Assembly: GCF_015350995.1 (NCBI RefSeq)
Contig: NZ_JADKRW010000002.1
Coordinates: 434,001 to 498,000 of the forward strand
Source of the DNA: Curtobacterium sp. VKM Ac-1393
GTDB taxonomy: Bacteria > Actinomycetota > Actinomycetes > Actinomycetales > Microbacteriaceae
Length of the DNA: 64,000 nucleotides
Reading direction: 5' to 3'
How positions within the stretch are numbered: position 1 is the stretch's first letter; each line of letters opens with the position of its first letter. Below the pieces are notes generated by a model. That model saw only the letters and a program-made list of their open reading frames with translations, ran no database searches and was not told where the DNA came from. This document shows positions 1-64,000 of this stretch, one piece after another. The position numbers were made by a program, and so were the translations under genes.

Positions 1-1044
1 GCGGACCTCGAGGAACTGACCCCGTCGACCCTGAACCTCGACATCGCGTTCCTCACCCCGCGCACCATCGATGCCGCACACGCGCTCGGGCTGCGGGTCT
101 CCGTCTGGACCGTCGACGAAGCCGAACCGGCCCTGTGGGCGGCACGGCTCGGCGTCGACTCGATCACCACGAACGACGTCGGCGCGATCGGTGCCGCGCT
201 GTCGTCGGCGGAGCGGGACGGCTGGCCGGAACGGGACCGCGAACCGACCGAGACCGAGGTCGCCTCGCGCGCCCAGGCCCTGGCGCACCGCATCGCGCAC
301 GAGGTCATCGCGTTCACCCGCGAGCACCCCGTCAGCGAGGTGCACACGAAGGCGAACCCCGCGGACCTCGTCACCGACGTGGACCGTCTGGTCGAACAGC
401 ACGTCCGGTCCCGCGTCCGGATGGCGTTCCCGACGCACGGCTTCACCGGCGAGGAGTACGGCGACGCCCCCGGCGACCGGCACCGCTGGTACCTGGACCC
501 CGTCGACGGCACCACGAACCTGGCGAACGGCGTCCCCTGGACCTCGATGTCGCTCTGCCTGACCCGCGGTGGCCGTCCGCTCGTCGGGGTCGTCGCCGAC
601 CCGTGGCGGGGCGAGGTCCTCGAGGCCCGGCGCGGACGCGGTGCCACCCTGCGCGACCGTCCGCTCCGGTTGGACGACACTCCTCGTCCGCTCGCCGGTG
701 CCGTCGTCGGCACGGAGCTCGACGGGCACCGGCCGTGGCCCGGGTTCGGTGCGTTCCTCGACGCCCTGGCCGACCGGTCGTGCACACTGCGGGTGCAGGG
801 ATCCGGCACGTTGACCATCGCGCAGGTCGCGGCCGGACGAGGGATCGGCGGGTGTGTGTCGGCGTTCAACCCGGTCGACCACGGGGCAGCCGTGTTGCTC
901 GTGCACGAGGCGGGCGGGGTCGTGCTGACCCGTTCCGGTCCGGTCGAGGGCTTCCCGCCGGTGGGCGAGCCGTTCCTCGTGGCGCACCCCGGCGCGGCCG
1001 ACGAGCTGCACGCGGTGTGGACGGCGGCGCTCGGCGCGGGGTGA
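1..1044 (+). CDS. GDPD-inositol monophosphatase fusion protein, 5' truncated by window edge
   Basis: The frame is open from the first base, so the start lies upstream. Residues 1 to about 58 look like the last strand-helix unit of a glycerophosphodiester phosphodiesterase barrel (VSVWTVDE, then GVDSITTND). After a short linker an inositol-monophosphatase-type domain follows: DLVTDVD near residue 122, GEEYGD near 150, DPVDGTTN near 167 (the metal/phosphate motif), and VDHGAAVLLVHEAGG near 290 where most relatives have a WDxAAG block. No stop and no ribosome site separates the halves; a GTG at 340 would cut into the phosphatase helix. Known families hydrolyse glycerophosphodiesters and sugar or inositol phosphates; joint action on phosphatidylinositol breakdown products is inference. 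The catalytic half of the GDPD domain is outside the window. Confidence 0.85.
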   Translation, partial: ADLEELTPSTLNLDIAFLTPRTIDAAHALGLRVSVWTVDEAEPALWAARLGVDSITTNDVGAIGAALSSAERDGWPERDREPTETEVASRAQALAHRIAHEVIAFTREHPVSEVHTKANPADLVTDVDRLVEQHVRSRVRMAFPTHGFTGEEYGDAPGDRHRWYLDPVDGTTNLANGVPWTSMSLCLTRGGRPLVGVVADPWRGEVLEARRGRGATLRDRPLRLDDTPRPLAGAVVGTELDGHRPWPGFGAFLDALADRSCTLRVQGSGTLTIAQVAAGRGIGGCVSAFNPVDHGAAVLLVHEAGGVVLTRSGPVEGFPPVGEPFLVAHPGAADELHAVWTAALGAG

Positions 1045-1330
1045 GTGGCGGCGGGACGCTGGCGCGGCCGCGCACGGTGCGTGGTCTGCGATCTGGTGCG
1101 GCGTTGTCCGCTGGGTGCGGCGCTGTGGGCGCGCACGGTGCTGCCAACCCGGCACGGGTTGTGCAGGTGCGCACGGTGCGGACTGGAGGCGCGAGGCGGG
1201 GTCGGCGCGGGCGCGACGGCGCTCGGCTGACTCTGAGCGGGCGTTCAGTCAGCGGCCGACGTGGCTCCCTAGGGTGACAGTCCACGGCTGGTCCGACCGG
1301 ATCGACCGTGCCCTCGAAGGAGCATCGACC
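1045..1330. other. Intergenic gap with short repeats
   Basis: There is no convincing gene in these 286 bases. The 11-mer GCGCACGGTGC recurs three times (near 1070, 1130 and 1168), and a 7-bp-stem hairpin (CAACCCG, loop GCA, CGGGTTG) sits at 1145-1161 and could end the upstream transcript. The promoter of the next gene should lie in the last 100 bases, but I cannot place it with confidence. Confidence 0.5.
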
Positions 1331-2125
1331 ATGGGATTCCTCGACCGCCTGCTCGGACGTCCGGACCGCGACCGCACCGATGGCGTGCAGCAGTACGACG
1401 CGCAGCAGAACCAGTGGGGGCAGCCGCAGCGGCCGCAGCAGCAGGGCTACCAGTACGGCCAGCAGTCGTACCAGCAGCCCGTGCCGGTGCCGGCGTCCTC
1501 CGGGTCCGCGTCCTCCGGACCCGCCGCGACGACCGACGACGAGCGCGCAGTCGAGCGGTACCGCTACCTGCTCCGCACGGCCCCGCCGGAGCGCATCGAA
1601 GAGGTGCACGCCGAGGCGTTCGCGAAGCTGACCGACGAGCAGCGCCGCATGGTCTACGACGAGTTCACCCGCACGGCGCCTCCCGGCGAGGCCCCTCGTG
1701 GCGACGACCCGCGCTCGCTCGCACAGTCGGCGACCCGCTCCGAGATCCGCCAGCCCGGCTTCATGGAGCGGTCGCTCGGTGGCGTCGGTGGCGGTCGCGG
1801 CGGCTTCGGCGGTGGTGGTGGCCAGCGCGGCGGTCCGTCGTTCGGCAGCATGATCGGCGCCTCGATCCTCGGCACCTTGGCCGGCTACGTCATCGGATCG
1901 GCGATCATGAGCGCCTTCCTGCCGGACCCCGGATCGTTCGATGGCGGTACAGACGCTGCGGGTGACGGCGGTTCGGAGGACACTGGGAGCGATTCCGGTG
2001 ACGGCGGTGCGGCCGACGGTGGCGCGTCCGATGGCGGCGGGGTCGAGAGTGCGGGCTGGGGCGACAGCGGATCCGACTTCGGCGGTGGCTTCAGCGACTT
2101 CGGTGGTGGTGACTTCGACGTCTGA
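1331..2125 (+). CDS. Glycine-rich single-pass membrane protein, unrecognised family
   Basis: 264 residues. The ATG has AAGGAG nine bases upstream, which fixes the start. The N-terminus is Gln-rich (QQNQWGQPQRPQQQGYQYGQQ-like, residues 17-45). A charged helical domain at about 65-145 contains DERAVERYRYLLRTAPPERI. A Gly-rich stretch follows, then one hydrophobic segment (GASILGTLAGYVIGSAIMSAF, about 176-197) and a long Gly/Asp/Ser tail ending GGGDFDV. This suggests an anchored protein with a disordered acidic tail on one side. I do not recognise a catalytic motif or a named family. It stands alone, 57 bases before the ABC exporter pair, and could be co-transcribed with it. Confidence 0.8.
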   Translation: MGFLDRLLGRPDRDRTDGVQQYDAQQNQWGQPQRPQQQGYQYGQQSYQQPVPVPASSGSASSGPAATTDDERAVERYRYLLRTAPPERIEEVHAEAFAKLTDEQRRMVYDEFTRTAPPGEAPRGDDPRSLAQSATRSEIRQPGFMERSLGGVGGGRGGFGGGGGQRGGPSFGSMIGASILGTLAGYVIGSAIMSAFLPDPGSFDGGTDAAGDGGSEDTGSDSGDGGAADGGASDGGGVESAGWGDSGSDFGGGFSDFGGGDFDV

Positions 2126-2182
2126 GTGACGTCCGTCGCTCCACCGGACCCGGGTACCCACCGCGTCCGACGAAGGAGCGAC

Positions 2183-3184
2183 ATGGCCATCATCGAAGCC
2201 TCCGGGCTGACCAAGACCTACAAGTCGAAGTCCGGGCCGGTGCACGCGCTGGCCGGACTCGACCTGTCCGTCCCGCAGGGCACCGTGAAGGCGCTGCTCG
2301 GCCCGAACGGCTCGGGCAAGACCACGACCGTGAAGGTGCTGACCACCCTCATCACCCCGGACGAGGGGACGGCCACGATCGACGGCATCGACGTGATCGC
2401 CGATCCGCAGGCCACCCGGCGGTCCATCGGGGTGTCCGGGCAGTACGCCGCGGTCGACGAGAACCTGACCGGGTTCGAGAACCTCGAGATGATCGGACGG
2501 CTCTACCACCTGGGCCGGAAGACCTCGCGTGATCGCGCCCGTGAGCTCATCGAGGTGTTCGACCTGGCCGAGGCCGGCGACCGCCCAGTGAAGGGCTTCT
2601 CCGGCGGCATGCGACGCCGGATCGACCTCGCCGGCGCGCTCGTGATGAACCCGCGCGTGCTCTTCCTCGACGAACCGACCACGGGCCTCGACCCGCGCAG
2701 CCGGCTCGCGCTCTGGGGCATCATCGAGAGCCTGGTGGCCGAGGGCGCGACCGTCCTGCTCACCACCCAGTACCTGGAAGAGGCCGACCGGCTCGCCGAT
2801 GACATCGCGGTCATCGACGACGGCCGGGTCATCGCCGAGGGCACCGCCGACCACCTCAAGGCACAGGTCGGCGGCCACCGGGTCGTCGTGACCCTGGTGC
2901 ACGAGACCGACGGCGACGCCGCGACGACCGTCCTGCGGCGCTACGGCGTCGGTGACGTCGAGGTGTCCGGTGACGGCCGGACCCACGCCATCGCGGTCGA
3001 GGCCGGGCCCACCGCCCTGCAGCGGGTGCTCGCCGACCTGGGTGACGCGGGTGTCGAGCTCCACGACGCCGGCATGCGCCGACCAACCCTGGACGACGTG
3101 TTCCTGCGGCTCACCGGCCACGCCGCGACCGAGGACGAGACCGACGGAGCCGCCACCACCAAGCAGAAGGAGGCGGCCCGATGA
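2183..3184 (+). CDS. DrrA-type ABC transporter ATP-binding protein
   Basis: 333 residues, the usual size for the DrrA family (daunorubicin-resistance exporter ATPases). Walker A is GPNGSGKTT, the signature is FSGGMRRRIDLA and Walker B is VLFLDEPTTGLD, followed by the switch region TTQYLEEAD. The C-terminal ~100 residues are the extra regulatory domain typical of this family. The ATG at 2183 was preferred over an upstream GTG because GAAGGAG lies 4-10 bases before it. Its stop overlaps the permease start by four bases (ATGA), so the two are translationally coupled. Known relatives drive efflux of drugs or lipid-like molecules; the substrate here cannot be read from sequence. Confidence 0.93.
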   Translation: MAIIEASGLTKTYKSKSGPVHALAGLDLSVPQGTVKALLGPNGSGKTTTVKVLTTLITPDEGTATIDGIDVIADPQATRRSIGVSGQYAAVDENLTGFENLEMIGRLYHLGRKTSRDRARELIEVFDLAEAGDRPVKGFSGGMRRRIDLAGALVMNPRVLFLDEPTTGLDPRSRLALWGIIESLVAEGATVLLTTQYLEEADRLADDIAVIDDGRVIAEGTADHLKAQVGGHRVVVTLVHETDGDAATTVLRRYGVGDVEVSGDGRTHAIAVEAGPTALQRVLADLGDAGVELHDAGMRRPTLDDVFLRLTGHAATEDETDGAATTKQKEAAR

Positions 3185-4029
3185 CCGCCACGACCGTCGC
3201 ACCGGGCCGGCAGCTGCCCGTCGTCGTCACCTCGCCCCTGGCGATCTGGTTCGAGGACGGCTGGACCGTCACCAAGCGGAACCTCATCAAGATCAAGCGG
3301 TCACCGGACATGCTCGTGTTCGCGGTGCTGCAGCCGATCATGTTCGTCCTGCTCTTCAGCCAGGTCTACGGCGGCGCGATCGCGGTCGCGGGCACCGATT
3401 ACACGCAGTTCCTGATGGCGGGCATCTTCGCGCAGACCGTCGTGTTCGGCGCCACGTTCTCCGGATCCGCGATGGCGCAGGACCTGAAGGAAGGCCTGAT
3501 CGACCGGTTCCGCACGCTGCCGATGTCGGCGTCAGCGGTCCTCGTCGGCCGGACCAACTCCGACCTCGTGCTCAACTCGATCTCGATGGCGATCATGATG
3601 CTCACCGGACTGGCCGTCGGGTGGCGGGTCAACTCGTCGCCGCTCGAGTTCCTGGCTGGCATCGCCCTGCTGTTGCTGTTCAGCTACGCGTTCAGCTGGG
3701 TGATGGCGCTGCTCGGCATGAGCGTGAAGACGCCGGAGGTGATCAACAACGCGTCGTTCATGATCCTGTTCCCGCTGACGTTCATCTCGAACGCCTTCGT
3801 CCCGAGCGACACGCTGCCGCTGGTGCTGCGGGTCTTCGCCGAGTGGAACCCGGTGTCGTCGCTGGTGCAGGCGGCGCGCGAGCTGTTCGGCAACGTCGGG
3901 TCCGCCCCGGTGCCGGACATCTGGACGATGCAGCACCCGATCGTGACGGTGCTGATCGGGATCGCCGTGATGCTCGTGGTGTTCGTGCCCTGGGCCGTGA
4001 ACAAGTACACACGCATCAGCGCGAAGTAG
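3181..4029 (+). CDS. DrrB-type ABC-2 transporter permease
   Basis: 282 residues with about six hydrophobic segments. The first follows an amphipathic N-terminus containing a TKRNLIKIKRSPDM motif typical of ABC-2 permeases next to the coupling helix. The segment around 85-105 (FSGSAMAQDLKEGLIDRFRTL) carries the conserved EGxxDRFR element of the DrrB family. It pairs with the upstream ATPase by a 4-bp overlap; together they would form an export complex in the cytoplasmic membrane. There is no adjacent regulator or biosynthetic gene, so the exported compound is unknown. Confidence 0.93.
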   Translation: MTATTVAPGRQLPVVVTSPLAIWFEDGWTVTKRNLIKIKRSPDMLVFAVLQPIMFVLLFSQVYGGAIAVAGTDYTQFLMAGIFAQTVVFGATFSGSAMAQDLKEGLIDRFRTLPMSASAVLVGRTNSDLVLNSISMAIMMLTGLAVGWRVNSSPLEFLAGIALLLLFSYAFSWVMALLGMSVKTPEVINNASFMILFPLTFISNAFVPSDTLPLVLRVFAEWNPVSSLVQAARELFGNVGSAPVPDIWTMQHPIVTVLIGIAVMLVVFVPWAVNKYTRISAK

Positions 4030-4080
4030 CAGTCGTCCACAGGTGCCGCCAGGGTGCGCGCGGGCGACACCCGGACCGCT

Positions 4081-4086
4081 TAGCAT
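4081..4086 (+). promoter_or_regulatory. Candidate -10 (TAGCAT) for a leaderless transcript
   Basis: TAGCAT followed by seven bases and then GTG at 4094, the first codon of the seven-codon mini-frame before the permease gene. Transcription would then start at or next to that GTG. Confidence 0.5.
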
Positions 4087-4087
4087 C

Positions 4088-4127
4088 GTCCTCGTGACCA
4101 CGACAGAGTCCTCGTGACCGCGACAGA
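4088..4127 (+). repeat. 20-bp tandem duplication at a permease start
   Basis: Two 20-bp copies (4088-4107 and 4108-4127) differ at one base. Each carries GTGACC, so there are two GTG codons 20 bases apart in different frames. The first opens a seven-codon frame ending in TGA at 4115-4117, which overlaps the second GTG, the start of the permease. Confidence 0.85.
4094..4117 (+). CDS. Possible seven-codon leader peptide before the APC permease
   Basis: The frame reads V-T-T-T-E-S-S-stop. Its TGA overlaps the GTG of the following permease by two bases, a layout that would couple translation of the two. It exists because of the 20-bp duplication; it may equally be the relict of an older start site. 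No regulatory function is shown by the sequence. Confidence 0.3.
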
Positions 4128-6099
4128 CGCCGAGCGGGCCGCCCAGCGCGACGCCACGGAGCCAGCCCTCGACCGCAGCACCCGACTGCGTCGCTGGATG
4201 CTGCAGGGCGCCCACCAAGGGGCGTCCCACCAGGGACCGCACCAGGTCGAGGTCGAGAAGACCCACTCGTGGTGGCGGGTCATGTGCCTGACCGGTGTCG
4301 ACTACTTCTCGACCCTCGGGTACCAGCCGGCGATCGCCGCGCTCGCAGCCGGGCTGCTGTCACCGATCGCGACCATCGTGCTCGTGCTCGTCACGCTCTT
4401 CGGGGCGCTGCCCGTGTACCGCCGGGTCGCGAGCGACAGCTTCCGGGGCGCCGGCTCGATCATGATGCTCGAGAAACTGCTGCCGTGGTGGGCCGGCAAG
4501 CTCCTGGTGCTCGTCCTGCTCGGGTTCGCCGTCACCGACTTCATGATCACGATGACCCTGTCGGCGGCGGACGCCACGGCGCACATCGCCGAGAACCCGT
4601 ACACGCCGCACTGGTTCACCGAGATCCCGGTGCCCCTCACGCTCGCGCTGCTCCTGTTGCTCGGCCTGGTGTTCCTCCGCGGGTTCAAGGAGGCGATCGG
4701 CATCGCCGTGGGGCTCGTCGCGGTGTTCCTCGCGCTGAACGCCGTCGTCGTCGTGGTCGCGCTCTGGCACGTCTTCGAGCACCCGATGGTCGCCAGCGAC
4801 TGGTGGTCCGGGCTGACCGCGCAGCACAGCAACCCGCTCGTGATGATCGGCATCGCACTCGTGGTGTTCCCGAAGCTCGCGCTCGGCCTGTCCGGGTTCG
4901 AGACCGGCGTCGCGGTGATGCCGCAGGTGCGGGGCGACGCGTCCGACGACACCAGTGCCCGACCCGAGGGACGGATCCGCGGCACGAAGCGGCTCCTGAC
5001 CGTCGCGGCCGTGATCATGAGCTCGTTCCTCATCACCTCGTCGATCGCGACGACGTTCCTCATCCCGCAGCACGAGTTCCAGCCGGGCGGCGGTGCGAAC
5101 GGCCGGGCCCTGGCGTTCCTGGCGCACCAGTACCTCGGTGGCGTGTTCGGCTCGATCTACGACTTCTCGACCGTCGCGATCCTGTGGTTCGCCGGTGCGA
5201 GCGCGATGGCCGGCCTGCTCAACCTGGTGCCGCGCTTCCTGCCCCGGTACGGCATGGCCCCGCAGTGGGCGCGGGCGACCCGGCCGCTCGTCATCATCTT
5301 CACGCTCATCGCCTTCCTGATCACGATCGTCTTCCGGGCCAACGTCGACGCGCAGGGTGGGGCCTACGCCACCGGCGTGCTCGTCCTGATCACCAGCGCC
5401 GCGGTCGCCGTCACCCTGTCGGCCCGGCGCAAGCAGCAGAAGAAGCGCACCGTCGCGTTCGGCATCATCTCCGTCGTGTTCGTCTACACCACCGTCGCGA
5501 ACGTCATCGAACGGCCGGACGGCGTCCGGATCGCCGCGATCTTCATCATCGCCATCGTCGTGGTGTCGCTCGTCTCGCGCGTTCGCCGGTCGTTCGAACT
5601 GCGGGCGTCGTCGATCGAGCTGGACGCCACAGCCCGGCAGTTCGTCGAGGCCGATGCCGACCAGTTCAGCTCGGTGTGCATCATCGCGAACGAACCGGGT
5701 GCCGGCACCGCCGAGGCGTACCGGGCGAAGGGCCGCGAGGAACGCCGTGACTCCGGCATCCCGGCACGGGTCCCGACGATGTTCCTCGAGGTCCTGCCCG
5801 CCGACTCGTCCGACTTCGAGGAGGACCTGCTGGTCGAGGGGCACGTCGTGCACGGGCACCGCGTGCTCCGGGTGCGGTCGGGCAACGTGCCGAACACCAT
5901 CGCCTCGACGCTGCTCGCGATCCGTGACACCGCGGGCGTCGTCCCGAGCATCTACTTCGAGTGGAACGAGGGCAGCCCGATCCGGAACGCCCTGCGGTTC
6001 GTGTTCACCGGTGTCGGCGACGTCGCACCCGTGACGCGCGAGGTCCTGCGCGAAGCCGAACCCGACGTCCACCGCCGCCCGTCCATCCACGTCTCGTGA
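4114..6099 (+). CDS. APC-superfamily permease (amino acid transporter-like)
   Basis: 661 residues. After a cytosolic N-terminus of about 50 residues there are roughly 12 hydrophobic segments between 55 and 500, beginning [20 protein letters not shown], a pattern seen in large APC/KUP-like permeases. The C-terminal ~150 residues are soluble and contain no motif I can name. The GTG start follows from the frame; there is no Shine-Dalgarno, and the start lies within a 20-bp duplication. The stop overlaps the next transporter gene (GTGA), suggesting joint translation. The family imports amino acids or related cations with protons; the substrate is unassigned. Confidence 0.85.
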
Positions 6100-7064
6100 C
6101 GGTGTCCGCGGGCCCCCGCGGCACACCGGCCCCGGTCGGCGGACTCGCCGCCGTCGTGGTCGCCGCGGCTGTGTGGGGGACCACGGGCACCGCGACGCAC
6201 TTCGCCCCGGGGGTACCCGCGTTCGTGTTCGGCGCGGTCACCTTCGGGATCGGCGGCCTGGTGCTCGCCGCCGTGGCCGGCCGCGGGACCGTCCGAGCCG
6301 TCGCCGAACGGCGCACCCGGGGCTGGGCGCTCCTCGGTGCCGCCGCACTCGTGGTCTACGCGGTCGCCTTCTACGCCGCCCTCGCCGACGCCGGTGTCTC
6401 GCTCGGCACCACCATCGCCATCGGGTCGTCGCCCGTGTTCGCCGGACTGGTCGAGTGGGTGTCGGACAGGAGGCCCGTCACGAGCAGGTGGGTCGTCGCC
6501 ACCCTGGTGAGCGTGGCCGGCATGGTCGTCGTGACGCTGGCGCGCTCGGAGCACGGCGGTGGTGGGGGAGCACTCGCGCTCGGGATCGCCAGTGCCCTGC
6601 TCGCCGGGCTGACCTACGCGCTGTACTCGTGGGCGGTGGCACGGGGGCTGCACGCGGCGGCCGGGACGGTGTCGGAGCCGGGCGGCCCGGGTGCGGAAGC
6701 CGTGGCAGCCGGGCTACCGAACGGCCGCGGGCTGGTCGGCGCCGTGTTCGGGCTCGCTGCAGTGCCGCTCGTCGTGCTCGTGTTCGTCGCCGGAGCGCCG
6801 TTCCTCGGCGACGCGGGCAACTGGCCGGTGTTCCTGTACCTGGCCGTGGTGCCGACCGTGCTCGGCCACTCGCTGTACGCCGTCGGCCTACGGTCGGTCG
6901 GGGCCTCGGTCGCGACGCTGGTGTCGTTGCTCGAGCCGGTGATCGCCGCGGTGCTGGCGGTCCTGGTGGTGGGGGAGCACCTCGGAGCGGCGGGGTGGGG
7001 TGGCATCACGCTCGTGGTGGTCGGGCTCGCCGTGCTGGCGCTCCCGGGGCGACGCCGGCGCTGA
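6096..7064 (+). CDS. EamA/DMT-superfamily transporter
   Basis: 322 residues with ten hydrophobic segments arranged as two five-helix repeats, each opening with an AAxWG-like element ([15 protein letters not shown] in the first) and ending with the LxEPV motif ([18 protein letters not shown]), classic for EamA proteins. The GTG start overlaps the permease stop; GTG at 6102 is an alternative two codons in. EamA proteins export metabolites or amino acids. Coupling to the APC permease may mean import and export of related compounds, but that is inference. Confidence 0.9.
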
Positions 7065-7094
7065 CGTGGGTCTGGGCTGCCCCGTGCCCGTGCC

Positions 7095-7108
7095 CGTGCC
7101 CGGGCACG
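7095..7108. terminator. Weak palindrome between convergent genes
   Basis: CGTGCCCGGGCACG forms a short self-complementary site and is preceded by three CCCGTG repeats. It lies between the convergent EamA and acyl-CoA ligase genes and could serve both strands, though it lacks a T-run. Confidence 0.35.
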
Positions 7109-7115
7109 CCGTCGG

Positions 7116-8801
7116 TCAGTCGTCGGCGAGGATCTGGTCCCGCACCTTCCGCCGCAGCACCTTGCCGATCATCGAGCGCGGCAGGTCCTCGACCACCACG
7201 ACCCGGCGCGGCACCTTGTAGGCCGCCAGCTGGTCGCGCGCCCACGCCCGGAGTGCTGCGGCGTCGAAGGACGACGGGTCCTTCGGCACGACCGCGGCGA
7301 CGACCTGCTCGTTGCCGGCTTGCGTGATGCCGACGACCGCGACCTCCTTGACGCTGGGGTGCTTGAGCAGGGCGTCCTCGACCTCGGACGGCGAGACGTT
7401 GAAGCCACCCGTGATGATGAGCTCCTTGAGGCGGTCGACGATCCGGACGTACCCGTCGGCGCCGATCGCCACGATGTCGCCGGTCCGGAACCAGCCGTCG
7501 GGCGTGAAGACCTCGTCCGTGGCCTCGGCCTTGCCCCAGTAGCCGCGGAACACCTGCGGGCCGCGCACCTGCAGCTCGCCGGACTCGTCGACGCCGAGCA
7601 CCTTCGTGCTGTCGTCGGGGTCGACCACACGGGCCTCGGTGGAGGACAACGGCAGACCGATCGAGCCGAGGCGACGCTCCGGGGACACCGGGTTGGCCAT
7701 CAGCACCGGGGAGCACTCCGACAGCCCGTAGCCCTCGACCAGGTACCCGCCGGTCCGGGCCTCCCACGGTTCGACGATGTCCTGCGACAGCGGCATGGCG
7801 CCCGAGATGCCGATCTCGATGCCCTCGAGCGACACCTTCGCCGAGTCGGCTGCGTGCTGCAGTCGGGCGTAGATCGGCGGCACGGCCGGCAGGAACGTCG
7901 GCGGGTGCTTCTTGATCGCGGTGAGCACGAGCGCCGGGTCGAACGTCGGGAACAGCACGAGCCGCGAGGCCATGCTCATCGCGAAGGTCAGGCACAGCGT
8001 GAGGCCGTAGGCGTGGAACATCGGCAGCACCGCGTACACGACGTTGTCGCCGCGTCGGATCTGCGGCACCCAAGCCCGGGCCTGTGCGGCGTTCGCCAAC
8101 AGGTTCCGGTGCGTGAGCACGGCGCCCTTCGGCGTGCCGGTCGTGCCCGAGGTGTACTGGATCAGGGCGATGTCGTCCGTGGACGGGCGCGGGTGCCGCT
8201 TCGACAGCTTGCGGGTGCCGACGAGGTCGTCCCACTTCGTCGTGCCGCGCACCGGGGTGGTGAGCTTCGCGCGCGATTCGCGGGCCTTCGCCACCGGCAG
8301 GGCCAGGGCGATCCGGGTGGTGCGGGGCATCGCGCGGGTCAGGTCGACGGACACGATCGCGTCGAGCGCCACGTCGGCGGGGAAGTCCTGCAGCGTCGCG
8401 ACGGACTTGTCCCAGGCGATCGCGACCTTCGCGCCGTGGTCCTCGAACTGGTGCCGGAGCTCGCGCGGCGTGTAGAGCGGGTTGTGCTCGACCACGATCC
8501 CGCCGAGACGCAGGACGGCGTAGAACGCCACGATGTGCTGCGGGCAGTTCGGCAGCACGATGGCCACGCGGTCGCCGGCACCGACACCGAGCTTGCGCAG
8601 CCCGTTCGCCGCGCGGAGGATCTGCTCCTGCAGGTCTGCGTAGCTCGTGGTCCGCTTGAAGAACTCGAGCGCGACCCGGCCCGGGAACCGGCGTGCGGAT
8701 TCCTCGACCAGGTCGAACAGGGAACCGTGTTGTTCCTCGATGTCGTGCGGGACCCCCGGGGCGTACGAGGCAAGCCAGGGACGAGGCGTGTCGATGCTCA
8801 C
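7116..8801 (-). CDS. fadD: Long-chain acyl-CoA synthetase
   Basis: 561 residues, typical length. It carries the adenylate-forming core motifs in order: YTSGTTGTPKGAVLTHRN (A3), GYGLSECSPV (A5), GWFRTGDI (A7), KELIITGGFNVSPSEVE (A8) and GKVLRR (A10, with the catalytic Lys). The enzyme activates fatty acids with ATP and CoA in the cytoplasm. The GTG start at 8801 was chosen because the domain begins a few residues later (PRPWLASYAPGVPHDIEEQ) and TAGGTT lies 13 bases before it, suggesting a leaderless mRNA; the longer open frame upstream is the antisense of the divergent gene. The exact chain length used is not visible. Confidence 0.93.
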   Translation of the reverse strand: MSIDTPRPWLASYAPGVPHDIEEQHGSLFDLVEESARRFPGRVALEFFKRTTSYADLQEQILRAANGLRKLGVGAGDRVAIVLPNCPQHIVAFYAVLRLGGIVVEHNPLYTPRELRHQFEDHGAKVAIAWDKSVATLQDFPADVALDAIVSVDLTRAMPRTTRIALALPVAKARESRAKLTTPVRGTTKWDDLVGTRKLSKRHPRPSTDDIALIQYTSGTTGTPKGAVLTHRNLLANAAQARAWVPQIRRGDNVVYAVLPMFHAYGLTLCLTFAMSMASRLVLFPTFDPALVLTAIKKHPPTFLPAVPPIYARLQHAADSAKVSLEGIEIGISGAMPLSQDIVEPWEARTGGYLVEGYGLSECSPVLMANPVSPERRLGSIGLPLSSTEARVVDPDDSTKVLGVDESGELQVRGPQVFRGYWGKAEATDEVFTPDGWFRTGDIVAIGADGYVRIVDRLKELIITGGFNVSPSEVEDALLKHPSVKEVAVVGITQAGNEQVVAAVVPKDPSSFDAAALRAWARDQLAAYKVPRRVVVVEDLPRSMIGKVLRRKVRDQILADD

Positions 8802-8808
8802 GCGACCA

Positions 8809-8814
8809 AACCTA
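8809..8814 (-). promoter_or_regulatory. Candidate -10 (TAGGTT) of fadD
   Basis: Read on the minus strand: TAGGTT, seven bases, GTG. The initiation codon would be at or within a base of the transcript 5' end. Confidence 0.55.
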
Positions 8815-8907
8815 GCGGGCCACCCCCGGGCCCGCTGGGAGGCGTCCGTCACGACCGGGGTGCACGAAGCCGAGCGCGTTCCCAGGGGGCGGACGGACGA
8901 TGACGCC

Positions 8908-9831
8908 ATGCCCTCCGTCTCCGATGCCTTCCGCTCCCGCCTCAACGACACGTTCACCGGTGGGGCGACGAGCAAGCCGGAGTGGATCGACGAACTCGAG
9001 CAGGGGACCGATGCCGGCTTCTTCGGCCCCGGTTCCGCGACGTGGGCGGTGCACGGCGGCAAGCAGACGATCGTCGCCGGTGTCCGCGCGCTGCTCGTCC
9101 AGGCCCTGCACCCCGGTGCCCTCGCCGGCGTCGCCGACCACTCCCGTTACCGCGAGGACCCGTTCGGACGGCTCGCCGGCACCATCCGGTGGATCTACAC
9201 GGTCTCGCACGGCGACACCGCGACCGCTCGAGGTGCGAGTGAGTGGGTGCTGCGCCTGCACGAGCGGGTGCGCGGCCAGTACGTCGACGGCCACGGCATC
9301 GCGCGCGACTACGCGGCGAACGACCCCGACCTGGCCCGCTGGGTGCACCTCGCCTTCACCGACGCGTTCCTCCGGGCCGCGCAGCGCTGGGGCGGCCCGA
9401 TCCCCGGCGGTGCCGACGCCTACGTCCGGGAGTGGGCGACCGCCGGCCGGCTCATGCGCGTCGAGGACGCCCCGGAGTCCGAGGCGGAACTCCGCGCCCA
9501 GATGGACGGCTACCTGGACCGCGGCGAACTCGCGGTCACGGCCCGCACCCGCGACGTCGTCAAGTTCATCAAGAACCCGCCGCTCGCGCTGATGCTGCGG
9601 CCCGGGTACCAGGCACTGTTCCAGGGCGCGGTGTCGACACTCGATCCCCGCCACCGGTCGATGCTCGGCCTGCGGGCGCCGGCGATCGGCCCCGTCGAGC
9701 TGCCCGTCGGCCGGGCGACCGGTCTCGTGCTCGACGGCATCGGCGGTGTGCTCGGCAACCAGACGGGGACTGAGCGCGCAGCGCTCGTCCGCATCGCACG
9801 CCTCGAGCGCGAGCGCGGCGCCGTCGCCTGA
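8908..9831 (+). CDS. MpaB-like (DUF2236) oxygenase family protein
   Basis: 307 residues. It belongs to the latex-clearing-protein/MpaB-like group: GPGSATWAVHGGKQTIVAGV at the start, ALHPGALAGVADHSRY, and the basic and His-containing helices (LHERVRGQYVDGHGI) associated with haem binding in this family. Members are proposed haem-dependent oxygenases, but most are untested. The ATG at 8908 gives the family's normal N-terminus. It is divergent from fadD across about 100 bases. The role is unknown. Confidence 0.8.
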   Translation: MPSVSDAFRSRLNDTFTGGATSKPEWIDELEQGTDAGFFGPGSATWAVHGGKQTIVAGVRALLVQALHPGALAGVADHSRYREDPFGRLAGTIRWIYTVSHGDTATARGASEWVLRLHERVRGQYVDGHGIARDYAANDPDLARWVHLAFTDAFLRAAQRWGGPIPGGADAYVREWATAGRLMRVEDAPESEAELRAQMDGYLDRGELAVTARTRDVVKFIKNPPLALMLRPGYQALFQGAVSTLDPRHRSMLGLRAPAIGPVELPVGRATGLVLDGIGGVLGNQTGTERAALVRIARLERERGAVA

Positions 9832-9873
9832 CCGACCCGGCCCGTCAGGGACGGAAGACGCCGTCGTCACGGC

Positions 9874-9901
9874 GAGACGCCGCCGAATCCGGCGGCGTCT
9901 C
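9874..9901 (+). terminator. Strong hairpin after the mpaB-like gene
   Basis: 12-bp perfect stem (GAGACGCCGCCG / CGGCGGCGTCTC) with a four-base AATC loop, 43 bases after the stop codon. There is no T-tract, as is common in high-GC actinobacteria. Confidence 0.7.
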
Positions 9902-9920
9902 GACGCCGGAGCGGCGTCGC

Positions 9921-10034
9921 GCGGACACGGCGGCGTCGTGCGGACACGGCGGCGTGTTGCGGACACGACGGCGTCGTGCGGACACGACGGCGTGTTGCGG
10001 ACACGACGGCGTGTTGCTGACACGACGGCGTGTC
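9921..10034. repeat. Six-unit 19-bp tandem repeat
   Basis: Six directly abutting 19-bp units start at 9921, 9940, 9959, 9978, 9997 and 10016, with consensus GCGGACACGACGGCGTGTT. Variation is mostly GCGT-CGT versus GCGT-GTT at the end and one A/G in the middle. No gene covers it; it lies between two convergent genes. Confidence 0.9.
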
Positions 10035-10058
10035 ACCTGCAGGAGACGCATCTGAGCG

Positions 10059-10102
10059 CGGACGGGAGGCGCGGGGCGGGGTCGACCCGCGCCTCCCGTC
10101 CG
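10059..10102 (-). terminator. CGGACGGGAGGC-family hairpin downstream of aldo/keto reductase
   Basis: 17-bp perfect arms (10059-10075 and 10086-10102) around a ten-base loop, 13 bases beyond the stop of the minus-strand reductase gene. The arm begins CGGACGGGAGGCGCGGG; the same arm start recurs at 15469, 30681 and 44719. Confidence 0.75.
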
Positions 10103-10114
10103 CTCGTGGGAGCG

Positions 10115-11146
10115 TCAGAAACCGGACGGCACCCGCGGCGTGTACGCGGACTCGAGTCGCGTCACCTCGTCGTCGGTCAGCGTGATCGCGGCGGCCGCGA
10201 CCGCGTCGTCGATGTGGTGCTCCTTCGTCGCACCGACGATCGGCGCGCTCACCGCGGGCTTGCCCGCCACCCACGCCAGGGCGATCTGCGCCATGCTCAC
10301 GCCGCGGTCGCTCGCGACGGACTCGACGGCTCCCACGATCGCGCGGTTCGCGTCCTCGTCCTGGCGGTACAGCGTCTTGCCGAACTCGTCGGTGCTCGCG
10401 CGCGAACCGGAGCCGTCGGCGTCCCACGGCCGCGTGACCTTGCCGCGGGCGAGGGGGCTCCACGGGATCACGCCGACGCCCGTCGCGTGCGCGAAGGGGT
10501 GCATCTCGCGCTCTTCCTCGCGTTCGAGCAGGTTGTACTGGTCCTGCATGCTGACGAAGCGGGTCCAACCGTGCAGATCGGCGACGTGCTGCATCTGCGC
10601 GAACTGCCACGTCCACATGCTGCTCGCACCGAGGTAGCGGGCCTTGCCGGCCTTGACGACGTCGTGCAGGGCCTCCATCGTCTCCTCGATCGGGGTCACC
10701 GGGTCGAAGCGGTGGATCTGGTACAGGTCGACGTAGTCGGTGCCGAGGCGGGTCAACGACGCGTCGATCTCGTGCATGATCGCGACGCGGGAGAGCCCGG
10801 CGCCGTTCCGCCCCGGGCGCATGCGGTTGAAGACCTTCGTGAGGACCTGGACGTCCTCGCGCGGGGCGAGCTCCTTGAGGAGCGTGCCGGTGATCTCCTC
10901 GCTGGAGCCGTCGGAGTACACGTTCGCCGTGTCGAAGGTGGTGATGCCGGCGTCGAAGGCGCGTCGTACGAAGGGCCGGGCCTCGTCGATGCCGACGCTC
11001 CACGCGTGCGAGCCGCGGTCGGGGGCGCCGTAGGACATCATGCCGAGGACGATGCTGCTGATCTCGAGGCCGGAGGCGCCGAGGCGCGTGGTGTTCGTGC
11101 TTGCCGCGTTGCCGGTTGCTGCGTCGCCCGGTGCTGGGTTGCTCAT
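10115..11146 (-). CDS. Aldo/keto reductase
   Basis: 343 residues with the AKR barrel landmarks: GITTFDTANVYSDGSSEE (catalytic Asp and Tyr), VLTKVF (Lys position), DYVDLYQIHRFDP (the conserved His region) and APIVGATKEHHIDD for the NADPH phosphate. It reduces aldehydes or ketones with NADPH; the substrate is not predictable. The ATG overlaps the stop of the upstream DinB-like gene (ATGA), so the two form an operon. GAAGGTGAG lies just upstream of the start. Confidence 0.92.
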   Translation of the reverse strand: MSNPAPGDAATGNAASTNTTRLGASGLEISSIVLGMMSYGAPDRGSHAWSVGIDEARPFVRRAFDAGITTFDTANVYSDGSSEEITGTLLKELAPREDVQVLTKVFNRMRPGRNGAGLSRVAIMHEIDASLTRLGTDYVDLYQIHRFDPVTPIEETMEALHDVVKAGKARYLGASSMWTWQFAQMQHVADLHGWTRFVSMQDQYNLLEREEEREMHPFAHATGVGVIPWSPLARGKVTRPWDADGSGSRASTDEFGKTLYRQDEDANRAIVGAVESVASDRGVSMAQIALAWVAGKPAVSAPIVGATKEHHIDDAVAAAAITLTDDEVTRLESAYTPRVPSGF

Positions 11147-11709
11147 GCGCTCACCTTCGCATCGCGGCCTGTGACGGCGAGCAGGCGCACCTGCAGCGGG
11201 GCGTCGTCCGTGACGTCGACCGGGGCGGCGTAGAGGCCGGTGGCGGCGAGGTCCTCGATCTGCGGCTCGAAGTACTCCCACACCGCCTGCACGAGCTCGT
11301 CCGGCAGGGTCTCGTCGGTACCCGTCGCCCGCGCCAGGTCCCACGTGTGGATGGTGATGTCGCTGGTCTGCTCGGTCAGGTACTGGCCGGCCGGCACCAC
11401 GTCGGTGCTCAGGTGCACGGGGGTGTCCTTCGGGGCGCTCCGCCAGGCGTCGGTCGCGGCGGAGGCGAAGCGCTGCCACTCGGCCACCAGGTCATCGCCG
11501 ATCGACTCGAGGTCGGCCTCGGCCTGGGCGTAGTCGCACCCCGTGAGGAGCTTCGGGATCCAACGCTGTTCGTCGACGACGTGGGCGACGAGGTCGCGGG
11601 TGGTCCACTCGGAGTCGGGGGTGGCGGCGTCCCAGTCCGTCACGGCGGCGACGCGGCGGCCGAACTCAGCTGCCGCGAGGGCCTGCATCGCGATCCAGTC
11701 GGTGGCCAT
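11143..11709 (-). CDS. TIGR03086/DinB-like metal-binding protein (mycothiol-dependent maleylpyruvate isomerase fold)
   Basis: 188 residues, normal for this actinobacterial family. It has the hallmark W-T-x-R-D-L-V-A-H-V-V-D-E element near residue 35 (metal-binding His) and a C-terminal His pair in DITIHTWDLARATG. Such proteins share the mycothiol-dependent isomerase or DinB four-helix fold and are thought to transfer or use mycothiol; the substrate is unknown. Its start ATG has GGGAG at good spacing. It is first in a two-gene operon with the aldo/keto reductase. The leader contains an odd hexamer-periodic tract. Confidence 0.8.
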   Translation of the reverse strand: MATDWIAMQALAAAEFGRRVAAVTDWDAATPDSEWTTRDLVAHVVDEQRWIPKLLTGCDYAQAEADLESIGDDLVAEWQRFASAATDAWRSAPKDTPVHLSTDVVPAGQYLTEQTSDITIHTWDLARATGTDETLPDELVQAVWEYFEPQIEDLAATGLYAAPVDVTDDAPLQVRLLAVTGRDAKVSA

Positions 11710-11721
11710 GGTGGTGCTCCC

Positions 11722-11769
11722 GTTCGTGTCGGTGTTCGTGCTGGTGCTCGTGCTGGTGTTCTTGTTCGT
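11722..11769. repeat. Degenerate hexanucleotide tract in an untranslated leader
   Basis: Eight GYNNGT-like hexamers in a row (such as GTTCGT, GCTGGT, GCTCGT) begin 13 bases upstream of the DinB-like gene's ATG. The tract would lie in its 5' leader or promoter. Confidence 0.7.
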
Positions 11770-11922
11770 GTGCGGCGGTACAACTCGCTGCTCGTGGTGC
11801 GGATTCCCGAGCGCGTGGAGAGCCTGCACCCGCTGCCCAACGCTACGCCGCCGAGCACCCCAGGGGCCTGCGGTCGCGCTGCCGCGGTTCCGGCGTTCTG
11901 GCAGGCTGCCGCGGTTGGCGCC

Positions 11923-11979
11923 GAGCGGGCGAAATGCCGGGGTCCCGCGCTCGCCCACCCTGCGTTTCCACCCGCTCAC
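11923..11979. repeat. GAGCGGGCGAAATGCC palindrome, copy A (degraded right arm)
   Basis: The left arm is intact (GAGCGGGCGAAATGCCGGGG). The right arm has decayed to GCGTTTCCACCCGCTC. This suggests an old copy. Confidence 0.7.
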
Positions 11980-12074
11980 GCCCGCTCACGCCGCGGGAGC
12001 GGGGCGCTCTTGCGCCTGGTGGAGCGACGAGTCGGCGGCTCCGGATCGGCCTGTCGATGTGCGTCTGCCGGGCC

Positions 12075-12129
12075 GAGCGGGCGAAATGCCTGGGGCGAGC
12101 GTCGGCGGGGGCGGGTGTTTCGCCCGCTC
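12075..12129. repeat. GAGCGGGCGAAATGCC palindrome, copy B
   Basis: 55 bp. The right arm ends TGTTTCGCCCGCTC, one substitution and one gap away from a perfect complement. It lies 96 bases after copy A's end. Confidence 0.85.
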
Positions 12130-12205
12130 GCCGCACATTGTCGGGCAGTGTGCTCGGGCCGCAGGGCCGCAGGGCCGCGGGGCCGGACGGTGGCTGGGAC
12201 GACGA

Positions 12206-12235
12206 ACGCCCCGGCTCCGTGGGGAGCCGGGGCGT
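12206..12235 (-). terminator. Hairpin downstream of yceI
   Basis: 13-bp arms (ACGCCCCGGCTCC / GGAGCCGGGGCGT) with a GTGG loop, about 60 bases past the yceI stop. Confidence 0.7.
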
Positions 12236-12296
12236 GTGTCTCGGGTTCGGGTGCTGCTGTTCGGTGCCCTCAGTCAGATGGCGAGTCCGAGGGGAC

Positions 12297-12857
12297 TCAG
12301 GCCGCCTGGAGGACGAACTGGACGTCGAGGTTGATCGTCACGTCGTTGCCGAGGGTGAAGCCGCCGGCCTCGAGCGCTGCGTTCCAGTTGACACCGAACT
12401 CGGTGCGGTCGATCTTGGTGGTCGCCTCGGCGCCGAACTTGACCTGACCGTAGCCGTCGGTGGTGAAGCCGCCGAGCTCAGCCTTCAGGACGACGGGCTT
12501 CGTGACACCGCGCAGGGTCAGGTCGCCCGAGATGTGCAGGTCGTCGCCCTTGGCCTCGATGCCCGTCGAACGGAAGGTGAGCTGCGGGTGCTCTTCGGTC
12601 AGGAAGAAGTCGCTCGTCTTGAGGTGCTGGTCGCGCTGCTCCTGGCCGGTGTTGATCGACGCGACGTCGATGGCCGCCTCGATGGTCGACTCGAGCGGGT
12701 TCTCGGCGGTGACGACGGTGGCGTCGAACGTCTCGAACTTGCCCTTGACCTTGCTGATGGCGAGGTGGCGGACCGAGAAGGTGACCTCGGAGTGGGTCGG
12801 GTCGATCTTCCAGGTACCGGTCTGGTAGCCGGGAACGGTTGCGGAGGTGAGCGTCAT
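12297..12857 (-). CDS. YceI family lipid-binding protein
   Basis: 186 residues, full length for the YceI fold. It begins with the diagnostic GTWKIDPTHSEVTFSVRHL and contains the HPQLTFRSTGIE strand and GVTKPVVL. YceI proteins form a lipocalin-like barrel binding isoprenoid or fatty-acid ligands. No signal peptide is seen, so this one is probably cytoplasmic, as is common in actinobacteria. The ATG has GAAGGA eight to thirteen bases upstream. A palindrome about 90 bases upstream suggests repressor control. Confidence 0.92.
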   Translation of the reverse strand: MTLTSATVPGYQTGTWKIDPTHSEVTFSVRHLAISKVKGKFETFDATVVTAENPLESTIEAAIDVASINTGQEQRDQHLKTSDFFLTEEHPQLTFRSTGIEAKGDDLHISGDLTLRGVTKPVVLKAELGGFTTDGYGQVKFGAEATTKIDRTEFGVNWNAALEAGGFTLGNDVTINLDVQFVLQAA

Positions 12858-12945
12858 GGTGGTCCTTCTTCCGAACGAGAGTCTGTGGTGCGACGCGATC
12901 CATGCGCCTGCATCAACCTGATACTACGCCAGTGTGCACCCTTTT

Positions 12946-12962
12946 GGTTGAAGCGTCAACCA
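12946..12962. promoter_or_regulatory. Palindromic operator candidate upstream of yceI
   Basis: GGTTGA-AGCG-TCAACC with flanking T/A gives 7-bp arms. It resembles TTGA-N4-TCAA sites used by MarR-type repressors, which often control yceI homologues; no marR gene is adjacent here. It ends four bases before the stop codon of the neighbouring minus-strand gene. Confidence 0.5.
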
Positions 12963-12966
12963 TTGT

Positions 12967-13899
12967 TCACCGAAGTGTCGCGAAGCGGTGGTCGTGTCGC
13001 GCGTTGTACCCGACTTCGAGGAGTCGACGGATCCGCTGCACGAAGCGATCGAGTCCGCGCCCGAGATCGTCTGCCGTGGCTCGGACCAGCCACCAGTCCT
13101 CGTGCTTCAGGTGCTCGCCACGAGTCAGGTCCTTCCTGAACGTTGCCGGATCCGTGCGGTGGAGATCGCTCTCGTACTCGATCGCCACCCGGGCCTCGGG
13201 GTACGCGAGGTCCACACAGGCGATCCACCGGTCGTCCACGATCACGTCGTGGTTCAGGGCCGGCTGCGGAAGCCCGCTGCGCACGAGTGCCAGACGGGTC
13301 CGGGTCTCGCCGGGCGAGCGTGATCCCTGCCGGATCTCCTCGAGCGCGAGACGGAGCTTCACGACCCCTCGTTTTCCTCGCCGCCGCCCCACCGCTCGGG
13401 CGAGTTCGTCGAGCGTGGCCCACCCGAGCCAGCCGACGAGGGCGTCACCGGCGATGATCAGTTCCTCCAGCGTCAACATCGTGCTCAGCGCGACGAACGT
13501 GTCCGCGGGGGTGCTCAACCGCACTCCTCGACTCTGCGTCGTGCGGATCGTGCCCTTTCGGGCGCGATGGCCGACGGCTCCTCGAACCCGGAGTGCTTGG
13601 TCGACCCCGACCGTCGTGACGTGGAGCCGTGGCGTGCCCTCGAACCGCCGGGGGAGTGGGATCCCGAGGATCGCGGCGGCCGTGACGTGTGTGAACACCT
13701 GATCCGTCCGCAGCCGGGGAGCGAGTGCTCGGGCACGTTCCTCGACGGATCGTGGCGGAGTCGCGGACCGGATCCCGTGGAACGGGCGAACGAGGTCTCG
13801 TGCGTCGAGCCGGCCGCGCGACACCCCTCGATGCAGGGCGTCCCGGACGCGGAACGAGGCGTCCCGCAGGATCAAGGGGAGTCGGCGTCTGGCGGTCAT
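12967..13899 (-). CDS. AbiEi-like/DUF559 endonuclease-fold protein
   Basis: 310 residues. The N-terminal half resembles AbiEi-type antitoxin proteins (FTHVTAAAILGIPLPRRF, then HVTTVG and RGVRLSTPADTFVAL). The C-terminal ~110 residues carry the Vsr/DUF559 nuclease fold, with DLAYPEARVAIEYESDLHR supplying the acidic and His residues and WWLVRATADDL after them. No AbiEii toxin or restriction gene is adjacent. Such solitary proteins are common in Microbacteriaceae; nuclease activity is plausible but unproven. The ATG at 13899 gives MTARRRLPLILRDASF; the frame upstream runs through a palindromic repeat and is not coding. Confidence 0.75.
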   Translation of the reverse strand: MTARRRLPLILRDASFRVRDALHRGVSRGRLDARDLVRPFHGIRSATPPRSVEERARALAPRLRTDQVFTHVTAAAILGIPLPRRFEGTPRLHVTTVGVDQALRVRGAVGHRARKGTIRTTQSRGVRLSTPADTFVALSTMLTLEELIIAGDALVGWLGWATLDELARAVGRRRGKRGVVKLRLALEEIRQGSRSPGETRTRLALVRSGLPQPALNHDVIVDDRWIACVDLAYPEARVAIEYESDLHRTDPATFRKDLTRGEHLKHEDWWLVRATADDLGRGLDRFVQRIRRLLEVGYNARHDHRFATLR

Positions 13900-14001
13900 G
13901 TCCACATCGTGGAGCCGGGCGGGCGCGACGGTGGTGAGTCGTGCCTCCCGTGTGGACGGACCGCGGTGCTGGCGCCCCTGTGGAGGAATCACGCTGCAGC
14001 C

Positions 14002-14057
14002 GAGCGGGCGAAACACCGGGGGACGTGCACGTGCCGACCGCGGCATTTCGCCCGCTC
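14002..14057. repeat. GAGCGGGCGAAATGCC palindrome, copy C
   Basis: 56 bp. The left arm carries GAAACACC in place of GAAATGCC; the right arm GCGGCATTTCGCCCGCTC is intact. Confidence 0.85.
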
Positions 14058-14176
14058 ACGGGGGGGCACCCGAGTGGGCCGCCGCGAATGGCTGAGCGGT
14101 CGGGACCGCGGCGGCAGCGTCAGCACGTCGGGCTTGGGAGGCGCTGCCGCGGCCACGACGTCGGCGATGACGACGC

Positions 14177-14232
14177 GAGCGGGCCTATTGGCCGGGTGCT
14201 GCGGCCGGAGTACTCGGGCATTTCGCCCGCTC
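14177..14232. repeat. GAGCGGGCGAAATGCC palindrome, copy D (left arm mutated)
   Basis: 56 bp. The left arm reads GAGCGGGCCTATTGGCC; the right arm GGGCATTTCGCCCGCTC is intact. The length is conserved although the arm pairing is weakened. Confidence 0.75.
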
Positions 14233-14265
14233 GCGGAGACGACCGAGCGCACCACGCCCGTCGCA

Positions 14266-14385
14266 CGCCCGCCCGCCGCCCGCCCGTCGCACGCCCGCCC
14301 GCCGCCCGCCGCCCGCCGCGCCGCCCCGCCGTCGCACGCCCGCCGCTCGCCCGCCGCCCGCCCGCCCGGCCCGGCCCCGCGCCAG
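14266..14385. repeat. C-rich low-complexity tract
   Basis: About 120 bases of near-uninterrupted C and G on the plus strand, made of overlapping CCCGCCGCCCG and GTCGCACGCCCGCC units. It lies about 60 bases upstream of an aldo/keto reductase gene. Confidence 0.75.
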
Positions 14386-14435
14386 GCCGGGGTGGCAGGC
14401 ACTGGCGGGGCCCCTCGGTTGTCGGGGGCCTCCAG

Positions 14436-14441
14436 TAGCGT
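14436..14441 (+). promoter_or_regulatory. Candidate -10 (TAGCGT) of the second aldo/keto reductase
   Basis: TAGCGT, seven bases, ATG at 14449. There is no Shine-Dalgarno in between, consistent with a leaderless message. Confidence 0.55.
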
Positions 14442-14448
14442 CGGGACC

Positions 14449-15453
14449 ATGGAATTCAGGTACCTGGGAAACTCCGGACTCAAGATCTCCGAGATCACGT
14501 ACGGCAACTGGCTGACGCACGGCTCGCAGGTCGAGAACGACGTCGCCACCCAGTGCGTGCGGGCAGCGCTCGACGCCGGGATCACCACGTTCGACACCGC
14601 CGACGCGTACGCCAACACGGCGGCCGAGAAGGTCCTCGGCGATGCCCTCAAGGGCGAGCGGCGCGCTGGTCTCGAGGTCTTCACGAAGGTCTACTGGCCC
14701 ACCGGCCCGAAGGGGCACAACGACACCGGCCTCAGCCGCAAGCACATCATGGAGTCGATCGACGGCTCGCTCGAGCGGCTCCAGACCGACTACGTCGACC
14801 TCTACCAGGCCCACCGCTACGACCACGAGACCCCGCTCGAAGAGACCATGCAGGCCTTCGCCGACGTGGTCCGCCAGGGCAAGGCCCTCTACATCGGCGT
14901 CAGCGAGTGGAACGCCGAGCAGATCCGCGCCGGCGCCGCGCTCGCGAAGGAGCTCGGCTTCCAGCTCATCTCGAACCAGCCGCAGTACTCGATGCTGTGG
15001 CGGGTCATCGAGGGCGAGGTCGTCCCCGCCTCGAAGCAGCTCGGCCTGTCGCAGATCGTCTGGTCGCCGATCGCGCAGGGCGTGTTGACGGGCAAGTACA
15101 AGCCCGGTCAGCCGCTGCCCGAGGGGTCCCGCGCCACGGACGAGAAGGGCGGGGCGGACATGATCAAGCGGTTCATGCGCGACGAGGTCCTCGAAGCCGT
15201 GCAGCGCCTGCAGCCCGTCGCCGACCAGGCCGGACTCACGCTCGCACAGCTCGCGATCGCGTGGACACTGCAGAACGAGAACGTGGCCAGCGCCATCGTC
15301 GGCGCCTCGCGTCCCCAGCAGGTCACGGACAACGTCAAGGCCGCGGGCGTCACGCTCGACGCCGACGCGCTCGCCGCCATCGACGCGGCGCTGGGTGACC
15401 TCCCGGAGCGCGACGCGTCCAAGACCGTGTCCCCGGCGCAGCGTCCCGCCTGA
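14449..15453 (+). CDS. Aldo/keto reductase (Kv-beta/YajO-like)
   Basis: 334 residues. MEFRYLGNSGLKISEITYGNW opens the AKR domain; GITTFDTADAYANTAAEKVLG has catalytic Asp and Tyr, VFTKVYWP the Lys, and YVDLYQAHRYDHETPLEETM the His. The C-terminal SAIVGASRPQQVTDN binds cofactor phosphate. The closest group is the potassium-channel beta-subunit-like AKRs. It differs from the other AKR in this window and is followed by a strong terminator, so it is monocistronic. Confidence 0.93.
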   Translation: MEFRYLGNSGLKISEITYGNWLTHGSQVENDVATQCVRAALDAGITTFDTADAYANTAAEKVLGDALKGERRAGLEVFTKVYWPTGPKGHNDTGLSRKHIMESIDGSLERLQTDYVDLYQAHRYDHETPLEETMQAFADVVRQGKALYIGVSEWNAEQIRAGAALAKELGFQLISNQPQYSMLWRVIEGEVVPASKQLGLSQIVWSPIAQGVLTGKYKPGQPLPEGSRATDEKGGADMIKRFMRDEVLEAVQRLQPVADQAGLTLAQLAIAWTLQNENVASAIVGASRPQQVTDNVKAAGVTLDADALAAIDAALGDLPERDASKTVSPAQRPA

Positions 15454-15468
15454 GACGCGACCCACCAT

Positions 15469-15512
15469 CGGACGGGAGGCCCGTGGCGACGCCGCCACGG
15501 GCCTCCCGTCCG
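15469..15512 (+). terminator. 20-bp-stem terminator, CGGACGGGAGGC family
   Basis: Perfect 20-bp arms (15469-15488 and 15493-15512), loop ACGC, directly followed by TTTT. The arms are identical base for base to those of the terminator at 30681-30724. Confidence 0.9.
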
Positions 15513-15645
15513 TTTTGTCGTGTGCCTGCACAGACCGGTCCGGTCTGCGCAGACCGGCCGTCTGTAGCCCATGTGAACAGCACGTGTCGTGGAACTGGCA
15601 GAGACCTGGGTAAGTCTGTACCCCTCCCAAACCACGATCCGGTTA

Positions 15646-15660
15646 CCCCCGAATCGGGGG
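15646..15660 (+). promoter_or_regulatory. Hairpin abutting the gtrA-like start codon
   Basis: CCCCC-GAATC-GGGGG lies immediately before the ATG, where a ribosome site would normally be. It could block initiation or mark the transcript 5' end; no Shine-Dalgarno is present. Confidence 0.45.
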
Positions 15661-15661
15661 C

Positions 15662-16189
15662 ATGACCCGAACTGATACCCCCGTTCTGGTGTCACCCGAC
15701 ACCGGCGCGGAGCCGACCGTGCGACCCGGCACGGTCGCTCGCCTGCTCGCCACCGCGAGGCAACTCGCGTCGTTCGGCACGATCGGTGCCGTCTGCTTCG
15801 TCATCGATCTGGGCATCTACAACCTGCTGCGCGCCACCGTCATGCCCGACGGTCCCATCGCCGCGAAGATCGTGTCGGCCGTCGTGTCGACCGCCGTGGC
15901 GTGGATCGGCAACCGCTTCATCACGTTCCGCGCCGAGCGCCAGACCGGCCGCCGCGAGACCGTGCGCGAGGGGCTGCTCTTCGCCGCCACGAACCTGATC
16001 GGGCTCGCCATCGCCGCAGCCTGCCTGTTCGTCTCGCACTACGTCCTCGGGTTCACCTCGACCCTCGCCGACAACGTCGCCGGCAACGGCGTCGGCCTCG
16101 TGCTCGGAACCGCCTTCCGGTTCGCCGCGTACAAGGCCCTCGTCTTCCGTTCCACCGAAGCTCGTCGCACGAAGGGGCTCGCCGCATGA
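15662..16189 (+). CDS. GtrA-like membrane protein
   Basis: 175 residues with four hydrophobic segments (from FGTIGAVCFVIDLGIYNLL through GLVLGTAFRFAAYKALVF), the standard GtrA topology. GtrA proteins are small membrane proteins that help move polyprenyl-phosphate sugars across the cytoplasmic membrane or assist glycosyltransferases. It is the first gene of a four-base-overlapping series with a GT2 and a GT39 transferase, which supports a role in cell-surface glycan assembly. Confidence 0.9.
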   Translation: MTRTDTPVLVSPDTGAEPTVRPGTVARLLATARQLASFGTIGAVCFVIDLGIYNLLRATVMPDGPIAAKIVSAVVSTAVAWIGNRFITFRAERQTGRRETVREGLLFAATNLIGLAIAAACLFVSHYVLGFTSTLADNVAGNGVGLVLGTAFRFAAYKALVFRSTEARRTKGLAA

Positions 16190-17706
16190 CCATCTCAGCC
16201 ACGCTGCTCACGGCCGCAGGGCCGCTGCTCCAGCCGAACGAAGGGACCGCTCCGTCGAGCGTCCCGAACCGAGGGACCACCGACGTCCCGACCGGGGGCT
16301 CCGGGGCCGCCCAGCAGGCCGCCTGGTCGCTGGGCGAGTGGATCGGGTACTCCGCCCTCATCGCCATCTCCGTGCTGCTCACGATCGTCGCGCTGACGAC
16401 GCTCTGGTGGATGCTGCACGCATGGCGCTCCCGTGACGCCCTGAAGTCGACCAGCTTCAGTCAGACCCCGCGCCCGGCCGCGCACCGCTTCACCCTGTTG
16501 GTGCCCGGACGGCACGAGCAGGAGGTCATGGGCCAGACGCTCGACATGCTCGCGAAGCAGGACCACCCGGACTTCGAGATCATCGCGATCGTGGGCGAGG
16601 ACGACCCGGAGACGGACGCCGTCGTGCGTGCCGCCGCGGCCCGTCACCCCGAACTGATCCGAGTGGTCGTCGACGACACGCTGCCGAAGAACAAGCCGAA
16701 GGCGATGAACCTGGCGTTGCAGTACGCGACCGGCGACGTCGTCGGCGTGTTCGACGCCGAGGACGAGGTGTACCCGCACCTGCTCACCCTGGTGGACTCG
16801 CGGTTCCAGGAGACCGGAGCCGACGTCGTCCAGGGCGGCGTGCAGCTGATGAACTTCAAGTCCAGCTGGTGGTCGCTCCGGAACGTGCTGGAGTACTACT
16901 TCTGGTTCCGCTCGCGCCTGCACTTCCACGCCGGCTCGAAGTTCATCCCGCTCGGCGGCAACACCGTCTTCGTGACGAAGGAGCGCCTCGACTGGTCGAA
17001 CGGCTGGGACGCGCACTGCCTGGCCGAGGACTGCGAGCTCGGTGTCCGGCTGTCAGCCGACGGCGCGAAGGTCGTCGTGGCCTACAGCCCCGAGGCCGTC
17101 ACCCGCGAGGAGACCCCGCCGACCTTCGCGTCGCTGCTCAAGCAGCGGACGCGCTGGAACCAGGGCTTCCTGCAGGTGCTCGGCAAGGGGGAGTGGAAGA
17201 AGCTGCCGTCGTTCCGACAGCGCTTCTTCGCCCGCTACATGCTGACCATGCCGTTCATCCAGGCAGCGACCGGTCTGCTCATCCCGCTCAGCGTCCTGAT
17301 GATCCTGTTCGTGAAGGTGCCCACGGCGATCGCGCTCGTGTCGTTCATCCCGGTGGCGCCGACGCTCATGCTGCTCGCGGTGGAGGTCGTCGGACTGAAC
17401 GAGTTCGGCCGCCTCTACAAGGAGAAGGTCCGCTTCCGTGACTACGTGAAGCTCGTGCTCGGCCTGGTGCCGTACCAGATCTTCCTCGCCGCAGCGGCGG
17501 TCCGTGCCGTCGTGCGCCACGCCAAGGGCCAGAACGGCTGGGAGAAGACCGAGCACACCGGACAGCACCGCAACGCGGAGCAGCCGGCCGAGGTCGTCGG
17601 CTTCGCGTCCGAGCTGACCGGGTCCGCGGGCGGGTCTTCGTCTTCGTCTTCGTCTTCGTCTTCCGAGCGTGAGCTCGCCGGCACGACCACAGGAGGGACC
17701 CGATGA
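16186..17706 (+). CDS. Processive family 2 glycosyltransferase (BcsA/hyaluronan synthase-like)
   Basis: 506 residues. One membrane segment near 48-70 is followed by a GT-A catalytic domain: LLVPGRHEQEV, PKNKPKAMNLAL, DAED at about 190 (nucleotide-sugar metal site), LAEDCELG near 280 (base) and QRTRW near 320, the Q-x-x-R-W motif of processive enzymes. Several C-terminal membrane helices follow (360-470). These features match synthases that polymerise and extrude a beta-linked polysaccharide. The tail carries ten serines encoded by a hexamer repeat. The start overlaps gtrA (ATGA) and the stop overlaps the GT39 gene. The polymer is not known; the downstream GH8 enzyme makes a beta-1,4-glucan-like product plausible. 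Confidence 0.9.
   Translation: MTISATLLTAAGPLLQPNEGTAPSSVPNRGTTDVPTGGSGAAQQAAWSLGEWIGYSALIAISVLLTIVALTTLWWMLHAWRSRDALKSTSFSQTPRPAAHRFTLLVPGRHEQEVMGQTLDMLAKQDHPDFEIIAIVGEDDPETDAVVRAAAARHPELIRVVVDDTLPKNKPKAMNLALQYATGDVVGVFDAEDEVYPHLLTLVDSRFQETGADVVQGGVQLMNFKSSWWSLRNVLEYYFWFRSRLHFHAGSKFIPLGGNTVFVTKERLDWSNGWDAHCLAEDCELGVRLSADGAKVVVAYSPEAVTREETPPTFASLLKQRTRWNQGFLQVLGKGEWKKLPSFRQRFFARYMLTMPFIQAATGLLIPLSVLMILFVKVPTAIALVSFIPVAPTLMLLAVEVVGLNEFGRLYKEKVRFRDYVKLVLGLVPYQIFLAAAAVRAVVRHAKGQNGWEKTEHTGQHRNAEQPAEVVGFASELTGSAGGSSSSSSSSSSERELAGTTTGGTR
17635..17664 (+). repeat. TCTTCG hexanucleotide tract in the GT2 tail
   Basis: Four perfect TCTTCG units and a TCTTCC encode a run of ten serines near the C-terminus. 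Slippage by whole units would change only the serine number. Confidence 0.9.
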
Positions 17707-19691
17707 CCGCCAGCATCACCAACACCACCGGCATCCCGATCCGCGGTGCCGTTGCCGGCGACCGGAGCCGCATCGGCGCCTGGTTCCGCAGGCACGCCGC
17801 GAGCCTGACCTGGCTGCTGCCGGTCGTCGCGATCACCGTCGTCGTGCAGGCCTGGAACATGTCCGGCACGCCCCAGCGGATCGACGACGAGGGCACGTAC
17901 ACGGCGCAGGCCTGGGCGATCATGCACCTCGGCGAGATCACGCACTACACGTACTGGTACGACCATCCGCCGCTCGGCTGGGTCCAGATCGCCGGGTACA
18001 CCGGGCTGACCGGAGCGTTCGCGCGCTACCCGTTCGCCGTCGAGGCCGGCCGCGAGGCGATGGTCTTCTTCTCCGCCGTCTCGAGCATCCTGCTGTTCGT
18101 CCTGGCACGCCGACTCGGCACAGGCCGGATCACGGCCGCCGCCGCCGGGCTCGTGTTCGCGCTGTCGCCGCTGGCCCTGCAGTACCACCGCACGGTCTAC
18201 ATCGACAACGTCGCGACGCCGTGGCTGCTCGCCGCGTTCGTCCTCGTACTGAGCCGTCGGCAGCAGCTCGCCGGGTTCGCCGGCGCCGCAGCGTGCCTCG
18301 GCATCGCCGTGCTCTCCAAGGAGACGTACCTGCTCGCGCTCCCGTTCCTCATCTGGATGGCGGTCCGTCGCGCCGACAAGAGCACCCGCCGGTACACGCT
18401 GAGCGTCGCCGGGGCCGTCCTCGTCGTCATCGGCGGCGGGTACCTGCTGCTCGCCGCGGTGAAGGGTGAGCTCCTGCCGAGCAGCGGGCGTGTCAGCCTG
18501 CTCGAGGGCATCACCTACCAGCTCGGCTCCCGTTCGGCCTCCGGTTCGCTGTTCGACGCGGGCAGCCTGGCGAACGCCGCCGCTTCGCAGTGGTGGGCGC
18601 TCGACCCGGTGTTCATCGTGCTCGGTTCGGTCGCCGCGATCGTGGGGCTGTTCCTGCGTCGGGTCCGCCCGATCGCCGCGATGCTCGTCTTCCTGCTCGC
18701 GATGATGTTCCGTCCGAACGGCTACCTGCCGGTGCCGTACGTGATCATGCTCATCCCGTTCGCCGCGCTGCTGGTCGCCTACACGGCCGAGCGCGCCGTC
18801 CTGGCGATCGCCGGTCGCACCCGGACCCGCACCCGGCTCAGTGGTGCCACCCGTCGCGGCCTCGGCATCACCTGGGCCGTCACCACCGCCGTCGCCCTCG
18901 TGGTGGCCGTGCCGCTCTGGGGTACGCAGCTCCGCGGCTTCGTCCTGGGCAACCTGGACCTGCCGATGCAGCAGGCCGAGCAGTGGGTCGGTGACAACGT
19001 GTCAAAGTCCTCGCGTCTGCTCGTCGACGACGCCATGTGGGTCGACCTCGTCGACGACGGCTTCGCCCGGAACAACGTGGTCTGGTACTACAAGCTCGAC
19101 ACCGACGGAGCCGTGGAGCGCCAGTCGCCGAACGGCTGGAAGGACTCGGACTACGTCATCACGACGGATTCGATGCGGACCGGCGGCAACTCGTCGTCCG
19201 ACATCCGTCAGGCGATCGAGAACTCGACGGCCGTCGCGACGTTCGGTACCGGCGACCAGCAGGTCGAGGTCCGACGGATCCACGCCGAGGGCTCGACGGC
19301 TGCGCAGGCCGCGATCACCCGGGCCAGCGACGTCCGCAAGACGATGGGCACCGAGCTGGCGTCGAACCCGGCACTCCGGGCCGACGACGGCACGAAGTCC
19401 CAGTTCCGTGCCGGCCAGGTCGACTCTCGGGCGATGATCGCGCTCGGCCAGGTGCTCGCCGACCAGGACGTCCGAGTCGACCGGTTCACCCCGCTGACGG
19501 GCGAGACCGGCCAGCCGTTCCGCACCGCGGTCCTGCACACGAGCGACGCTGCCTCGGCGGAGCGTGTGGCCGCCACCCTGCGCGCCATGCCCGACACGTT
19601 CCGCCCGGCCTCGGTCGAGCGCGATGGCGAACGCCTCACCGTCACGTACACCCCGGCGGACCCGACCACGACCGCGACGAGCGCCTCGTGA
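17703..19691 (+). CDS. Family 39 (ArnT/PMT-like) glycosyltransferase
   Basis: 662 residues with roughly 11 membrane helices in the first 410. The early luminal loop QRIDDEGTYTAQAW contains the acidic pair (DDEG) used by GT-C enzymes of this family, followed by ITHYTYWYDHPPLGW. The C-terminal ~250 residues are an extracytoplasmic soluble domain. GT39 enzymes transfer sugars from polyprenyl-phosphate donors outside the membrane. It is translationally coupled to the GT2 synthase, and a polyprenol-phosphate-mannose synthase lies 3 kb downstream and could supply the donor. Confidence 0.88.
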   Translation: MTASITNTTGIPIRGAVAGDRSRIGAWFRRHAASLTWLLPVVAITVVVQAWNMSGTPQRIDDEGTYTAQAWAIMHLGEITHYTYWYDHPPLGWVQIAGYTGLTGAFARYPFAVEAGREAMVFFSAVSSILLFVLARRLGTGRITAAAAGLVFALSPLALQYHRTVYIDNVATPWLLAAFVLVLSRRQQLAGFAGAAACLGIAVLSKETYLLALPFLIWMAVRRADKSTRRYTLSVAGAVLVVIGGGYLLLAAVKGELLPSSGRVSLLEGITYQLGSRSASGSLFDAGSLANAAASQWWALDPVFIVLGSVAAIVGLFLRRVRPIAAMLVFLLAMMFRPNGYLPVPYVIMLIPFAALLVAYTAERAVLAIAGRTRTRTRLSGATRRGLGITWAVTTAVALVVAVPLWGTQLRGFVLGNLDLPMQQAEQWVGDNVSKSSRLLVDDAMWVDLVDDGFARNNVVWYYKLDTDGAVERQSPNGWKDSDYVITTDSMRTGGNSSSDIRQAIENSTAVATFGTGDQQVEVRRIHAEGSTAAQAAITRASDVRKTMGTELASNPALRADDGTKSQFRAGQVDSRAMIALGQVLADQDVRVDRFTPLTGETGQPFRTAVLHTSDAASAERVAATLRAMPDTFRPASVERDGERLTVTYTPADPTTTATSAS

Positions 19692-19729
19692 TCCGCCGGG
19701 CTGCTTCCCCCACCGCCGAGCGGGCCGCC

Positions 19730-19784
19730 GAGCGGGCGAAATGCCCGGGTGCTCCGGGCACCGACCCCGGCATTTCGCCCGCTC
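19730..19784. repeat. GAGCGGGCGAAATGCC palindrome, copy E
   Basis: 55 bp with nearly perfect arms, in the only gap (173 bases) within the glycan gene series. It is preceded by a duplicated GCCGAGCGGGC. It may attenuate transcription between the GT39 and DUF4397 genes. Confidence 0.88.
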
Positions 19785-19864
19785 GCGGGGCGGCCCGCAC
19801 GACCCCGGCACGCACCACCACCGCACAGCACCGGACCAGCACCACGACCCGAAGGAGCACGACC

Positions 19865-20686
19865 ATGACCGCACACACCCAGCGACGCCGCACCGTCGTC
19901 GTCGGCGCACTCGCAGCGACCCTCGTCGCCGCGACCGTCGGACTCGCCGCACCCCAGACCGCCTCCGCCGCCACGGCCGACGAGGGCTGGCTCCGCGTCG
20001 GACACCTGTCGCCCGACACGAAGGGCGTCGACGTCGAGCTGTCCAGCCTGTCCGGCGGCAAGACGGTCTTCGAGCTCGACGACGTCACCTACGGCCAGGT
20101 CAGCAAGTACCAGGAGCTCCCGGTCGGCACCTACGTACTGTCGATGCGGGCCTCGGACGCCCCGGACTCCACCCCCGTGATCTCGACGGACGTCAAGGTC
20201 GACAAGGGTGACGCGAGCACCGTCGTCGCCTACGGCAAGAACACCGACCTCAAGACGACGGCGTTCACCGACGACCTGCAGCAGCCCGGCGACGGCAAGG
20301 CGAAGCTCCGGCTGGTCCAGGCCGCCACCACCGCGAAGCAGGTCGACGTGAGCACCTCCGAGGGCACCGCCATCGCCGAGGGCGCGAAGTTCGGCACCGC
20401 CACGAAGTACGCCACGGTCGACTCGGGCAAGTGGACGCTCGACGTCTCCGGCAGCGGCCAGCAGGGCACCGCCAGTGTCGACCTGGCGGGCAACACGGTC
20501 TCCACCCTGTTCGTCCTCGACGACAGCAAGGGTGACCTGACGGTCGTGCCGGTCACGGACGCCGCGGCCACCGCCGCGACGCCGACCGGCGGCGTGCAGA
20601 CGGGTGGCGGCGGCGCGGCCGCCGACCGCCCGATGACGGAAGCGGTCCACGCGGCCATCGCAGCGCTCCGCTCGCTGTACCGCTGA
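19865..20686 (+). CDS. Exported DUF4397 domain protein
   Basis: 273 residues. A clear signal peptide (RRR, then a hydrophobic core ending AAPQTASA) has a likely cleavage before ATADEGW. The mature part begins WLRVGHLSPDTKGVDVEL and has two DUF4397 beta-rich repeats (second from about 140: AKLRLVQAATTAKQVDV). DUF4397 proteins are cell-surface proteins of unknown function, often near sortases in actinobacteria. There is no LPXTG-type motif or C-terminal membrane segment; the tail is Gly-rich and ends RSLYR. The ATG has AAGGAG upstream. A large hairpin follows the gene. Confidence 0.88.
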   Translation: MTAHTQRRRTVVVGALAATLVAATVGLAAPQTASAATADEGWLRVGHLSPDTKGVDVELSSLSGGKTVFELDDVTYGQVSKYQELPVGTYVLSMRASDAPDSTPVISTDVKVDKGDASTVVAYGKNTDLKTTAFTDDLQQPGDGKAKLRLVQAATTAKQVDVSTSEGTAIAEGAKFGTATKYATVDSGKWTLDVSGSGQQGTASVDLAGNTVSTLFVLDDSKGDLTVVPVTDAAATAATPTGGVQTGGGGAAADRPMTEAVHAAIAALRSLYR

Positions 20687-20696
20687 CGCCCTGGCC

Positions 20697-20746
20697 GGGA
20701 GGCACGGATCACGTGCGCCGACACGCTCACGTGATCCGGGCCTCCC
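20697..20746 (+). terminator. Long hairpin after the DUF4397 gene
   Basis: 19-bp arms (20697-20715 and 20728-20746) with one mismatch. The arms begin GGGAGGC like the other terminators in the window and enclose CACGTG sites. Confidence 0.8.
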
Positions 20747-20848
20747 CACCGGCACGGCCGGTCCGCCGCTGGCGCGTCGGCCCGGAACCGGCGTTGTGGG
20801 CCCCCCCGTCCAGTGCCCACGTCACCATCCACGGAAAGGCAGGCCAGC

Positions 20849-22024
20849 ATGACCCGCAGGACCTGGATACCCGTCACCGCCGCAGCGGCGGTGGTCGCCG
20901 CCGTCGGCGTCGCACTCATCGCGGTGCGGCCGTGGGGACAGGACCCGACGGCCGACGGCGGCTCGGTCGCCACCCCGACCTCGACCAGCGCGCCCGACGC
21001 GGCGCGCTCCCCGGAGGAGCTCCGGACAGAGTTCCTCGACCGGTACGTGCAGGACGGCCGCGTCGTCCGCACCGACCAGGGCGACGACACCGTCAGCGAG
21101 GGACAGGCTTACGGGCTGCTCATCGCCTTCGCCAACGATGACCGTGACCGGTTCGACGACATCTGGAAGTGGACGAAGACGCACATGCTGACCGACGACG
21201 ACCTGCTCGCCTGGCGCTGGACGCCCGACGACGGTGTCGCCGACGAGCAGTCCGCGAGTGACGCCGACCTCGACGCCGCTCGGGCCCTCGTGCTCGCCGG
21301 TGACGCCTGGGGCGAGGACCGGTACACCGCCGCCGGCAAGCGCATCGCCGCGGCGATCCTGCAGCACGAGACGGCGGAGACGGACCTCGGCACGATCCTG
21401 CTGCCCGGGCCGTGGGCCGACTCCGAGCCGTACCGGTACAACGCCTCGTACGCCTCGCCGGCGGCCTTCACGGTGCTCGCGAAGGCCACGGGTGACGACC
21501 GCTGGACCGCACTCGACCGCGGGTCGCGTGCCGTGACGGCAGCCGTGCTCGACGAGTCTCAGCTGCCGAGCGACTGGTCGCAGGTGCACGCCGACGGCAC
21601 CGTGGACCCGATGCCGGCCACCGGCGGGGACCAGCGTGTGCTGTACGGCTACGACGCGATGCGGACCCCGGTCCGCTACGCCGAGGCCTGCTCCGCCGAC
21701 GACCGCGCCCTCGCCGGAGCGCTCGCCCCGACCCTGCGGCGGACGACTGAGCTCGCGTCGCAGCTCGACCTGGGCGGCACCGCGGTGACCGGGGACACGA
21801 ACGCCCTGGCGTACACCGCTCGGGCGGCGGCCGAGCACGCCGCGGGGTCCTCCGGTGCGGCAGCCGGGTCCTCCGGTGCCGTCGCCGACGACCTGGAACG
21901 GGCCGACCGGACGGCGGCGACCACGCCGACGTACTACGGGGACGCCTGGGCGGCACTCGGTGCCACCATGCTGACCTCGGACGTGCTCGGCGGTTGCGCG
22001 ACGACGGCCGGAGGAGCGTCGTGA
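20849..22024 (+). CDS. Membrane-anchored or secreted family 8 glycoside hydrolase
   Basis: 391 residues. An N-terminal hydrophobic segment (WIPVTAAAAVVAAVGVALIAV) serves as signal or anchor and precedes a Ser/Thr/Pro linker. The GH8 domain shows the general acid Glu in VSEGQAYGLL (Glu84) and the acidic cluster SASDADLDAARAL (Asp138, 140, 142); YRYNASYASPAAF and PTYYGDAWAAL follow. GH8 includes endo-beta-1,4-glucanases such as BcsZ that accompany cellulose synthases. With the BcsA-like GT2 five kilobases upstream, trimming of that polymer is the natural hypothesis. The stop overlaps the sortase start (GTGA). Confidence 0.88.
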   Translation: MTRRTWIPVTAAAAVVAAVGVALIAVRPWGQDPTADGGSVATPTSTSAPDAARSPEELRTEFLDRYVQDGRVVRTDQGDDTVSEGQAYGLLIAFANDDRDRFDDIWKWTKTHMLTDDDLLAWRWTPDDGVADEQSASDADLDAARALVLAGDAWGEDRYTAAGKRIAAAILQHETAETDLGTILLPGPWADSEPYRYNASYASPAAFTVLAKATGDDRWTALDRGSRAVTAAVLDESQLPSDWSQVHADGTVDPMPATGGDQRVLYGYDAMRTPVRYAEACSADDRALAGALAPTLRRTTELASQLDLGGTAVTGDTNALAYTARAAAEHAAGSSGAAAGSSGAVADDLERADRTAATTPTYYGDAWAALGATMLTSDVLGGCATTAGGAS

Positions 22025-22719
22025 CCGGCCGACGGTCCGCGGGGCGCGGTTCGGTGTTCCGACGTCGTGGCGTGGTGATCGGGGCCGTGCTGGCCACGGT
22101 GCTCGTGGGCGGCGGTGTCACCGGTGTGGCGCTCGCGTCGACCGTCGGCACCGACGGGCCGGACGGTCGGGCCGGTTCGGCGCCGTCGAGTTCTGCTTCT
22201 GCTTCTGCTTCTGCTTCTGCAGGGTCGGGCATCGAGGGATTCCAGGACCCCGCGGCACCCGACGCTCGTTCCACCGCGACCCCGGTCAGCGTCTCGATCC
22301 CCGCGATCGGCGTGCAGTCGAGGCTGGAGGACCTGCACCGCGGCTCCGCGGGCGAACTCGACCCGCCCGTCGACTGGGACAGCGCCGGTTGGTTCAGCGA
22401 CGGCATCGTGCCGGGCGAGGTCGGCCCGGCCGTCATCGCCGGCCACGTCGACAGCCCCACGAGCGCCGCGGTGTTCTTCCGGCTCGACGAACTGGTCGCC
22501 GGTGACGCGATCCACGTCGCGATGTCCGACGGCACCACCCGCACCTTCACCGTGGACCGCTCGGAGCGCGCCGCCAAGTCGGCGTTCCCGACGAGCGACG
22601 TCTACGGCACCACCCCGACCCCACAGCTCCGACTGATCACCTGCGACGGCGTGTTCGACACCGCCACCGGGCACTACACGGACAATCTGATCGTGTTCGC
22701 AGACCTCTCGTCGGACTGA
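22021..22719 (+). CDS. Class F-like sortase
   Basis: 232 residues: an N-terminal membrane anchor (VVIGAVLATVLVGGGVTGVALA), a Ser/Ala linker encoded by hexamer repeats, then the sortase barrel with IPAIGVQSRLE, catalytic His142 in AGHVD and Cys208 in LITCDG. The position after Cys where sortases normally show Arg reads GHYTDNLIVFA, and no Arg remains after the Cys, so the third catalytic residue is missing or replaced. It is coupled to the GH8 gene. Sortases join sorting-signal proteins to the wall; no LPXTG protein is encoded nearby. Confidence 0.87.
   Translation: MTGRRSAGRGSVFRRRGVVIGAVLATVLVGGGVTGVALASTVGTDGPDGRAGSAPSSSASASASASAGSGIEGFQDPAAPDARSTATPVSVSIPAIGVQSRLEDLHRGSAGELDPPVDWDSAGWFSDGIVPGEVGPAVIAGHVDSPTSAAVFFRLDELVAGDAIHVAMSDGTTRTFTVDRSERAAKSAFPTSDVYGTTPTPQLRLITCDGVFDTATGHYTDNLIVFADLSSD
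22191..22220 (+). repeat. TTCTGC hexanucleotide tract in the sortase linker
   Basis: Five perfect TTCTGC units encode alternating Ser-Ala between the membrane anchor and the catalytic barrel. Confidence 0.92.
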
Positions 22720-22764
22720 CCCAAACACCGACCGATACATTCGATGTGGAGCACGAGGAGCACC

Positions 22765-23559
22765 ATGAGCGAGACACTGGTCATCATCCCGACCTACGAC
22801 GAGGCAGAGAACGTCCGTCCCATCGTCGAGCGCACGCTCGCCGCGACCGACGACACGGTCCACGTGCTCGTCGTCGACGACAACTCGCCCGACGGCACCG
22901 GTGACATCGCGGACGCGATCGCCGGCGAGACCGACCGGGTGCACGTGATGCACCGCACGGTCAAGGACGGCCTCGGCGGCGCGTACCTGTCGGGATTCGC
23001 CTGGGGTCTCGAGCACGGCTACGACAAGCTCGTCGAGATGGACGCCGACGGCTCGCACCACCCGGAGTACCTGCCGTGGATGCTCGAGCTCGCCGACACG
23101 AACGACCTCGTCCTCGGGTCCCGGTGGATCGCAAGCGGGAAAGTCGAGAACTGGCCCTGGTACCGCGAGCTGCTGTCCCGCGGGGGCAACCTCTACACGC
23201 GCCTGGCCCTCGGCATCGCGGTCCGCGACGCCACCGGCGGGTTCCGGGTCTTCACCTCACGGGCGTTCGAACGGATCGACCTGGCCGGGGTCGCCTCGAA
23301 GGGCTACTGCTTCCAGGTGGACCTGTGCTGGCGCGCCCTCGAGGCCGGACTGCGGGTCGTCGAGACCCCGATCACCTTCACCGAGCGCGAGTTCGGCGTC
23401 TCCAAGATGAGCGGCAACATCGTGCGCGAGAGCCTGGCCCTGGTGACGAAGTGGGGCATCGACCGCCGCATCCGCGAGACCCGTTCCCTGGTCAAGGACC
23501 ACCGGAAGCTGCCGTCGGTGCGGACGAACGCGCACGCCGTGGCGGACCACGCGTCCTGA
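22765..23559 (+). CDS. Polyprenol monophosphomannose synthase
   Basis: 264 residues, GT2 fold of the Dpm1/Ppm1 type. It shows VIIPTYDEAENV at the N-terminus, VVDDNSPDGTGDIAD, EMDADGSHHPEYL with the DxD metal site, LGSRW, and the C-terminal FTEREFGVSKMSG typical of this group. It makes polyprenyl-phosphate-mannose from GDP-mannose on the cytoplasmic face, the donor for GT39/GT-C enzymes and lipoglycans. There are no C-terminal membrane helices. ATG at 22765 was chosen over 22744 because GAGGAG lies five to ten bases before it. Confidence 0.93.
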   Translation: MSETLVIIPTYDEAENVRPIVERTLAATDDTVHVLVVDDNSPDGTGDIADAIAGETDRVHVMHRTVKDGLGGAYLSGFAWGLEHGYDKLVEMDADGSHHPEYLPWMLELADTNDLVLGSRWIASGKVENWPWYRELLSRGGNLYTRLALGIAVRDATGGFRVFTSRAFERIDLAGVASKGYCFQVDLCWRALEAGLRVVETPITFTEREFGVSKMSGNIVRESLALVTKWGIDRRIRETRSLVKDHRKLPSVRTNAHAVADHAS

Positions 23560-23590
23560 CCCCCGGCTGACCTGGGCCGCTCGGGTCATC

Positions 23591-23629
23591 GCTGAACCAC
23601 GACGCTGAACCACGACGTCGAACCACGAC
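23591..23629. repeat. Three 13-bp tandem units
   Basis: GCTGAACCACGAC twice and GTCGAACCACGAC once, abutting, directly before the hairpin at 23632. Confidence 0.85.
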
Positions 23630-23631
23630 GC

Positions 23632-23678
23632 CGAAGCGACAGTGTTCCGCGGACCGTTCGCGGGACACTGTCGCTTTC
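23632..23678. terminator. Hairpin between convergent genes
   Basis: Arms GAAGCGACAGTGTTCCGCG and the near-complement CGCGGGACACTGTCGCTTTC. It ends the mannose synthase gene on the plus strand and probably treZ on the minus strand. The GCGACAGT core recalls the palindromes at 34760 and 39002. Confidence 0.75.
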
Positions 23679-23735
23679 GTGGACCGGTGCCGGCCACCGG
23701 GCACCCGTGGCCGGCCCGCGCGACAGACGCCGGGG

Positions 23736-25490
23736 CTAGCGCAGCACGACCACACCCCGCCCGCGGAACCGCACGCAGTCGGTGGCGACCTCGGCCGCGC
23801 CGAACCGGTAGAGCTCTTCGCCGGTCGCGCCGGGGACGGGCACCTCGGCCGCGTCGTCGAGGAAGTTCACCACGATGTGCACCGGCGCGACGTCGGGGCC
23901 GAGCAGCCCGCGGGTGAGGACGAGCCAGCGTCGGTCCTCGCTGAACCGCACCGCGTTCGCCGCGTACCGGTGGTCGACGAAGGCCTGGTCGGTTCGCCGC
24001 AGTGCGACGAGCACCCGGTAGGCGCGCAGGATCGCCGCTCCCCGCTCGGAACTGACGTCCGCCCAGTCGAGCTTCGAGTTCGTGAACGTCGTCGGGTCCT
24101 GCGGATCCGGCACGGAGGACTCGTCCCAGCCGTGCTGGGCGAACTCGCGGATGCGGCCGTCGGCCGTCGCCTTGCCGAGCTCGGGCTCCGGGTGCGACGT
24201 GAAGAACTGCCACGGCGTCGTCGCGGCGAACTCCTCGCCCATGAACAGCATGGGCGTGAACGGACCGAGCAGGGTGAGCGCCGCCGCGATCACCAGCCCC
24301 TCGTCGTCGAGTGTCGCAGCGAGGCGGTCGCCGGCGGCCCGGTTGCCGATCTGGTCGTGGTTCTGGTTCGTCACGACCAGGGCGGTCGCGGGGGAGGTCC
24401 CGCGGTCGATCGGCTGCCCGTGCCGTCCGCCACGGAACGAGGACCACGTGCCGTCGTGGAAGAACCCGTGCTCGAGCACCTTCGCGAGCGCCGACAGCGG
24501 CGCGAAGTCGGCGTAGTAGCCGTTCGTCTCACCGGTCAGCGCCACGTGCACCGCGTGGTGGAAGTCGTCGGACCACTGTCCGGCGAGTCCGTACCCGGCG
24601 GCTTCCCGCGGGCGGAACATCACCGGGTCGTTGAGGTCCGACTCGGCGATCAGTGACAGCGGACGACCGACGAAGGCGCCGTACGCGTCGGTCTCGTCGG
24701 CCATCTCGGCCAGCACGTGCGGTCGGGTGGTGTCGCGGATCGCGTGCACGGCGTCGAGCCGGAGCCCGTCGACGTGGTGGTCGCGGAACCACATGCGCAC
24801 GTTGTCGAGCACGTACCGACGGACCTCGGGGTGCTCGACGTTGACCGAGTCGCCCCACGTGTTGCCGAGCCCCTGCAGCAGGTACGGCCCGTACAGCGGC
24901 AGGTAGTTGCCGCTCGGGCCGAGGTGGTTGTAGACGACGTCCTGGATGACCCCGAGGCCGAGTGAGTGCGCCGTGTCGACGAACCGGTCGTAGGCGTCGG
25001 GACCGCCGTACGGGGCGTGCACCGCGTACCAGGCGACCCCGTCGTAGCCCCAGTTCCACTCGCCGTTCACACCGTTGACGGGGAGGAGTTCGACGAACTC
25101 GACGCCGAGCTCGACCAGGTGGTCGAGTCTCTGGGCGGCTGCGTCGAGCGTGCCCTCTGGTGTGTAGGTCCCGACGTGCATCTCGTAGATCACGGCGCCA
25201 CGGGCCGGTCGCCCGGTCCACGACTCGTCGGTCCACGCGAAGCGCGCCGGGTCGACGACCTCGGACGTGCCGTGCACGCCGTCCGGCTGGAAGCGACTGC
25301 GGGGGTCCGGACGGACCGCGTCGTCGTCGCCGAGACGGAACCCGTAGCGAGCGCCGACGACCGGCATGATCGCGTCGGTCGACCACCAGTCGTCGTCGCC
25401 TCGGATCAGCGGGTACTCGACGTCGTCGACGACCAGGCGGACCCGGTCCGGCTCGGGCGCCCAGACGGCGTAGCGGTCGGGTGCGGTCAT
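23736..25490 (-). CDS. treZ: Malto-oligosyltrehalose trehalohydrolase
   Basis: 584 residues. A GH13 enzyme with an N-terminal carbohydrate-binding Ig-like domain ([17 protein letters not shown]) and the barrel: [22 protein letters not shown] (nucleophile Asp), IAESDLNDP (acid Glu) and [11 protein letters not shown] (third Asp). It releases trehalose from maltooligosyltrehalose in the cytoplasm. Its ATG overlaps the treY stop by four bases. It is last in the glgX-treY-treZ operon, which converts glycogen or maltodextrin to trehalose. Confidence 0.96.
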
Positions 25491-27991
25491 GCGTGACCCT
25501 CCAGGATGTCGATCTCCGCTTGCGCGTCGGATTCGGTCGCTGCTGCGGTGCCTCCGGCTGTCGACCGGGAGGCCCGCCCCGCGTCGGACGCGTCGGTCAC
25601 CGTGTCGGCGTGGCCGGCTGCACCGACCGTGGTGGCGGGCACGAGCAGCGCGACCGGGTAGGTGGTGAGCAGTTCCGCGAGCGCGATGCCCCGGCTGGCC
25701 GGGAAGGTCCGACCGGTGAGCACGTCGACCCGGTCGACGGGGACGGCGTGCACGAGGGTGTCCCCCCAGCCGCCGACCCGGTCGAGTCCGATCGGCAGTC
25801 GCGTGGCGATCGTCACGGCGCCGCCGCGGTCGAACGCGACGACGTGGTCTGCTGCACTGCCGGTGGCCTCGAGCGCGAGGTACCGCGTGAACAGTTCCGG
25901 CTGGTCGCGGCGGAGTCGGAGCGCACGGGCGGTCACGAGGAGCTTCGCAGCGCCGTCGATCCCGACGGTGGGCAGGTCCTCGGGGCCGTCGTCGTCCGGG
26001 CCGTCGATCTCGGCGAGGACGTGGCGCCGTTCGGCGTAGTCCACGGCTCGGCGGTTGTCGGGGTCGACGAGGGAACGGTCCCAGAACTCGGTGCCCTGGT
26101 AGACGTCCGGCACGCCGGGCGCGGTGAGCTGCACGAGCTTCTGTGCCAGCCCGTTCGACCACCCCGCCGCGTCGATCCGTTCGTCGAGGGCATCGAGCAC
26201 GGCCACCACCGCGGGCTCGTCGAACGCCGCGTCGACGAGGGCGTGCATGCGCTCCTCGAACGCCGTGTCCGGCTCGGTCCAGGTGGTGCTGTCGCCGGCT
26301 TCACGCGACGCCTTCTCGGCGTAGGCGTGCAACCGCTCACGACTCGCGGGTCGCGCACCGACGATCGCCTGCCAGAGCAGGTCGGCGAACACGCGGTCCT
26401 CGAGCGGGACGAGGGACTGCAGCCGGTCGAGGGTGTCGGCCCACTCGCTGCCGAGCTCGGCCAGGACGGCGATGCGCGCTCGAGTGTCCTCGCTGCGCTT
26501 CGTGTCGTGGGTGGTGAGCGTCGTCATGGTGTGCGGCCAGCTGCCGAGCCGGTCGCGCTGCGCCTGGTGGAAGTCGGCCACGGACACCGCGAACACGCTC
26601 GGGTCACCGCCGACCTCGCTCAGGGACGTCAGACGCGAGGTGCGGTAGAACGCAGTGTCCTCGACACCCTTCGCCATCACCATGCCGCTCGTCTGCTGCA
26701 GGCGGACCGCGGCGGCGTTCTCCGGGTCCACGAGCGCCGGAGCGATGCGGTCGATGACGTCGTCGAGGTCGGGTCGGGCCTCGGCGGCGCGCTCGAGGGC
26801 GTCGATGAGGTGGTGTGCGCCCTCCGGCAGGTACGTGCGGTACACGTCGAAGGAGGCGATGACCTCGGCGAGCGCGTCGACGAGCCGTTCGTGCGTGATC
26901 GCGTCCGCTCCGGCGGTGACCGGGGCGAGGAGGCGGGCGAGTCGTTCGACCTCGCTGCCGAGGATGCCGTCGGCGATCCCGCGACGGGTGTCGTGCGTGA
27001 GCTGCTGCCAGTCGGCCGGTTCCGCTCCCGAAGCAGCGGAGAGCGCTGCTTCGCCCGCGGGGTCGACGAGCACGCGGTCCAGGATGCCGAGGGCATCGTA
27101 CCCGGTCGTACCGTCGACGGGCCACGAGCTCGGGAGCTCCTCGCCGGGTTCGAGGATCTTCTCGACGAGGGTGTACGCGCCGCCGGTCAGCTCGGCGAGG
27201 TCCTGCAGGTAGCCGGCGGGGTCGTACAGTCCGTCCGGGTGGTCGATGCGCAGTCCGTCGACTAGGCCGTCGCGGAACCAGCCGCCGATGACGCCGTGCG
27301 AGGCCGCGAAGACCTCGGGTTCCTCGACCCGGATGGCCGCGAGCGTGTTCACCGCGAAGAACCGGCGGTAGTTGAGCTCGTGGTCGGCACGCTTCCAGTG
27401 CACGAACGCGTAGTGCTGCAGCGCGTGCACGGCCTCGACCGAGTCGCCCGGGTGGGCGGTGCCCGGCGCGATCGGGTACGCGGTGTCGCCGACCCGGAGC
27501 ACGGGGTGCTCGGCGTCGGAGGTGTCGAGCGACACGGCGTCGAGCAGCCGGTCGTCGAGGACCGGTACTCGCACCTTGCCGTCGCCGGCCGCCCAGTCGA
27601 CGTCGAACGCCCACGCCACGGGGGAGCCCTTTCCGTGTTCGAGCAGGGACCACCACCACGGGTTGACCGCTGGGGTGGCGACGCCGACGTGGTTCGGGAC
27701 GACGTCGACGAGCACGCCCAGCCCGACGGCGTGCGCGGCCTCAGCCAGCGCCCGCAGTGCGTCGTCCCCGCCGCGGTCGGTGTCGACGTGGGTGTGGTCG
27801 ACGACGTCGTAGCCGTGGTTCGACCCCGGCTCGGACTGGAGCACGGGCGACAGGTAGAGCCAGTCGGCTCCGAGGTCGTGCACGTAGTCGACGAGGTCGC
27901 GGGCCGCGCCCAGGTCGAAGTCGGCCGACACCTGCAGCCGGTACGTGGAGACCGGGACGCGACGGCCGGTCTGCGGTGCACCGGCGGTCAT
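25487..27991 (-). CDS. treY: Maltooligosyltrehalose synthase
   Basis: 834 residues, GH13_26 length. It opens [41 protein letters not shown] (nucleophile), TLVEKIL (acid), GVEDTAFYR and [14 protein letters not shown] are all present. It converts the reducing-end alpha-1,4 bond of maltodextrins to the alpha,alpha-1,1 bond of trehalose. The C-terminal ~45 residues are Ala/Thr/Asp-rich and likely disordered. It overlaps both neighbours by four bases, so the three enzymes are translated as one unit. Confidence 0.96.
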
Positions 27992-30222
27992 CGTGCGGTG
28001 CCGCTCGGCGCGGTGGAGCCGGCCGGGTTCGACGGGGTCACGGCGTCCTGCGGGGACCGGGGCTCCGGTGCGCCGTCGTGGTGCTGGACCTCGACCGGGG
28101 TGACCGAGACCTCGTGGTCCGGTTCGGCGCGGAGGACGATCATCGACCGGGCGGGGACGTCGAGCGGTGTGCCCGCTTCGACGATCTCGTCGCGGGCGCC
28201 CGGCTCGGCGGTGTCGATGCGGACCGTCCACCCGGGGGAGTACTCCTCGGGCGGCAACGTGAAGGTCACGACGTCGTCGTGAGCGTTGAAGTAGGTGATG
28301 AAGGCCACGTCGGTGACGCGCTCGCCGCGGGAGTCGCGCCCGCGGATGCCCTCGCCGTTCAGGTACATGCCGACGCTCTTGCCGAAGCCGGAGTCCCAGT
28401 CCTCCGGGGACATGGCGTCGCCTTCAGGTGTGAGCCAGACCACGTCGGGCAGGGGCTCGTCCTGGCCGCGGCGGACCGGGCGCCCGTTGAAGTACCGGGT
28501 GCGTCGGAACGTCGGGTGGTCGTGGCGGAGCTTCACGACGTCGGCCGTGAACTGGACGAGGTCGTCGTCCGCGGTCTCCCAGTCGATCCAGCTGATCTCG
28601 GAGTCCTGGGCGTAGACGTTGTTGTTGCCGGACTGCGAACGGCCGAGCTCGTCACCGTGGGCGATCATCGGCACGCCCTGGCTGAGGAGCAGGGTCGCCA
28701 GGAAGTTCCGACGGCGCTGCAGCCGCAGGGCGTTGACGGACTCGTCGTCGGTCGGGCCTTCGGCACCGGAGTTCCAGGACCGGTTGTGGCTCTCGCCGTC
28801 GTTGTTGTCCTCGCCGTTGGCCTCGTTGTGCTTCTCGTTGTAGGCGACGAGGTCGTACAGCGTGAAGCCGTCGTGGGCGGTGATGAAGTTGATGCTGGCC
28901 TTGGGGGTGCGGCCGTCGTGCTCGTACAGGTCGGCCGATCCGGAGATGCGCGAGGCGAACTCGCCCAGTGTGGACGACTCGCCACGCCAGAAGTCGCGCA
29001 CGGTGTCGCGGTACTTGCCGTTCCACTCCGACCACTGGGGCGGGAAGTTGCCGACCTGGTAGCCACCGGGGCCGACGTCCCACGGTTCGGCGATGAGCTT
29101 GACCTGCGACACGATCGGGTCCTGCTGCACGAGCTCGAAGAACGCCGACAGCCGGTCGACCTCGTAGAACTCGCGGGCGAGCGCCGAGGCGAGGTCGAAG
29201 CGGAAGCCGTCGACGTGCATCTCGGTCACCCAGTAACGCAGCGAATCGAGGATGAGCTGCAGCGAGTGCGGGTGCCCGACGTTGAGCGAGTTCCCGGTGC
29301 CCGTGTAGTCCATGTAGAACTTCTTGTCGTCGTCGACCAGGCGGTAGTAGGCCGCGTTGTCGATGCCTCGGAACGACAGGGTCGGCCCGAGGTGGTTCCC
29401 CTCGGCCGTGTGGTTGTAGACGACGTCGAGCACGACCTCGATGCCCGCGCGGTGGAGTTCGCGCACCATCGTCTTGAACTCCTGCACCTGCTGCCCCTGG
29501 TCGCCCGACGACGAGTAGTGCGAGTGCGGCGCGAAGAAGCCGATGGTGTTGTAGCCCCAGTAGTTCGACAGCCCCTTGTCCTGCAGGGTCGAGTCGTTCA
29601 CGAACTGGTGCACCGGCATGAGCTCGAGGGTGGTGATTCCCAGGCGCTTGAGGTGGTCGATGACCGCCGGGTGCGAGACGCCGGCGTAGGTGCCGCGCTG
29701 CTCTTCCGGAACGTCCGGGTGGGTCTCGGTGAGGCCCTTGACGTGCGCTTCGTAGATCACCGTCTCGCCGTAGGGCGTGCGCGGTGCACGGTCGCCCTGC
29801 CAGTCGAAGAACGGGTTGATGACGACGCCCTTCATCATGTGCGCGGCGGAGTCGTCGTCGTTCGTCGAGTCCGGGTCGCCGAACGTGTACGCGAAGAGCG
29901 ACTGGTCCCAGTCGATCTCGCCGCTCGTCGCCTTGGCGTAGGGGTCGAGCAGGAGCTTCGACGGGTTGCAGCGCGCGCCGCTGTCGGGGTCGTACGGGCC
30001 GTGGACACGGAAGCCGTACTCCTGACCGGGGCCGACGTTGGGCAGGTAGGCGTGCCAGACGTAGGCGTCGACCTCGACGAGGGGGATGCACTCTTCGTTG
30101 CCGTCGGTGTCGAACAGACAGAGTTCGACGCGCTCGGCGACCTCGCTGAAGAGCGCGAAGTTCGTGCCGCTTCCGTCGTAGGTCGCCCCGAGCGGGTACG
30201 GGTTGCCGGGCCAGGTGTGCAA
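27988..30222 (-). CDS. glgX: Glycogen debranching enzyme (isoamylase type)
   Basis: 744 residues. HTWPGNPYPLGATYDGSGTN at the very N-terminus is the standard opening of actinobacterial GlgX/TreX. The CBM48 domain is followed by a GH13_11 barrel with VVYNHTAEGN, DGFRFDLASAL (nucleophile), IAEPWDVG (acid) and FITAHDGFTLYDLV. It cleaves alpha-1,6 branches of glycogen, feeding linear dextrins to TreY. The only start that fits is TTG at 30222, with GGAGG five bases before it. It is first gene of the trehalose operon. Confidence 0.94.
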   Translation of the reverse strand: MHTWPGNPYPLGATYDGSGTNFALFSEVAERVELCLFDTDGNEECIPLVEVDAYVWHAYLPNVGPGQEYGFRVHGPYDPDSGARCNPSKLLLDPYAKATSGEIDWDQSLFAYTFGDPDSTNDDDSAAHMMKGVVINPFFDWQGDRAPRTPYGETVIYEAHVKGLTETHPDVPEEQRGTYAGVSHPAVIDHLKRLGITTLELMPVHQFVNDSTLQDKGLSNYWGYNTIGFFAPHSHYSSSGDQGQQVQEFKTMVRELHRAGIEVVLDVVYNHTAEGNHLGPTLSFRGIDNAAYYRLVDDDKKFYMDYTGTGNSLNVGHPHSLQLILDSLRYWVTEMHVDGFRFDLASALAREFYEVDRLSAFFELVQQDPIVSQVKLIAEPWDVGPGGYQVGNFPPQWSEWNGKYRDTVRDFWRGESSTLGEFASRISGSADLYEHDGRTPKASINFITAHDGFTLYDLVAYNEKHNEANGEDNNDGESHNRSWNSGAEGPTDDESVNALRLQRRRNFLATLLLSQGVPMIAHGDELGRSQSGNNNVYAQDSEISWIDWETADDDLVQFTADVVKLRHDHPTFRRTRYFNGRPVRRGQDEPLPDVVWLTPEGDAMSPEDWDSGFGKSVGMYLNGEGIRGRDSRGERVTDVAFITYFNAHDDVVTFTLPPEEYSPGWTVRIDTAEPGARDEIVEAGTPLDVPARSMIVLRAEPDHEVSVTPVEVQHHDGAPEPRSPQDAVTPSNPAGSTAPSGTAR

Positions 30223-30248
30223 ACGGTCCTCCAGGTGATGGTCGCGCC

Positions 30249-30254
30249 AACATA
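30249..30254 (-). promoter_or_regulatory. Possible -10 (TATGTT) of the trehalose operon
   Basis: Minus-strand TATGTT sits about 30 bases before the glgX start, leaving room for its Shine-Dalgarno. I cannot see a matching -35. Confidence 0.35.
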
Positions 30255-30338
30255 TCGGTGACACCCGTCCGCGTCCGCAGACAAGCACCAGCTGTGTACC
30301 CGTGCGCGCGTGGCCCGGCCTGTGGAGGAACGGACGAG

Positions 30339-30344
30339 TAGCGT
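30339..30344 (+). promoter_or_regulatory. Candidate -10 (TAGCGT) of the GerW-like gene
   Basis: TAGCGT, seven bases, ATG at 30352, with no ribosome-binding sequence. The hexamer is the same as that of the gene at 14449. Confidence 0.55.
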
Positions 30345-30351
30345 CGCGCGC

Positions 30352-30672
30352 ATGGCCAACATCGTCACGCAGATCGCAGACAAGGTACGCCCGATCGGCG
30401 TCTCCACGAACTACGGAGACCCCGTCGAAGTCGGCGACCAGACCCTCATCCCGGTGTCCCTCGGCTGGTTCGGCTTCGGGGGCGGCGGGGACGACGAGAA
30501 CGGCGGCGGCGGTGGCGGCGGCGCGTCGATCCCGGTCGGCGCGTACATCCGTCGCCCCGGCAAGGACCTGGAGTTCGAGCCGAACCTCATCTCGCTCGTC
30601 GCCGTGAGCATCCCGCTCGTCTGGGTGACCGGCACCGTGCTCCGCAAACTGGTGCGCGTGCTGAAGAAGTAG
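30352..30672 (+). CDS. GerW/YtfJ-family small protein
   Basis: 106 residues. VSTNYGDPVEVGDQTLIPVSLGWFGFGGGG followed by a Gly run and SIPVGAYIRRPG is the pattern of the spore YtfJ/GerW family (usually YGxPVxxGxxTVIPV and a Gly-rich loop). A C-terminal hydrophobic segment (LISLVAVSIPLVWVTGTVL) and a basic end suggest membrane association. The organism is presumably non-sporulating, so the role is not spore germination; it is unknown. It is monocistronic, closed by a strong terminator. Confidence 0.8.
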   Translation: MANIVTQIADKVRPIGVSTNYGDPVEVGDQTLIPVSLGWFGFGGGGDDENGGGGGGGASIPVGAYIRRPGKDLEFEPNLISLVAVSIPLVWVTGTVLRKLVRVLKK

Positions 30673-30680
30673 CGACACAC

Positions 30681-30724
30681 CGGACGGGAGGCCCGTGGCG
30701 GACCCGCCACGGGCCTCCCGTCCG
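30681..30724 (+). terminator. 20-bp-stem terminator, CGGACGGGAGGC family
   Basis: Perfect 20-bp arms around loop GACC. The arms are identical to those at 15469-15512, 15 kb away; only the loop and the trailing bases differ. Confidence 0.88.
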
Positions 30725-30730
30725 TCGTGT

Positions 30731-30758
30731 GGTCGCGACCAGACACGCGGTCGCGACC
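30731..30758. promoter_or_regulatory. Paired GGTCGCGACC palindromes
   Basis: The 10-bp palindrome occurs at 30731-30740 and again at 30749-30758, 18 bp apart, just upstream of the riboswitch promoter's -10. They could bind a dimeric regulator on one face of the helix. Confidence 0.45.
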
Positions 30759-30763
30759 ACGTC

Positions 30764-30769
30764 TAGACT
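30764..30769 (+). promoter_or_regulatory. Candidate -10 (TAGACT) of the riboswitch transcript
   Basis: TAGACT would start transcription near 30776, right at the 5' edge of the TPP aptamer. Confidence 0.6.
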
Positions 30770-30777
30770 GCTGGGAC

Positions 30778-30868
30778 ACACACGGGAGTCCGGGACCGCC
30801 GGGCTGAGAGGGAGCGAGTGGCGCTCCGACCGTCGAACCTGATCCGGATCATGCCGGCGCAGGGAGGA
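30778..30868 (+). ncRNA. TPP riboswitch (THI element)
   Basis: It contains the diagnostic conserved blocks in order: GGGCTGAGAG at 30801-30810, then ACCTGATCCGGATCATGCCGGCGCAGGGAG from 30837, split by a variable GAGCG-containing stem. The Shine-Dalgarno GGAGGAG for the next gene begins inside the 3' edge of the aptamer, so thiamine diphosphate binding most likely hides the ribosome site (translational control). The boundary is approximate to a few bases. Confidence 0.95.
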
Positions 30869-30878
30869 GTCCAGCACC

Positions 30879-31517
30879 ATGTCTTCTGGCACGTCATCAA
30901 CCGTCCCCACCGCCCCGCGGCGATCGCTGCGCTGGCGGGTCGTCGACATCGTCGTGGCGAGCGTGCTCGCCGTCGCGCTCGGCGTCGTCTTCCGGCTGTG
31001 GGAGTTCGGCTACGAACCCATCAGCGCCGTCATGGACCTCGTCCTCCCGGGCACGAAGGCCCTGTTCGGCGGAGTGTGGTTGCTCGCCGGACCGCTCGTC
31101 GCGATCGTCGTCCGCAAGCCCGGCGCCGCGCTCTACGGTGAGATGGTCGCCGCATCGGTCGAGGCGCTCTTCGGCACCCAGTGGGGCTGGTTGACGCTCG
31201 AGGCCGGGCTCGTCCAGGGCCTCGGTGCCGAGATCGTCCTCGCCCTGTTCCTGTACCGCGTGTACCGCCTGCCGGTCGTCGTCCTCGCAGGGGCTGCGGC
31301 CGGACTCGCGCTCGGCATCAACGACACCGTGCTCTGGTACCCCGGGCTCGACGCAGCGTTCAAGGTCGTCTACGTCGTCTGCGCGATCATCTCGGGTGCC
31401 GTGATCGCGGGTGCCGGCTCGTGGTTGGTCGTCCGCGCGCTCGCACGGACCGGTGTGCTGTCCTCGTTCGCGGCCGGACGCGAGCACAGCCGACGCCGGC
31501 CGCGCGAACTGGTGTGA
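30879..31517 (+). CDS. ECF transporter S component, YkoE family (thiamine or HMP)
   Basis: 212 residues with five to six membrane helices, from VVDIVVASVLAVALGVVFRLW. YEPISAVMDLVLPGTKALFGGVWLLAGPL, KPGAALYGEMVAASVEAL and QGLGAEIVLALF are characteristic of YkoE. The S component binds the vitamin or precursor and docks to the energy module encoded next. Control by the TPP riboswitch supports thiamine, its pyrimidine precursor, or a phosphate of either as the ligand. The stop overlaps the GTG of the energising protein. Confidence 0.93.
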   Translation: MSSGTSSTVPTAPRRSLRWRVVDIVVASVLAVALGVVFRLWEFGYEPISAVMDLVLPGTKALFGGVWLLAGPLVAIVVRKPGAALYGEMVAASVEALFGTQWGWLTLEAGLVQGLGAEIVLALFLYRVYRLPVVVLAGAAAGLALGINDTVLWYPGLDAAFKVVYVVCAIISGAVIAGAGSWLVVRALARTGVLSSFAAGREHSRRRPRELV

Positions 31518-34204
31518 CGGCGTCCGCCCCGTCGTCGACGTCCCCGGACGTCGTCGGCGTGCGCCCCGCGCGCATCACGTTCCACGGCTGGGGGTGGCGG
31601 TACCCCGAGCGTGCCGAGTGGGCCGTGCGTGGCGTCGACCTGATCGTCGAACCGGGGGAGCGGGTCGCGATCGTCGGCCCGTCCGGTGCCGGCAAGTCGA
31701 CACTGCTCCGAGCGGTCGCCGCCGTGCTGCCCGACGAACCCGACGCCACGGACGACACCGCTGCCTCCGCGCAGGGCTCGGTCCTCGTCGACGGTGCCGA
31801 CCCCCGCGCGGTCCGCGGGCGTGTCGGCCTCGTCATGCAGGACCCCGAAGCGCACACGGTGATGTCCCGGATCGGCGACGACGTGGCCTTCGGCTGCGAG
31901 AACACCGGCGTCCCGCGCGACGAGATCTGGGAACGGGTGCGGTCGGCGCTCGACGTCGTCGGGCTCGATCTGCCCCTGGGACGCTCCACCGCGATGCTGT
32001 CCGGCGGACAACGGCAACGACTGGCGCTCGCCGGTGTGCTGGCCATGCGGCCGGGCGCCCTCGTGCTCGACGAACCCTGCGCGAACCTCGACCCTGCGGG
32101 CGTGGCGCAGGTGCACGACGCCGTCCGGGCACTGCTCGACGAGACCGGGGCGACCCTGCTCGTCGTGGAGCACCGCATCGGCACCTGGCTCGACCTGGTC
32201 GACCGGCTCGTGCTGCTCGAGCGCGGCGGCGGTGTCGTCGCGGACGGCGCGCCTGCCGAGGTGCTCGCTCGCCACGGCGCCGCCCTGACCGCGGCCGGGG
32301 TCTGGGTGCCCGGTGCCGAACCCGAGCGCGGTACGGCCCGCGGTCAGCGTGCCCCTGCGCGAGCGGGCGAAATGCCGGGGTCGGGCGCGGGAGGGACCGC
32401 GGCATTCCGCCCGCTCGGCGAGGGGACGTCCGACGAGGGGGCGCTCGCGGACGGCCGGGCGGGACGAACGGGCGAAATGCCCGGGACGTCTTCGGGAGGG
32501 ACCGCGGCATTTCGCCCGCTCGGCGAGGGGGCGGGCGGCGAGGGGGCGGGCGTGAGCGACGGTGAGGGTGCGGGTGCGGGTGCGGGTGCGGGCGCGGGGG
32601 CGAGAGCGGCGGTGTTGCTCGAGGCGCGGGACCTCGGGACCGCCCGAGGCAAGCGACAGCGAGTGGGCAGCGGGATCGACCTGACACTCCGGGCCGGGCA
32701 GGTCCTGGCGGTCACCGGGCCCAACGGCGTCGGCAAGTCCACGCTCGGGCTCACACTCGCGGGGCTCCTGCCTCCGGTCGCGGGGGAGCTCGCGGCCACG
32801 ACGGACCTCGCCGCCGGCCTCGACCCCGCGCCGCACACCTGGTCGAGCCGTGCACTGTCCGCCCGCATCGGCACCGTCTTCCAAGACCCCGAGCACCAGT
32901 TCGTGGCCCGCTCCGTCCGCGAGGAGGTCGAGGCCGGACCCCGCGCGCTCGGAGCTCCCGACGCCGCGGATCGGGCCGATGTGCTGCTCCCCGAGTTCGG
33001 CCTCGCGCACCTGGCCGACGCGAACCCGTTCACGCTGTCCGGCGGCGAGCAACGTCGGCTCGCGATCGCGGCAGTGGTCGCGGCGCGCCCCCCGGTCGTC
33101 GTGCTCGACGAACCGACCTCCGGGCAGGACCGCTCCACGTGGGACGCCGTCGTCCGGCACCTCGGAGCACTCGCGGACGCCGGCACCACCGTCGTCGCCG
33201 TCACGCACGACCGCGACCTGATCCGGGCGTTGGACGCCGACGAGGTCGTGCTCACGGCGGCCGGTGCCCGGCGCGTGGAACGCGACCAGGGGCATGCGAC
33301 GGTGGCCACTCCGGAGACGGTGCCGACGGCGGCGAGCCGAGCCGCGCCTCCAGGCCGACCGACCGTGACCGACGCGACGGACGCAACCATGACCGACGCG
33401 CCCCCGAGCGACGCGACAGCGACCGCAACCGCAACCGACGCGACCCCGACCGGCCCCCGCCGCGGCATCGGCGTCGTCCAGCCGGTGGCCTCGCTCGTCG
33501 GCGTCCTCGCGCTCGGCGTGTGCCTGGTGCTGAGCCTCGACGTCGTGTCCGCTGCCGTCGCCCTCGGACTCGAACTCGCCCTGCTGCCGCTCCTGCGGCT
33601 GCCGGTGCGGACCCTGCTGCTGCGAGTGTCGCCGGTCCTCATCGCCGTGCCGCTGACGGCGGTGAGCATCGCGCTGTACGGACGACCCTCGGGACGGGAG
33701 TGGTTCGACTTCGGCTTCGCCCACGTCACCGACGGGTCGCTGACGCTCGCCCTGGCGACGGCGCTCCGCGTGCTCGCGGTGGGGTTGCCGGCGGTCGCGC
33801 TCTTCATCCGCGTCGACCCGACGGACCTGGCCGACGGCCTCGCGCAGGTGCTGCGGTTGCCGGCGCGGTTCGTGCTCGGTGCGCTCGCCGCCATCCGGAT
33901 GATGACGCTGCTGGTGGACGACTGGCGGCAGCTCGCGATGGCCAGACGTGCGCGGGGACTGGCCGACACCGGACGGCTGCGACGCGGGGCCTCGATGGCG
34001 TTCGCGCTCCTGGTGCTCGCGCTGCGGCGTGCGACGACGCTGGCGGTGGCGATGGAGTCGCGCGGGTTCGGGGCTCCCGGCCGGCGCACGTGGGCGCGGG
34101 CCGCGCGGTTCGCAGGGCCCGAGGGGGCGATGGTCGCGGGGCTCGTCGGCATCGGCGTGATGTCGATCGCAGTCGCTGTGGGAGCGGGGACCTGGCGTGC
34201 CTGA
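31514..34204 (+). CDS. ECF energising module as one chain: ATPase-ATPase-EcfT fusion with in-frame palindromic inserts
   Basis: 896 residues. ATPase domain 1 (~10-250): GPSGAGKST near 55, LSGGQRQRLALAG near 162 and LVLDEPCANLD near 183. ATPase domain 2 (~365-595): GPNGVGKST near 402, LSGGEQRRLAIA near 509 and VVVLDEPTSGQD near 529. The C-terminal EcfT part (~655-896) is membrane-embedded with coupling motifs ARRARGLADT and MESRGFGAPGRRT. This equals YkoD plus YkoC, which are separate proteins in Bacillus. The inter-ATPase linker (~255-365) holds two copies of the 56-bp palindrome translated as AGEMPGSG...AAFRPLG. The second linker is Thr/Ala/Asp-rich. GTG start by overlap with ykoE. Confidence 0.92.
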   Translation: MTASAPSSTSPDVVGVRPARITFHGWGWRYPERAEWAVRGVDLIVEPGERVAIVGPSGAGKSTLLRAVAAVLPDEPDATDDTAASAQGSVLVDGADPRAVRGRVGLVMQDPEAHTVMSRIGDDVAFGCENTGVPRDEIWERVRSALDVVGLDLPLGRSTAMLSGGQRQRLALAGVLAMRPGALVLDEPCANLDPAGVAQVHDAVRALLDETGATLLVVEHRIGTWLDLVDRLVLLERGGGVVADGAPAEVLARHGAALTAAGVWVPGAEPERGTARGQRAPARAGEMPGSGAGGTAAFRPLGEGTSDEGALADGRAGRTGEMPGTSSGGTAAFRPLGEGAGGEGAGVSDGEGAGAGAGAGAGARAAVLLEARDLGTARGKRQRVGSGIDLTLRAGQVLAVTGPNGVGKSTLGLTLAGLLPPVAGELAATTDLAAGLDPAPHTWSSRALSARIGTVFQDPEHQFVARSVREEVEAGPRALGAPDAADRADVLLPEFGLAHLADANPFTLSGGEQRRLAIAAVVAARPPVVVLDEPTSGQDRSTWDAVVRHLGALADAGTTVVAVTHDRDLIRALDADEVVLTAAGARRVERDQGHATVATPETVPTAASRAAPPGRPTVTDATDATMTDAPPSDATATATATDATPTGPRRGIGVVQPVASLVGVLALGVCLVLSLDVVSAAVALGLELALLPLLRLPVRTLLLRVSPVLIAVPLTAVSIALYGRPSGREWFDFGFAHVTDGSLTLALATALRVLAVGLPAVALFIRVDPTDLADGLAQVLRLPARFVLGALAAIRMMTLLVDDWRQLAMARRARGLADTGRLRRGASMAFALLVLALRRATTLAVAMESRGFGAPGRRTWARAARFAGPEGAMVAGLVGIGVMSIAVAVGAGTWRA
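32361..32416 (+). repeat. GAGCGGGCGAAATGCC palindrome, copy F, inside a coding sequence
   Basis: 56 bp within codons ~283-301 of the ECF fusion. The right arm has one change (GGCATTCCGCCCGCTC). The inserted frame has no stop and reads AGEMPG at one arm and AAFRPL at the other. Confidence 0.93.
32466..32521 (+). repeat. GAGCGGGCGAAATGCC palindrome, copy G, inside a coding sequence
   Basis: 56 bp within codons ~318-336 of the ECF fusion, starting 105 bases (35 codons) after copy F, so both copies are read in the same frame. The left arm starts GAACGGGCG; the right arm is perfect. Confidence 0.93.
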
Positions 34205-34730
34205 CGCGTCGGAGCTGGCACAGGGCGTCGCTGTTGCTGCCTCCGGGGCCGCCGCGGCATCCGGCGGGCGGATCGTGGTGCTCGTCGACGGACGCTCCGG
34301 CACCGGCAAGACGACCCTCGGCGACCAGCTCGCGCAGCTGCTGGGAGCGCAGGTCGTGCACCTCGACGACCTCTACCCGGGGTGGGACGGACTCCGCGCG
34401 GCCTCCGACGCGGTTGCGCGCGACGTCCTCGGCGCACCGAGCGGCTACCGCCGGTGGGACTGGAAAGCCGACCGTGCGGCGGAGTGGACCGTGGTGGACC
34501 CCGACCGGCCGATCGTGATCGAGGGCTGCGGGGCGGTGTCACGGGCGTCGGTGCCGCTGGCCTCGCTCGCGGTGTGGCTCGAGGCCGACGACACCGTGCG
34601 GTGGGACCGGGCGATCGGCCGCGACGGCGAGGTGTTCGCGCGCGAGTGGGATCGGTGGGCCGCGCAGGAGCGGGCGTTCATCGCCGCCGAGGACCCGGCT
34701 GCCCTGGCCGACGTGGTGCTGCGGACGTAA
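34197..34730 (+). CDS. P-loop nucleoside/uridine kinase-like protein
   Basis: 177 residues. Walker A GRSGTGKTT near residue 32, then QVVHLDDLYPGWDGL, a substrate-acidic motif typical of uridine/phosphoribulokinase-like small kinases, and a C-terminal lid (RWDRAIGRDGEVFAREWDRW). The GTG start overlaps the ECF fusion stop by eight bases, so it is part of the riboswitch operon. A role in phosphorylating an imported precursor is tempting, but the family is generic and the substrate is unknown. Confidence 0.8.
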   Translation: MPDASELAQGVAVAASGAAAASGGRIVVLVDGRSGTGKTTLGDQLAQLLGAQVVHLDDLYPGWDGLRAASDAVARDVLGAPSGYRRWDWKADRAAEWTVVDPDRPIVIEGCGAVSRASVPLASLAVWLEADDTVRWDRAIGRDGEVFAREWDRWAAQERAFIAAEDPAALADVVLRT

Positions 34731-34759
34731 CGGGCCGGCCGCACGAGTCCCGGACTGCG

Positions 34760-34827
34760 CGAGTCTCGGGCTGCGCGACAGTTCACGGGCCCGGGAGCGC
34801 GAGAAGTGTCGCTCACCGCGAAACTCG
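34760..34827. repeat. CGAGT...GCGACAGTTC palindrome, copy 1
   Basis: 68-bp imperfect palindrome. The right arm is GAAGTGTCGCTCACCGCG then AAACTCG. The stop codon of the minus-strand MHS permease (34813-34815) lies inside it. A partial duplicate of the left arm precedes it (CGAGTCCCGGACTGCGCG). Confidence 0.75.
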
Positions 34828-36201
34828 ACCCCGCCCACGCGCCCCACCCCGCGCCCGCGCCGCCCGCGCGGCACCCCGCCCCCGCGCGACCGGATCCACC
34901 GCGAACACCGCCGCCACGATGCTCAGCGCCGCGTACACCCCGAGGTACCCGCACAGGATCCACGGCGAGCCCCCACCGAGCTCCACGAACACCGCGGCCA
35001 GCAGCGGCGTGAGCCCCACCGAGAAGATCGACCCGATCTGGTACCCGAGCGACATCCCCGAGTACCGCCGACCGGTCGGGAACTGTTCCGCGAACCACGC
35101 CGCCTGCGGCCCGTAGATGCTGTCGTGGAAGACGCACATCCCGACCAGCGCCACGAGCGGCAGCAGCACGAGTGGCCCGGCGTCGAGGAACGCGAAGAAC
35201 GGCCAGATGAGCACGGCGATCCCCACGGCCGACCAGATCGTGAGCACCCGTCGCCCCACCCGGTCGGACAGCCACCCCCAGAACGGCGTCGACACGAGCG
35301 ACACCGCGGAGATGACGAGCACGGCCTGGAGCCCGGCCGCCGACCCCGCTTCGCCGCGCTTCGCGAGCAGGTACGTCAGCGAGTACGTCGTCAGGATCGA
35401 GTACAGCGCCGGCTGCACGAGGCGCAGCCCGGCCGTCACCAGGATCGCGCGCGGGTGGTGCCGGATCGCCTGCCAGACCGGGAACCGCTCGACCCCGCCG
35501 GACGCCCGCAGCTGCTGGAACACCGGTGCGTCCTGCACGCCGAGCCGGATCACCAGACCCACGGCCACGATCACCGCGGAGAACAGGAACGGCAGGCGCC
35601 AACCCCATGCCAGGAAGGCCTCGTTGCCGAGCAGGGTCCGCACGAGCGTGAAGACGCCGGTCGCGAGCAGCATGCCGCCCGCCGAGCCCATCTGCGTGAA
35701 GGCGCCGAACAGGCCCCGGTGCCGTTCGGGCGCGTGTTCGACGGACAGCAGCGCCGACCCGCCCCACTCCGCGCCGGCCGCGACACCCTGCAGCAGCCGC
35801 AGGAACACCAGCGCGACGACGGCTCCGACCCCGATGGTCGACGCCGACGGCACCACACCGATGAGCGTCGACGCGATGCCCATCAGCACCAGGGACGCGA
35901 CGAGCAGCTTCTTCCGCCCGATCCGGTCGCCCAGGTGCCCGGCGATCACCCCGCCGAGCGGGCGTGCGACGAAGCCGACGCCGTAGGTCGCGAACGACGC
36001 GATGACGCCGACCGCCGGCGTCACCGTCGGGAAGAAGGTGGGTGCGAAGACCAGTGCAGAGGCGGTCGCGTACAGGTAGAAGTCGTAGTACTCCACGGTC
36101 GTGCCGACGAACGACGCCAGGGCGACGCGACGGCGGGTCGCGCCCGTCGTCGGTGCGGCGGGGCGGACGGGAGGCGCGGCAGCAGCGGTCGGGGTCGGCA
36201 T
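34813..36201 (-). CDS. MHS-family MFS transporter (ProP/ShiA-like)
   Basis: 462 residues and 12 membrane helices. It has the metabolite:H+ symporter hallmarks: VEYYDFYLYATASALVFAPTFF in helix 1, RPLGGVIAGHLGDRIGRKKLL after helix 2, and RLLQGVAAGAEWGGS in helix 4. Members import dicarboxylates, betaines, shikimate or similar acids. It is divergent by 102 bases from a DszA/DszC-like monooxygenase pair, so it may import their substrate. The C-terminal RGRGAARAARARGG tail ends within a palindromic repeat, which supplied the stop codon. Confidence 0.92.
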   Translation of the reverse strand: MPTPTAAAAPPVRPAAPTTGATRRRVALASFVGTTVEYYDFYLYATASALVFAPTFFPTVTPAVGVIASFATYGVGFVARPLGGVIAGHLGDRIGRKKLLVASLVLMGIASTLIGVVPSASTIGVGAVVALVFLRLLQGVAAGAEWGGSALLSVEHAPERHRGLFGAFTQMGSAGGMLLATGVFTLVRTLLGNEAFLAWGWRLPFLFSAVIVAVGLVIRLGVQDAPVFQQLRASGGVERFPVWQAIRHHPRAILVTAGLRLVQPALYSILTTYSLTYLLAKRGEAGSAAGLQAVLVISAVSLVSTPFWGWLSDRVGRRVLTIWSAVGIAVLIWPFFAFLDAGPLVLLPLVALVGMCVFHDSIYGPQAAWFAEQFPTGRRYSGMSLGYQIGSIFSVGLTPLLAAVFVELGGGSPWILCGYLGVYAALSIVAAVFAVDPVARGRGAARAARARGGARGRGRVSR

Positions 36202-36241
36202 GCCTCAGGAGCATGGTCGGCTCCGACGTCCGGTGGAACCA

Positions 36242-36256
36242 CCCGCGTAACGCGGG
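36242..36256. promoter_or_regulatory. CCCGCG-TAA-CGCGGG palindrome between divergent genes
   Basis: A perfect 6-bp-arm inverted repeat in the 102-bp space between the MHS permease and the monooxygenase operon; a possible operator for either. Confidence 0.35.
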
Positions 36257-36303
36257 GTCACCTCACTGCCCCTCGTGCCGGCCCCGCGGGGAACATGGGG
36301 TGC

Positions 36304-37725
36304 ATGAGCGATGCACCGAACCGTCCGCTGCGCTTCGCGGCCTTCGTCATGAACACGACGTCGCACATCCAGCACGGCCTGTGGCGGCACCCGGACGCCC
36401 GCCAGGCCGACTTCGACGACGTCACGCTCTGGACCGACCTGGCGCGGACCCTCGAGCGCGGCAAGTTCGACGCGATGTTCTTCGCCGACGTCGTCGGCAC
36501 CTACGGACCGGGGCGCGGCGACTACTCGACCAACCTGCGCGAGGGACTGCAGATCCCCTCGAACGACCCGTCGGTGCTGCTCTCCGCGCTCGCCGTGTCG
36601 ACCGAGCACCTCGGCCTGGCGTTCACGTCGAGCGTCATCCAGTCGCACCCGTTCGACTTCGCCCGCAAGGTCTCCACCCTCGACCACATCACCCGGGGCC
36701 GGATCGGCTGGAACGTCGTCACGAGTGCGCTCGACAGCGCCGCCCGCAACTTCGGCGCCGACCGGCTCGAGGAGCACGACGAACGCTACGTCTGGGCCGA
36801 GGAGTACCTCGAGGTCTGCGCGAAGCTCTGGGAGGGCTCGTGGGAGGACGGTGCCGTCCTGAAGGACCCGGTGCGCGGCTACGCCGACCCCGACAAGGTG
36901 CACCGCATCGACCACCACGGGAAGCGCTACGACGTGCAGGGGCCGCACCTGTCGGCACCGTCGCCGCAGCGGACGCCGGTGCTGTTCCAGGCCGGCTCCT
37001 CGCCCGCCGGCCGTGCCTTCGCCGCACGGAACGCCGAGGCCCAGTTCATCCTGACCTCGAACCGCGACGCCACCGAGCAGCTCATCCGCGAGACCCGCGA
37101 CCTCGCTCAGGCAGCCGGGCGTCGGCGGGACGACATCGCCTTCTTCCTCGGGCTGACCTTCGTCACCGGGTCCACCGAGGCCGAGGCGAAGGCCAAGGAG
37201 GCGGAGATCGACGAGTACCTGGCGGCCGACGGCTTCCTGGTGCACTCGAACCTCGGCTTCGACCCGGACACCGGCGAGGCCCTCGACCCGGACACCCCGC
37301 TGTCCGAGGTCCGCACCCACGCCGGGCAGTCGCACCTGCAGTGGCTCCGCGAGGCCGCCGGCGACCGCGAACCCACGATCGCCGACCTCGCCCGTTTGTC
37401 CGCCAAGCTCCGTGCGCGGGTCGTCGGCACGCCCGACCAGATCGCCGACGAACTCGCCGACTGGCAGCGCGTCGGCGTCGACGGGGTGAACGTCATCAAC
37501 TGGACCCTGCCCGGCTCGTACGAGGAGTTCGTCGACCACATCGCGCCCACCCTGCAGGAGCGGGGGCTGATGCAGTCCGAGTACCGCGAGGGCACCCTGC
37601 GCGAGAAGCTCTTCGGCCACCCGCAGCTGCCGGACACGCACCCCGCCAGGCAGTGGCGCGGCGCGTTCACCGGTGGCGCGAGCGGTGTCGTGGACGCGAC
37701 CCGTGCCGTGGAGGTGACCGCATGA
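36304..37725 (+). CDS. NtaA/SnaA/DszA-family flavin-dependent monooxygenase
   Basis: 473 residues, the normal length of this bacterial luciferase-like subgroup. It contains HGLWRHPDARQADF, FFADVVGTYGPG, the diagnostic GRIGWNVVTS and AGSSPAGRAFAARNAE. These enzymes use FMNH2 from a separate reductase and oxygen to attack sulfones, EDTA/NTA-type chelators or related molecules. The stop overlaps the following gene (ATGA). No flavin reductase is encoded beside it. Confidence 0.9.
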   Translation: MSDAPNRPLRFAAFVMNTTSHIQHGLWRHPDARQADFDDVTLWTDLARTLERGKFDAMFFADVVGTYGPGRGDYSTNLREGLQIPSNDPSVLLSALAVSTEHLGLAFTSSVIQSHPFDFARKVSTLDHITRGRIGWNVVTSALDSAARNFGADRLEEHDERYVWAEEYLEVCAKLWEGSWEDGAVLKDPVRGYADPDKVHRIDHHGKRYDVQGPHLSAPSPQRTPVLFQAGSSPAGRAFAARNAEAQFILTSNRDATEQLIRETRDLAQAAGRRRDDIAFFLGLTFVTGSTEAEAKAKEAEIDEYLAADGFLVHSNLGFDPDTGEALDPDTPLSEVRTHAGQSHLQWLREAAGDREPTIADLARLSAKLRARVVGTPDQIADELADWQRVGVDGVNVINWTLPGSYEEFVDHIAPTLQERGLMQSEYREGTLREKLFGHPQLPDTHPARQWRGAFTGGASGVVDATRAVEVTA

Positions 37726-38987
37726 CGGACGCGACGACGACCGACGGGCGCACGCCGAGCCTCCCGGCCGACCGCCTGGCCACGCTGCGGGCGCGCTTCG
37801 CACCGGTCTTCGCGACCATCCGACAGGGCGCGGTCGAGCGCGAACTCGCTTCCGGCACCCCCGGCGACCGGCCGTTGCCGCACGCCGAGGTCCGGGCGCT
37901 CGCCGACGCGGGGTTCGGACGGCTGCGCGTTCCCGAGGACCGCGGCGGCTTCGGCGTGACCCTGGTCGAACTCATCCACCTGGTGGCGGACCTGGCGGCC
38001 GCGGACTCGAACATCGCACACCTGTGGCGCGGGCACTTCGGGTACACCGAGCTCGTGCTGCTCCGGCCGTCGTCGGCCGGGCAGGACGAGTGGCTGCAAC
38101 GCATCGTCGACGGGGCGATCGTGGGGAACGCGACCTCGGAGCGGACCGGCACGACACTCGCCGACATCTCGACGACCGTGACGCCCGATGGCGATTCCCT
38201 CCGTCTCGACGGGCGGAAGTTCTACTCGACGGGCACCCTCTACGCCGACTGGATCTACCTGGCGGCGGACCGCGCAGGGGAACGTGTGACGTTCGCCGTC
38301 GATGCCTCCGCGCCTGGCGTGAGGAGCATCGACGACTGGGACGGGTTCGGGCAGCGGCTGACCGCGTCGGGCACCACCGTGTTCGACGGGGTGCGGGTCG
38401 ACCCTTCGGTGGTGTCGGCGTACCGGGACGCACCGCTGTCGCACATCCAGGCCTTCTACCAGCTGTACCTGCTGGCCGTCCTGGCCGGGATCGGGCAAGC
38501 GGTGTCCGACGACGCCGTCGCGTTCGTGCGGCCGCGGACCCGGACGTACATCCACGCGAACGCTCCTCGGCCGGGCGATGACCCGCAGGTCCTGGCGGTC
38601 CTCGGTCGGTTGTCCGCCGGGGCGTTCACCGCTCGATCGCTCGTCGTCGCTGCCGCGGGGCTGCTCGACGGGGTGGTCGCGACGAACGAGCCCGGGGTCG
38701 GGGTCGACCACGCACTGCTGGACGCTGCCGAGAACGCCGTGTACCAGGCGCAGGTCGAGATCGGGCCGCGGGTGCTCCGGTCGGCGTCCGAGCTGTTCGA
38801 GGTCGGCGGAGCCTCGGCGGCCGACCGCACCCGGGCGCTGGACCGGCACTGGCGGAACGCCCGCGTCGTGGCGTCGCACAACCCGGCGGTCTACAAGGAG
38901 CGGCTCGTGGGGGAGTACGCGCTGCACGGGCGGGGGCCGGTCGACGCGTGGGAGAACTACCACGAGGTGGGGCCGACGCGGTTCTGA
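37722..38987 (+). CDS. Acyl-CoA dehydrogenase-fold monooxygenase (DszC/SfnB-like)
   Basis: 421 residues with the ACAD fold: GFGRLRVPEDRGGFGVTLVEL, SNIAHLWRGHFGYTE, NATSERTG for flavin, and C-terminal WRNARVVASHNPAVYKERLVGEYALHG. The HNP-and-arginine ending and the lack of an ACAD catalytic Glu are typical of FMNH2-dependent DszC/SfnB-type enzymes that hydroxylate organosulfur compounds. Translational coupling to a DszA-like enzyme makes organosulfur (or chelate) degradation for sulfur supply likely; the actual compound is inference. Confidence 0.87.
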   Translation: MTDATTTDGRTPSLPADRLATLRARFAPVFATIRQGAVERELASGTPGDRPLPHAEVRALADAGFGRLRVPEDRGGFGVTLVELIHLVADLAAADSNIAHLWRGHFGYTELVLLRPSSAGQDEWLQRIVDGAIVGNATSERTGTTLADISTTVTPDGDSLRLDGRKFYSTGTLYADWIYLAADRAGERVTFAVDASAPGVRSIDDWDGFGQRLTASGTTVFDGVRVDPSVVSAYRDAPLSHIQAFYQLYLLAVLAGIGQAVSDDAVAFVRPRTRTYIHANAPRPGDDPQVLAVLGRLSAGAFTARSLVVAAAGLLDGVVATNEPGVGVDHALLDAAENAVYQAQVEIGPRVLRSASELFEVGGASAADRTRALDRHWRNARVVASHNPAVYKERLVGEYALHGRGPVDAWENYHEVGPTRF

Positions 38988-39001
38988 GGGGCGGGCTGGT
39001 G

Positions 39002-39070
39002 CGAGTTTTCGCGGTGAGCGACAGTTCTCGCGCTCGTGGGCCCGAGGAATGTCGCTGAGCCCGAAACTCG
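39002..39070. repeat. CGAGT...GCGACAGTTC palindrome, copy 2
   Basis: 69 bp, left arm CGAGTTTTCGCGGTGAGCG then ACAGTTCTCG, right arm GAATGTCGCTGAGCCCGAAACTCG. It begins 15 bases after a stop codon. The asymmetric centre is inverted relative to copy 1, so the element is in the opposite orientation. Confidence 0.75.
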
Positions 39071-39117
39071 GGTGCCGCCCGCCGGGTGCGGGGTGCGGGT
39101 GCGGCGAGTGCGGCGGC

Positions 39118-39462
39118 CTACGCCCAGCCGAGCTCGTGGAGCCGCTCGTCGTCGATGCCGTAGAAGTGCCCGATCTCGTGCACGAGGGTCGTGTGCACCT
39201 CGTCCTTGAGCTCCTCGACGGTGTCGCACTCGGCCAGGTGCTGCTTCCGGAACACCACGATGCGGTCGGGCAGTTCGCCGAAGCCGTACTGCCCGCGCTC
39301 GGTCGCCGCGATGCCGTCGTACACGCCGAAGAGCTCTTCGCCGTTCTCCGGTTCGTCCTCGACGACGAACACCACGTTGTCCAGCCCGTCGACCATCTCG
39401 TCGGGGAGCAGGTCGAGCTCGTCGGTCACGAGCTGCTCGAAGTCGTCGGCGGACATCTCCAT
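39118..39462 (-). CDS. Small zincin-like metallopeptidase (DUF1025 type)
   Basis: 114 residues. HEIGHFYGIDDERLHELGW gives the HExxHxxxxxD zincin motif close to the C-terminus, and FEQLVTDELDLLPDEMVDGLDNV is the typical N-terminus. Members are about this size and have no established substrate. ATG at 39462 chosen; GTG at 39465 or ATG at 39456 are possible and no strong ribosome site decides. Confidence 0.88.
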   Translation of the reverse strand: MEMSADDFEQLVTDELDLLPDEMVDGLDNVVFVVEDEPENGEELFGVYDGIAATERGQYGFGELPDRIVVFRKQHLAECDTVEELKDEVHTTLVHEIGHFYGIDDERLHELGWA

Positions 39463-39501
39463 CACGGAGACGATCGTCGCAGACCAACCTGGCGGAACGA
39501 C

Positions 39502-39532
39502 GAAGGCCCCGGTCCGAGGGACCGGGGCCTTC
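39502..39532 (-). terminator. Hairpin downstream of tRNA-His
   Basis: 14-bp perfect arms (GAAGGCCCCGGTCC / GGACCGGGGCCTTC), loop GAG, 22 bases beyond the tRNA 3' end on its own strand. Confidence 0.8.
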
Positions 39533-39554
39533 CGCTGACTCGCATCAGCACCGG

Positions 39555-39628
39555 GGTGAATAACGGGTCTCGAACCCGCGACCTCCTAGACCACAACCAG
39601 GCGCTCTACCAACTGAGCTATATCCACC
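39555..39628 (-). tRNA. tRNA-His (GTG)
   Basis: A full cloverleaf on the minus strand: acceptor GTGGATA / TATTCAC with one G-T wobble, D-arm with AGCTCAGTTGGTAGAGC, anticodon stem CCTGG/CTAGG enclosing loop TTGTGGT (anticodon GTG), T-arm GCGGGTTCGAGACCCGT. The base before position 1 is G and the discriminator is C, which is the G-1:C73 pair specific to tRNA-His. CCA is not encoded. Confidence 0.95.
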
Positions 39629-39693
39629 ATGCACACACCGGCGGACCGGCGCGACCACTCAATAGTAGTACATGCCAGCGGCCCGTCGGACCA

Positions 39694-40320
39694 CTACTGG
39701 GTCAGGCGGGGTTCCCACTTCTCGACGACCTCGGCCTGGACGGCGCGCACATCGTCCGTGGTCGGCCCCGGCTCGGCGACGAACCCAGCGCGACGGTAGT
39801 ACTCGAGCTCGCGGATCGACTCGAGGATGTCCGCGAGGGCACGGTGTCCGCCGTGCTTCTCGGGCGAGTTGAAGTACACGCGGGGGAACCAGCGCCGGCA
39901 GAGTTCCTTGATGCTCGACACGTCGACGCTGCGGTAGTGCAGGTGTCCGTCCACTCGGGGCATGTACTTCGACAGGAACGCGCGGTCGGTGCCGATGGTG
40001 TTGCCGGCCAGGGGCGCGGTGCCCTCGGCCGGGACGTGCTCGAGGATGTACTCGAGCACCTGGTACTCGGCGTCGGCGAGGGAGACGCCGTTCGGGATCT
40101 CGTCGATGAGTCCCGAGGTGACGTGCATGTTCGTCACGAACTCGTTCATGTTGTCGAGCGCGGACTGGTCCGGCTTGATCACGATGTCGAATCCGGGGTG
40201 CACGGGCTCGAGGTCGAAGTCGGTGATGACGACGGCCACCTCGACGAGTTCGTCGACCTCGAGGTCGAGGCCGGTCATCTCGCAGTCGATCCAGACGAGG
40301 CGGTCATTCGCGGTTGCCAT
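39694..40320 (-). CDS. orn: Oligoribonuclease
   Basis: 208 residues, DEDDh exonuclease. VWIDCEMTGLD (first DE), NEFVTNMHVTSGL, GNTIGTDRAFLSKYMP, YRSVDVSSIKEL and the HRALADILESI motif (catalytic His and last Asp) are all in place. It degrades 2-5-nt RNAs and pGpG. ATG at 40320 is preceded by TAGGAT with seven bases between, suggesting a leaderless message; the open frame further upstream runs through three palindromic repeats and is not part of the gene. Confidence 0.97.
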   Translation of the reverse strand: MATANDRLVWIDCEMTGLDLEVDELVEVAVVITDFDLEPVHPGFDIVIKPDQSALDNMNEFVTNMHVTSGLIDEIPNGVSLADAEYQVLEYILEHVPAEGTAPLAGNTIGTDRAFLSKYMPRVDGHLHYRSVDVSSIKELCRRWFPRVYFNSPEKHGGHRALADILESIRELEYYRRAGFVAEPGPTTDDVRAVQAEVVEKWEPRLTQ

Positions 40321-40327
40321 GTGCACG

Positions 40328-40333
40328 ATCCTA
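40328..40333 (-). promoter_or_regulatory. Candidate -10 (TAGGAT) of orn
   Basis: Minus strand TAGGAT, then CGTGCAC and the ATG. It is the same hexamer and spacing as at rpiB. Confidence 0.6.
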
Positions 40334-40447
40334 TTCCCGGCCCGCGTGCTGCCCCGCACGCCATGGCGGCAACCGCCTGCCGGTCCGCCGCCGGTCCGCC
40401 GGGCGATCGCCGTGCCTCCAGACGAGCGCGCCCAGCCCACCCAGCGC

Positions 40448-40503
40448 GAGCGGGCGGAATGCCGCGGTCGCGTCGCCTGGCGACCCGGGTATTTCGCCCG
40501 CTC
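40448..40503. repeat. GAGCGGGCGAAATGCC palindrome, copy H
   Basis: 56 bp, left arm GAGCGGGCGGAATGCC, right arm GGGTATTTCGCCCGCTC; first unit of the array. Confidence 0.88.
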
Positions 40504-40551
40504 GGCCGGACGCCGGGCCGGGCTCGCGCTCTTGATCGCCCGCGGGAACGC

Positions 40552-40607
40552 GAGCGGGCGAAATGCCGCGGTCGCGTCGCGCGGCGACCCGGGTATCTCG
40601 CCCGCTC
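40552..40607. repeat. GAGCGGGCGAAATGCC palindrome, copy I
   Basis: 56 bp, left arm intact, right arm GGGTATCTCGCCCGCTC; the central CGTCGCGCGGCGACC has one change from its neighbours. Confidence 0.88.
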
Positions 40608-40655
40608 GGTCGGACGCCGGGCCGGGCTCGCGCTCCTGCTCGCCCGCGGGAACGC

Positions 40656-40711
40656 GAGCGGGCGGAATGCCGCGGTCGCGTCGCCTGGCGACCCGGGTAT
40701 TTCGCCCGCTC
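40656..40711. repeat. GAGCGGGCGAAATGCC palindrome, copy J
   Basis: 56 bp and identical to copy H across the element, which points to recent duplication. Confidence 0.88.
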
Positions 40712-40803
40712 GGCGAGCGGCGAGCGGCGAGCGTACGAGCGCACGAGCGAGCAGGCGAGCAGGCGGGCAACTTGCGGGGCGCGGCGCGCGGGGCGGTGGC
40801 GGC

Positions 40804-40860
40804 GACCGCCTGGAGGCCCGGTGCCGGTCCGTCGGACGGTCACCGGGCCTCCAGGCGGTC
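40804..40860 (-). terminator. Large hairpin downstream of the MFS gene
   Basis: 20-bp perfect arms (40804-40823 and 40841-40860), containing GGAGGCCCGG, around a 17-base loop that is itself partly self-complementary (CCGTCC/GGACGG). Confidence 0.75.
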
Positions 40861-40880
40861 ACCACCAGTGCGCACGACGC

Positions 40881-40935
40881 GAGCGGGCGAAATGCCCGGG
40901 CCACGCCGCGTGACAGCCGGGCATTTCGCCCGCTC
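40881..40935. repeat. GAGCGGGCGAAATGCC palindrome, copy K
   Basis: 55 bp with perfect arms of at least 20 bases (GAGCGGGCGAAATGCCCGG and complement). It lies 44 bases after the MFS stop codon and may act as its first terminator. Confidence 0.9.
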
Positions 40936-40978
40936 GCGGAGGGGTGCGCGGGGTGAGGGTGCGCGGGGCTCCGGGGGG

Positions 40979-42220
40979 CTAGGACATCTCGCCGGCGCCG
41001 ATTGCCTCGGCCTCGACGCGCTCCGGCTCGGCTCCGTCGTCCACGCGGCGCAGCACCTTCGTCGTGCAGAGGACGACGACGAACGCGACGGCGACCGACA
41101 ACCCGGCGAAGACGTACGCGGCGGAGGGCGCGTACGCGTCGGCGAGCAGGGTGGCGACGGGCGGAGCGATCGCGCCGCCGATGAAGCGGACGGCGGAGTA
41201 CGCGCTCGAGGCGACCGAGCGGGGCAGGTCCGTGGCCTCCATGACGCACTCGGTGAGCACGGTGTTGAGCACACCGAGCACGAGACCGCCGACGATGACG
41301 CAGATGATGAGGCCGACCTGCGAGTCCACGACCACGGCAGCGGCGAACAGGTCGAGGGCCAACAGGGGCAGTGCGATCTTCAGCACGCTCGTCCGGCGCA
41401 TCCGAGCGGTGAGCATCGGAGCGACCCAGACCGACGTGATCGCGAGACCGAGCCCCCAGCCGAAGAACGTGAACCCGATGCCGAGTGCGCCGAAGCCGAG
41501 CGGGAAGGGCGTGTAGGCGAGCAGGACGAAGAAGCCGATGTTGTAGAACAGCGCGGTCGCGGCGAGGGCTGCGAGGGCGGGACGGCCGAGGGCTCGGAAC
41601 GGTGCCGAGAGCCTGGTGGGTGTGGGCTTCTCTAGGCTGCCGGTCTTCAGCAGCGTGACGATGGCGATGAACGCGACGGCCATCAGTGTGGTGACGCCGA
41701 AGAACGGACCGCGCCAGCTGACCGAGCCGAGCAAGCCGCCGACGAGCGGGCCGACGGCGATGCCGAGGCCGAGCGCTGCCTCGTACAGGATGATCGCCGA
41801 GGCGGTTCCGCCCGACGCCGCTCCGACGATGGTCGCCAGGGCGGTGGAGATGAAGAGCGCGTTGCCGAGACCCCAACCGGCACGGAAGTCGATGATGCTC
41901 CACACGCTGTTCGACGTGGCGGCGAGGACCGAGAACACGACGATGAGCGCCAGGCCGATGAGCAGGGTGCGCTTCGCCCCGATGCGGCTCGAGACCCAGC
42001 TCGTGAAGAACATCGCGACGCCCGTGACGGCCAGGTAGCTCGTGAAGAGCAGTTCGGTCTGCGCCGCGGTCGCCTTGAGGGAGCCTGCGATCGCGGGGAG
42101 GATCGGGTCGACGAGACCGATGCCCATGAAGGCGACGACGCACGCGAACGCGATCGCCCAGACCGCTGAGGACTGCTTGAGGATGGAGCCGGACTGGCCG
42201 GCAGGTGCGTGGGCGTTCAC
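40979..42220 (-). CDS. MFS efflux transporter
   Basis: 413 residues and 12 membrane helices: AIAFACVVAFMGIGLVDPILPAI, SRIGAKRTLLIG after helix 2, GLGIAVGPLVGGLLG (the drug-efflux motif C region) and RSVASSAYSAVRFIGGAIAPP. This is a typical 12-helix DHA1-type exporter. GTG start at 42220 overlaps the marR stop (GTGA). Being encoded with and after a MarR repressor suggests induction by its own substrate, probably a toxic organic compound. Confidence 0.92.
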   Translation of the reverse strand: MNAHAPAGQSGSILKQSSAVWAIAFACVVAFMGIGLVDPILPAIAGSLKATAAQTELLFTSYLAVTGVAMFFTSWVSSRIGAKRTLLIGLALIVVFSVLAATSNSVWSIIDFRAGWGLGNALFISTALATIVGAASGGTASAIILYEAALGLGIAVGPLVGGLLGSVSWRGPFFGVTTLMAVAFIAIVTLLKTGSLEKPTPTRLSAPFRALGRPALAALAATALFYNIGFFVLLAYTPFPLGFGALGIGFTFFGWGLGLAITSVWVAPMLTARMRRTSVLKIALPLLALDLFAAAVVVDSQVGLIICVIVGGLVLGVLNTVLTECVMEATDLPRSVASSAYSAVRFIGGAIAPPVATLLADAYAPSAAYVFAGLSVAVAFVVVLCTTKVLRRVDDGAEPERVEAEAIGAGEMS

Positions 42221-42660
42221 GCGGGGGTCTCCGTTCTGGTGGGTGCTGTGCGCTGGGCGATGAGGAGCGACGCGTGGTGCAGCACGTCCCAGTCGTCGTC
42301 GGTGAGGTCGGCGAACAACGGGCCGACCGTGCTGGTGAGGGTGGCGCGCCACGCAGTGAGGCGAGCGCGACCCGCATCGGTGATCTCGATGAGCTGCCCG
42401 CGGGAGTCGTCGGGATCGACGTTCCGGGTGACGAGGCCGTCGGCGAGCATGCCGGTGACGAGCCGGGTCATGGTGGGCTGCGCCACGCGCGAGGCTGCCG
42501 CGAGTTCGCCGAGCCGGAGCGGTTCGTCGGACTCGAGGATGCCGAGCGTGCGCCAGACGGCCGTCGACGTGGTGTTGCCCGTCGACTGCACGGCGCCGCG
42601 GATCAGGCGGTTGACGGAGACGAGGAGCGTCTCGATCGTCTGCTCGCGCGTTGTTTCCAT
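42217..42660 (-). CDS. MarR-family transcriptional regulator
   Basis: 147 residues. Winged helix-turn-helix: LRLGELAAASRVAQPTMTRLVTGMLADGLVTR is followed by the wing NVDPDDSRGQLIEITDAGR, with dimerisation helices at both ends. ATG at 42660 gives METTREQTIETLL; TATAGT ends six bases before it. Adjacent inverted repeats overlap this promoter, so the protein probably represses its own operon with the MFS exporter. Confidence 0.94.
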   Translation of the reverse strand: METTREQTIETLLVSVNRLIRGAVQSTGNTTSTAVWRTLGILESDEPLRLGELAAASRVAQPTMTRLVTGMLADGLVTRNVDPDDSRGQLIEITDAGRARLTAWRATLTSTVGPLFADLTDDDWDVLHHASLLIAQRTAPTRTETPA

Positions 42661-42684
42661 AGTTGAACTATATAGCGATGCTAT
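42659..42684. promoter_or_regulatory. Two adjacent operator-like palindromes over the marR promoter
   Basis: ATAGTT-G-AACTAT (42659-42671) overlaps the marR start codon and its -10; ATAGC-GAT-GCTAT (42672-42684) directly abuts it. They are the most AT-rich bases in the region. Confidence 0.65.
42667..42672 (-). promoter_or_regulatory. Candidate -10 (TATAGT) of marR-MFS operon
   Basis: Minus strand TATAGT, six bases, ATG. It is buried within the operator palindromes. Confidence 0.55.
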
Positions 42685-42731
42685 GCATTGCACAACAGGC
42701 CCCACCAGGGGCCGCCTGGTAGAAGGGACGC

Positions 42732-43022
42732 ATGAGCGACATCACCATCCACGAAGGCGACGAGTACACCGCGATCTTCCACGGCGGCCCCTTCGACGGC
42801 ACGACCGACACCCGCACCGCGACGAGCGACGCGCTGGACGACGAGGTCACGGTGTTCGCCGACGTCGAGGGCCTGCAGACGGCCTTCACCTACCGCGCCA
42901 CCGGACACCGACACGTCGTCGACCAGATCTCCGTCGACTTCGAGTACGCCCCGGGGGAGTCCGACCCCGTCGACGACCTGGCCGACCGCGGCGACCGCAG
43001 CGGCGAGTTCGACCGGGAGTAG
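42732..43022 (+). CDS. Small acidic protein, unrecognised
   Basis: 96 residues. ATG with AGAAGGGA five to twelve bases upstream. MSDITIHEGDEYTAIFHGGPFDGTTD suggests a small beta-rich domain; the tail is Asp/Arg-rich. There is no signal peptide or catalytic motif. Thirty bases separate it from the thioredoxin-like gene, so they may share a transcript. Function unknown. Confidence 0.75.
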   Translation: MSDITIHEGDEYTAIFHGGPFDGTTDTRTATSDALDDEVTVFADVEGLQTAFTYRATGHRHVVDQISVDFEYAPGESDPVDDLADRGDRSGEFDRE

Positions 43023-43051
43023 AACCCCGCGTCGCCGCGTTGCACGGTCAC

Positions 43052-43312
43052 ATGCAGCTCGACCTCTGGACGTCCGCCTTCTGTGCGCCGTGTGCCGCCG
43101 CCCGCCGGGTGTCGGCCGAGGCGTCGGCGCTCGTCCCCGGGCTGGCCGTGACCGAACGCGACGTGGCGTCGTACCCCGACGACGCAGAAGACCTCGGCAT
43201 CCGGTCCACCCCCACGATCATCGTGCGGCGGGAGGACGGAGCCGAGGTCTTCCGTTCACCCGGCGTCCCGACCCGAGACCAACTGCTGCTCGCGATCGCC
43301 AAGGCCCTCTGA
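43052..43312 (+). CDS. Thioredoxin/glutaredoxin-fold protein with CAPC active site
   Basis: 86 residues, a minimal thioredoxin-like fold. LWTSAFCAPCAAARR carries the CxxC pair at Cys12 and Cys15, and RSTPTIIV the cis-proline loop. It is likely a small cytoplasmic thiol-disulfide oxidoreductase. No strong ribosome site is visible. The last 57 bases overlap the 3' end of the convergent DUF6716-like gene. Confidence 0.88.
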   Translation: MQLDLWTSAFCAPCAAARRVSAEASALVPGLAVTERDVASYPDDAEDLGIRSTPTIIVRREDGAEVFRSPGVPTRDQLLLAIAKAL

Positions 43313-44854
43313 GACGGGGGCCTCCGCGGTGCCGACGCCCGCGCGCTGGGCGCCCGCCTCGCGTTGCGACGTCGGCGCCGCCACCACGACCGGCTCCGGC
43401 GGGTCGACCAGCGCCCTGGCCTTCCGCGCCAGCCGCTTGCCCGTCCGGATCGGTGCCCCGATGGCGAGCGCGAGCCAGCCCAGCGCCGAACGGTCAGCAC
43501 CGCCGAGCGCGTTCTTGCGCTCCCAGGCGCGGCGCAGCACCCCGCCCCGGCTCCGACGAGCAGGTGCCCGGTCGACGAGCTTCCCGGCGTCTCGCTGTGC
43601 CATGAGCTCGGTGAGTCGGCGGTGCCAGTCGTCGTCCGAGGCCGGGTGGAAGTAGTTGTCCTGCATCCAGCTCGGACGGACCGTGCCGAACCGGCCGTCC
43701 ACCAGGTCGACCGAGTCGCCCTCGAGGCCGCTCGACACGAACACCTCGTTGATCAGGTGCCGACCGGTGCCGAAGTCCGTCAGTGTCAGTGCGGGCACGC
43801 CACGGGCCGCAGCCTCGAGGACCGCCGTCGAACTGATCGTCACGAGTGCCACGGCGCGGTCGAGGTGCTCGGCCATCGGCCCGCTCTCGACCACCAGGTT
43901 CGCGGGGGCGTCCGACGGCACCAGCTCGGGGTAGGGGTGCTCCTCGCGGTGGGTCTGGTGTTCGCCGGCGGCCGCGCGGGTCTTGATGACCACGCGCCAC
44001 TCCGGGTGCCGCTGCGCGGTCGCGACGAGCCACCGCACGACGAGGGCGCGATCGGCCCGATCGAGCGGCACGCTCGGCTGGGCGGCGAAGACGACGGAGT
44101 CACGGACGTGTCCGCCGTGCGCGGTCGCGCCGGCCGCCGCGCCTGCGCTGGCCTCGGCGCTGGCCTCGGCGCTCGCCTCGGCGCTCGCGCTCGCGGTCCG
44201 GGCGAAGGGCAGCGTCGCGAGGGCGAAGTGCGGCACGACACCGCCCTCGATCGCCATCTCCTCGTACGCGCGCACCTCGCGGTGGCTGTGCAGCACGAAC
44301 AGGTCGGCCCGCGCGCGGAAGAAGATGCCCTTCCACTTCGCCGGGAACGAGATGCCCGGCAGCCCCGACACCAGCACCGGGCGGTCCGGGATCCGGCGGT
44401 GCACCTCGTCGATGACCAGCTCGGCGACCGGACCGATCAACGAGACGAGGACGGCGTCGGGCGGGTCCTGGCGGAGCTCCTCGACGATGGCATCGACGTC
44501 CTTCGGCACCGGCGGGGCGGTCCGCAGGTGCGCGAGTCGTGCGTCGAGGCCCCGGAACGCCGAGCGCAGCTGCTTCGCGCTGGCCGAGCGCGGGGTCGCG
44601 ACCGTCCGCAGGTCGAGGTCCCAACCGGCGGGCGCCGCGGCGAGCAGGTGGGCGCCCCACTTGGCGAACGAGTCGGTGTCGACCAGGGCGACCACGCGTC
44701 GGACGCGTGCTGACGGGTCGGACGGGAGGCGCGCCTCCCGTCCGACGGTCGACGCACCGCCGTCAGCCGGCGCGTCCAGGGCGGGGGTCCCGTCGACCGG
44801 GCCGCTCACGCGGTCTCCGGTCACGCGCCCTCCGCTCACGTGGGCTCCGCTCAC
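43256..44854 (-). CDS. DUF6716-like putative glycosyltransferase
   Basis: Up to 532 residues. It starts VRRVVALVDTDSFAKWGAHLL; GPVAELVIDEVHRRIPDRPVL and SGLPGISFPAKWKG are followed by HSHREVRAYEE. A later half has SVVFAAQPSVP, VVIKTRAA, VTISSTAVLEAAARGVPALTL and DFGTG, a GT-B-like donor-site arrangement. It is encoded after neuA and neuB with a GTGA overlap, so transfer of an activated nonulosonic acid is the best hypothesis. The start is uncertain: four GTGs lie at 15-base steps, and the first ~50 residues include a palindromic repeat; a GTG near 44708 may be the real start. An Ala/Glu/Ser repeat interrupts the middle. Confidence 0.75.
   Translation of the reverse strand: MSGAHVSGGRVTGDRVSGPVDGTPALDAPADGGASTVGREARLPSDPSARVRRVVALVDTDSFAKWGAHLLAAAPAGWDLDLRTVATPRSASAKQLRSAFRGLDARLAHLRTAPPVPKDVDAIVEELRQDPPDAVLVSLIGPVAELVIDEVHRRIPDRPVLVSGLPGISFPAKWKGIFFRARADLFVLHSHREVRAYEEMAIEGGVVPHFALATLPFARTASASAEASAEASAEASAGAAAGATAHGGHVRDSVVFAAQPSVPLDRADRALVVRWLVATAQRHPEWRVVIKTRAAAGEHQTHREEHPYPELVPSDAPANLVVESGPMAEHLDRAVALVTISSTAVLEAAARGVPALTLTDFGTGRHLINEVFVSSGLEGDSVDLVDGRFGTVRPSWMQDNYFHPASDDDWHRRLTELMAQRDAGKLVDRAPARRSRGGVLRRAWERKNALGGADRSALGWLALAIGAPIRTGKRLARKARALVDPPEPVVVAAPTSQREAGAQRAGVGTAEAPVSEGLGDREQQLVSGRDAG
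44145..44192. repeat. 12-bp tandem repeat in the DUF6716-like gene
   Basis: Four 12-bp units (GCGCTGGCCTCG type) encode a Ser-Ala-Glu-Ala run between the two halves of the protein. Confidence 0.85.
44718..44745. repeat. CGGACGGGAGGC-family perfect palindrome inside an open frame
   Basis: 28-bp perfect palindrome without a loop, matching the arms of the terminators at 10059, 15469 and 30681. In the DUF6716-like frame it reads VGREARLPSD, or it lies just upstream if the shorter start is used. Confidence 0.85.
44809..44854 (-). repeat. 15-bp repeats each carrying a GTG start candidate
   Basis: On the minus strand GTGAGCGGA-like units begin at 44854, 44839, 44824 and 44809, all in the same frame, so translation of the DUF6716-like gene could begin at any of four positions. 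Confidence 0.8.
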
Positions 44855-45723
44855 GCGCCGACGCGGCGCAGCTTGGCCAGCGGTGCCCGCTCGCCGGGGA
44901 AGATGCGCTTGACGCCGTCGCCGAGGGCGGTCTCGATGATGCGGATGTCGCGCGCCAGGGTCTTCAGGCCGTGCGGCTCGAGCGAGGCCGCGTGGTCCGA
45001 GCCCCACATCGTGCGGTCGAGCGTGATGTGGCGTTCGACGGCGGTCGCACCGAGCGCCACGGCGGCGATCGAGATCTGCAGCCCCGGCTCGTGGCCGGAG
45101 TAGCCGACCGGCACTCCCGAGTAGCGGTGCGCGAGGGTGTCGATCATCCGCAGGTTCGCCTCTTCGGCGGGGAGCGGGTACGTCGACGTCGCGTGCATCA
45201 GGACGAGGCGCTCGGTGCCGAGGGTCTCGACGGCGCGGTCGATCTGCTCGAGCGTCGACATGCCCGTCGACAGGATCACGGGCTTGCCGGTCGCGGCGAC
45301 CGCGGCGAGCATGCCGAGGTCCGTCACCGACGCCGAGGCGATCTTGTAGGCGACGACGTTGAGGTCCTCGAGGAAGTCCACAGAGGGCTCGTCCCACGGT
45401 GAGGCGAACCAGTCCAGCCCGCGCAGCGTCGCGTGGTCGCCGATCTCGATGTACTGGTCACGGTCGAACTCGACCCGGTAGCGGTACTCCAGGTAGGTCA
45501 TCTCGCCCCACGGGGTGCTGCGCGGGGTGTTCTTCATGTGCTCCGGCGTGGCGATGGCCGGGGTGCGCTTCTGGAACTTCACGGCCTGCAGTCCGGCGTC
45601 GGCGGCGACGTCGATGAGCTGCTTGGCGATGTCGACGTCACCGTTGTGGTTGAGGCCGATCTCGCCGATGAGGTAGGCGGGGTGGCCCGCGCCGATCGTG
45701 GACGTGCCGATGGTGACGGTCAT
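44851..45723 (-). CDS. neuB: N-acetylneuraminate synthase-like (NeuB) without SAF domain
   Basis: 290 residues. The NeuB barrel is complete: LIGEIGLNHNGDVDIAKQL, LQAVKFQKR, FASPWDEPSVDFLE, VVAYKIASASVTD, GKPVILSTGMSTLEQI, HATSTYPLP and GYSGHEPGLQISIAAVALGA, ending with ERHITLDRTMWGSDHAASLEP. These condense phosphoenolpyruvate with an N-acyl sugar to form sialic or related nonulosonic acids. Typical NeuB has ~340-350 residues with a C-terminal antifreeze-like SAF domain that is absent here (it ends GERAPLAKLRRVGA). It overlaps neuA and the next gene by four bases each. Confidence 0.92.
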   Translation of the reverse strand: MTVTIGTSTIGAGHPAYLIGEIGLNHNGDVDIAKQLIDVAADAGLQAVKFQKRTPAIATPEHMKNTPRSTPWGEMTYLEYRYRVEFDRDQYIEIGDHATLRGLDWFASPWDEPSVDFLEDLNVVAYKIASASVTDLGMLAAVAATGKPVILSTGMSTLEQIDRAVETLGTERLVLMHATSTYPLPAEEANLRMIDTLAHRYSGVPVGYSGHEPGLQISIAAVALGATAVERHITLDRTMWGSDHAASLEPHGLKTLARDIRIIETALGDGVKRIFPGERAPLAKLRRVGA

Positions 45724-46517
45724 GGTGCTCCGTTCAGTGCGGGGGCTGCCCGCGTCGGGGTTGGGTCGAGGTTCGTGGCCAGTGCTTCCGCCTGGGCGGC
45801 GGTCAGTTCTTCCGCCTGGGCGGCGGCCAGTGCTTCCGCCTGGCTCAGGTCGGACTCGTCGTCGATGTCGATCGCACCCGCGGGGTCGACGACGCGCAGT
45901 TCGATGCGTCCGTGGAACCGGTGCCGGTGCTGCCGGAAGCCATCGGTCCGCATGACGTAAAACGCGCCGGTCTCGCGGTACTCGGCGGCGCGGTCCTGGC
46001 GGCGCGGACGGGTGGCCGCATCGTGGTTCACGGCGACCGCTGCCCCGTCGGACGCGGATCCGTCGGACGCGACCCGCCACAGGAACGCGTGGGACGGCGT
46101 GGCGGCGAACACGACGTCGGCGTGCCCGTCGCGGACGCGGGCGATGGCCGCGTCGAGGTCGTCGGGGTCGATGAACGGTGAGGTGGCCTGCAGGAACACC
46201 AGGACCTCGGGCGGCGCGGTGCCGGCGGCTTCGCGTTCGTCGAGGACGTGGAGCAGCGCGGACTCCGATGACGCCTGGTCGCCGGCGAGGTCGGCCGGCC
46301 GTCGGACCACGTCGGCGCCGGATGCGCGGGCCTCGTCGGCGATGGCGTCACCGTCGGTCGTGACGACCACGGCGTCGATCGACGCCGCGAGCCGAGCCGA
46401 CTCCACGGCCCGCCGGACGAGCGACCGACCGCCGACGGTCCGGAGGTTCTTGCCCGGGATCCCCTTCGAGCCGGCGCGTGCGGGCACGACGGCGAGGACG
46501 GTGGCAGAGGAGTGCAT
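45720..46517 (-). CDS. neuA: CMP-nonulosonic acid cytidylyltransferase
   Basis: 265 residues. AVVPARAGSKGIPGKNLRTVGG is the nucleotide-binding signature of CMP-sialate/CMP-legionaminate synthetases; VFLQATSPFIDPDDLDAAI and ETGAFYVMRTDGF follow, then DIDDESDL near the C-terminus. It activates the NeuB product with CTP. The tail contains an eight-residue AAQAEALA repeat. ATG at 46517 has TACCGT 13 bases before it. It is first gene of neuA-neuB-DUF6716; no epimerase (neuC) or acetyltransferase is encoded in the window, so the precise sugar is undetermined. Confidence 0.92.
   Translation of the reverse strand: MHSSATVLAVVPARAGSKGIPGKNLRTVGGRSLVRRAVESARLAASIDAVVVTTDGDAIADEARASGADVVRRPADLAGDQASSESALLHVLDEREAAGTAPPEVLVFLQATSPFIDPDDLDAAIARVRDGHADVVFAATPSHAFLWRVASDGSASDGAAVAVNHDAATRPRRQDRAAEYRETGAFYVMRTDGFRQHRHRFHGRIELRVVDPAGAIDIDDESDLSQAEALAAAQAEELTAAQAEALATNLDPTPTRAAPALNGAP
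45781..45846. repeat. 24-bp repeat in the neuA tail
   Basis: Two full and one partial 24-bp units (AGTGCTTCCGCCTGGGCGGC type) encode the AAQAEALA-like repeats beyond the catalytic domain. Confidence 0.88.
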
Positions 46518-46524
46518 CTCCCGG

Positions 46525-46530
46525 ACGGTA
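46525..46530 (-). promoter_or_regulatory. Candidate -10 (TACCGT) of the neuA operon
   Basis: Minus strand TACCGT, CCGGGAG, ATG. The GGGAG between is too close to the ATG to be a good Shine-Dalgarno. Confidence 0.5.
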
Positions 46531-46629
46531 CGAAGCGCGGGTGTCCCGCAGGCGAACTCCCGGCAGACACGGGCCGAACCGTTCCGGAACCGCTCCACGG
46601 TCGGGTCGCGGTTAGAATCGGGGTCGCTC

Positions 46630-46702
46630 GCCTCCGTAGCTCAGTGGATAGAGCAGGTGGTTTCTACCCACCGTGCCGCGGGTTCGATTCCTGCCGGGGG
46701 CA
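46630..46702 (+). tRNA. tRNA-Arg (TCT)
   Basis: Cloverleaf: acceptor GCCTCCG / CGGGGGC with one wobble, D-arm TAGCTCAGTGGATAGAGCA, anticodon stem GGTGG/CCACC around TTTCTAC (anticodon TCT, reading AGA), T-arm GCGGGTTCGATTCCTGC and discriminator A. CCA is not encoded. AGA is rare in this GC-rich genome. Confidence 0.95.
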
Positions 46703-46710
46703 CGACGCGA

Positions 46711-46742
46711 ACGGGCCGCCATCCGATCGGATGGCGGCCCGT
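46711..46742 (+). terminator. Perfect 32-bp palindrome after tRNA-Arg
   Basis: ACGGGCCGCCATCCGA and its complement abut with no loop bases to spare, eight bases after the tRNA; it also lies near the convergent gene's stop. Confidence 0.85.
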
Positions 46743-46791
46743 TGCTCGTTCGAGCGGGGTCGTGCTGCTGCGTGCCGGGTGTCCTCGCCCG

Positions 46792-48105
46792 CTACTCGTC
46801 GTCGTCGGCGGCGCGGCGACGGAGCTCGGCGGCGCTGATCGGCTGCGTGTAGAGCGCCTCGGACGTCTCACTGGCATCGGTCGGTTCGGCCGGAGCCTGG
46901 GTGATGCGGGTCGGGATCGACGTCGTGTTCGTCGTACCGGGGGTCTCGACCTTCGCCGGGACGTCGTTGGACGGCGCCCGGTTCACGTGCGCGTCGGCCG
47001 AGGTCGGCTTCGCGACGGCTGTCGGCGCGGGGCGGTCGGTGCCGCGGCCCGGGGTGACCCGGTCGGTGTCACCGAACGCCTTGGTGACGGTGTCGTCGGA
47101 CGCAGTGCGGTCGTCCACGACCTCGGTGTCGTCCGTGCCGCGGGTCGGACTCGGGGACGGAGCCGGGCTCGGGGCTTCGGTCTGGGTCTGGTTCTGGTTC
47201 TGGTTCTGGTTCGAGCGTGCGGGGGCGGTGGGCGTGCCGAGGGCCGGCCGGACCGGCGGTGCGGCGTCGTCACCGTAGACGCGCGTGGTGTTCTCGCCGT
47301 AGGAGCGGGTGGCGTTGGCGTCCGATGTGCCGCGGTTCACCGAGAACCCGGGTCCAGCGGTGGGAGCGACTGCCGGAGCCGCGGCAGCGGGGGCGCCACC
47401 GGCGGTGGCCGACCCGCCGTTGGCCGCAGCGGAGGGGGAGGAAGCGGGCGTGCCTCCCGGACGCTGCGCCGGACGCAACGAGGTCGTCGTCGGCGTGGGC
47501 GCTGCGGCGGGTGCCGCTGCTGCTGGGGCGGGCGTCTGCGCGCGCTGTGCGGTGTTCTGGTCGGCGTTCCAGTCCTGCTGGCGCTTGATCAGGTCGGCAT
47601 CCGGGTCCGGCGACTCGAACTTCCACCGCTCGAGGTCGGCCTTGAACAGCTTGCGGGCGCGGCCCGGTCGTGCCTGCCACTCGAGCAGCCGGTCACGGAA
47701 CTCTGCGAGCGACTGGTCGGCCTGGAAGCTGAAGGTCGACGAGTTCTTCTTGATGTCGGCGATCTCGTGCTGCGCCCAGCTCGCGGCGAGGGGCGAACCC
47801 TGGACCGGCAGCAGCCGGAGCCGGATGTCGGCGTCCTCGGCCAGGTGGTCCGCGTAGCGACGTTCGTCGTGCCCGAGCGTTCCCCAGGCAGCTGCCTTGC
47901 GCGCCGCGGAGATGATCGCTGCGACCGCGGCGTTCTTCGACTCGCGCTCCTGCAGCGCCACGACCCGCTTGGTCGCGCCGCGTCCGATGAGCGCCGCGAT
48001 GACGCCCGCCACGACGATGGCGACGAAGGGGATCAGGGCGCCCGAGATCACGCGCCATCCCGAGTCCGATGCAGTCCAGTCGGTCAGGTCGTTCCACCAG
48101 TCCAT
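46792..48105 (-). CDS. Single-pass membrane protein with long disordered tail, unrecognised
   Basis: 437 residues. One membrane helix (VISGALIPFVAIVVAGVIAALIG, ~18-41), then a helical cytoplasmic region to about 185 (RLLPVQGSPLAASWAQHEI, LLEWQARPGRARKLFKADLERW), then ~230 residues of Ala/Pro/Thr-rich low complexity with an Asn-Gln tract from a hexamer repeat and TRSYGENTTRVYGDD-like motifs, ending AAELRRRAADDDE. I recognise no family. ATG at 48105 has TAGGGT six bases upstream of it. Confidence 0.8.
   Translation of the reverse strand: MDWWNDLTDWTASDSGWRVISGALIPFVAIVVAGVIAALIGRGATKRVVALQERESKNAAVAAIISAARKAAAWGTLGHDERRYADHLAEDADIRLRLLPVQGSPLAASWAQHEIADIKKNSSTFSFQADQSLAEFRDRLLEWQARPGRARKLFKADLERWKFESPDPDADLIKRQQDWNADQNTAQRAQTPAPAAAAPAAAPTPTTTSLRPAQRPGGTPASSPSAAANGGSATAGGAPAAAAPAVAPTAGPGFSVNRGTSDANATRSYGENTTRVYGDDAAPPVRPALGTPTAPARSNQNQNQNQTQTEAPSPAPSPSPTRGTDDTEVVDDRTASDDTVTKAFGDTDRVTPGRGTDRPAPTAVAKPTSADAHVNRAPSNDVPAKVETPGTTNTTSIPTRITQAPAEPTDASETSEALYTQPISAAELRRRAADDDE
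47181..47210. repeat. TCTGGT hexanucleotide tract
   Basis: Five units (one TCTGGG, four TCTGGT), antisense to a coding tract of alternating Asn/Gln (then Thr-Gln) in the disordered tail. Confidence 0.9.
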
Positions 48106-48111
48106 GCGCGC

Positions 48112-48117
48112 ACCCTA
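48112..48117 (-). promoter_or_regulatory. Candidate -10 (TAGGGT) of the 437-residue membrane protein
   Basis: Minus strand TAGGGT, six bases, ATG at 48105. Confidence 0.5.
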
Positions 48118-48194
48118 CCCACGAAACGGTCAGGCTCCGGGGAGGGGGCGCGGTGTTCCGCACATCCGACCCGAGATGATTCCAATCTGGAACA

Positions 48195-48461
48195 TCATGA
48201 CCAGCGGAGGCAGTCGACGGCGTCGTCGGCTGACCACACGTTCGGCAGCTCGACGAACCGACGCTCGGTGGCGACGTAGCGGCGCGCGCGGTACGCGGTG
48301 CCCCCGGCGACGTCGATGCGGTCCACGTAGCCGACCACTTCGCCGTTCGCCCGGGTGACGCGGCTCAGGTCGTCGCGGACGTCGAGGATGCGGTAGTCGC
48401 CCCGGGAACGCGCGAGCGGCACGGTGCGGATCCGCAGGACGGGTTCTGTCGTGGTGTGCAT
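48195..48461 (-). CDS. Small conserved-looking protein, function unknown
   Basis: 88 residues. ATG with AGGAGG eight to thirteen bases upstream is one of the best ribosome sites in the window, so it is surely translated. VLRIRTVPLARSRGDYRILD and VVGYVDRIDVAGGTAYRARRYV look like a small beta-sheet domain; FVELPNVWSADDAVDCLRW ends it. There is no transmembrane or metal motif. Divergent from msrA. Confidence 0.8.
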   Translation of the reverse strand: MHTTTEPVLRIRTVPLARSRGDYRILDVRDDLSRVTRANGEVVGYVDRIDVAGGTAYRARRYVATERRFVELPNVWSADDAVDCLRWS

Positions 48462-48607
48462 CGTGGGCCTCCTGGTCGCTGTGGGTTCGACGGTACGGGC
48501 GACCACCGACACGCCGAGGCCTCGGACGTCGACCGGGGACGGCTGCCGGGCCGCGCGGATTGTGGAGGAGTTGTCCCCTCTCCGAGAGCGTCCGGAGGCC
48601 CCGGAGG

Positions 48608-48613
48608 TAGGTT
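48608..48613 (+). promoter_or_regulatory. Candidate -10 (TAGGTT) of msrA
   Basis: TAGGTT, CGTGCCC, ATG at 48621. Confidence 0.55.
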
Positions 48614-48620
48614 CGTGCCC

Positions 48621-49148
48621 ATGACCACATTCGTGCTCGCAGGTGGATGTTTCTGGTGTCTCGACGCCGTGTACCGCACGCTCCAGGGGGTGCAGGACGT
48701 GGAGTCCGGCTACATCGGCGGCCGGGTGGAGAACCCGTCGTACGAGCTGGTGTGCACCGGGTCGACCGGTCACGCCGAAGCCGTCGCGGTGACCTTCGAC
48801 GAGACGGTGATCCCCGCCGACGTCATCCTCGACGTGTTCTTCACGCTGCACGACCCGCGGCAGCTGAACCGGCAGGGCGCCGACGTCGGCACGCAGTACC
48901 GCTCGGCGATGTTCCCCGCCGACGATGCCCAGCGCGAGCTGTTCGAGCAGGCGATCCAGCGCGCGTCGGAGATCTGGGACGGCGGCGTCGTCACCACGAT
49001 CGAGCCGCTCACGACGTTCTTCCGAGCAGAGGAGTACCACCAGGACTTCTTCGCGAAGAACCCCGGACAGGGCTACTGCCTCGCGGTGGCGCTGCCCAAG
49101 GTCAACAAGGTCCGCAAGGCCTACAGTCAGTACATCCTGGCGTCCTGA
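48621..49148 (+). CDS. msrA: Peptide methionine-S-sulfoxide reductase
   Basis: 175 residues, the compact MsrA form. AGGCFWCLDAVYRTLQGV has the catalytic Cys in GCFWC; SGYIGGRVENPSYELVCTGSTGHAEAV, DVGTQYRSAMF and AEEYHQDF complete the active site. The resolving Cys candidate is in GQGYCLAVALPKV. It repairs oxidised methionine using thioredoxin or mycoredoxin. Start fixed by the N-terminal TTFVLAGGCF. Confidence 0.96.
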   Translation: MTTFVLAGGCFWCLDAVYRTLQGVQDVESGYIGGRVENPSYELVCTGSTGHAEAVAVTFDETVIPADVILDVFFTLHDPRQLNRQGADVGTQYRSAMFPADDAQRELFEQAIQRASEIWDGGVVTTIEPLTTFFRAEEYHQDFFAKNPGQGYCLAVALPKVNKVRKAYSQYILAS

Positions 49149-49185
49149 TCCTCGGGCGTCGGGGCCACGAGGAGGTGGTCGAACG

Positions 49186-49389
49186 ATGACGAACAACAAC
49201 GGGACCTGGGTCGCGATCGGTCCGGCAGGAGCGGTGGGCAGCATCCACCGTGATGCGGACGGTTTCCAGGTCGAACTCTACGGACGAGGCCGCAGCGGCG
49301 GGCGCTACCCGTCGCTCGAGTCGGCGAAGGGCGCGGTGCACGCCGCGCTCGGGCCACTCGCAGCGCGCCCCGAGTTCCGAGCGCACTGA
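49186..49389 (+). CDS. Small hypothetical protein
   Basis: 67 residues, 37 bases after msrA, with GAGGAGG upstream at slightly long spacing. MTNNNGTWVAIGPAGAVGSIHRDADGFQV and a YGRGRSGGRYPSLESAKGAVHAAL helix suggest a small alpha-beta fold, like DUF-type proteins that accompany stress genes. Probably co-transcribed with msrA; function unknown. Confidence 0.7.
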   Translation: MTNNNGTWVAIGPAGAVGSIHRDADGFQVELYGRGRSGGRYPSLESAKGAVHAALGPLAARPEFRAH

Positions 49390-49458
49390 CCGGGTTCGGA
49401 CAGGAGGCCCGGGGGACTCGTCCTCCACAGGTCGCCTGATCGGATCCACACGCCACAG

Positions 49459-49496
49459 ATCGAGCCCGGGGCTGCATCCGCAGCCCCGGGCTCGAT
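49459..49496. terminator. 17-bp-stem hairpin before ssb
   Basis: Perfect arms (49459-49475 and 49480-49496) with loop ATCC, 70 bases after the small gene and 12 before the ssb ATG. It either ends the msrA transcript or sits in the ssb leader; it covers the place where an ssb ribosome site would be. Confidence 0.75.
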
Positions 49497-49508
49497 GACG
49501 ATCGACCC

Positions 49509-50171
49509 ATGAACGACATCATCACCGTCTGCGGAATCGTCGCCACGGAACCCCGTCACCTGGTCACCGAGACCGGCATCGCCATCACGAGCCTGCGGCT
49601 CGCCTCGCCCTCGCGCCGATGGGACCGGGCCAGCGCGGCCTGGGTCAACGGAGCGACCAACTGGTACACCGTCACCGCGTTCCGCTCCCTGGCGTCGAAC
49701 GTGTTCAAGTCCCTGAAGAAGGGCGACCGCATCGTCGTGTCGGGCCGCGTCCGGATCCGCACCTGGGAGCGCGACGGCCGCGGTGGGACGTCCATCGAGA
49801 TCGACGCCGACGGCATCGGGCACGACCTGGCGTGGGGCATCAGCAACTGGGTCCGTGTCCCGCGCCAGGTCAACGACCCGACCACCGGCCACGGCGGGCT
49901 CCGGAACGTCGACCCCCGGACCGGCGAGGTGCGGGACGGAGCGCCGGGCACGGCTCCCGCGGCGGACGGCGGGGAGCACGAGCACGAGCACGGCCGCCTG
50001 CCTGGCGTCGAGCACGACGACGAGCACGACGCCGAGCCGGGCGTCGAGCCGGGCGTCGACGACGTGGATCCGGCCGGGCCGTCCGAGCGCATGCTCGAGC
50101 AGGACGGAGCCGCCTTCGACCCGCAACCGTCGGACAGCGTCGACCACCACACCCGCGCCGACGCCGCGTGA
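49509..50171 (+). CDS. ssb: Single-stranded DNA-binding protein, paralogue with atypical tail
   Basis: 220 residues. The OB fold covers ~1-115: ITVCGIVATEPRHL, TSLRLASPSRRWD, NWYTVTAFRSLASNVFKSLKKGDRIVVSGRVRIRTW and IEIDADGIGHDLAWG. It binds ssDNA in replication or repair. The tail (~120-220) is Asp/Glu/His/Pro-rich (EHEHEHGR, HDDEHDAEPG) and ends HHTRADAA, without the acidic DDxPF tip by which the main SSB recruits partners. It is thus likely a second SSB; the primary one would be elsewhere. Confidence 0.9.
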   Translation: MNDIITVCGIVATEPRHLVTETGIAITSLRLASPSRRWDRASAAWVNGATNWYTVTAFRSLASNVFKSLKKGDRIVVSGRVRIRTWERDGRGGTSIEIDADGIGHDLAWGISNWVRVPRQVNDPTTGHGGLRNVDPRTGEVRDGAPGTAPAADGGEHEHEHGRLPGVEHDDEHDAEPGVEPGVDDVDPAGPSERMLEQDGAAFDPQPSDSVDHHTRADAA

Positions 50172-50194
50172 TGCTGCTCAGGCGCGCGCGGCGA

Positions 50195-50932
50195 TCACCA
50201 CTTCTGCGCGATCATCGCGATGCCGGACACCTGCTCGGTGTCCCAGTTCCCACCACGCGGCAGGCCGGACACGCGCCCGTCGATCTTGAAGCTCGCGCCC
50301 TGGATCCGAGGGGCATTGGTCTGCGTCGCCTTCAGCCCGTGGAACGAGAAGCTGGTGTTCCACGTGCCGTTCAGGCCCGTCTGGCCCTTGCGGTCGCCGA
50401 CGGTGATCCGGGTGTTCTGGACGGTCGAGTGCACGACGTCCCCGTTCAGACGGGCGTTCGCCTCGGCGTTGAAGAACAGCCGACCGTCCAGGTTGAGCTT
50501 CAGGGTGCCGATCGTCTTGTGGTTCACGATCATCGTCGCGACGTCGTTCTTGTACCAGCGCATGCCGATCGGGACGAGCTTGTTCTTCGGCGCCAGGTCG
50601 AGGTAGCCGTACGAGAACTTGCCGTTCTGCACGCGCTCCCAGATGTAGCGCGGCTTGCCCTTGCTCTGCGGCGAACCGGTGTCCGACTGGATGCCGAACG
50701 AGTACGCGTTGTTGTGGGCGTCGTGCACGTTGATGTACGACGAGTAGCCCGTCCCCGTGCCGTTCGCGCTGATGCTGGCCGTGTAGAGCATGTAGGGGTC
50801 GCCCTTCGGGACGGCGCCGGCGGCGGACGCCGGGGCCGCTGGCGCCACGAGCGCGACGGTGAGCGCGATCGCGCCGACGAACGGAAGCGCGAGGCGGCGC
50901 AGTCGTGTGGAGTGCCTGGTCATGGTTCTCAT
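50195..50932 (-). CDS. Exported beta-rich protein of unknown function
   Basis: 245 residues. A signal peptide (RLRRLALPFVGAIALTVALVAPAAPASA) is followed by mature AGAVPKGDPYMLYTASISANGTG. The rest is rich in Asn, Gly, Tyr and Trp with short strands (SSYINVHDAHNNAYSFGIQSD, RYIWERVQNGKFSYGYLDL), like an extracellular carbohydrate-recognition or adhesin-like domain, but I recognise no family. ATG at 50932; the ATG three codons on (50923) also keeps the signal peptide. It lies convergent to ssb with 23 bases between the stops. Confidence 0.8.
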   Translation of the reverse strand: MRTMTRHSTRLRRLALPFVGAIALTVALVAPAAPASAAGAVPKGDPYMLYTASISANGTGTGYSSYINVHDAHNNAYSFGIQSDTGSPQSKGKPRYIWERVQNGKFSYGYLDLAPKNKLVPIGMRWYKNDVATMIVNHKTIGTLKLNLDGRLFFNAEANARLNGDVVHSTVQNTRITVGDRKGQTGLNGTWNTSFSFHGLKATQTNAPRIQGASFKIDGRVSGLPRGGNWDTEQVSGIAMIAQKW

Positions 50933-51097
50933 CCCGTCCGTGATCCTGATCCGGTCCTCGTCGTGGTGAGCGACGGGCCCCGATGTGGTTGGCGTGCACA
51001 ACTTACGTCGTCGGAGCGCATCCCGACAGACCCCGTTCCGGGCGGGTGCGTGATGCGGCGATCCGACAGGGGGCGCGCGGTGCACGGACGGTGTCAC

Positions 51098-51103
51098 TAC
51101 ACT
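51098..51103 (+). promoter_or_regulatory. Candidate -10 (TACACT) of ettA
   Basis: TACACT ten bases before the ATG predicts a 5' leader of only three or four bases; there is no Shine-Dalgarno. Confidence 0.5.
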
Positions 51104-51113
51104 TGGGGCCGAT

Positions 51114-52799
51114 ATGGCTGAGTACATCTACCAGATGGTCCGCGCCCGCAAGGCGGTCGGCGACAAGCTGATCCTCGACGACGTCACGATGTCGTTCCTC
51201 CCCGGCGCCAAGATCGGCGTCGTCGGACCGAACGGTGCGGGCAAGTCGACGATCCTGAAGATCATGGCCGGTCTCGACCAGCCGTCGAACGGTGAAGCGA
51301 AGCTCACGCCGGGCTTCACCGTCGGCATCCTCATGCAGGAGCCGGAACTCGACGAGACGAAGACCGTGCTCGAGAACGTCCAGGAAGGCGTCGGCGAGAT
51401 CCACGCGAAGCTCTCCCGCTTCAACGAGATCTCCGCCCTGATGGCCGAGCCGGACGCTGACTTCGACGCGCTCCTCGCCGAGATGGGCACGCTGCAGGAA
51501 GACATCGACGCGGCCGATGCGTGGGACCTCGACTCGCAGCTCGAGCAGGCCATGGCCGCGCTCCAGTGCCCCCCGGGGGACGAGCTCGTCACGCACCTGT
51601 CCGGTGGTGAGAAGCGTCGCGTCGCGCTCTGCAAGCTCTTGCTCCAGAAGCCCGACCTGCTCCTCCTCGACGAGCCCACCAACCACCTGGACGCCGAGAG
51701 CGTGCAGTGGCTCGAGCAGCACCTGCAGCAGTACCACGGCGCCGTCCTCGCCGTGACCCACGACCGGTACTTCCTGGACCACGTTGCCCAGTGGATCGCC
51801 GAGGTCGACCGCGGCCGTCTCTACCCGTACGAGGGCAACTACTCGACCTACCTCGAGAAGAAGCGTGCGCGACTCGAGGTCCAGGGCAAGAAGGACGCCA
51901 AGCTCGCGAAGCGCCTGTCCTCGGAGCTCGACTGGGTCCGGAGCAACACCAAGGGCCGTCAGGCGAAGTCCAAGGCCCGCCTCGCCCGCTACGACGAGAT
52001 GGTCACCGAGGCCGAGCGCACCCGCAAGCTCGACTTCGAGGAGATCGTGATCCCCGTGGGTCCGCGTCTGGGCTCGCAGGTCATCGATGCCGAGAAGCTG
52101 CACAAGCAGTTCGGTGAGCGCGTCATCATCGGCGACCTGTCCTTCACGCTGCCCCGCAACGGCATCGTCGGCGTCATCGGCCCGAACGGTGTCGGCAAGA
52201 CGACGCTGTTCAAGACGATCGTCGGCCTCGAGCCGCTCGACGGCGGCACGCTGAAGATCGGCGACACGGTCGACATCTCGTACGTCGACCAGAGCCGCGG
52301 CGGCATCGACCCGAACAAGAACCTGTGGGAGGTCGTGTCCGACGGACTCGACTACATCCAGGTGGGCAAGACCGAGATCCCGTCCCGCGCGTACGTCTCG
52401 CAGTTCGGGTTCAAGGGCCCGGACCAGCAGAAGCGTGCGGGCATCCTGTCGGGTGGTGAGCGCAACCGTCTGAACCTGGCGCTGACGCTCAAGCAGGGCG
52501 GCAACCTGCTGCTCCTCGACGAGCCGACGAACGACCTGGACGTCGAGACCCTCGGCAGCCTCGAGAACGCGCTGCTCGAGTACCCCGGTTGCGCCGTGGT
52601 CATCACGCACGACCGGTGGTTCCTCGACCGCATCGCGACCCACATCCTGGCGTGGGAGGGGCTCAACGAGGACGGCACGCCGATCTGGTACTGGTTCGAG
52701 GGCAACTTCGAGGCGTACGAAGAGAACAAGATCGAGCGCCTCGGTGCTGATGCGGCGAAGCCCGGGCGCGCGACGTACCGCAAGCTCACCCGCGACTGA
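51114..52799 (+). CDS. ettA: Energy-dependent translational throttle protein (ABC-F)
   Basis: 561 residues. MAEYIYQMVRARKAVGDK is the classic EttA N-terminus. Two ATPase domains: GPNGAGKST, LSGGEKRRVAL and LLLLDEPTNHLD, then GPNGVGKTT, LSGGERNRLNLAL and LLLLDEPTNDLD, separated by a P-site tRNA-interaction linker rich in Lys/Arg. It gates the ribosome at the first elongation step according to ATP level. Five bases separate it from the thioesterase gene that follows, so they are co-transcribed. Confidence 0.97.
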   Translation: MAEYIYQMVRARKAVGDKLILDDVTMSFLPGAKIGVVGPNGAGKSTILKIMAGLDQPSNGEAKLTPGFTVGILMQEPELDETKTVLENVQEGVGEIHAKLSRFNEISALMAEPDADFDALLAEMGTLQEDIDAADAWDLDSQLEQAMAALQCPPGDELVTHLSGGEKRRVALCKLLLQKPDLLLLDEPTNHLDAESVQWLEQHLQQYHGAVLAVTHDRYFLDHVAQWIAEVDRGRLYPYEGNYSTYLEKKRARLEVQGKKDAKLAKRLSSELDWVRSNTKGRQAKSKARLARYDEMVTEAERTRKLDFEEIVIPVGPRLGSQVIDAEKLHKQFGERVIIGDLSFTLPRNGIVGVIGPNGVGKTTLFKTIVGLEPLDGGTLKIGDTVDISYVDQSRGGIDPNKNLWEVVSDGLDYIQVGKTEIPSRAYVSQFGFKGPDQQKRAGILSGGERNRLNLALTLKQGGNLLLLDEPTNDLDVETLGSLENALLEYPGCAVVITHDRWFLDRIATHILAWEGLNEDGTPIWYWFEGNFEAYEENKIERLGADAAKPGRATYRKLTRD

Positions 52800-52804
52800 C
52801 CCGC

Positions 52805-53287
52805 GTGGCGAGACTGCACGCTCCCATCCGCATGCGGTGGAGCGACATCGACGCCTACGGTCACGTCAACAACTCCGCGATGCTGCGCCTGCTGGAAGAG
52901 GCGCGCATCGTGGGGTTCTGGGGGCCGGACGCCGGCGAGCTGTCGGACGACGGCAGTCTGCCGGAGCCGATCATCGACGGTCGACCGGGCTCCGGCACGA
53001 TGACGGTGATCGCGGGGCAGCGTCTCGAGTACGTCGCATCGATCCCGTACCTCCGCCAGCCGCTCGACATCCAGATGTGGATCGGGCGACTCGGGGGTGC
53101 CAGCGTCGACGTCTCGTACGAGGTCTGGTCGCCGGTCGGGCAGCAGCCTGCCGAGCTCTACACCCGTGCGACGACCGCGCTGGTGATGGTCGACGCCGCG
53201 ACGAACCGCCCTCGGCGGCTCACTGCTGCCGAGCGTGCCGCGTGCGAGCCGTACCTCGAGGCGCCGGTGGAGTTCAGCCGCCCGTAG
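52805..53287 (+). CDS. 4HBT-family acyl-CoA thioesterase
   Basis: 160 residues, hotdog fold. IRMRWSDIDAYGHVNNSAMLRLLEEARIVGF contains the catalytic Asp and the HVNN loop. The GTG start gives the usual N-terminus and lies five bases after ettA. It hydrolyses an acyl-CoA of unknown chain. The last 14 bases overlap the 3' end of the convergent tesB. Confidence 0.92.
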   Translation: MARLHAPIRMRWSDIDAYGHVNNSAMLRLLEEARIVGFWGPDAGELSDDGSLPEPIIDGRPGSGTMTVIAGQRLEYVASIPYLRQPLDIQMWIGRLGGASVDVSYEVWSPVGQQPAELYTRATTALVMVDAATNRPRRLTAAERAACEPYLEAPVEFSRP

Positions 53288-54137
53288 GCACCCGCATCAT
53301 GCCCTCCTGCGCCACGGTGGCCAGCAGGCGTCCGTCGCGGGAGAACATCCGGCCGAACGCGAGCCCTCGCCCGCCCTGCGCGCTGGGTGACTCCTGGGTG
53401 TAGAGGATCCACTCGTCAGCCCGGCCGTCGCGGTGCCACCACATCGCGTGGTCGAGGCTCGCGCTCTTCACGCCGGGCGTTCCCCACGCAACGCCGTGCC
53501 GCCGCATGATCGGTTCGAGGATCGACAGGTCGCTGGCGTACCCGAGGACCGCGCGGTGCAGGGCCGGGTCGTCGGGCAGGTCACCCTGCACCCGGAACCA
53601 GACCGCCTGGTGCGGGACGTGCTCGCCCTGCACGTCGACGAACACCGGGCCCTCGACGTGCCGCAGGTCGATCGAGCGCTCGGCCCACGCCTTGGCGACC
53701 GGATGGTCGATCGCGGACAGGATCGACGCGGCGGACGGTAGCGACTCCGGCGACGGGGTGTCCACCGGGAACGGGTCCTGGTGCTCGACGCCGGTGTCCG
53801 GCACCTGGAACGACGCGATCATCGAGAAGATCGGCACGCCGCGCTGGTACGCCTGCACCCGCCGGGTCGCGAAGGAGCGACCGTCGTGGATGCGCTCGAC
53901 GCCGAAGGTCGTGGGGACGTCGATGTCACCGGGTCGCAGGAAGTACCCGTGCATCGAGTGGATGTCGCGCCCCTCGATGGTGGCCTGGGCGGCGACGATG
54001 CACTGCGCCAGGACCTGACCGCCGAAGACCCGCCCGCCGGGCGACCAGTGGTTCGCACCGGTGAGGATCGTCTCACCGGTGCTCGCACCGGTGTCCTCGA
54101 GTCGGAGGGTCCGCAGGAAGTCGGGTTCGCCGTTCAC
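53274..54137 (-). CDS. tesB: Acyl-CoA thioesterase II
   Basis: 287 residues, double hotdog. WSPGGRVFGGQVLAQCIVAAQATI and SMHGYFLRPGDIDVPTTFGVERIHDGRSFATRRVQAYQRG form the first half; LDHAMWWHRDGRADEWILYTQESPSAQGGRGLAFGRMFSRDG the second, with the conserved Asp-Thr/Gln triad region. It hydrolyses medium to long acyl-CoAs. GTG start at 54137 with TAGACT 13 bases upstream. Confidence 0.94.
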   Translation of the reverse strand: MNGEPDFLRTLRLEDTGASTGETILTGANHWSPGGRVFGGQVLAQCIVAAQATIEGRDIHSMHGYFLRPGDIDVPTTFGVERIHDGRSFATRRVQAYQRGVPIFSMIASFQVPDTGVEHQDPFPVDTPSPESLPSAASILSAIDHPVAKAWAERSIDLRHVEGPVFVDVQGEHVPHQAVWFRVQGDLPDDPALHRAVLGYASDLSILEPIMRRHGVAWGTPGVKSASLDHAMWWHRDGRADEWILYTQESPSAQGGRGLAFGRMFSRDGRLLATVAQEGMMRVPTGG

Positions 54138-54144
54138 GAGGTGC

Positions 54145-54150
54145 AGTCTA
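54145..54150 (-). promoter_or_regulatory. Candidate -10 (TAGACT) of tesB
   Basis: Minus strand TAGACT, GCACCTC, GTG. It is next to a plus-strand TAGGAT (54170-54175) that could serve the divergent gene. Confidence 0.55.
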
Positions 54151-54184
54151 CGAACACAGGGTGCGCCGGTAGGATCGATCGGAC

Positions 54185-54886
54185 ATGGGCACCTCGTTCA
54201 CGCTTCCCGACGCCGCCTCCCTCGGGGACCTCCGCACGTACCTCGGACGTGCCGCACGCATCGAGGACGGCTCCGTCCGCTTCATCGCCGACTCCGGCGT
54301 CCTCGCGGTCTACACGGCGATCCTCTACCCCCTCGGGCTCCTCGACGAGCTGCCGACGGTGCTCGGGCTCCGCACGTTCTCGCTCACCGAGCCCGCGACG
54401 ATCGACGCCGTCGTGCCGCTGCAGTCCCTGCTCGAGCGGCTCCGGCTGTTGGCCGAAGAACAGGACGTCGAACACGCCGAGGGCGCCGACCCGACGCGAG
54501 CGACGCCGATCGAGGTTGAACTCCCGCACGAGGTCCACACCGTGACCTGGGCGGCGATCTCCCCACCGCGCGGCGGTTGGGTCCCGCTGCCCGACGTGTC
54601 GCCGGAGCTCCTGCGCCGCGCCACCCGCGACGGCATCGCCGAGGTCGCCGACGCCGTCCCCACCAACGCGGGCGAAGCGATCATCCGCAAGGTGCGCTCC
54701 GAGGTCTGGGGGCGCCCGGTTCCCGGGATCGAGCACCTGCCGGCTGGCGCCGGGTTCGCGGGTGAGAGCCTCGGGTTCCTCGGTCACGATCCGGTCCGCC
54801 TGTTCGAGACCGGTCCGTGGAGCCGGCTGACGACGTCGCGCGGGCACGTGCTCGTGAAGCGCCGCGCCTGGACCCTGAGTCCGTAG
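54185..54886 (+). CDS. Conserved-looking actinobacterial protein, function unknown
   Basis: 233 residues. MGTSFTLPDAASLGDLRTYLGRAARI then SVRFIADSGVLAVYTAILYPLGLLDELPTVLGLRTFSL, and HTVTWAAISPPRGGW; the C-terminal half has PVPGIEHLPAGAGFAGESLGFLG. No transmembrane helices. The ATG sits 15 bases after a TAGGAT, so its leader would be about two bases. I have no name for this family. Confidence 0.75.
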   Translation: MGTSFTLPDAASLGDLRTYLGRAARIEDGSVRFIADSGVLAVYTAILYPLGLLDELPTVLGLRTFSLTEPATIDAVVPLQSLLERLRLLAEEQDVEHAEGADPTRATPIEVELPHEVHTVTWAAISPPRGGWVPLPDVSPELLRRATRDGIAEVADAVPTNAGEAIIRKVRSEVWGRPVPGIEHLPAGAGFAGESLGFLGHDPVRLFETGPWSRLTTSRGHVLVKRRAWTLSP

Positions 54887-54923
54887 CCACCGTCGTGCAC
54901 GGCGCCGGTGGTTGGCTGGCCGC

Positions 54924-55766
54924 ATGCACGTCTTCCTGACCGGCGCGTCCGGCTACATCGGTTCCTCCGTCCTCCGCTCCCTCGTCGCCCACGGGCACGA
55001 GGTGACCGCACTCGTCCGTTCCGACGAGAAGGCGCAGCACGTCCGCGACTCCGGTGGTCGGGCGGTGGTCGGCGACGTCACCGACACCGACGTCGTCGAG
55101 CGCCTGCTGCACGAGTCCGACGGCGTGGTGCACACCGCATCGGCGCCGGACGTCGACCCCGACTTCGTCGCCACGGTCCTGCGCGCGTACGAGGGCACCT
55201 CGAAGCCGTTCGTGCACACCGGCGGGATCTTCACGTTCGGCGACTCGACGGACATCTCCGAGCGGTCGCCGATCGACCCGCCGGAGCTGACGTCGTGGCG
55301 CACGGCGAACGAGGCCGTGGTGCGGTCGAGCGAGGTCCGCACGACGATCGTCGCTCCGGGCATCGTGTACGGCCGCGGCGCCGGCATCCCGGCGATGTTC
55401 GTCGGCGACGGCTCGCAGCCGGTGACCCTGGTCGGCGACGGTTCGCAGCGCTGGACCACGGTGCACGTCGACGACCTCGGTGACCTCTACGTCCTCGCGC
55501 TCGAGCGGGGCGAGCAGGACGGGTACATCGTCGCCGCGACGGGGGACAACCCCACGGTGCGGGAGCTCGCCGAGGCTGGGGCGCACGGGTCTCCGGTCGT
55601 CGCCGAGAGCGTCGAGGCCTCGCGCGAGCGACTCGGTGCCGCCTTCGCCGACGCCCTGCTCCTGCACCAGGAAGCCTCCGGCGCCCACGCACGCTCCGCG
55701 TTCGGATGGAAGCCGACGCAGTCGTCGCTGGTCCAGGACCTCGCCACCGGCTCCTCCGTGCGCTGA
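54924..55766 (+). CDS. NAD(P)-dependent epimerase/dehydratase-family oxidoreductase
   Basis: 280 residues, extended SDR-like. MHVFLTGASGYIGSSVL is the Rossmann TGxxGxxG motif, LVRSDEKAQ the cofactor second strand, HTASAPD and GGIFTFGD later strands. The usual YxxxK is not obvious; SWRTANEAVVRSSEVRTTIVAPGIVYG shows the substrate region, so catalysis may be atypical (NAD-binding/ergot-like group). Thirty-seven bases after the preceding gene. Confidence 0.85.
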   Translation: MHVFLTGASGYIGSSVLRSLVAHGHEVTALVRSDEKAQHVRDSGGRAVVGDVTDTDVVERLLHESDGVVHTASAPDVDPDFVATVLRAYEGTSKPFVHTGGIFTFGDSTDISERSPIDPPELTSWRTANEAVVRSSEVRTTIVAPGIVYGRGAGIPAMFVGDGSQPVTLVGDGSQRWTTVHVDDLGDLYVLALERGEQDGYIVAATGDNPTVRELAEAGAHGSPVVAESVEASRERLGAAFADALLLHQEASGAHARSAFGWKPTQSSLVQDLATGSSVR

Positions 55767-55936
55767 GGACCACGACACGTCGGCATCAGGGTCGTCGAGG
55801 TGTCACGACATGCCGCACGCCGCTCGCCGAGGTTCCACGAACGGGATGAGGCGCCGCCGAGATGTGCAGATTTCGGAACCTGGACGGCGGCGGGGCGGCG
55901 GGCGGCGGGGGACGGGGCCGCACGCGCGCCAGGGCG

Positions 55937-56413
55937 TCAGTCGAACGTGTTCGTCATGGCGTGCGCGGCGCGGTCGAGGTACGCCCACAGCTCGGCCTCG
56001 TCGAGGGGCGCGAGCTGCAGGGACTCGACGGCCTCGCGCATGTGGTGGAGCCAGCGCTCGCGAGCCTCGGACGTGATCCGGAACGGGTTGTGCCGCATCC
56101 GGAGCCGCGGGTGGCCGCGCTGCTCGCTGTAGGTGCCCGGTCCGCCCCAGTACTGCTGCAGGAAGGCCGACAGGCGCCAGATCGCCCCCTCGAGGTCGTC
56201 GGCCGGGTACATCGGCCAGATGACCTCGTCGTGCTGCACGCCCTCGTAGAAGCGGCGGACGAGCCGGTCGAAGGTCGGGGCGCCGCCGATGCGGTCGAAC
56301 AGCGACCCGGTGGCCGAGGCCCCGTGCTCGCCGACCCGGAGCGTGATCGGCTGCGCGGCGCCGGGGTCGGGGCCGATGCCGAGGCCGTTGCTGGGCGGTG
56401 TGGGATCGGTCAC
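55937..56413 (-). CDS. Group II truncated hemoglobin
   Basis: 158 residues including a ~35-residue N-terminal extension. LFDRIGGAPTFDRLVRRFYEGVQHDEVIWPMYP is the B/C/E helix region with the CD1 Tyr; AIWRLSAFLQQYWGGPGTYSEQRGHPRLRMRHNPFRI carries the proximal His and ERWLHHM the Trp G8 of group II. It binds O2/NO/CO. GTG start overlaps the mscS stop (GTGA), so they are co-translated. Confidence 0.93.
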   Translation of the reverse strand: MTDPTPPSNGLGIGPDPGAAQPITLRVGEHGASATGSLFDRIGGAPTFDRLVRRFYEGVQHDEVIWPMYPADDLEGAIWRLSAFLQQYWGGPGTYSEQRGHPRLRMRHNPFRITSEARERWLHHMREAVESLQLAPLDEAELWAYLDRAAHAMTNTFD

Positions 56414-57477
56414 CGGGGGTCCCTCCCGCCGTCGTGCTGGTCGTCGGTGCGGATCGGCTGCCCGAGCAGGTTGCGCTTGGGTCGGCGCGTCGCGGTCGGT
56501 GCGGGTGTCGGCTGGGTCCGCACGGACCGCAGGCCGTTGATCGAGGTCGCGTTCTCCCAGCCCTCGGGCATGATCATCGCCATCGCGGGCAACGTGATGC
56601 CGAGGTCGTCGACGGACCGCTTCAGGCGGGTGCGGAGTTCGCGTCCGACGACGTCGAGCTCGGACGCGCGGGTCTTGACGACGAGGCGGAAGACCATACC
56701 GTCCGCCGAAACGGACTGCAGGCCCCAGATCTCCGGCTTCTCGACGATGCGCTGGCGCCACCGGGGCTCCTGCGACATCGTGACGGCGGCCTTCAGCAGG
56801 GCGTCCTGCACGGCGTCGATGTCGGTGTCGTAGGGCACGGTGATGTCGACCAGGACCCGTGACCAGCCCTGCGACAGGTTGCCGACGCGCAGGATCTGGC
56901 CGTTCGGCACGAACCACAGGATCCCGTTGACGTCGCGGACCTGCATGACGCGCAGCCCGACGTTCTCGACGACCCCCGTGGCCTGTCCGGTGTCGACGAC
57001 GTCCCCGACGCCGGCCTGGTCCTCGAGGATCATGAAGATGCCGGAGAGCAGGTCCTTCACGATGGACTGGGCGCCCACGGCGAGGCCGGCGGCGACGAGT
57101 GAGGCACCGCCGACGATGCCGACGGCGGCGTTCGGGATCGCCACCGGGATGATGATGGCGAGCGCGACGACCACCACGATGACGGTCGCGAGGTTCTCGA
57201 GCACGCTGCCGAGTGTCCGGGTGCGCTGCACGACGCGTGCGGTCTGCACCGGCGACGCGATGAGCGCCTGCGTGTCCGCCGCGCCCTGTCGCTTCTTGAC
57301 ACCGGTCACGACGCGGTTCACGACCTGCTTCACCAACCGGCGCAGGAGCAGGCGGACGATGACCGCGACGAGGATCGTGATGACGATCGTGATCGGGACG
57401 TGCCAGGCGTCGACGAACTGGGTGAACGCGTTGGATGCCCACTTCGGGACATCGGAGGTCTCTGCAGCCAAGGTCAT
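56410..57477 (-). CDS. MscS-family mechanosensitive channel
   Basis: 355 residues. Three membrane helices, the third containing the pore AAGLAVGAQSIVKDLLSGIFMILEDQAGVGDVVD. The beta domain follows (VVENVGLRVMQVRD, WFVPNGQILRVGNLSQG). A proline-rich basic tail ends the protein. It releases osmolytes upon hypo-osmotic shock. TAGCAT lies 15 bases before the ATG. Coupled to the globin gene downstream. Confidence 0.94.
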   Translation of the reverse strand: MTLAAETSDVPKWASNAFTQFVDAWHVPITIVITILVAVIVRLLLRRLVKQVVNRVVTGVKKRQGAADTQALIASPVQTARVVQRTRTLGSVLENLATVIVVVVALAIIIPVAIPNAAVGIVGGASLVAAGLAVGAQSIVKDLLSGIFMILEDQAGVGDVVDTGQATGVVENVGLRVMQVRDVNGILWFVPNGQILRVGNLSQGWSRVLVDITVPYDTDIDAVQDALLKAAVTMSQEPRWRQRIVEKPEIWGLQSVSADGMVFRLVVKTRASELDVVGRELRTRLKRSVDDLGITLPAMAMIMPEGWENATSINGLRSVRTQPTPAPTATRRPKRNLLGQPIRTDDQHDGGRDPR

Positions 57478-57496
57478 ATCCGGTCGATGCTAGAGG

Positions 57497-57536
57497 GGCG
57501 GGGTGTGGCGTCCCTGGAGGAACGCCACACCCCGCC
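57497..57536 (-). terminator. Hairpin between pepN and mscS
   Basis: 15-bp perfect arms (GGCGGGGTGTGGCGT / ACGCCACACCCCGCC), ten-base loop, 17 bases beyond the pepN stop. It overlaps the mscS promoter area. Confidence 0.85.
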
Positions 57537-57552
57537 GATCAGTGACGCAGGC

Positions 57553-60132
57553 TCAGACGTCCGCAGCCTGCACCCGGAGCGCCCGCTCCGTGCCCGCGAC
57601 GCTCTCGGACACGATGCGACGCAGCGCCGGGGTCTCCGGGTGCGCCTCGAGCCAGGCGTGGGCGGCGTCACGGAGCTCGGCCGACGCGAGCGGCGCCGGG
57701 TAGAGGCCCGAGACGATGGTGTCGGCCATGTGGTAGCTGCGCTCGGCCCAGATGCGGGTGAGCACCTCGAAGTACTTCGGCACCAGGCCCTCGAGCACGA
57801 CCGGGCTGTTCACGTGCTGGAACCCGACCGTGGTCTGCCGCACGATCGCGTTCGGCAGCTCCGACGAGTCCACGAGCGACGCGAACGCGGCGAGCTTGCC
57901 CTCGGCGGTCGGGATCGTCGCGCGGGCGCGGGCAGCCGCCTGCTCACCCGACGCGGTCTTGTCCGCGGCGAGTTCGGCGTCGACCTCGGCGCCGGCAGCG
58001 GCACCCGCGAGCACGAGGCCCTCGAGCAGCTCCCACCGCAGGTCGGTGTCGATCTCGAGACCCTGCAGCGTGACCGAACCGTCGCGCAGCCCCTGCAGGG
58101 TGGCGATGTGCTCGGGCGTGGACGCGATCTGCGCGAAGAACTTCACGAACTGGAACTGTGCGTCCGAACCGGCCTCGGCCGAGGCCGCGAGCTGCCAGAG
58201 CGTGTCGCCCACCGTGCGGACCGTGGCGTCGACCTTCGACGGCGCCACGTAGTTGCGCGTCGTCAGGAGCAGCTGCGACAGGGTCGTGCGGATGGTCGTC
58301 GACTCGGACTCGGTCGCGATGTTGCCGAGCGCGAGCCGGACGTAGTCGCTCGCGGGCGATTCGGCGTCGCGGGTGGCGTCCCACATCGCACCCCAGACGA
58401 TCGAGCGGGCGAGCGGGTTCGCGATGGCCGCGAGGTGCTCGATCGCCGTCGTGCGGGACTGCTCGTCGAGACGGATCTTGGCGTAGGCCAGGTCGTCGTC
58501 GTTGAGGAGCACGAGGTCGCCGCGCTGCACGCCGACGAGCTCGGGGACCTCGGTGCGTGCGCCGTCGACGTCGATCTCGACGCGGTGCACGCGCTCGAGC
58601 TTGCCGCCAGAGGATGCGGTGTCGGCACCGAACGGCGCATCCGCGTCCTGCGTGAACGAGTAGACGCCGATGGCCAGACGGTGCGGGCGGAGCGTCGGGT
58701 AGTCGGCCGGGGCTTCCTGCAGGACGGCGAACGAGGTGATCGCGCCGGACGCGTCGACCTCGATCTCCGGACGGAGCGTGTTGACCCCGGCGGTCTCGAG
58801 CCAGAGCTTCGACCACTCGGACAGGTCGCGGCCGCTGGTGGCCTCGAGCTCGACGAGCAGGTCGCGCAGCTCGGTGTTCGAGTGGTGGTGCTTCTTGAAG
58901 TACGCCGAGACGCCGGCGAAGAACGCGTCGATCCCGACCCACGCCACGAGCTGCTTCAGGACGGAGCCGCCCTTGGCGTACGTGATGCCGTCGAAGTTGA
59001 CCTGGACGTCCTCGAGGTCGTTGATCGTCGCGACGATCGGGTGCGTCGAGGGGAGCTGGTCCTGGCGGTAGGCCCAGGACTTCTCCATCGCCTGGAACGT
59101 GGTCCAGGCCTCGGTCCACTCGGTGGCCTCGGCGGTGGCGATCGTGGAGGCCCACTCGGCGAACGACTCGTTCAGCCACAGGTCGTTCCACCACTTCATG
59201 GTGACGAGGTCGCCGAACCACATGTGGGCGAGCTCGTGCAGGATCGTGACGACCCGGCGCTCCTTGATGGCGTCGGTGACCTTCGACCGGAAGACGTAGG
59301 TCTCGGTGAAGGTGACCGCACCCGCGTTCTCCATCGCGCCGGCGTTGAACTCCGGCACGAACAGCTGGTCGTACTTCTCGAACGGGTACGGGACGTCGAA
59401 CTTCTCCTCGTAGTAGGCGAAGCCCTTCTTCGTGGTCTCGAACACGTACTCGGGGTCGAGGTACTCGGCGAGCGACTTGCGCGCGAAGACGCCGAGCGGG
59501 ATGGTGCGGCCGTCGCTGCTCGTCAGTTCGTCGCGGACGACCTCGTACGGGCCGGCGATGAGCGCCGTGATGTAGCTCGAGATGATCGCGGTGGGCGGGA
59601 AGGCCCAGGTCGCGTTCTCACCGTCGACGTGCGGCTCGGGCGTGGGGGAGTTCGACACGACCTGCCACCGTGACGGCGCCGTCACGGTGAAGGAGAACTG
59701 GGCCTTGAGGTCGGGCTGCTCGAACACCGCGAACATGCGGCGCGAGTCGGGGACCTCGAACTGGGAGTACAGGTACACCTCGTCGTCCACGGGGTCGACG
59801 AAGCGGTGCAGGCCCTCGCCGGTGTTCGTGTACAGCGCGTCGCTGACGACCACGAGCTCGTTCTGCTCCTGCAGGTCGTCGAGCTGGATGCGGACGCCGT
59901 CGTTCACCGCGGCGACGTCGAGCGCGGTGCCGTTCAGGGTGACGGAGTGCACGGTCTTCGTGATCGCGTCGATGAACGTGGAGGCACCGGGCGTCGCAGT
60001 GAAGCGCACGCGGGTGGTGCTGCCGAAGGACTCGGCGCCGCGGGTCAGGTCGAGCTCGACGTCGTACGTCTGCACGCTGACGATGCCGGCACGTTCCTGG
60101 GCTTCGGTTCTGGTGAGGTTCTCTCCGGGCAC
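57553..60132 (-). CDS. pepN: Aminopeptidase N (M1 family)
   Basis: 859 residues. GAMENAGAVTF (substrate N-terminus binding), HELAHMWFGDLVTMKWWNDLWLNES (zinc ligands HExxH plus the Glu 18 residues on) and the M1 beta and helical domains, ending in the ERAP1-like C-terminal region. Cytoplasmic broad-specificity aminopeptidase, typical actinobacterial size. GTG at 60132 was preferred over ATG at 60144 because GGAG sits six bases before it and PGENLTRTEAQ is the familiar N-terminus; the earlier ATG adds four residues. Confidence 0.95.
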   Translation of the reverse strand: MPGENLTRTEAQERAGIVSVQTYDVELDLTRGAESFGSTTRVRFTATPGASTFIDAITKTVHSVTLNGTALDVAAVNDGVRIQLDDLQEQNELVVVSDALYTNTGEGLHRFVDPVDDEVYLYSQFEVPDSRRMFAVFEQPDLKAQFSFTVTAPSRWQVVSNSPTPEPHVDGENATWAFPPTAIISSYITALIAGPYEVVRDELTSSDGRTIPLGVFARKSLAEYLDPEYVFETTKKGFAYYEEKFDVPYPFEKYDQLFVPEFNAGAMENAGAVTFTETYVFRSKVTDAIKERRVVTILHELAHMWFGDLVTMKWWNDLWLNESFAEWASTIATAEATEWTEAWTTFQAMEKSWAYRQDQLPSTHPIVATINDLEDVQVNFDGITYAKGGSVLKQLVAWVGIDAFFAGVSAYFKKHHHSNTELRDLLVELEATSGRDLSEWSKLWLETAGVNTLRPEIEVDASGAITSFAVLQEAPADYPTLRPHRLAIGVYSFTQDADAPFGADTASSGGKLERVHRVEIDVDGARTEVPELVGVQRGDLVLLNDDDLAYAKIRLDEQSRTTAIEHLAAIANPLARSIVWGAMWDATRDAESPASDYVRLALGNIATESESTTIRTTLSQLLLTTRNYVAPSKVDATVRTVGDTLWQLAASAEAGSDAQFQFVKFFAQIASTPEHIATLQGLRDGSVTLQGLEIDTDLRWELLEGLVLAGAAAGAEVDAELAADKTASGEQAAARARATIPTAEGKLAAFASLVDSSELPNAIVRQTTVGFQHVNSPVVLEGLVPKYFEVLTRIWAERSYHMADTIVSGLYPAPLASAELRDAAHAWLEAHPETPALRRIVSESVAGTERALRVQAADV

Positions 60133-60242
60133 GCAACGCTCCATCTTCGCTGAGGACGCGGACGATCGTGGTCCGCGAGGGGGAGTCCCGGCACGGCGTC
60201 GTGCACCGGCGGGACGGTCATCCCCAGCCTAGCGACGCCGCG

Positions 60243-60248
60243 TACGCT
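60243..60248 (+). promoter_or_regulatory. Candidate -10 (TACGCT) of the DsbA-like gene
   Basis: TACGCT, CGGAGC, GTG at 60255. Confidence 0.5.
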
Positions 60249-60254
60249 CGGAGC

Positions 60255-60920
60255 GTGAGCGAGACGACTGTGGACAACACGACGGAACACACGACCGGAC
60301 ACCCGACCGAACGCACCACCGTGGAGTTCTGGTTCGACCCGAACTGCCCCTGGGCCTGGATGACGAGCCGCTGGGTGGGCGAGGTCGCCGAGCACCGCGA
60401 CCTCGACGTCACGTGGAAGGTGATGAGCCTGTTCGTCCTGAACGAGGACCAGGACATCCCCGACGAGTACCGCGAGCGCATCCACAAGGGGCAGCTCTAC
60501 CCCCGCATCGTCACGGCGGCGCGGCTCCGGCTCGGCCAGGACATCGTGAAGCCGCTCTACGACGCCCTCGGCGAGCACGTCCACCACCGCCAGGAGCAGG
60601 ACCCCGACCAGGTGGTACCCGCCGTGCTCGCGGAACTCGGCCTCGACGCCGACCTGCTCGAGTACGCCTGGACGGACGAGGTCGACGCCGCCGTGCGCGT
60701 CAGCCACCAGGACGGCATCGACCGCGTCGGACAGGACGTCGGCACGCCCGTCATCGCCGTCGCGGGCACCGCGTTCTTCGGACCGGTCATCTCCCCGGCC
60801 CCGAAGGGCCAAGAGGCCCTCGACCTGTGGGACGGCGTCGTCGCGGTCGCCAAGGTCCCCGGCTTCTTCGAGCTCAAGCGCTCGCGGACGGTCGGCCCGA
60901 TCTTCGACACCACCGACTGA
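60255..60920 (+). CDS. DsbA-fold oxidoreductase, mycothiol-dependent nitroreductase (Rv2466c)-like
   Basis: 221 residues. EFWFDPNCPWAWMTSRWV places the active Cys in CPWA; the helix insert and VGTPVIAVAGTAFFGPVISPAPKG (cis-Pro and product site) match the Rv2466c group. Family members use mycothiol to reduce substrates or detoxify nitro-compounds. Only one Cys is present in the motif. GTG start; a ~20-residue Thr-rich N-terminal extension precedes the fold. Confidence 0.88.
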   Translation: MSETTVDNTTEHTTGHPTERTTVEFWFDPNCPWAWMTSRWVGEVAEHRDLDVTWKVMSLFVLNEDQDIPDEYRERIHKGQLYPRIVTAARLRLGQDIVKPLYDALGEHVHHRQEQDPDQVVPAVLAELGLDADLLEYAWTDEVDAAVRVSHQDGIDRVGQDVGTPVIAVAGTAFFGPVISPAPKGQEALDLWDGVVAVAKVPGFFELKRSRTVGPIFDTTD

Positions 60921-60956
60921 CGGGAGGCGCGGCTCGCCCCCGCCACGACCGTTGCG

Positions 60957-61484
60957 TCAGACGAGCGGCAGGCGCATGAGCGTCAGGTCCAGCCAGCGGT
61001 CGAACTTGCGTCCGACCTCGGGCACGACCGCGACCGTGCTGAACCCGAGCTTCTCGTGCAGGGCGATCGACCCGGTGTTCGTACTGCAGATCCCCGCCAT
61101 CATGACGTGCCGGCCCTCTACGGTCGCCCGCTCGACGAGGGCACGCATCAGGGTCGAGGCGATGCCCCGGCCGCGGAACGACTCGACGACGTAGACGCTG
61201 TGCTCGACGGTCATCCGGTACCCGTCGGGTTGCCGCCACTGCGAGTACGTGGCGTACCCGGCCACGGTGCCGTCGACCTCGGCGACGAGCACGGGGTAGC
61301 CGTCGGCCTGCCGTCCGGCCAGCCAGCCGTCGAAGTACGCGCGAGGGTGCGGCTCGTCCTGCCAGATGGCGGTGGAGTGCAGGACGGCGTCGACGTGCAA
61401 GGCGTGCACGACGTCGAGGTCGCGGGGCTCGCAGTCACGCACCACGACCGGACCCGTCGCATTCGTCGCATATGCTGTCGTCAT
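60957..61484 (-). CDS. GNAT acetyltransferase (phosphinothricin acetyltransferase-like)
   Basis: 175 residues. VVVRDCEPRDLDVVHALHVDAVLHSTAIW and GTVAGYATYSQWR lead to EHSVYVVESFRGRGIASTLM, the acetyl-CoA-binding motif A (RGRGIA), followed by ICSTNTGSIALHEKLGF and VPEVGRKFDRWLDL. Typical of pat/bar-like N-acetyltransferases that detoxify amino-acid-like inhibitors. Its ATG overlaps the divergent XRE gene's ATG by two bases. Candidate -10 is inside that gene. Confidence 0.92.
   Translation of the reverse strand: MTTAYATNATGPVVVRDCEPRDLDVVHALHVDAVLHSTAIWQDEPHPRAYFDGWLAGRQADGYPVLVAEVDGTVAGYATYSQWRQPDGYRMTVEHSVYVVESFRGRGIASTLMRALVERATVEGRHVMMAGICSTNTGSIALHEKLGFSTVAVVPEVGRKFDRWLDLTLMRLPLV
61471..61476 (+). 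promoter_or_regulatory. Candidate -10 (TATGCT) of the XRE-cupin gene
   Basis: TATGCT lies inside the first codons of the divergent GNAT gene, with GTCGTC and then the ATG. Confidence 0.55.
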
Positions 61485-62142
61485 GTCTCACATCGTAGAC
61501 GAACCGATCGCGGATGACGCAACGGTCATCGACGACGCAACCGCCCCGGACGACGCGGTCGCAGTCGAACAGCGTGCGCTCGGCGAGCGTCTCCAGCGCC
61601 TCCGCACCGAACGCAAGTGGAGCCTCACCGAGCTCGCCGAGGAGTCCGGCGTCTCCCGCGCCATGATCAACCGCGTCGAGCGCGGGGTGTCGAGCCCCAC
61701 TGCGACGATCCTCGGCCGGCTCTCCGGCGCCTTCGGCCTGACGATCTCGCAGCTCCTCGACGAAGCCCTCGAGCACGAGGTGCCCCGCGCGACCGACCCC
61801 GACGACGCACGTGGCGTCCAACGCGGCGCGACCGCAGAATCCTGGACCGATCCCGACACCGGGTACCGCCGCCGTCCGGTCTCGAGCGCCGCGTTCCCCG
61901 CGGACGTCACCGAGGTGCGCCTCCCGGCCGGCCGCGAAGTGGCGTACCCGGCGTCCGCGTACGCGTTCCTGCGGCACTGCATCTGGGTGGTCGACGGCGT
62001 GCTCGAGCTCGTCGTCGGCGGCGAGCCGACACGGCTCGCCGCGGGCGATCGGATCGAGCTCGGCGACCCCGCCGACGTGGTCTACCGGAACCCGGGCGAC
62101 GTGGCCACGCGCTACGTCGTCGTGGTGGTCCGGGGGCAGTAG
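61483..62142 (+). CDS. XRE-type regulator with C-terminal cupin
   Basis: 219 residues. HTH at ~34-85: LGERLQRLRTERKWSLTELAEESGVSRAMINRVERG. The cupin sensor domain is ~115-219: EVRLPAGREVAYP, FLRHCIWVVDGVLELVVGGEPTRLAAGDRIEL and ARYVVVVV. Such HTH-cupin proteins respond to small metabolites and often regulate a divergent neighbour. Shares start-codon bases with the GNAT gene; they are likely coregulated. TATGCT is six bases before its ATG. Confidence 0.92.
   Translation: MSHIVDEPIADDATVIDDATAPDDAVAVEQRALGERLQRLRTERKWSLTELAEESGVSRAMINRVERGVSSPTATILGRLSGAFGLTISQLLDEALEHEVPRATDPDDARGVQRGATAESWTDPDTGYRRRPVSSAAFPADVTEVRLPAGREVAYPASAYAFLRHCIWVVDGVLELVVGGEPTRLAAGDRIELGDPADVVYRNPGDVATRYVVVVVRGQ
61492..61497 (-). 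promoter_or_regulatory. Candidate -10 (TACGAT) of the GNAT gene
   Basis: Minus strand TACGAT lies inside codons 4-5 of the XRE-cupin gene, then GTGAGAC and the ATG at 61484. Confidence 0.55.
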
Positions 62143-62151
62143 CCGCGGGAA

Positions 62152-62157
62152 TAGGAT
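62152..62157 (+). promoter_or_regulatory. Candidate -10 (TAGGAT) of rpiB
   Basis: TAGGAT, CGGTTCC, ATG at 62165. It begins ten bases after the preceding stop. Confidence 0.55.
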
Positions 62158-62164
62158 CGGTTCC

Positions 62165-62662
62165 ATGCGCATCCACCTCGGAACGGACCACGCCGGCCTC
62201 GAGTTCAGCACCACCCTCGCCACCCACCTGACGGAAGCCGGGCACGAGGTCGTGGACCACGGACCGACCGAGTACGACGCGCTCGACGACTACCCCTCGT
62301 TCTGCATCAACGCCGCGCACGCCGTGGTGCAGGACCAGCGTGCCGGCCTCCAGGCGCTCGGCGTCGTGTTCGGCGGTTCCGGCAACGGTGAGCAGATCGC
62401 CGCGAACAAGGTCGAAGGCGTCCGCGCAGCACTCGTCTGGAACGAGTCCACCGCCCTGCTCGCGCGCCAGCACAACGACGCCAACGTCATCTCCATCGGT
62501 GCCCGCCAGCACACCGAGGACGAGGTCATCCGCTTCGTCGACACCTTCATCGCCGAGCCGTTCTCGGGCGAGGAGCGTCACGCCCGCCGGATCGCCCAGC
62601 TCGCCGAGTACGAGCAGACGGGGCACATCGCCGGCAAGCAGATCGACGGCTCGGCCGAGTAG
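62165..62662 (+). CDS. rpiB: Ribose-5-phosphate isomerase B
   Basis: 165 residues. MRIHLGTDHAGLE opens the LacAB/RpiB fold; GGSGNGEQIAANKVEGVRAALVWNESTALLARQHNDANVISIGARQ follows. Interconverts ribose-5-P and ribulose-5-P in the pentose phosphate pathway. Where Escherichia-type RpiB has a catalytic Cys, actinobacterial enzymes like this one use Ser/Glu (GSGNGEQ). Ten bases from the DNA glycosylase gene; co-transcribed. Confidence 0.95.
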   Translation: MRIHLGTDHAGLEFSTTLATHLTEAGHEVVDHGPTEYDALDDYPSFCINAAHAVVQDQRAGLQALGVVFGGSGNGEQIAANKVEGVRAALVWNESTALLARQHNDANVISIGARQHTEDEVIRFVDTFIAEPFSGEERHARRIAQLAEYEQTGHIAGKQIDGSAE

Positions 62663-62671
62663 ACAGGTCCC

Positions 62672-63601
62672 ATGCCCGAGGGTCACTCCGTCCACCGAAT
62701 CGCCAACCAGTTCACCCGGCACTTCGTCGGCAAGCGCTGCGAGGTGTCCAGTCCGCAGGGTCGGTTCGCCGCCGGTGCCGCGCAGATCGACGGCAAGCGC
62801 CTGATCGCCGCACGTGCCGTCGCGAAGCAGATGTTCCTCGAGTTCGAGGGCGACCTGTTCCTGCGCGTCCACCTCGGCCTCTACGGCGCGTGGGACTTCG
62901 CCGGCGTGATCTCCACCGCCGAGGCGCTGTCGGACGACGACGACCGCGAGGAGTCGCTCAGCTCGATCGGCGCACCGCGGCTGGCGCGCTACCGGATGGC
63001 CGAGCAGGAGAAGGCGGAGGACCCGATCGAGTCCTTCCCGCCGGACCCCGTCGGCCAGGTGCGGGTCCGGATCCTGACCGAGGACACCGTCGCCGACCTG
63101 CGCGGCCCGACGGCCTGCGTGGTGGAGACCCCGGCCGAGGTGCAGCGCGTCCTCGACAAGCTCGGCCCCGACCCGATGAACGACGACGGCCCCGAGGCCG
63201 AGAAGGCCTTCGTCGACAACGTCCGGAAGCGCAACGTCGCGATCGGACAGCTGCTCATGGACCAGTCCGTGGTGAGCGGCATCGGCAACATCTACCGCGC
63301 CGAGTTGCTGTTCCGGCAGCGCATCGACCCCTACAAGGTCGGCAAGGAGATCACCGTCAAGCAGGCGAAGGCGCTGTGGGCGGACTGGTCGAAACTGCTG
63401 CACGACGGCGTCCGCGACGGCCTGATGATGACGATGGACGGCCTGTCCGACGCCGACCACAGGAAGGCCCTGCGCTCCCGGAAGGACCGGCACTGGGTGT
63501 ACCACCGCCAGGGTGAGCCCTGCCGGGTGTGCGGCACCGAGATCCGGATGGCCGACATGGCGGGCCGCAAGCTCTACTGGTGCCCGAAGGACCAGAAGTA
63601 G
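62672..63601 (+). CDS. Fpg/Nei-family DNA glycosylase
   Basis: 309 residues. MPEGHSVHRIA supplies the catalytic N-terminal Pro and Glu after Met removal; NVAIGQLLMDQSVVSGIGNIYRAELLF is the H2TH DNA-binding helix pair. The C-terminal zinc finger CRVCGTEIRMADMAGRKLYWCPKDQK shows C-x2-C and a third Cys, but the usual fourth Cys is Asp (CPKDQK). It excises oxidised bases. Coupled to rpiB. Confidence 0.93.
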   Translation: MPEGHSVHRIANQFTRHFVGKRCEVSSPQGRFAAGAAQIDGKRLIAARAVAKQMFLEFEGDLFLRVHLGLYGAWDFAGVISTAEALSDDDDREESLSSIGAPRLARYRMAEQEKAEDPIESFPPDPVGQVRVRILTEDTVADLRGPTACVVETPAEVQRVLDKLGPDPMNDDGPEAEKAFVDNVRKRNVAIGQLLMDQSVVSGIGNIYRAELLFRQRIDPYKVGKEITVKQAKALWADWSKLLHDGVRDGLMMTMDGLSDADHRKALRSRKDRHWVYHRQGEPCRVCGTEIRMADMAGRKLYWCPKDQK

Positions 63602-63607
63602 CGCAGC

Positions 63608-64000
63608 TCAGAGTTCGGAGTACGTGAAGCGCCCGGCGATCGCGGTCGCGAGCACCCGCATGTCGCGCAGCCCGGACGACGACACCGCGAGCGGATCGGA
63701 CTCCACGAGCACCAGGTCCGCGACGTCGCCGACGGCCACGCCGACCCGACCGTCCGTCGAACCCCTCCACGCCGCGAGCGCGGACACCCGCTCCGCCGGG
63801 TGCCACGGGTCGCGGCCGTCGCGATCGCGTCCCACAGCCGCAGCCATCGACACCCACGGGTCGAGCGGCGCCACCGGGGCGTCCGACCCGAGCAGCAGCC
63901 GGGCACCGGCGCGGGCGAGCGACGCGAACGCGAACGCCCGGTCGGTCCGGCCCGCCCAGTGCCGGTCGGCGATGTCGCGGTCGTCCATGGCGTGTTCGGG
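63608..64000 (-). CDS. Amidohydrolase family protein, C-terminal part (truncated by window end)
   Basis: The gene continues past base 64000. The visible ~130 residues end the protein: GARLLLGSDAPVAPLDPWVSMAAAVGRD (metal-binding Asp of the amidohydrolase barrel), HPAERVSALAAWRGST and VGVAVGDVADLVLVESDPLAVSS, the standard terminal composite sheet of YtcJ-like amidohydrolases. Convergent with the glycosylase gene, seven bases apart. Substrate unknown. Confidence 0.85.
   Translation of the reverse strand, partial: PEHAMDDRDIADRHWAGRTDRAFAFASLARAGARLLLGSDAPVAPLDPWVSMAAAVGRDRDGRDPWHPAERVSALAAWRGSTDGRVGVAVGDVADLVLVESDPLAVSSSGLRDMRVLATAIAGRFTYSEL

Follow-up and report, generated by a model that had tools for sequence, protein, structure and literature searches.

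Paired palindromic half-sites in frame in a vitamin-transporter linker of Curtobacterium: candidate DNA sites of one chromosome sector

How does a palindromic DNA element come to lie, twice and in frame, within a predicted vitamin-transporter gene, and is it kept there as DNA, as RNA, or as peptide? The question is raised by the window, i.e., the whole stretch of DNA analysed here (64,000 nucleotides of Curtobacterium sp. VKM Ac-1393). The gene concerned is a YkoD-YkoC-like fusion on the forward strand (31517-34204; 895 amino acids). From its ORF and Pfam matches (two ABC_tran and one CbiQ), it consists of ABC ATPase 1, a linker, ABC ATPase 2, and a CbiQ domain. Upstream of it is the ORF of a YkoE-like permease (30879-31517, forward strand; PF09819 match), and 5' of both genes lies a TPP riboswitch (30772-30883, forward strand), as would suit a transporter of thiamine precursors. 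In the window and in L004, L005, L008, L009, and L014, the ATPases are fused to the CbiQ (YkoC) part. In other Curtobacterium the ATPase ORF stops short of this part.

The linker contains two elements, at 32360-32417 and 32465-32522. Each is a 58-nt palindrome located between the two ABC domains and is made of inverted half-sites whose arms start 40 nt apart. The arms have 0 and 1 mismatch to GAGCGGGCGAAATGCC in the first element, and 1 and 0 in the second. Both elements are translated in the same frame without stops, as RAGEMPG...AAFRPLG and RTGEMPG...AAFRPLG, respectively, confirming what the preliminary description had read in this linker. The separation of 105 bp given there is that of the palindrome starts (105 nt); the gap between the elements is only 47 nt. 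Both are carried by a direct repeat on the forward strand (32360-32568) with a period of 105 and units of 104 nt (32360-32463 and 32465-32568) that are 80 % identical. The second element is an apparent tandem duplicate of the first, and the two copies look like the result of one tandem duplication, not of two insertions.

An orthologue search gave 79 loci, 22 of them in the Curtobacterium clade. Among these 22, the linker has one or more elements in 11 (eroded in L006 and L009) and none in 10, one of which (L007) has a possible remnant; L025 ends ahead of the linker and is counted in neither group. As had been anticipated for orthologues lacking the insert, the element-free ones have short linkers (e.g., GAEPARGSAR...LLEARGLGT). 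After removal of duplicate loci and with inclusion of the loci carrying G handles, 18 distinct linkers hold 29 readable elements (18 in 13 linkers and 11 in five others). All 29 have an arm spacing of 40 and share one common frame. For the 11 elements of the other five, the open run also includes the upstream ATPase-1 P-loop motif. The two elements of L024 are the exception: masking covers the DNA upstream of the element there, and the open run takes in just the ATPase-2 motif. Linkers carry zero to three copies, with three found in L027 and G038. Because copies share descent and arise by tandem duplication, the 29 represent few independent events. Across the window and 13 further loci examined for ORF overlap, the ykoD linker is the only clear coding host; further overlaps, on rough ORF calls, are seen at L088 and L117.

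Outside the linker, the window has nine more paired copies, which agrees with the earlier statement that the element is otherwise intergenic. Intergenic copies are found at 12074-12130, at 19729-19785 (both arms exact), and in a four-element array between orn and an MFS gene (40447-40936; arm starts at 40448, 40552, 40656, and 40881). The remaining three lie outside known domains, at 11922-11978 (right arm eroded, 5 mismatches), 14001-14058, and 14176-14233 (left arm eroded, 4 mismatches). They overlap the mechanical ORFs 11143-11979 and 13567-15453, 5' of the Pfam domains, in parts that look like false N-terminal extensions. With up to 3 mismatches allowed, GCGGGCGAAATGCC has 34 matches in the window against 13.8 expected, a number reached in 0 of 100 shuffles. 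Another array of the element is found about 2 kb 3' of ykoDC in L003, L004, L008, L024, and L025; the window has none at the matching place 3' of its own transporter genes. The window also holds a different, dispersed family of palindromes (CGGACGGGAGGCCCG and its inverse), at 10059-10102, 15469-15512, and 30681-30724, with weaker copies at 20692-20751 and 40806-40858. This family occurs in all four sampled regions of G008 and has clear compensatory base changes.

The window and 40 fetched loci, some of which overlap one another, contain 215 paired copies (212 distinct with their flanks); the reversed-arm control gave 0. The consensus is a half-site, CGAGCGGGCRAAATGCCnGGGT, followed by a variable core of 13-14 nt and the inverted half, so that conserved outer and inner motifs flank the core. 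The architecture is rigid. All 215 copies have arm starts 39 (88 copies) or 40 (127 copies) apart, and spacings of 36-38 and 41-43 were not found in the scanned range. With 17-nt arms, no convergent pairs occur at spacings of 42-54, and only 8 of 390 arms are orphans. The element is asymmetric, and its two orientations are about equally common (flipped in 42/88 and 60/124 copies).

The family is restricted in its distribution. With up to one mismatch, one or more arms occur in 41 of 66 Curtobacterium genomes and three or more in 34, and 25 have none; since the reversed control pattern gives 10 matches over all 66 genomes, single matches carry little weight. With arms absent from 25 genomes and numbering three or more in only 34, the system is dispensable. 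The arm followed by GGGT (up to 1 mismatch) was found in 0 of 147 genomes of other Microbacteriaceae genera (84 genera sampled). A plasmid or phage origin was also considered and rejected. The linker query had no plasmid match and the query with the 40.4-kb array no phage match. In viral contigs, one half-site matched in six stretches, and paired copies occur only in L120. This record, which abuts the tRNA-His/orn locus with four elements (9080-10749), matches the tRNA-His/orn flank of Curtobacterium chromosomes and probably represents a prophage together with flanking chromosomal DNA. No paper on this Curtobacterium repeat was found in the literature searched, the coverage of which excluded most subscription journals.

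The arms are the conserved part of the element. In 40 homologous cross-genome pairs, picked by a flank difference below 0.35, the differences are 0.054 in arms, 0.253 in core, and 0.258 in flank; between species, arm divergence is thus about fivefold below that of core or flanks. Note that copies were found via their arms, a possible source of bias. When neutrally evolving arms are simulated and put through the filter used for the copies, they differ by 0.228-0.251, which rules out that the conservation is an artefact of how copies were found. The arms may have been kept alike through homogenisation by gene conversion. Within the linker, third codon positions can be compared directly. In the nine species with well-kept elements, their divergence is 0.111 for the arms, against 0.290 for the core and 0.283 for the ABC domains; for all 13 element-bearing linkers, four eroded ones included, it is 0.141 in arms and 0.329 in ABC domains. 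Five four-fold sites of the arms are invariant in all nine species, compared with 26 % of 225 such sites in the ABC domains. The arginines of the arms are coded by CGA in 18 of 18 cases, against 10 of 74 elsewhere in the ORF of the window. The low third-position divergence and the CGA use indicate that constraint acts on the DNA.

The position of the family in the chromosome is also constrained. Nine genomes combine a chromosome contig longer than 3.5 Mb with 10 or more arms (G008, G012, G016, G032, G038, G042, G045, G048, and G062). In these, the distance from dif is 526-1058 kb, always on the same side, for 171 of 172 arms; the single arm outside this sector is at 3757500 in G038. The dif pattern, a consensus, matched in 7/7 and 26/26 genomes searched, with a second match in G048 and G059. 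Genomes with few arms were left out, namely G029 (degenerate arms; 5 of 6 within 625-710 kb) and G026 (3 of 3 at 1072-1079 kb), in which dif was not located; G018 has one lone arm match. The mirror sector of G008 was scanned for a counterpart: over 377 kb, no arm with 0-2 mismatches occurs. The dispersed control family is the only one present there, and it occurs in all five sampled regions. The assembly of the window itself (G000) is the exception, with its main cluster 57-86 kb from dif. On contig C12, before the window (411.4-423.8 kb), synteny with G008 jumps from 1929 kb, on the dif side, to 970 kb, on the side of the sector, with about 10 kb unmatched between. This join is a rearrangement or a misassembly, and the near-dif cluster is probably due to it, outside the window. 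The clusters on contigs C2 and C19 of this assembly have their orthologues among the sector loci of G042. Terminus sites can be rejected: copies look near dif in the assembly of the window, but complete chromosomes place them mid-replichore.

Probable losses are recorded in the linker as well. Exact arms are present in 10 of the 21 named Curtobacterium genomes searched (L017 left out). The other 11 include L006 and L009 with an eroded linker element, L007 with perhaps a remnant, and eight with none. In L005 the linker pair is eroded despite exact arms elsewhere. In the transporter-gene tree, in which several nodes are weak, arm-bearing genomes fall in more than one group, with arm-less ones among them and at the base. 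We infer one gain of a putative trans-acting partner and several losses of it.

Neighbouring elements appear to be phased. The gaps between them cluster near 16, 27, 37, 48, and 58 nt, and 68 locus-unique gaps give R 0.41 near 10.1 nt, a value reached in 0 of 4000 jitter draws. With each gap value taken once (n=46), p is 0.016. The phase recurs (V 0.41) in 54 held-out gaps, taken from contigs or clusters that did not belong to the first set, but p is 0.14 once these are reduced to 21 unique values; a jitter test on 39 rounded centre distances from the first set gives p 0.43. A phasing of about 10 bp is thus suggestive. By the same suggestive evidence, neighbouring elements might act cooperatively.

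Several familiar kinds of element could account for such a family. RNA hairpins at gene ends, serving as terminators or mRNA stabilisers and merely carried within the ykoD mRNA, would explain the very stable predicted folds (z -5.0 to -6.2 in the four copies folded) and the many examined loci at 3' ends, several of them between convergent genes on rough ORF calls. However, such folds are expected of any palindrome, and the mRNA hairpins suggested in the preliminary description are not borne out by base-pair covariation. Across 88 and 124 copies, the paired arm positions do not covary consistently. Some vary against pairing (z down to -5.3), as the element is asymmetric and has an orientation; the exceptions that covary are pair 10-46 of class 39 (z 3.7) and pair 11-46 of class 40 (z 2.6). 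In contrast, 103 copies of the dispersed palindrome (CGGACGGGAGGC...), drawn as positive control from the same DNA, covary at many pairs with z up to 6.1. With both orientations about equally frequent, copies placed within an ORF, and confinement to one sector, an RNA role is very unlikely. Selfish palindromic repeats (MITE, REP, or Rickettsia type), with the arms as terminal inverted repeats, might instead have jumped between genes and once in frame into ykoD. The family does consist of short, multi-copy palindromes, and in-frame hosting is described for Rickettsia palindromic elements (RPEs) in PMC10969869. Of the in-frame colonisation proposed earlier by analogy with Rickettsia, the palindrome family in a transporter linker and the short linkers of element-free orthologues hold; mobility is not supported. 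The 78 clusters form nine groups of orthologous clusters, which correspond to about ten loci because the grouping joined some neighbouring ones. When cores are compared between loci of one genome, they are hardly nearer than shuffled ones (median best distance 0.43 vs 0.46; 5 % vs 1 % under 0.25), giving no sign of recent copies at new loci. PF01797 (RAYT-type Y1_Tnp), the one protein family searched genome-wide, is in 0 of 66 Curtobacterium genomes, with 5 of 14 control genomes positive. As the arms of old copies are also about fivefold less divergent than their flanks, and the family is found in none of the 147 sampled genomes of other genera and, in nine chromosomes, almost wholly in one sector, a selfish repeat is an unlikely explanation.

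Binding by a protein may leave such a pattern in more than one way. Operators of a single transcription regulator, with a regulon clustered in the sector, would have dyad symmetry, fixed spacing, and conservation, and the erosion of linker copies in two genomes that lack exact arms would also fit. The neighbours, however, are unrelated housekeeping genes (citrate synthase, a fumarase-type lyase, a phosphate transporter, orn, and glycosyl hydrolases) without a common theme. In the loci examined, they mostly have their 3' ends towards the sites, on rough ORF calls. Both points argue against a regulon, as do the copies within an ORF, making operators rather improbable. Gyrase- or topoisomerase-binding sites of a BIME-like kind would suit the tandem arrays and the bias to 3' ends and convergent genes. 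Gyrase is, as far as is known, universal, though, and a family limited to one sector and missing from 25 of 66 genomes makes this a decidedly remote candidate.

Our best explanation, which we hold with middling confidence, is that the paired inverted half-sites are bound as double-stranded DNA by a putative dimeric protein that would mark or organise the sector in a matS-like manner. The reading as half-site pairs in double-stranded DNA is supported by the rigid spacing, the arm conservation, the inconsistent covariation, the orthologous loci, the sector, and the eroded linker copies in two genomes free of exact arms. Binding by a protein, dimeric or cooperative action between neighbouring elements, and a sector-organising role would be its functional side. 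For the linker, an ancestral site in ykoD appears to have come first as DNA and second as peptide; it probably stayed because its length and frame left the transporter open, and would then have multiplied by tandem duplication. More tentatively, Curtobacterium could have a sector organiser of its own, in which a candidate protein would act on helically phased arrays of 58-bp half-site pairs at about ten mid-replichore loci, with one site inside a vitamin-transporter gene, where the same nucleotides would serve as DNA site and as codons of the peptide. To our knowledge, sector-defining repeated sites are known only around origins and termini. With a mid-replichore site family, it would become directly testable by what means other domains of the chromosome are built, and the linker copies show a DNA-level site dictating codons of a protein.

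Several known systems share features with this family. RPEs are described as palindromic repeats that are kept in frame in protein genes, at the same site in orthologues (PMC3767692, PMC10969869). They measure about 100-150 bp, with many copies across many unrelated genes. The Curtobacterium element is likewise in frame in its host gene and at the same site in orthologues. Unlike RPEs, it has a single coding host gene as far as seen, its copies appear immobile, and constraint seems to lie on the DNA arms and not on the peptide. REP and BIME sequences are short intergenic palindromes that occur in pairs and arrays and are associated with RAYT. The Curtobacterium family has the same form but differs in its lack of Y1_Tnp across the 66 genomes, its confinement to one sector, and its inconsistent covariation. 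MIRU repeats of mycobacteria are interspersed, of tandem minisatellite type, and translatable together with neighbouring genes. The Curtobacterium element, also an actinobacterial interspersed repeat that can be translated, differs from them in its palindrome architecture. MatP/matS is alike in that a short dyad site recurs some tens of times and keeps to a single sector of the chromosome. As described in PMC3330122, matS is a 13-bp site with 23 copies over 800 kb in the Ter macrodomain of E. coli. The Curtobacterium site differs in being 58 bp long with two separated half-sites and in forming arrays at about ten loci; its sector lies mid-replichore, 526-1058 kb from dif rather than around it, and it is found only in Curtobacterium.
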